Positions 1 to 11,533 of a stretch of 11,533 bases of DNA are shown here, one piece after another. Position 1 is the first letter of the stretch. Every line of letters starts with the position of its first letter. The position numbers were made by a program, and so were the translations under genes. The DNA lies in the NCBI GenBank assembly GCA_031273145.1, contig JAISSL010000050.1, positions 1-11,533 on the forward strand. Direction: 5' to 3'. The notes beneath the pieces were generated by a model. That model saw nothing but the letters and a program-made list of their open reading frames with translations. It did no database searches and was not told the DNA's origin. The stretch comes from Zoogloeaceae bacterium. Lineage in GTDB: Bacteria; Pseudomonadota; Gammaproteobacteria; Burkholderiales; Rhodocyclaceae.

Positions 1-640
1 GTTCGATGCGGATGGGGGCGCGGCTCCCCTCAAAGCGATGCCCGCTCGTGACCTGCCCGGAAGCAAGGCCGAGCGCGGAGACCGGCACAACCGCCGCGCC
101 ATGTAGCGCCAGCAGCCCATGCGCGGGACGCACGAAATGCACGCTCGTCCAGCCGTCGGCCAGTTGATAGCTCATGACCTTCGGGATCGGCAGGGCGGCA
201 AGCGCGGCTTCAATCGCCCGTTGCAAACCTTCGGGCAAGGTTGCGCCCTGCAAGGCGCTATCGTAAAACAGGGTATCCGCCTTGCCGTCGTTCTCCCGGC
301 GCAATGTTTTGACGGCAGATTCATCCGCGCCCAGGGCGGCGAGTTTTTTCAAAAGCGCGGGCGTGGGCGCGCCATCTTTGGTTAATCCCACAGAAGCCGG
401 CATCAGCTTTTGCGAGACCGACTTATCGGCGGCAACGGCAAGCACGCCGGTAATGTGCGCGGCAAGGCGGCGCGGCGTGGCGTAAGCGGTAATGGCGGCG
501 TCCTCTTGCGCCAGACCATCCCGTTTGAGAGAAGCGGCAAGCGCAGCCGCAAAGCTATTCCCCAAGGCTTCAAGCGCCTTGGGCGGCAGTTCTTCGACCA
601 GAATTTCGACAAGCAGGTTTTGGGCAGTCATGGTAGTCAT
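1..640 (-). CDS. glyS: Glycyl-tRNA synthetase beta subunit, partial (C-terminus outside the window)
   Basis: The beta subunit of the tetrameric bacterial glycyl-tRNA synthetase works with the alpha subunit to charge tRNA-Gly in the cytoplasm; it carries tRNA-recognition regions. Reading the minus strand from 640 gives an open frame of 213 codons to the window edge with no stop. Family hallmarks are visible: an N-terminal [15 protein letters not shown] stretch, a YATPRRLA motif near residues 53-60, and [13 protein letters not shown] followed later by [10 protein letters not shown] near residues 195-205. The start ATG at 640 overlaps the glyQ stop as ATGA, which argues for translational coupling; a second in-frame ATG at 631 is an alternative start. 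Full-length family members are about 690 residues, so roughly a third is present. Nothing looks damaged. Confidence 0.95.
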
Positions 641-1575
641 GAGTGAGCAACGCTCCGGGCAATTTGGGCAAGCGCTTCAGAGGCGCGCTCTTTTTGCGCC
701 ATTGGAAAGCCCAGGCGGGCGCGGGATTCCAGATAGCTTTGCGCCACGCTTTTGGCAAGGTTGCGGATGCGCCCGATATAGGCCGCCCGTTCGGTCACGG
801 AAATTGCGCCGCGCGCATCGAGCAGGTTGAAGGTGTGCGCGGCTTTCAAGACCTGTTCATAGGCGGGCAGAGCCAGTTGCGCTTCCATTAAATGTCCGGC
901 CTGCCGCTCGTGCGCGGCGAAGGCATCGAACAGAAAAGCGGCATCCGAATGCTCAAAGTTGTAGGCCGATTGTTCGACTTCGTTCTGGTGATACACGTCG
1001 CCGTAGGTTAGCCCTTCCGTCCAGGCGAGTTCATAGACATTTTCCACGCCTTGCAGATACATCGCCAGCCGTTCCAGTCCGTAGGTAATTTCGCCGGTAA
1101 TGGGCTTGCAGTCAATGCCGCCGACCTGCTGAAAATAGGTGAATTGCGTGACTTCCATGCCGTTCATCCACACTTCCCAACCCAACCCCCACGCGCCAAG
1201 CGTCGGATTTTCCCAATCGTCCTCGACAAAGCGCACGTCGTTCTTTGTTAAGTCAAACCCCAAGGCTTCAAGCGAGGCTAAGTAAAGATCGAGAATATCC
1301 AGCGGCGCGGGTTTTAGCACCACCTGATACTGGTAATAGTGCTGCATCCGGTTGGGATTTTCGCCATAGCGCCCGTCCTTGGGGCGGCGCGAAGGCTGTA
1401 CGTAAGCCGCCTTCCACGGTTCCGGCCCGATGGCGCGTAAAAAGGTGGCGGTATGGCTCGTGCCCGCGCCGACTTCCATGTCGTAGGGTTGCAGCAGGGC
1501 GCAGCCATGCTGGCTCCAGAACGTCTGAAGCGTGAGGATAATCTGCTGAAAACCGGGTTTGTCTGCGTTCGTCAT
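637..1575 (-). CDS. glyQ: Glycyl-tRNA synthetase alpha subunit
   Basis: This class II aminoacyl-tRNA synthetase subunit holds the active site that activates glycine with ATP and transfers it to tRNA-Gly, together with GlyS. The 312-residue product is the normal family size and matches it closely along its length: [13 protein letters not shown] (residues 29-41), GPEPW and YVQPSRRP (50-65), RYGENPNR (69-76), [16 protein letters not shown] (121-136), and the motif 3 region [13 protein letters not shown] (161-173). The C-terminal [21 protein letters not shown] is also typical. The start at 1575 fits the family N-terminus, although no strong Shine-Dalgarno sequence precedes it. It is the first gene of a glyQ-glyS operon and is divergent from the toxin-antitoxin pair. 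Confidence 0.98.
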
Positions 1576-1605
1576 GGAACGTCGGAAAAAGAATGGAAAG
1601 GCGGC

Positions 1606-1634
1606 ATTTTACTCTTGCTTGCGAAAACGCTAAA
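1606..1634 (-). promoter_or_regulatory. Candidate sigma-70 promoter for glyQS
   Basis: On the minus strand a TAAAAT box (1606-1611) lies 17 nt downstream of TTTAGC (1629-1634), about 30 nt upstream of the glyQ start. The -10 box is good and the -35 box is weak (three of six consensus bases). The position is right for the only promoter that glyQS needs in this gap. This is a reading of sequence only. Confidence 0.35.
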
Positions 1635-1657
1635 TAGCCTGTTTTCTTGATCGGGCA

Positions 1658-1663
1658 TATAAT
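1658..1663 (+). promoter_or_regulatory. Perfect TATAAT -10 box of the toxin-antitoxin operon
   Basis: An exact TATAAT lies 42 nt upstream of the chosen antitoxin start. No good -35 hexamer lies 16-18 nt upstream (the sequence there is around TAGCCT), which is tolerable for a strong -10 or for an activator- or repressor-shaped promoter. Transcription would start near 1670, inside the adjoining palindrome. Confidence 0.5.
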
Positions 1664-1680
1664 TTGAAGATGTATTCAAA
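1663..1680. promoter_or_regulatory. Candidate autoregulatory operator (inverted repeat)
   Basis: TTTGAA and TTCAAA form perfect 6-nt inverted arms around a 6-nt spacer, sharing one base with the -10 box and covering the predicted transcription start. VapB-type antitoxins with an AbrB-like DNA-binding fold usually repress their own operon by binding such palindromes, so this is a natural operator candidate. Binding is inferred, not shown. Confidence 0.45.
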
Positions 1681-1692
1681 ACTGGAAATTGT

Positions 1693-1697
1693 AAGGA
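1693..1697 (+). promoter_or_regulatory. Ribosome binding site deciding the antitoxin start
   Basis: AAGGA lies 8 nt before the ATG at 1706. The in-frame ATG codons further upstream, at 1664 and 1670, lack such a site and fall at or before the expected transcription start, so 1706 is preferred. Confidence 0.6.
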
Positions 1698-1705
1698 TTT
1701 CTGTC

Positions 1706-1930
1706 ATGACTGAAGCAACGATGACCGTAAAGGGACAACTGACGGTGCCTCGGGAAATTCGCAACCAGCTAGGCTTGAAAACTGGCGACAAGGTAGCTTT
1801 CACGATGCTGAGCGATGGAACGGTCGTGGTACGACCGAAAACGCGACGGCTCGCGGAACTGGCCGGTTCGCTAACCCGGCCTGGTCAGCCTTCTGTGTCG
1901 CTCCAGGAAATGGATCCGTTCAAGCGGTGA
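1706..1930 (+). CDS. vapB: AbrB/SpoVT-fold antitoxin of a VapBC-type pair
   Basis: A 74-residue antitoxin expected to bind and neutralise the PIN-domain toxin encoded just downstream and to repress the shared promoter. The N-terminal 45 residues carry the swapped-hairpin AbrB signature: a VKGQLTVPREIRNQLGLKTGDKV stretch (split here as VKGQLTVPREIR and NQLGLKTGDKV, residues 8-30) followed by DGTVVVRPK. The remaining C-terminal tail (about residues 46-74) is polar and ends DPFKR, as expected for the toxin-binding segment that is disordered when free. The start at 1706 was chosen from the AAGGA site and domain alignment; a start at 1664 would add 14 residues of no family likeness. The stop overlaps the toxin start as GTGA. 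Confidence 0.88.
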   Translation: MTEATMTVKGQLTVPREIRNQLGLKTGDKVAFTMLSDGTVVVRPKTRRLAELAGSLTRPGQPSVSLQEMDPFKR

Positions 1931-2331
1931 GCATTGCCATTGATACCAACGTGCTGGTGCGCCTGTTCGTTCGTGACGACGAGGCGCAACACAGAGCCGC
2001 TCGGCGTTTGGTCGAACAAGCTGAGGCGGCGGGGGAATCCATTCTCATCATGTTGTGCGCCTTGCTGGAAACCGAGTGGGTGCTGCGTAGCCGCTACAAA
2101 CTTGACAAGGCATCCATTGCGGGTTCATTTACGCAATTGCTTGAGAGTGCGGGCGTTGAGTTTGAGCATGAGCCAACGGTGGAGGAAACCCTCTATTTGT
2201 GGGCGCAGTACCCACGCGCAGACTTCGCGGACTGCCTGTTGTCTGCGCGGGCATCCCATCTTGGCCGCAGTCGTTTCCTGACCTTCGATACAGATGCCGC
2301 GCAGTTGCCGCATGGCGAACTGCTCAAGTGA
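1927..2331 (+). CDS. vapC: PIN-domain ribonuclease toxin, VapC family
   Basis: VapC toxins are Mg2+-dependent endoribonucleases of the PIN fold that cut RNA, often tRNA or rRNA, and stop translation when freed from VapB. The 134-residue product has the acidic active-site residues in the expected order: D6 in IDTNVLVR, E48 and/or E50 in LLETEWVL, D99 and D102 in ADFADCLL, and D121 in LTFDTDA. The start is GTG at 1927, overlapping the antitoxin stop by 4 nt; no good Shine-Dalgarno site precedes it, so translation probably depends on coupling, which keeps toxin output below antitoxin. The 3' end converges on the propeller array with only 10 nt between stop codons and no terminator. The RNA target cannot be told from sequence. 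Confidence 0.92.
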   Translation: MSIAIDTNVLVRLFVRDDEAQHRAARRLVEQAEAAGESILIMLCALLETEWVLRSRYKLDKASIAGSFTQLLESAGVEFEHEPTVEETLYLWAQYPRADFADCLLSARASHLGRSRFLTFDTDAAQLPHGELLK

Positions 2332-2341
2332 CAAACTCCGG

Positions 2342-3364
2342 TCACACAATCTTCGGATTGACTGGAATTTCGATACGCTGCCAATCCGTGCCGTCGAAGC
2401 GGGCGAGGTCTTTACTGCCTATCATCCAGAGTATGCCATCCTTGGCGTCGACGGAATGGACATCTTTCAGGGGCGGGTTGAGCGGGGTCTTGAGCGGACG
2501 GATGCCGTCATCCGGCTGGTTGGGGTCGTAGACAAAAGGTCCAAGATTGGAACCCAGATACACCATGCCGTTAAACATCGTGATGGACGTAAAAAGCTGA
2601 TTGTCCTCTACAGTGGATAGGCTTTTGAAGCCATCATCGGCGTTGCCCAACAAAAGGGTGCCGTTATGACCGCAGAGCCAGATACGGCTTTCGGATTCCG
2701 CAAAGATGCGGGTAAAGTATCCGGCAACCTCTGGAACCGCGACTTTCCGCCAAGCCTTGCCGTTCCAGAAGAAGAGGAAGGGAGGCAATCCCGTGGTAGA
2801 AATACTGCCCGCCAGATAGATGGCGGATTCATGCGGACCGTTGATGTCGTTTGGAATCCAGAATACCTCATCCCCAGGCTTTCCCAGTATTCCTTTGTCC
2901 ATGTGCGCCCATTTGTGCAACCCTGTGCGCTTGTAGACCTGCCCGCTCGTTCCGCAGGCATAAAGATGTTTGCCGATCTGCCGAAGCTGTGTCATGTAGC
3001 CGTAGCCTACGGAATCTTCCCAGTTCAGCCCCGCGCCGGGAATTCTTTCCATGTATTTTTCATCACCTGCCCCTTCTCCAACGCGCCTCAACACAACATT
3101 GCCTTCCTCCGACATATAGCCCAAAAAAGACTTTGGTCCAATAAACCTGACCATTGCCACATTCACCCAAGAATCAAACTTCAAGAATCTCCACTGGTCG
3201 TTCACCAGCCGCTCGGCGTAGGTGATGACAAGAGAATGACCATAATCATCCTCTTCGTCTGTGTTATTCAGTTTGCCCGACAGATAGAGCAGATCCCCCA
3301 AGGCGGCAATGCCATTGGTAAACCTGAATGTGGAATTGGCAGGTTCGCATGTGGGTGTGTACAT
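2342..3364 (-). CDS. Uncharacterised cytoplasmic beta-propeller-like protein, array copy 1 (last in transcription order)
   Basis: I do not recognise a named family. The 340-residue product has no signal peptide or membrane helix. It shows about seven repeats of 34-45 residues with a hydrophobic strand, a Gly, and a closing Trp or aromatic: LGDLLYLSG (22-30), VAMVRFIGP (69-77), IGKHLYACGTSGQVY (130-144) with KWAHMD, ESAIYLAGS (179-187) with NGKAWRKV, SRIWLCGHNGTLLL (226-239), NGMVYLGSNLGPFVY (265-279), and GILWMIGSKDLARFDG (310-325). This reads as a seven-bladed propeller, a fold that usually binds a partner rather than catalysing. The start at 3364 is fixed by a strong AAAGGAG site. Relative to copies 2 and 3 the tail is altered: it ends PKIV instead of PKIWYTP, next to vapC. 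An in-frame upstream extension lies inside copy 2 and is not credible. Confidence 0.85.
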   Translation of the reverse strand: MYTPTCEPANSTFRFTNGIAALGDLLYLSGKLNNTDEEDDYGHSLVITYAERLVNDQWRFLKFDSWVNVAMVRFIGPKSFLGYMSEEGNVVLRRVGEGAGDEKYMERIPGAGLNWEDSVGYGYMTQLRQIGKHLYACGTSGQVYKRTGLHKWAHMDKGILGKPGDEVFWIPNDINGPHESAIYLAGSISTTGLPPFLFFWNGKAWRKVAVPEVAGYFTRIFAESESRIWLCGHNGTLLLGNADDGFKSLSTVEDNQLFTSITMFNGMVYLGSNLGPFVYDPNQPDDGIRPLKTPLNPPLKDVHSVDAKDGILWMIGSKDLARFDGTDWQRIEIPVNPKIV

Positions 3365-3372
3365 TTTGTGAT

Positions 3373-3379
3373 CTCCTTT
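3373..3379 (-). promoter_or_regulatory. Strong Shine-Dalgarno site of array copy 1, overlapping the stop of copy 2
   Basis: AAAGGAG on the minus strand lies 8 nt before the ATG at 3364. The TAA stop of copy 2 (3378-3380) shares two bases with it, so ribosomes ending copy 2 finish on the site that loads copy 1. This decides the start of copy 1. Confidence 0.85.
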
Positions 3380-4400
3380 AAGGCGTGTACCAAATCTTCG
3401 GCTTGACCGGAATTTCGATACGCTGCCAGTCCGTGCCATCGAAGCGGGCGAGGTCTTTGCTGCCTATCATCCAGAGTACGCCATCCTTGGCGTCGACGGA
3501 ATGGACATCTTTCAGGGGCGGGTTGAGCGTGGTTTTGAGCGGACGGATGCCGTCATCCGGCTGGTTGGGGTCATAGACAAAAGGTCCAAGATTGGAACCC
3601 AGATACACCATGCCATTAAACATCGTGATGGACGTAAAAAGCTGGTTGTCCTCTACAGAGGATAGGCTTTTGAAGCCATCATCGGCGTTGCCTAACAAAA
3701 GGGTGCCGTTATCGCCGCACAGCCAGATGCGGCTCTCGGATTCCGCAAAGATGCGGGTGAAGTATCCGGCAACCTCTGGAACAGCGACTTTCCGCCATAC
3801 CTTGCCATTCCAGAAGGCCAGGAAGGGGGGCAATCCTGTGGTGGAAATACTGCCCGCCAGGTAGATGGCGGATTCATGCGGGCCATTGATGTCGTTTGGA
3901 ATCCAGAATACCTCATCCCCAGGCTTTCCCAGTATTCCTTTGTCCATATGCGCCCATTTGTACAACCCTGTGTGCTTGTAGACCTGCCCGCTCGTTCCGC
4001 AGGCATAAAGATGCTTGCCGATCTGCCGAAGCTGTGTCATGTAGCCATAGCCCACGGAATCTTCCCAGTTCAGTCCCGCGCCGGGGATTTTTTCCATGTA
4101 ATTTTCATCACCTGCGCCTTCCCCGACGCGCCTCAATATGACATTGCCTTCCTGCGTCATGACACACATAAAGGGTTTTGGTCCAACAAACCTGACCAAT
4201 GCTACAGTTACCCAGTGTTCAAGTTTCATGAACTCCCACTGATCACTTGCCAGTTCATCGTAAATTATGTGGAGTGAGTCCTCTTCGTCTGCGTCATCCA
4301 GAACGCCTGAAAAATAGAGCAGATCTCCCAAGGCCGCAATGCCATTGGTAAACCTGAATGAGGAATTGGGAAACTCAAATGCGAGAGGTTTCAGCTTCAT
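3378..4400 (-). CDS. Uncharacterised cytoplasmic beta-propeller-like protein, array copy 2 (intact)
   Basis: This is the best-preserved unit of the array: 340 residues, intact, with the full PKIWYTP tail. Blade-like repeats match copy 1 from about residue 85 onward with few substitutions (for example FLAFWNGKVW for FLFFWNGKAW, CGDNG for CGHNG). The first 85 residues differ more: the N-terminus is MKLKPLAFEFPNSSFRFTN rather than MYTPTCEPANSTFRFTN, and the strand after LDDADEED is shorter. No signal peptide or membrane segment is visible, so the protein should be cytoplasmic unless exported by a specialised system. The start at 4400 follows AAAGGAG; an upstream in-frame extension runs through copy 3 sequence and is rejected. 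Function unknown; partner binding is the usual role of such folds. Confidence 0.87.
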   Translation of the reverse strand: MKLKPLAFEFPNSSFRFTNGIAALGDLLYFSGVLDDADEEDSLHIIYDELASDQWEFMKLEHWVTVALVRFVGPKPFMCVMTQEGNVILRRVGEGAGDENYMEKIPGAGLNWEDSVGYGYMTQLRQIGKHLYACGTSGQVYKHTGLYKWAHMDKGILGKPGDEVFWIPNDINGPHESAIYLAGSISTTGLPPFLAFWNGKVWRKVAVPEVAGYFTRIFAESESRIWLCGDNGTLLLGNADDGFKSLSSVEDNQLFTSITMFNGMVYLGSNLGPFVYDPNQPDDGIRPLKTTLNPPLKDVHSVDAKDGVLWMIGSKDLARFDGTDWQRIEIPVKPKIWYTP

Positions 4401-4408
4401 CTTGTGAT

Positions 4409-4415
4409 CTCCTTT
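4409..4415 (-). promoter_or_regulatory. Strong Shine-Dalgarno site of array copy 2, overlapping the stop of copy 3
   Basis: AAAGGAG on the minus strand lies 8 nt before the ATG at 4400 and overlaps the TAA (4414-4416) of copy 3 by two bases, the same arrangement as between copies 2 and 1. Confidence 0.85.
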
Positions 4416-5453
4416 AAGGCGTGTACCAAATCTTCGGCTTGGCCGGAATTTCGATGCGCTGCCAGTCCGTGCCGTCGAAGCGGGCGAGGTCTTTGCTGCC
4501 AATCATCCAGAGTATGCCATCCTTGGCGTCGACGGAATGGACATCTTCCAGAGGCGGATTGAGCGTGGTTTTGAGCGGACGGATGCCATCATCCGGCTGG
4601 TTGGGGTCGTAGACAAAAGGTCCAAGATTGGAACCCAGATACACCATGCCATTAAACATCGTGATGGACGTAAAAAGTTGATTGTCTTCCACAGTGGAGA
4701 GGCTTTTGAAGCCATCATCGACGTTGCCTAACAAAAGGGTGCCGTTATCGCCGCACAGCCAGATGCGGCTTTCGGATTCCGCAAAGATGCGGGTAAAGTA
4801 TCCAGCAACCTCTGGAACCTCGATTTTCCGCCATACCTTGCCATTCCAGAAGGCCAGGAAGGGGGGCAATCCCGTGGTAGAAATACTGCCTGCCAGGTAA
4901 ATGGCTGATTCATGCGGGCCATTGATGTCGTTTGGAATCCAGAATACCTCATCCCCAGGCTTTCCCAGTATTCCTTTGTCATATGCACCCATTTGTGCAA
5001 CCCTGTGTGCTTGTAGACCTGCCCGCTCGTTCCGCAGGCATAAAGATGTTTGCCGATCTGCCGAAGCTGTGTCATGTAGCCATAGCCTACGGAATCTTCC
5101 CAGTTCAGCCCTGCGCCGGGGATTTTTTCCATGTAATTTTCATCACCTGCGCCTTCCCCGACGCGCCTCAACATAACATTACCTTCCTGCGTCATGGCGC
5201 AGGCGAAAGACTTGGGGCCAATAAACCTGACCAATGCCACATTCACCCAGTGATCAAATCTTAGAAAACTCCACTGATCAGGCTGGATTGATTCGCAGTA
5301 GGCAATGACGAGGGAATGCCCATAATCGTCCTCCTCGCCTGCATCGTCCAAAGTGCCCGACAGATAGACAAGAGGGCCTAAGGTTCCCGAGGCTGCAACG
5401 GCATTGGTAAACCTGAATGTGGAATTGGCAGGCTCGCATGTGAGTGTGTACAT
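4414..5453 (-). pseudogene. Propeller-like array copy 3 (first in transcription order), split by a 1-nt deletion
   Basis: The unit starts at ATG 5453 after the same AAAGGAG leader and is homologous to copies 1 and 2 over its full length. At 4980 the plus strand reads GTCATATG where both siblings read GTCCAT, so one base is missing. Translation from 5453 follows the family to KWVHM, near residue 158, then leaves frame and stops at 4728 (241 residues). The remainder, from DKGILGKPGDEVFW to the intact PKIWYTP tail, lies in another frame ending at 4414. Restoring the base would give about 346 residues; the 6 extra over the siblings come from blade 1 (around ASGTLGPLVYLSG and DDYGHSLVI). A restart at ATG 4992, with AGGG 8 nt upstream, could make the C-terminal part separately. 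A sequencing error is possible too. Confidence 0.8.
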
Positions 5454-5461
5454 TTTGTGAT

Positions 5462-5468
5462 CTCCTTT
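5462..5468 (-). promoter_or_regulatory. Strong Shine-Dalgarno site of array copy 3
   Basis: AAAGGAG on the minus strand lies 8 nt before ATG 5453, identical to the other two units. In the 70-nt gap to mutS I could not find a convincing -10/-35 pair, so whether the array has its own promoter is open. Confidence 0.8.
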
Positions 5469-5523
5469 AACTTATGCGGTTGCGCGGTTTCTGTTCGGAT
5501 AGCGACTGTTTTTTTAAAACATT

Positions 5524-8166
5524 TCAGCAAAACCCAGGCGCTGCCTGTTTTTTAAGCGCGTAGAGTTGTTCGAGCGCCTCGCGCGGCGTTAGGGTATCCG
5601 GTTCCAGTTCCGCCAAGGCTTCCAGTACCGGATGCGGCTTCGGTTCCGGCGCAGTAGCCGGGAGCGCGGAAAAAAGATCGGGCTGATGAAAATGACGGTC
5701 GGCCTGATCTTCCAAAAGCCGCAGTTCCTTCTTTGCGGTACGCACCACCAAGGCCGGCATTCCCGCCAGCGCCGCCACCTGAATCCCGTAACTCTGATTG
5801 GCTGGCCCTTCCTCAACCGCGTGTAAAAACACAATCCGGTCGTTGTGCTCAACCGCGTCCAGATGCACATTGGCAAGCGCCGGATATTCCTGCGCCAGCC
5901 GGGTCAACTCGAAATAATGCGTCGCAAACAGGGTCAGGCAACGGTTCTTTTCCAGCAGATGGCGGCAAATGGCAAAAGCCAGCGCCAGCCCGTCAAACGT
6001 GGAAGTCCCCCGCCCAATTTCATCCATCAGCACCAGACTTTGCGGGGTTGCCCGGTGCAGAATCGCGGCGGCTTCCGTCATCTCCACCATGAAGGTAGAG
6101 CGCCCGGAAGCGAGGTCGTCGGATGCGCCAATGCGGGTAAAAATCCGATCCAGCGGCCCCAATACCGCGCGTTCAGCCGGAACAAAACTGCCAATATGCG
6201 CCAACAACGCAATCAAGGCGGTCTGGCGCATGACCGTGGATTTTCCGCCCATGTTGGGGCCGGTCACAATCAGCATCCGCCGGTTTTCATCCATCCGAAT
6301 GCCATTGGCGATAAACGCTTCGCCGCTGGCGGCCATTTCATTTTCGACGACCGGATGTCGCCCGCCTTCAATCAGAATGCCGTATTCCTCGCTGAATTCC
6401 GGGCAACGCCAGCCCTGCTGTCGCGCAATAAACGCAAAAGCCGCAAGCATGTCAATCCCGGCCAGGGCGCGGGCAATGCCCTGCAATTGCGCCAAGTATT
6501 CCTGCAAGGCCAGCAGGATTTCCTCAAACAGCGCCTTTTCCCGCGCCAAGGCGCGTTCCTGCGCGGAGAGCGCCTTATCCTCAAACGCCTTTAACTCCGG
6601 CGTGATGTAGCGTTCCGCATTCTTCAAGGTTTGCCGCCTGCGATAGTCCGCCGGCGCCTTGTCCGCATTGGCATGGGTCAATTCGATATAAAAGCCATGC
6701 ACCTTGTTGAATTCGACCTTCAGATTGGGAATGCCGGTACGCGCCTTTTCCCGCGCCTCCAGTTCCAGCAAAAAAGCGCCGCAATTGCCATTGATGGCGC
6801 GTAACTCATCCAGTTCGGCATCGAACCCAGTCGCAATCACGCCGCCATCGCGTAAGAAGGTTGCCGGTTCTTCCGCAATCGTGCGGCGAAGGAGCGTCAA
6901 CGCATCAAGCGGCACTGCCAACACTTCAATCAGCGAACGTAAATGCGGGGAAGTCGTCCCGGCAAGCGTCCGGGCAATTTCCGGCAACAGCGCCAGAGTA
7001 TCGCGCAAGGCCGCCAGATCGCGCGGTCGGGCATTTTTCAGCGCGATACGCCCGGTAATTCGTTCCACATCCGCCACGCTTCGCAAGAGCTTTCGCGCCG
7101 CCGCCGCAGGTCTGGCGTCATCGGAGAGCATTTGCGCTACCGCGCCCTGTCTGGCAATGGGCAGTTCCGGGTGGCGCAGGGGATGATGCAGGCTATGCCG
7201 CAAAAATCGCGCCCCCATGCTGGTCATGCAGCTATCCAGCAGGGAAAACAGGGTGGGCGAGCTTTGCCCCCGGAGGGTCTCGGTCAATTCCAGATTGCGC
7301 CGGGTTGCCGGGTCAAGGCCAAGGTAGAGGCTCTCTTCTTCCACCTCCAGCCGCTCGATATGCGGCAACGCGCTTGCCTGGGTATCTCTGGCGTATTGCA
7401 GCAACGCGCCCGCCGCCGCAATTGCCGGTTGGAGCGTCTCCGCGCCAAAGGCCGCCAATGAGTGCACATGAAAATGCTCGCGCAGCAAGAGATGCCCCTT
7501 TTCGACGGAAAAATGCCAGTCCGGTCGCCTGGTTTTTGCGACATGGGCAAAAATATTTCCCGGTATTATTCCCAAACCCGCGCCGCCGTTTTCGCCGCCG
7601 GACAACTCAACATCCAGCGATTCCGAAAGCAGGATTTCCGCTGGCTGAATACGCTCCAGCGAAGCCGCAAGTTCATCTTCCATCACTTCGGTCAGCACGA
7701 ATGCGCCGCTCACCAGATTCAGACGCGCCAGTCCCACCCGGCGATTCTGCCGCGCCAGAGCCAGCAGCAGCAAATCCCGCCGCTCTTCCAGCAACCCCGC
7801 ATCCGATAAAGTCCCCGGCGTCACAATCCTTGAGACGATCCGTTCCATCGGCCCCTTGCTTGGCACGTCGCCTACCTGCTCGCAGATGACCGCCGATTCG
7901 CCCAGTTTGAGCAGGCGGGCAAGGTAATTATCCAGAGCGTGATAGGGCACGCCCGCCATCTTGATCGGCAAGCCCGCCGATTGGCCGCGCGTCGTTAAGG
8001 TAATGTCCAGAAGCCGTGCCGCCTTTTCGGCATCCTCAAAAAACAGCTCGTAAAAATCTCCCATCCGGTACAACAACAGGATGTTGGGATACTGACGCTT
8101 CAGCTTCAAATACTGCTGCATCATGGGGGTATGGCGTTCAAGTTCCGTATCGGCTACCGTTTTCAT
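5524..8166 (-). CDS. mutS: DNA mismatch repair protein MutS
   Basis: MutS binds mispaired and unpaired bases and, using ATP, recruits MutL to start methyl-directed or nick-directed mismatch repair. The 880-residue product is slightly longer than E. coli MutS (853). The mismatch-binding Phe-X-Glu motif is present as F38-Y39-E40 in MGDFYELF. The Walker A motif GPNMGGKST spans about residues 636-644, Walker B LVLMDE about 711-716 followed by GRGTSTFDG, and the ATPase His lies in FATHYFEL (H750). The C-terminal [15 protein letters not shown] is the usual oligomerisation tail. All key residues are intact, so the gene should be functional. It lies 33 nt downstream of the symporter gene in the same direction, with no strong ribosome site before ATG 8166. 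The array follows 70 nt downstream. Confidence 0.98.
5535..5553. terminator. Weak hairpin at the mutS 3' end, possible attenuator
   Basis: CAGGC and GCCTG pair as a perfect 5-bp stem with a 3-nt loop (5535-5547) inside the last codons of mutS. On the plus strand it is followed directly by six T (5548-5553), so it would best stop transcription running antisense out of the array. On the minus strand the tail is GGGTTTTG, a poorer terminator for mutS messages. The stem is short; the call is tentative. Confidence 0.25.
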
Positions 8167-8199
8167 GGCAATCAGGCAAAAAAGTTAAAAAATCCGGCC

Positions 8200-9876
8200 T
8201 CACTTCGACAAGCCCGTTTCCATACGGAATTCATGCGCCGGCCAGTCCATCTGCGCCGCTCTGGCGGCCTGACTCCCATCCAGCAGGGAGACCAGCCAGA
8301 TGAGAAAAAACGCAATGCCGACCGGGAAAAGCCCCGGCAGCGTCGTAAAGAAAAACGGGTCGTTCCCGCCCGCAAGCGGCTCCCCGGCTCTAAGAAACGG
8401 GGAAAAAGGCGCTGCCGCAAGCGAGAGTATAAGGCCGCAAGCGCCTCCGGTCACGAGGCCGATCGCCGTGCACCGCTTCCAGAACAACGCCATGAACAGG
8501 ACCGGCATGGTCGACGATGCCGCAATGGAAAACACGAACGCGACAAACAGCATCAGGTTTTGTCCCGCCAAGCCTTGCGCCAGCACAATTGCGCCCGCAA
8601 ACAGAAAAAAAGGCATGATCCGAATCAGGCTCTGTTCCCGGTGCGGGTTGGCCTTGCCCCGGCAAATCCCCCACACGTAAATATCGTATGAGACTGCCGC
8701 AACCATGACCCGAACCAGTTTTGCGGCTACGGCAATCAGGGTGATGGCGGCAAGCGCGGCAAACGCGCCGGTGACGATCTCGCCCCCCAGCGCGCGAAAG
8801 AGGTACAGCGCCGTCAGGTTATCCCCGCCTGACGGCACGGGAAACGCGCCCAGCGATAATCCTTCCTGATAGATACGCGCCACGCCATGACAGAGTACGC
8901 CCATCAGGATTAAGAACATGCCGATCAAACCCGTCGCGCACAACGCGGATTTGCGCGCTTCCTTCGCGTTGGAGGTCAGGGGAAAGCGGGAGAGCGTAAA
9001 CGGTAAGCCCAGACTCCCCAAAAACAGGATGCCACCCAACGAAAAAAGCACGCCCGGCTCGGCAAACGCCGGAAAGGCAAGTCCGTCCTCTGCCGCCTTT
9101 TCGTCATTCAGCATCCCATTCAGTCTGGAGACGGCTTCGCTCACGCCATCCGGCGCTACATCCAGATTCCAGAAAATCAGAACCGCAAACGCAAGCACTC
9201 CAAAAAACAAAAAAATGGCCTTGACGATTTGCAGCCAGGTCATGGCCAGCAAGCCCTTGCCGCCCAGATAGAACAGAAGCAGCACGCCCGCAATGCCCAC
9301 CCCAAGCCAGTATTCAAAATCGAACAGAAAACACAACAGAAGCCCCGCGCCCAGCAATTGCGCGGCAAGGCAGGGAAAGGCAATCGCCAGGGTCGCAAGC
9401 GCGGCAAAAAACCGAACCAGTCTGCCGGGAAAACGGCTGGCGAGAAAATCGGCAAACGTGTAATCGCCCAGGTGGTAGAGCCGTTCCGACAGAAGCAGGG
9501 CAATCAGTGGCCAGCCCATGAACAGCCCCAACAGGCAAACCATCGCCACCTGCCCGCCATCTACCGCCAGAGCCGGAATGCCCATCAGCGTTGCAACCGT
9601 CACATAAGCGCCCGTTATCGCAAGCCCATTCTGAACGCCATTCAAGGTATGCAATTCCGGCTGGCGCTTGATGTCTTCCCGGCTCTTTTCCGCCGCCCAT
9701 TGCGCCGTCAACAGGCTAAAGAGGGCAAAGACAAAAAAGGTGGAAATCATCCCAAAGCCGCTGGTATCGGCGGAATTTGCCCCGGCTTGTGTTGCTTCTG
9801 CCCAACACGAGGCAGGCCAGAACAGGAGACCCGCCAGACACGCAGGCAAAAACCCTAACAGCTTAATCTTTTGCAT
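8200..9876 (-). CDS. Sodium:solute symporter family transporter, ActP-like
   Basis: This inner-membrane permease of the SSS family resembles the acetate permease ActP of E. coli, although its substrate cannot be proven. The 558-residue product starts with a signal-like segment (MQKIKLLGFLPACLAGLLFW, cleavage plausible after A26), as ActP does, followed by many hydrophobic helices. Shared landmarks are LNGVQNGLAITGAYV, MGWPLIALLLSERLYHLGDYTFADF, MTWLQIVKAIFLFFG, GSLGLPFTLSRF, and AKEARKSALCATGLIGMF. The start at 9876 is preferred over an in-frame ATG at 9939 because of a GGGAGG site and the signal peptide. It overlaps the small partner gene by 14 nt. Oddity: the helix aligned to ActP [15 protein letters not shown] carries K386 and R389 where ActP has Gly and Thr, close to the usual sodium site. 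Expected to import a small organic acid. Confidence 0.85.
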   Translation of the reverse strand: MQKIKLLGFLPACLAGLLFWPASCWAEATQAGANSADTSGFGMISTFFVFALFSLLTAQWAAEKSREDIKRQPELHTLNGVQNGLAITGAYVTVATLMGIPALAVDGGQVAMVCLLGLFMGWPLIALLLSERLYHLGDYTFADFLASRFPGRLVRFFAALATLAIAFPCLAAQLLGAGLLLCFLFDFEYWLGVGIAGVLLLFYLGGKGLLAMTWLQIVKAIFLFFGVLAFAVLIFWNLDVAPDGVSEAVSRLNGMLNDEKAAEDGLAFPAFAEPGVLFSLGGILFLGSLGLPFTLSRFPLTSNAKEARKSALCATGLIGMFLILMGVLCHGVARIYQEGLSLGAFPVPSGGDNLTALYLFRALGGEIVTGAFAALAAITLIAVAAKLVRVMVAAVSYDIYVWGICRGKANPHREQSLIRIMPFFLFAGAIVLAQGLAGQNLMLFVAFVFSIAASSTMPVLFMALFWKRCTAIGLVTGGACGLILSLAAAPFSPFLRAGEPLAGGNDPFFFTTLPGLFPVGIAFFLIWLVSLLDGSQAARAAQMDWPAHEFRMETGLSK

Positions 9877-10150
9877 CACGCGCCTCCCGCACCAGCGCGG
9901 CTTCCTCTGGATCAAAAAGCGCCCTGCTCTGCCGGGCATACCTGCGTAAAAGCGCCAGAAACAGAATGATCGTCCCGGTTACGCCATAAAAGTGCCAGTT
10001 CGCCAGAGCGCCGTAGGTCAGGCAGGCCAGAACCGCAACCCCCAAAAGAAGGAGCAAGCCCGCCCATTTGCGCTGAACGACACGGCGCTGGCGAATCAAC
10101 GCCTGATAGCGCGGGTCGGAAAAGAGACGGGAAACCAGCCTGGCGTGCAT
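9863..10150 (-). CDS. Small two-helix membrane protein, symporter partner (DUF485/DUF4212-like)
   Basis: The 95-residue product has two hydrophobic helices, about residues 30-50 (WAGLLLLLGVAVLACLTYGAL) and 54-68 (FYGVTGTIILFLALL), flanked by basic N-terminal and mixed-charge C-terminal tails. Genes of this size and topology, such as yjcH before actP in E. coli, commonly precede SSS-family permease genes and are thought to be accessory subunits. The assignment here rests mainly on topology and position: its stop at 9863 overlaps the symporter start by 14 nt, so the two are probably translated together. I could not assign it firmly to either DUF family. Start at 10150 has only a weak purine-rich stretch (TAAGA) upstream. 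Confidence 0.75.
   Translation of the reverse strand: MHARLVSRLFSDPRYQALIRQRRVVQRKWAGLLLLLGVAVLACLTYGALANWHFYGVTGTIILFLALLRRYARQSRALFDPEEAALVREARDAKD
9883..9888 (-). promoter_or_regulatory. Ribosome binding site deciding the symporter start
   Basis: GGGAGG on the minus strand lies 6 nt before ATG 9876, inside the end of the upstream small gene. It selects this start over the in-frame ATG 63 nt upstream. Confidence 0.7.
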
Positions 10151-10183
10151 AATCTTACGCAGGAAGCAGGGAGAAAGGTTGAA

Positions 10184-10942
10184 TTATCCGGCAGGATTGG
10201 GCAAATCCACAAATTCACATGCAATATCGGTCTGTGCCGCTAACCAGTTTGCCAGCGCCATCACGCCAAAACGCTCGCTGGCGTGGTGTCCACATGCCAG
10301 ATACGCAAGGCCGGATTCCAGCGCCACATGCGGCGTCTGCTCGGAAATTTCGCCGGAGAGAAACGCATCCACGCCCAGGGCAACCGCATCCTCAATATAG
10401 CCCTGCGCCCCGCCGGAACACCAGGCCAGCCGGGAGATCATCCGTTCTTCTCCGCCTTGCGGCGCAACAATCAATGGCGCGCGTCGCAACACGGCTTCCA
10501 GACGCGACGCGAGCGCCCGCAATGGGCAGGGGGCTGGCAAGCGGCCATAAAACCCCAGGGATTGCCGCCCGAACCGTCCTTCGACCTGCCAGTCCATTAC
10601 CCTGCCCCACTCTGCGTTGTTGCCCAGATCGGGATGCGTATCCAGCGGCAAATGGTACGCGAACAGATTGATGTCATGGATAAGCAGGGCGGCAAGCCGC
10701 CGCTTACGATAACCGATTACCCCCTGTAAATCATTACGCCAAAAGAGGCCATGATGTACAATAATGGCATCCACCTTGCGCCGGATGGCTTCGTCAATCA
10801 ACGCCTGACTTGCCGTTACGCCCGTGATGACCCGCCGGATTTCGGCGCGCCCTTCCACTTGCAGGCCATTTGGTGAATAATCGTCAAATTTCGCGCTTTC
10901 CAGGAGATTTTCCAGCAGGCGCCCTAATTCATCACGTTTCAT
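10184..10942 (-). CDS. Nif3/YbgI-family dinuclear metal-centre protein
   Basis: The Nif3-like family forms toroidal hexamers with a two-metal site in each subunit; the cellular reaction is not settled, with GTP cyclohydrolase I type 2 being an uncertain label. The product from ATG 10942 is 252 residues, close to E. coli YbgI (247). Metal ligands appear in place: H63-H64 in IIVHHGLFW, D101 and H103 in HLPLDTHPDLGNN, and H219-H220 with E223 in ACGHHASERFG. The N-terminal YSPNGLQVEG is typical. The start at 10942 has GGAA just upstream; ATG 10954 would add four residues. A longer in-frame extension to 11179 is antisense to the protease gene and is rejected. The small symporter gene follows after 33 nt. 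Confidence 0.93.
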   Translation of the reverse strand: MKRDELGRLLENLLESAKFDDYSPNGLQVEGRAEIRRVITGVTASQALIDEAIRRKVDAIIVHHGLFWRNDLQGVIGYRKRRLAALLIHDINLFAYHLPLDTHPDLGNNAEWGRVMDWQVEGRFGRQSLGFYGRLPAPCPLRALASRLEAVLRRAPLIVAPQGGEERMISRLAWCSGGAQGYIEDAVALGVDAFLSGEISEQTPHVALESGLAYLACGHHASERFGVMALANWLAAQTDIACEFVDLPNPAG

Positions 10943-10952
10943 GAGATTTTCC

Positions 10953-11533
10953 ATGCGTAATTTGTGGTTAATTTTCGCACAATTTGTGACGGTCATATTG
11001 GCTGCGTTATTCGTCGTCATGACCTTTAGTCCTGGGTTGTTGGGTTTTGCCCAGACTACCGTCGTTCCCTTTCGGGAAGCCGCGCCGGGCGGCGAAAAGA
11101 ACGCCGGGGAAATAACCAGCAACGGCTTTCGGCTGGCGGTGGGGAAGGCTCTGCCCGCCGTCGTGCACATCTTTACCAATCAGGAAATTCAGGCGGAACG
11201 CCACCCTTTTCTGGATGACCCGGTACTGCGCCACTTTTTTGGCGACCGCTTTGAAGACGCGCCCCGGCAGGAATCCGGCCTGGGTTCCGGCGTCATCGTG
11301 AGCGCCAAGGGTTACATCCTCACCAATTTCCACGTCATCGAAGCCGCCGACCAGATCGAAGTCGCGCTCTCGGACGGGCGCAAATACAAGGCAAAGGTAG
11401 TCGGTTCCGATCCTGAAACCGATCTCGCCGTCCTGCAAGTCAGCGCCAGCGACTTGCCCGCCATCACCTTCGGGCACATGGAATCCGTGGATGTTGGCGA
11501 CCTGGCGCTGGCTATCGGCAATCCCTTCGGCGT
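10953..11533 (+). CDS. DegQ/HtrA-family periplasmic serine protease, partial (3' end outside the window)
   Basis: Do-family proteases degrade or hold misfolded proteins in the periplasm and often have a PDZ domain after the trypsin-like domain. The open frame from ATG 10953 covers 193 complete codons. An N-terminal hydrophobic segment (about residues 4-31, NLWLIFAQFVTVILAALF onward) acts as signal peptide or anchor. The protease domain shows SGLGSGVIVSAKGYILTN, catalytic H127 in NFHVIEAAD, D157 in DPETDLAVLQ, and VGDLALAIGNPFGV at the edge. The catalytic Ser and any PDZ domains lie outside the window. The residue before the catalytic His is Phe where Asn or Tyr is usual. The start lies 11 nt from the divergent Nif3 start. 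DegQ versus DegS type cannot be decided without the C-terminus. Confidence 0.92.
   Translation, partial: MRNLWLIFAQFVTVILAALFVVMTFSPGLLGFAQTTVVPFREAAPGGEKNAGEITSNGFRLAVGKALPAVVHIFTNQEIQAERHPFLDDPVLRHFFGDRFEDAPRQESGLGSGVIVSAKGYILTNFHVIEAADQIEVALSDGRKYKAKVVGSDPETDLAVLQVSASDLPAITFGHMESVDVGDLALAIGNPFG

Follow-up and report, generated by a model that had tools for sequence, protein, structure and literature searches.

The window, that is, the whole analysed stretch of 11,533 nt, carries an array of tandem paralogs on the minus strand at positions 2342–5453. There are three copies, two of which are intact, and the features of the array are as follows:

2342..3364, minus strand: copy 1, intact propeller gene, putatively immunity-like, 340 aa (ORF); last in transcription order
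3365..3377, minus strand: 13-nt gap with a Shine-Dalgarno-like leader (AGGAG in the sequence), preceding copy 1
3378..4400, minus strand: copy 2, intact propeller gene, putatively immunity-like, 340 aa (ORF and AlphaFold2 model)
4116..4400, minus strand: variable N-terminal part of copy 2, codons 1–95 (windowed identity and Nei-Gojobori dN/dS)
4401..4413, minus strand: 13-nt gap preceding copy 2, its leader (AGGAG in the sequence) identical to that of copy 1
4414..5453, minus strand: copy 3, mutS-proximal, frameshifted near 4980; first in transcription order

A sequence-only reading had described three adjacent paralogs of about 340 residues. The tandem triplet stands, but not all of its members are whole: the mutS-proximal copy is split into two ORFs, 5453–4728 (241 aa) and 4992–4414 (192 aa). 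Because the part of copy 3 downstream of the break keeps a dN/dS of 0.10 versus each of the other two copies, the break appears to be recent or an assembly error. The same-strand tandem paralogs, with small gaps and no toxin gene between them, have the layout of a homogeneous polyimmunity locus, a label that would hold if the paralogs are immunity proteins, as seems probable. Promoter-like sites are at chance level (3 vs. 3.1), and terminator-like sites number 11 vs. 5.5 expected. The convergent neighbour is a VapBC-like toxin-antitoxin pair whose stop codon lies 10 nt from that of the array (2331 and 2342). This proximity might suggest that the array is an accessory of the pair or of an anti-phage system; however, the pair is encoded on the opposite strand, 50,697 phage records contain no propeller match, and such a role is extremely improbable. 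The PADLOC anti-phage families do not match the window propellers at E up to 1 either, a negative without excluding force. IMG/VR likewise gave no match in a peptide-pattern scan that detects close relatives only, and the phage-exclusion role entertained in the sequence-only reading thus finds nothing in its favour.

Copies 1 and 2 form a mosaic pattern. Residues 96–340 are 95% identical between them vs. about 62% for residues 1–95 (windowed identity), and the part equivalent to codons 1–95 of copy 2 differs in copies 1 and 3 too. Outside the variable part, dN/dS is 0.06–0.15 across the copies, indicating purifying constraint, and within it the ratio is 0.23–0.32 (Nei-Gojobori). Positive selection on the N-terminal part is unsupported by these values; dS is raised together with dN, and therefore cassette exchange, or conversion of the remainder, is the better reading.

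AlphaFold2 predicts copy 2 to be a beta-propeller with high confidence (pLDDT 93.6, pTM 0.92), in line with the guess made earlier from blade-like repeats, for which structure prediction had been proposed. The model (AlphaFold2, Foldseek, VIA-align) thus displays the trait of PefE/Tsi7-like proteins, a propeller of about 320–340 aa. Foldseek and VIA-align searches with it support a generic propeller only; no immunity protein appears among the 50 matches listed by each, a negative without excluding force. No Pfam, NCBIfam or PADLOC model scored above its cut-off against the copies, which agrees with the earlier impression that no named family is recognisable. Family libraries and PDB sequence searches either gave no match or pointed to propellers of a general kind, such as two-component sensors, Ycf48 and designed propellers. 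Among the matches listed in three protein searches, most were nameless, and none bore a Proteus or P. aeruginosa name. In the first of these searches the named relatives listed were 'hypothetical' or 'uncharacterized'; the third, from an Acinetobacter propeller and aimed at Proteus PefE, listed matches from Acinetobacter and unnamed relatives.

The weak similarity to Ycf48, seen by profile and by fold, could point to a co-opted housekeeping or assembly-factor propeller (a Ycf48/WD40-like scaffold) with no toxin connection in this organism, and the homolog at L057, on a Terrarubrum plasmid, indeed adjoins metabolic genes. Such a role is nevertheless very unlikely, since the copies reach just 11.4 bits vs. 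a cut-off of 326 with the equivalog model for the photosystem II assembly factor Ycf48 (NCBIfam PRK13684), an identity that was accordingly rejected; the distribution is patchy (of 19 other genomes in the genus, one has a propeller match), and propellers are toxin-linked in relatives.

The sequence-only reading had seen no toxin partner in the window. This turned out to be correct, but the partner is found in relatives, where the survey of homolog neighbours that it had suggested reveals a recurring toxin gene. In 19 of 35 fetched homolog loci, the 35 being partly redundant (L023/L024; several Rhizobium and Agrobacterium records), the gene immediately upstream of the homolog encodes an HHxxxD nuclease-like domain. 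These 19 loci contain 23 toxin-propeller pairs, on the same strand with the toxin upstream and gaps of -151 to +186 nt, and many of the pairs sit in T6SS vgrG-DUF2169-Tox-PAAR-like operons; a toxin fragment without the HH part (L012 15905–16285) is included in the count. By the same criteria 12 of the 35 loci have no toxin, and 4 show a looser link alone. Propeller ORFs <280 aa were not taken as pairs, and L032 (split propeller) is thus outside the 19; also outside are L025, where the gap is 505 nt, L030, whose toxin is a fragment, and L034, which has a PAAR-like gene immediately upstream but a toxin domain below threshold. An 850-aa ORF of L060 was considered as a fusion and rejected, as the toxin profile gives no match. 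The operon of L017 runs VgrG, DUF6484, DUF2169, ketoacyl-synthase-like, Tox-PAAR-like toxin, propeller, TIGR02270, and resembles the synteny type A cluster as it appears in an excerpt of PMC11883445. The closest toxin-linked propeller is 48% identical to the window copies. For the family of the window propellers, 13 other genomes are positive, and 14 stretches were fetched from 10 of them (all but G443, G521 and G747). A toxin ORF is directly upstream in 12 of the 14, one toxin being a fragment without the HH part (L107).

Across 399 genomes of the order, the propeller profile, which gives 446.8 bits with copy 1, is positive in 12 (weakly in G042 and G067, 20 and 28 bits) and the toxin domain profile in 13. 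Both domains occur in 9, so that 9 of the 12 propeller genomes are toxin-positive, and in all of these the two are on one strand, toxin first, with the matched stretches 44–492 nt apart. The co-occurrence has a one-sided Fisher p of 2.4e-13, which is nominal since the genomes are related; it becomes 8 of 11 without G051, one of whose contigs is as long as the record of L017, a source of the toxin profile. The genome scan is position-blind; toxin profile A4 was built from propeller-adjacent toxins, and the origins of A1 and A4 are not independent. Four genomes (G050, G273, G284, G314) have the toxin domain without a propeller match. Toxin and propeller distances are correlated (Mantel r 0.70, 0/10,000 permutations) in 22 of the 23 pairs, L024 being omitted as a near-copy of L023, a co-variation that may in part reflect the shared ancestry of whole operons. 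Nearest neighbours agree in 13 of the 22 pairs, and at L012, L059 and L011 differing toxin types within one genome each precede differing propellers.

Tox-GHH2, which PefD and Tse7 carry, is the commonest Pfam domain at T6SS effector C-termini in one survey, according to an excerpt of PMC11148199. Among 22 upstream proteins, part of them picked partly for divergent members, 9 are above the Tox-GHH2 cut-off, 6 below it and 7 not listed; the more window-like toxins fall short of it. A toxin model matches no PDB fold at E up to 0.001. In this model, HH closes the first strand and HxxxH lies in the long helix, an arrangement that would suit a His-Me finger, and the HHxxxD domain of the relatives probably acts as a nuclease.

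In the draft assembly of the window's own genome, searches for VipB, Tox-PAAR-like proteins, the VgrG hub, Hcp, TssK and the toxin domain all gave no match, and a T6SS may have escaped detection because this assembly is 86% complete. VipB is found in 3 of the 19 other same-genus genomes, and therefore the genus has or had a T6SS. None of the 19 showed the toxin domain; the one with a propeller match is G014, where no toxin was found beside the propeller. The propeller thus varies between close relatives, and the array is absent beside mutS from the 5 informative stretches (6 fetched). The array may have been acquired horizontally. No recombinase was recognised by inspection of the ORFs on the contig, which ends at 11.5 kb. 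One could regard the array as a remnant of a former effector-immunity module that lost its T6SS and toxin, its immunity genes now decaying and offering no present protection; the broken copy, the VipB-bearing genus mates and the toxin-less propeller of G014 would fit. We consider this unlikely, as the copies are under the purifying constraint described above, the own genome has no toxin-domain or PAAR-like match, the genus mates have no toxin domain, and the three copies hint at selection.

The best explanation, with a probability of about 0.83, is that the array is an orphan T6SS-immunity locus of PefE/Tsi7-like propellers. The immunity role, proposed for multi-copy genes of this kind in the sequence-only reading, is strongly supported by the toxin-adjacent genomic context of the homologs. 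Each intact copy would be a cytoplasmic beta-propeller whose binding neutralises an incoming T6SS effector, the latter probably a Tox-PAAR-like (DUF4150) spike protein with a C-terminal His-Me-finger-type (Tox-GHH2-like, HHxxxD) nuclease. The bacterium, with no T6SS marker or toxin found in its assembly, would in this way survive injection by its neighbours. The propellers themselves have no match among Pfam or NCBIfam families, and the toxin link makes the immunity side of a common weapon searchable. A tandem set whose assembly shows no detected T6SS opens the survival of unarmed bacteria among T6SS neighbours to direct test.

The array would be a newly described example of an already known immunity type, to which it may be likened by published predicted fold, operon slot and toxin domain. 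PefE (PMI0756) of P. mirabilis, a predicted 7-bladed propeller of 320 aa, is required for immunity and encoded directly after the PAAR/Tox-GHH2 protein PefD, the operon type seen in the window's homologs (PMC5714391, PMC3764213). According to a figure legend, E. coli that produced PefD in liquid culture did not regain growth with PefE, and killing also required PefE (PMC5714391, PMC3764213); PefE is therefore not a textbook inhibitor. Proteus mirabilis has an orphan paralog, PefE2 (PMC5714391, PMC3764213), whereas the window holds a tandem triplet in an assembly with no toxin or T6SS found. A PefE ortholog is reported at the HSI-1 locus (PMC3764213). Similarly, the Tse7-Tsi7 pair of Pseudomonas aeruginosa combines a DUF4150 + Tox-GHH2 effector with immunity downstream in synteny type A (PMC9846239, PMC11883445). 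Tsi1 (PMC3391265) and XAC2610 (PMC10933484) are immunity proteins with propeller-type folds like the window copies, but their targets are periplasmic hydrolases, not nucleases; Tsi1 is a partial propeller countering a peptidoglycan hydrolase.

Homogeneous polyimmunity loci share with the window closely spaced, same-strand tandem immunity paralogs with no toxins between, but the families named in the excerpt are SUKH, Imm6, Imm11, Imm28, Imm33, Imm36 and Imm41, not propellers (PMC3482391). The rAID arrays of Bacteroidales are orphan immunity arrays countering T6SS effectors; they consist of SUKH proteins vs. the propellers of the window, whose 11.5-kb contig has no recognised recombinase (PMC12247911). 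For Tde5-like T6SS nucleases, the commonest immunity is an unnamed alternative family, at times in poly-immunity loci, and the term 'propeller' is absent from the excerpt of PMC13392607.

Modular variable regions set the specificity of PefE, which maps to residues 92–195, vs. residues 1–95 for the variation in the window (PMC5714391, PMC3764213). In the window copies, residues 1–95 may determine toxin specificity, and tandem duplication with N-terminal exchange on the common scaffold might broaden the recognition of toxin variants. A tentative and rather doubtful extension is that the locus represents a modular recombining anti-T6SS repertoire, with N-terminal blades swapped between tandem copies or strains on the conserved propeller scaffold. 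If so, a bacterium without a T6SS could match the evolving toxin variants of its neighbours.

The three tandem propeller paralogs beside mutS very probably (about five chances in six) represent an orphan immunity array of type VI secretion (T6SS), composed of beta-propellers like PefE and Tsi7. A protein search with an E limit of 0.001 returned 211 homologs; among the matches listed (120 of 211), the named ones are hypothetical or uncharacterized. Propeller homologs were found at 25 loci in a genome scan and in 38 records in a plasmid scan, while phage records gave 0 matches. ORFs were called in 35 loci (the 25 plus 10 fetched stretches out of the 38 plasmid records) and searched with propeller and toxin-domain profiles. 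This revealed 23 direct toxin-propeller pairs spread over 19 of the 35 loci, with the toxin gene upstream on the same strand and the propeller at -151 to +186 nt. In its C-terminal domain, the upstream gene has HHxxxD, a Cys and HxxxH. Two counted toxins are fragments, L012 15905-16285 and that of L107, the latter counted in the later family scan. The toxin link is looser in four further loci (L025, L030, L032, L034) and was not found by the same criteria in 12 of the 35 (L014, L015, L021, L022, L026, L027, L033, L035, L057, L060, L063, L064), though L063 and L064 lie inside annotated vgrG/PAAR islands. The clearest locus, L017, has the order ClpV, VgrG, DUF6484, DUF2169, ketoacyl-synthase-like, Tox-PAAR-like with HHxxxD, propeller, TIGR02270 and T6SS FHA.

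Two genome scans took whole genomes, and not the neighbourhood, as their starting point. The first covered 399 genomes of the order: 12 match the propeller profile and 13 the toxin-domain profile, with both in 9 (nominal one-sided Fisher p of 2.4e-13, the genomes being related). L017 seems to come from G051, one of the nine, which would make this genome a contributor to the toxin profile; without it the count is 8/11. In each of the nine, the toxin match precedes the propeller match on the same strand at a distance of 44-492 nt, the larger distances arising because the profile matches are partial. Among propeller matches above 50 bits, the window's genome alone is without the toxin. In the family, 14 of 395 genomes have a propeller match, only G000 being common to the propeller-positive genomes of both scans. 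From 10 of the 13 other positive family genomes 14 stretches were fetched, and 12 of them have a toxin ORF directly upstream of the propeller; VgrG, DUF2169 or PAAR-like genes are present in 10 of these 12. The other two are L104, uninformative with its propeller at the contig start, and the orphan L103 (1170-2687 in G014, which belongs to the same genus as the window), a single propeller with no toxin beside it, in a genome where VipB was not found. Among the roles that the sequence-only reading had offered, multi-copy immunity receives strong support from these neighbourhoods, with the toxin directly upstream in 19/35 loci and in most family stretches.

When 22 upstream proteins were scanned with Pfam, Tox-GHH2 (PF15635) was above the cut-off in nine (L032, L029, L028, L011 5936-6913, L109, L112, L113, L115, L116), below it in six (L018, L105, L108, L110, L111, L017) and had no row in seven; the more window-like toxins (L017, L011 3490-4992) fall under the cut-off. 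Modelled on 14 rows, the L011 4486-4992 domain has a pLDDT of 94.6; in the model, the first strand ends with the HH pair, and the two later His lie in the long helix. This predicted placement is consistent with the order of elements that PMC10902643 gives for the His-Me finger; a PDB fold search with the L011 toxin model gave 0 matches at E up to 0.001. In 22 toxin-propeller pairs, distances among the toxins correlate with those among the propellers at a Mantel r of 0.70, which none of 10,000 permutations reached; common ancestry of entire operons contributes a share to this value. Nearest neighbours agree in 13/22 pairs, and within single genomes (L012, L059, L011) toxins 21-32% identical are followed by propellers 19-33% identical. 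At L032 8383-10414 (Pseudomonas protegens), a Tox-GHH2 effector is followed by a propeller broken into two ORFs.

According to the accessible parts of PMC3764213 and PMC5714391, PefE of Proteus mirabilis is a predicted seven-bladed propeller required for immunity, its gene lies directly 3' of that of PefD (PAAR and Tox-GHH2 domains), its specificity is assigned to one part of the propeller, and PefE2 is an orphan paralog. The same sources state that killing, too, required PefE, that PefD was toxic on plates only without PefE induction, and, in a supplementary legend, that PefE failed to restore growth of PefD-making E. coli in liquid medium. The propeller family is classed here as PefE-like in its proposed way of working. 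The L017 operon is of the synteny type A kind, which, in the accessible text of PMC11883445, comprises DUF2169, DUF6484, thiolase-like and armadillo-like genes with DUF4150 effectors and includes the Tse7 cluster. In the openly accessible literature searched, the propeller-type immunity proteins found described were PefE, Tsi1 (a partial propeller; PMC3391265, in part) and XAC2610 (PMC10933484, in part); propeller immunity genes arranged as tandem orphan arrays were not found described there.

Several observations suggest that the array may have been acquired by the window's genome. No match for VipB, Tox-PAAR-like, VgrG hub, Hcp, TssK or the toxin domain was found in its own draft genome; among 19 other same-genus genomes, VipB occurs in 3, the propeller in 1 and the toxin domain in none. 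Five of six same-genus mutS stretches, reaching about 7 kb past the mutS 3' end, gave no match for the array, vapBC or glyQ; the sixth (L091) stops soon after mutS. G+C is 52.2% in the array vs 57-59% in five neighbouring genes or pairs measured. Other genes in the window include:

1706-2331, + strand: AbrB/MazE-type antitoxin and PIN-domain toxin pair (VapBC-like)
8200-10150, - strand: symporter-like membrane protein gene and small membrane protein gene (ORF inspection)

The VapBC-like pair is convergent with the array, the stop codons being 10 nt apart. The membrane protein genes sit between mutS and a NIF3-like gene, and in same-genus L086 and L087 the latter two are no more than 100 nt apart.

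Copies 1 and 2 are 95% identical over residues 96-340 and about 62% over residues 1-95. Across the three copies (both sides of the break in copy 3 treated separately), the N-terminal part has a dS of 0.77-0.87 and a dN/dS of 0.23-0.32, the part after it a dS of 0.13-0.28 and a dN/dS of 0.06-0.15. The metagenomic relatives P0002, P0003 and P0009 are split in the same way, except for the frameshifted end of P0009. The copies form a mosaic, with either N-terminal parts exchanged or the rest gene-converted.

Massilia atriviolacea (L027 9914-12785) also has three tandem propeller homologs with no toxin domain detected upstream, an orphan triplet comparable to that of the window. In the Rhizobium plasmids L063 and L064, propeller homologs adjoin GAD-like domain proteins 3' of vgrG and PAAR genes; this may be a further island rich in immunity genes. 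The propeller of an Acinetobacter plasmid (L062 6956-8137) has a stretch of about 50 residues, apparently its C-terminal tail, in common with DUF3396 proteins (P0195-P0200), some named 'type VI immunity family'; it covers 13% of the query at 58-63% identity and is perhaps an exchangeable immunity tail.
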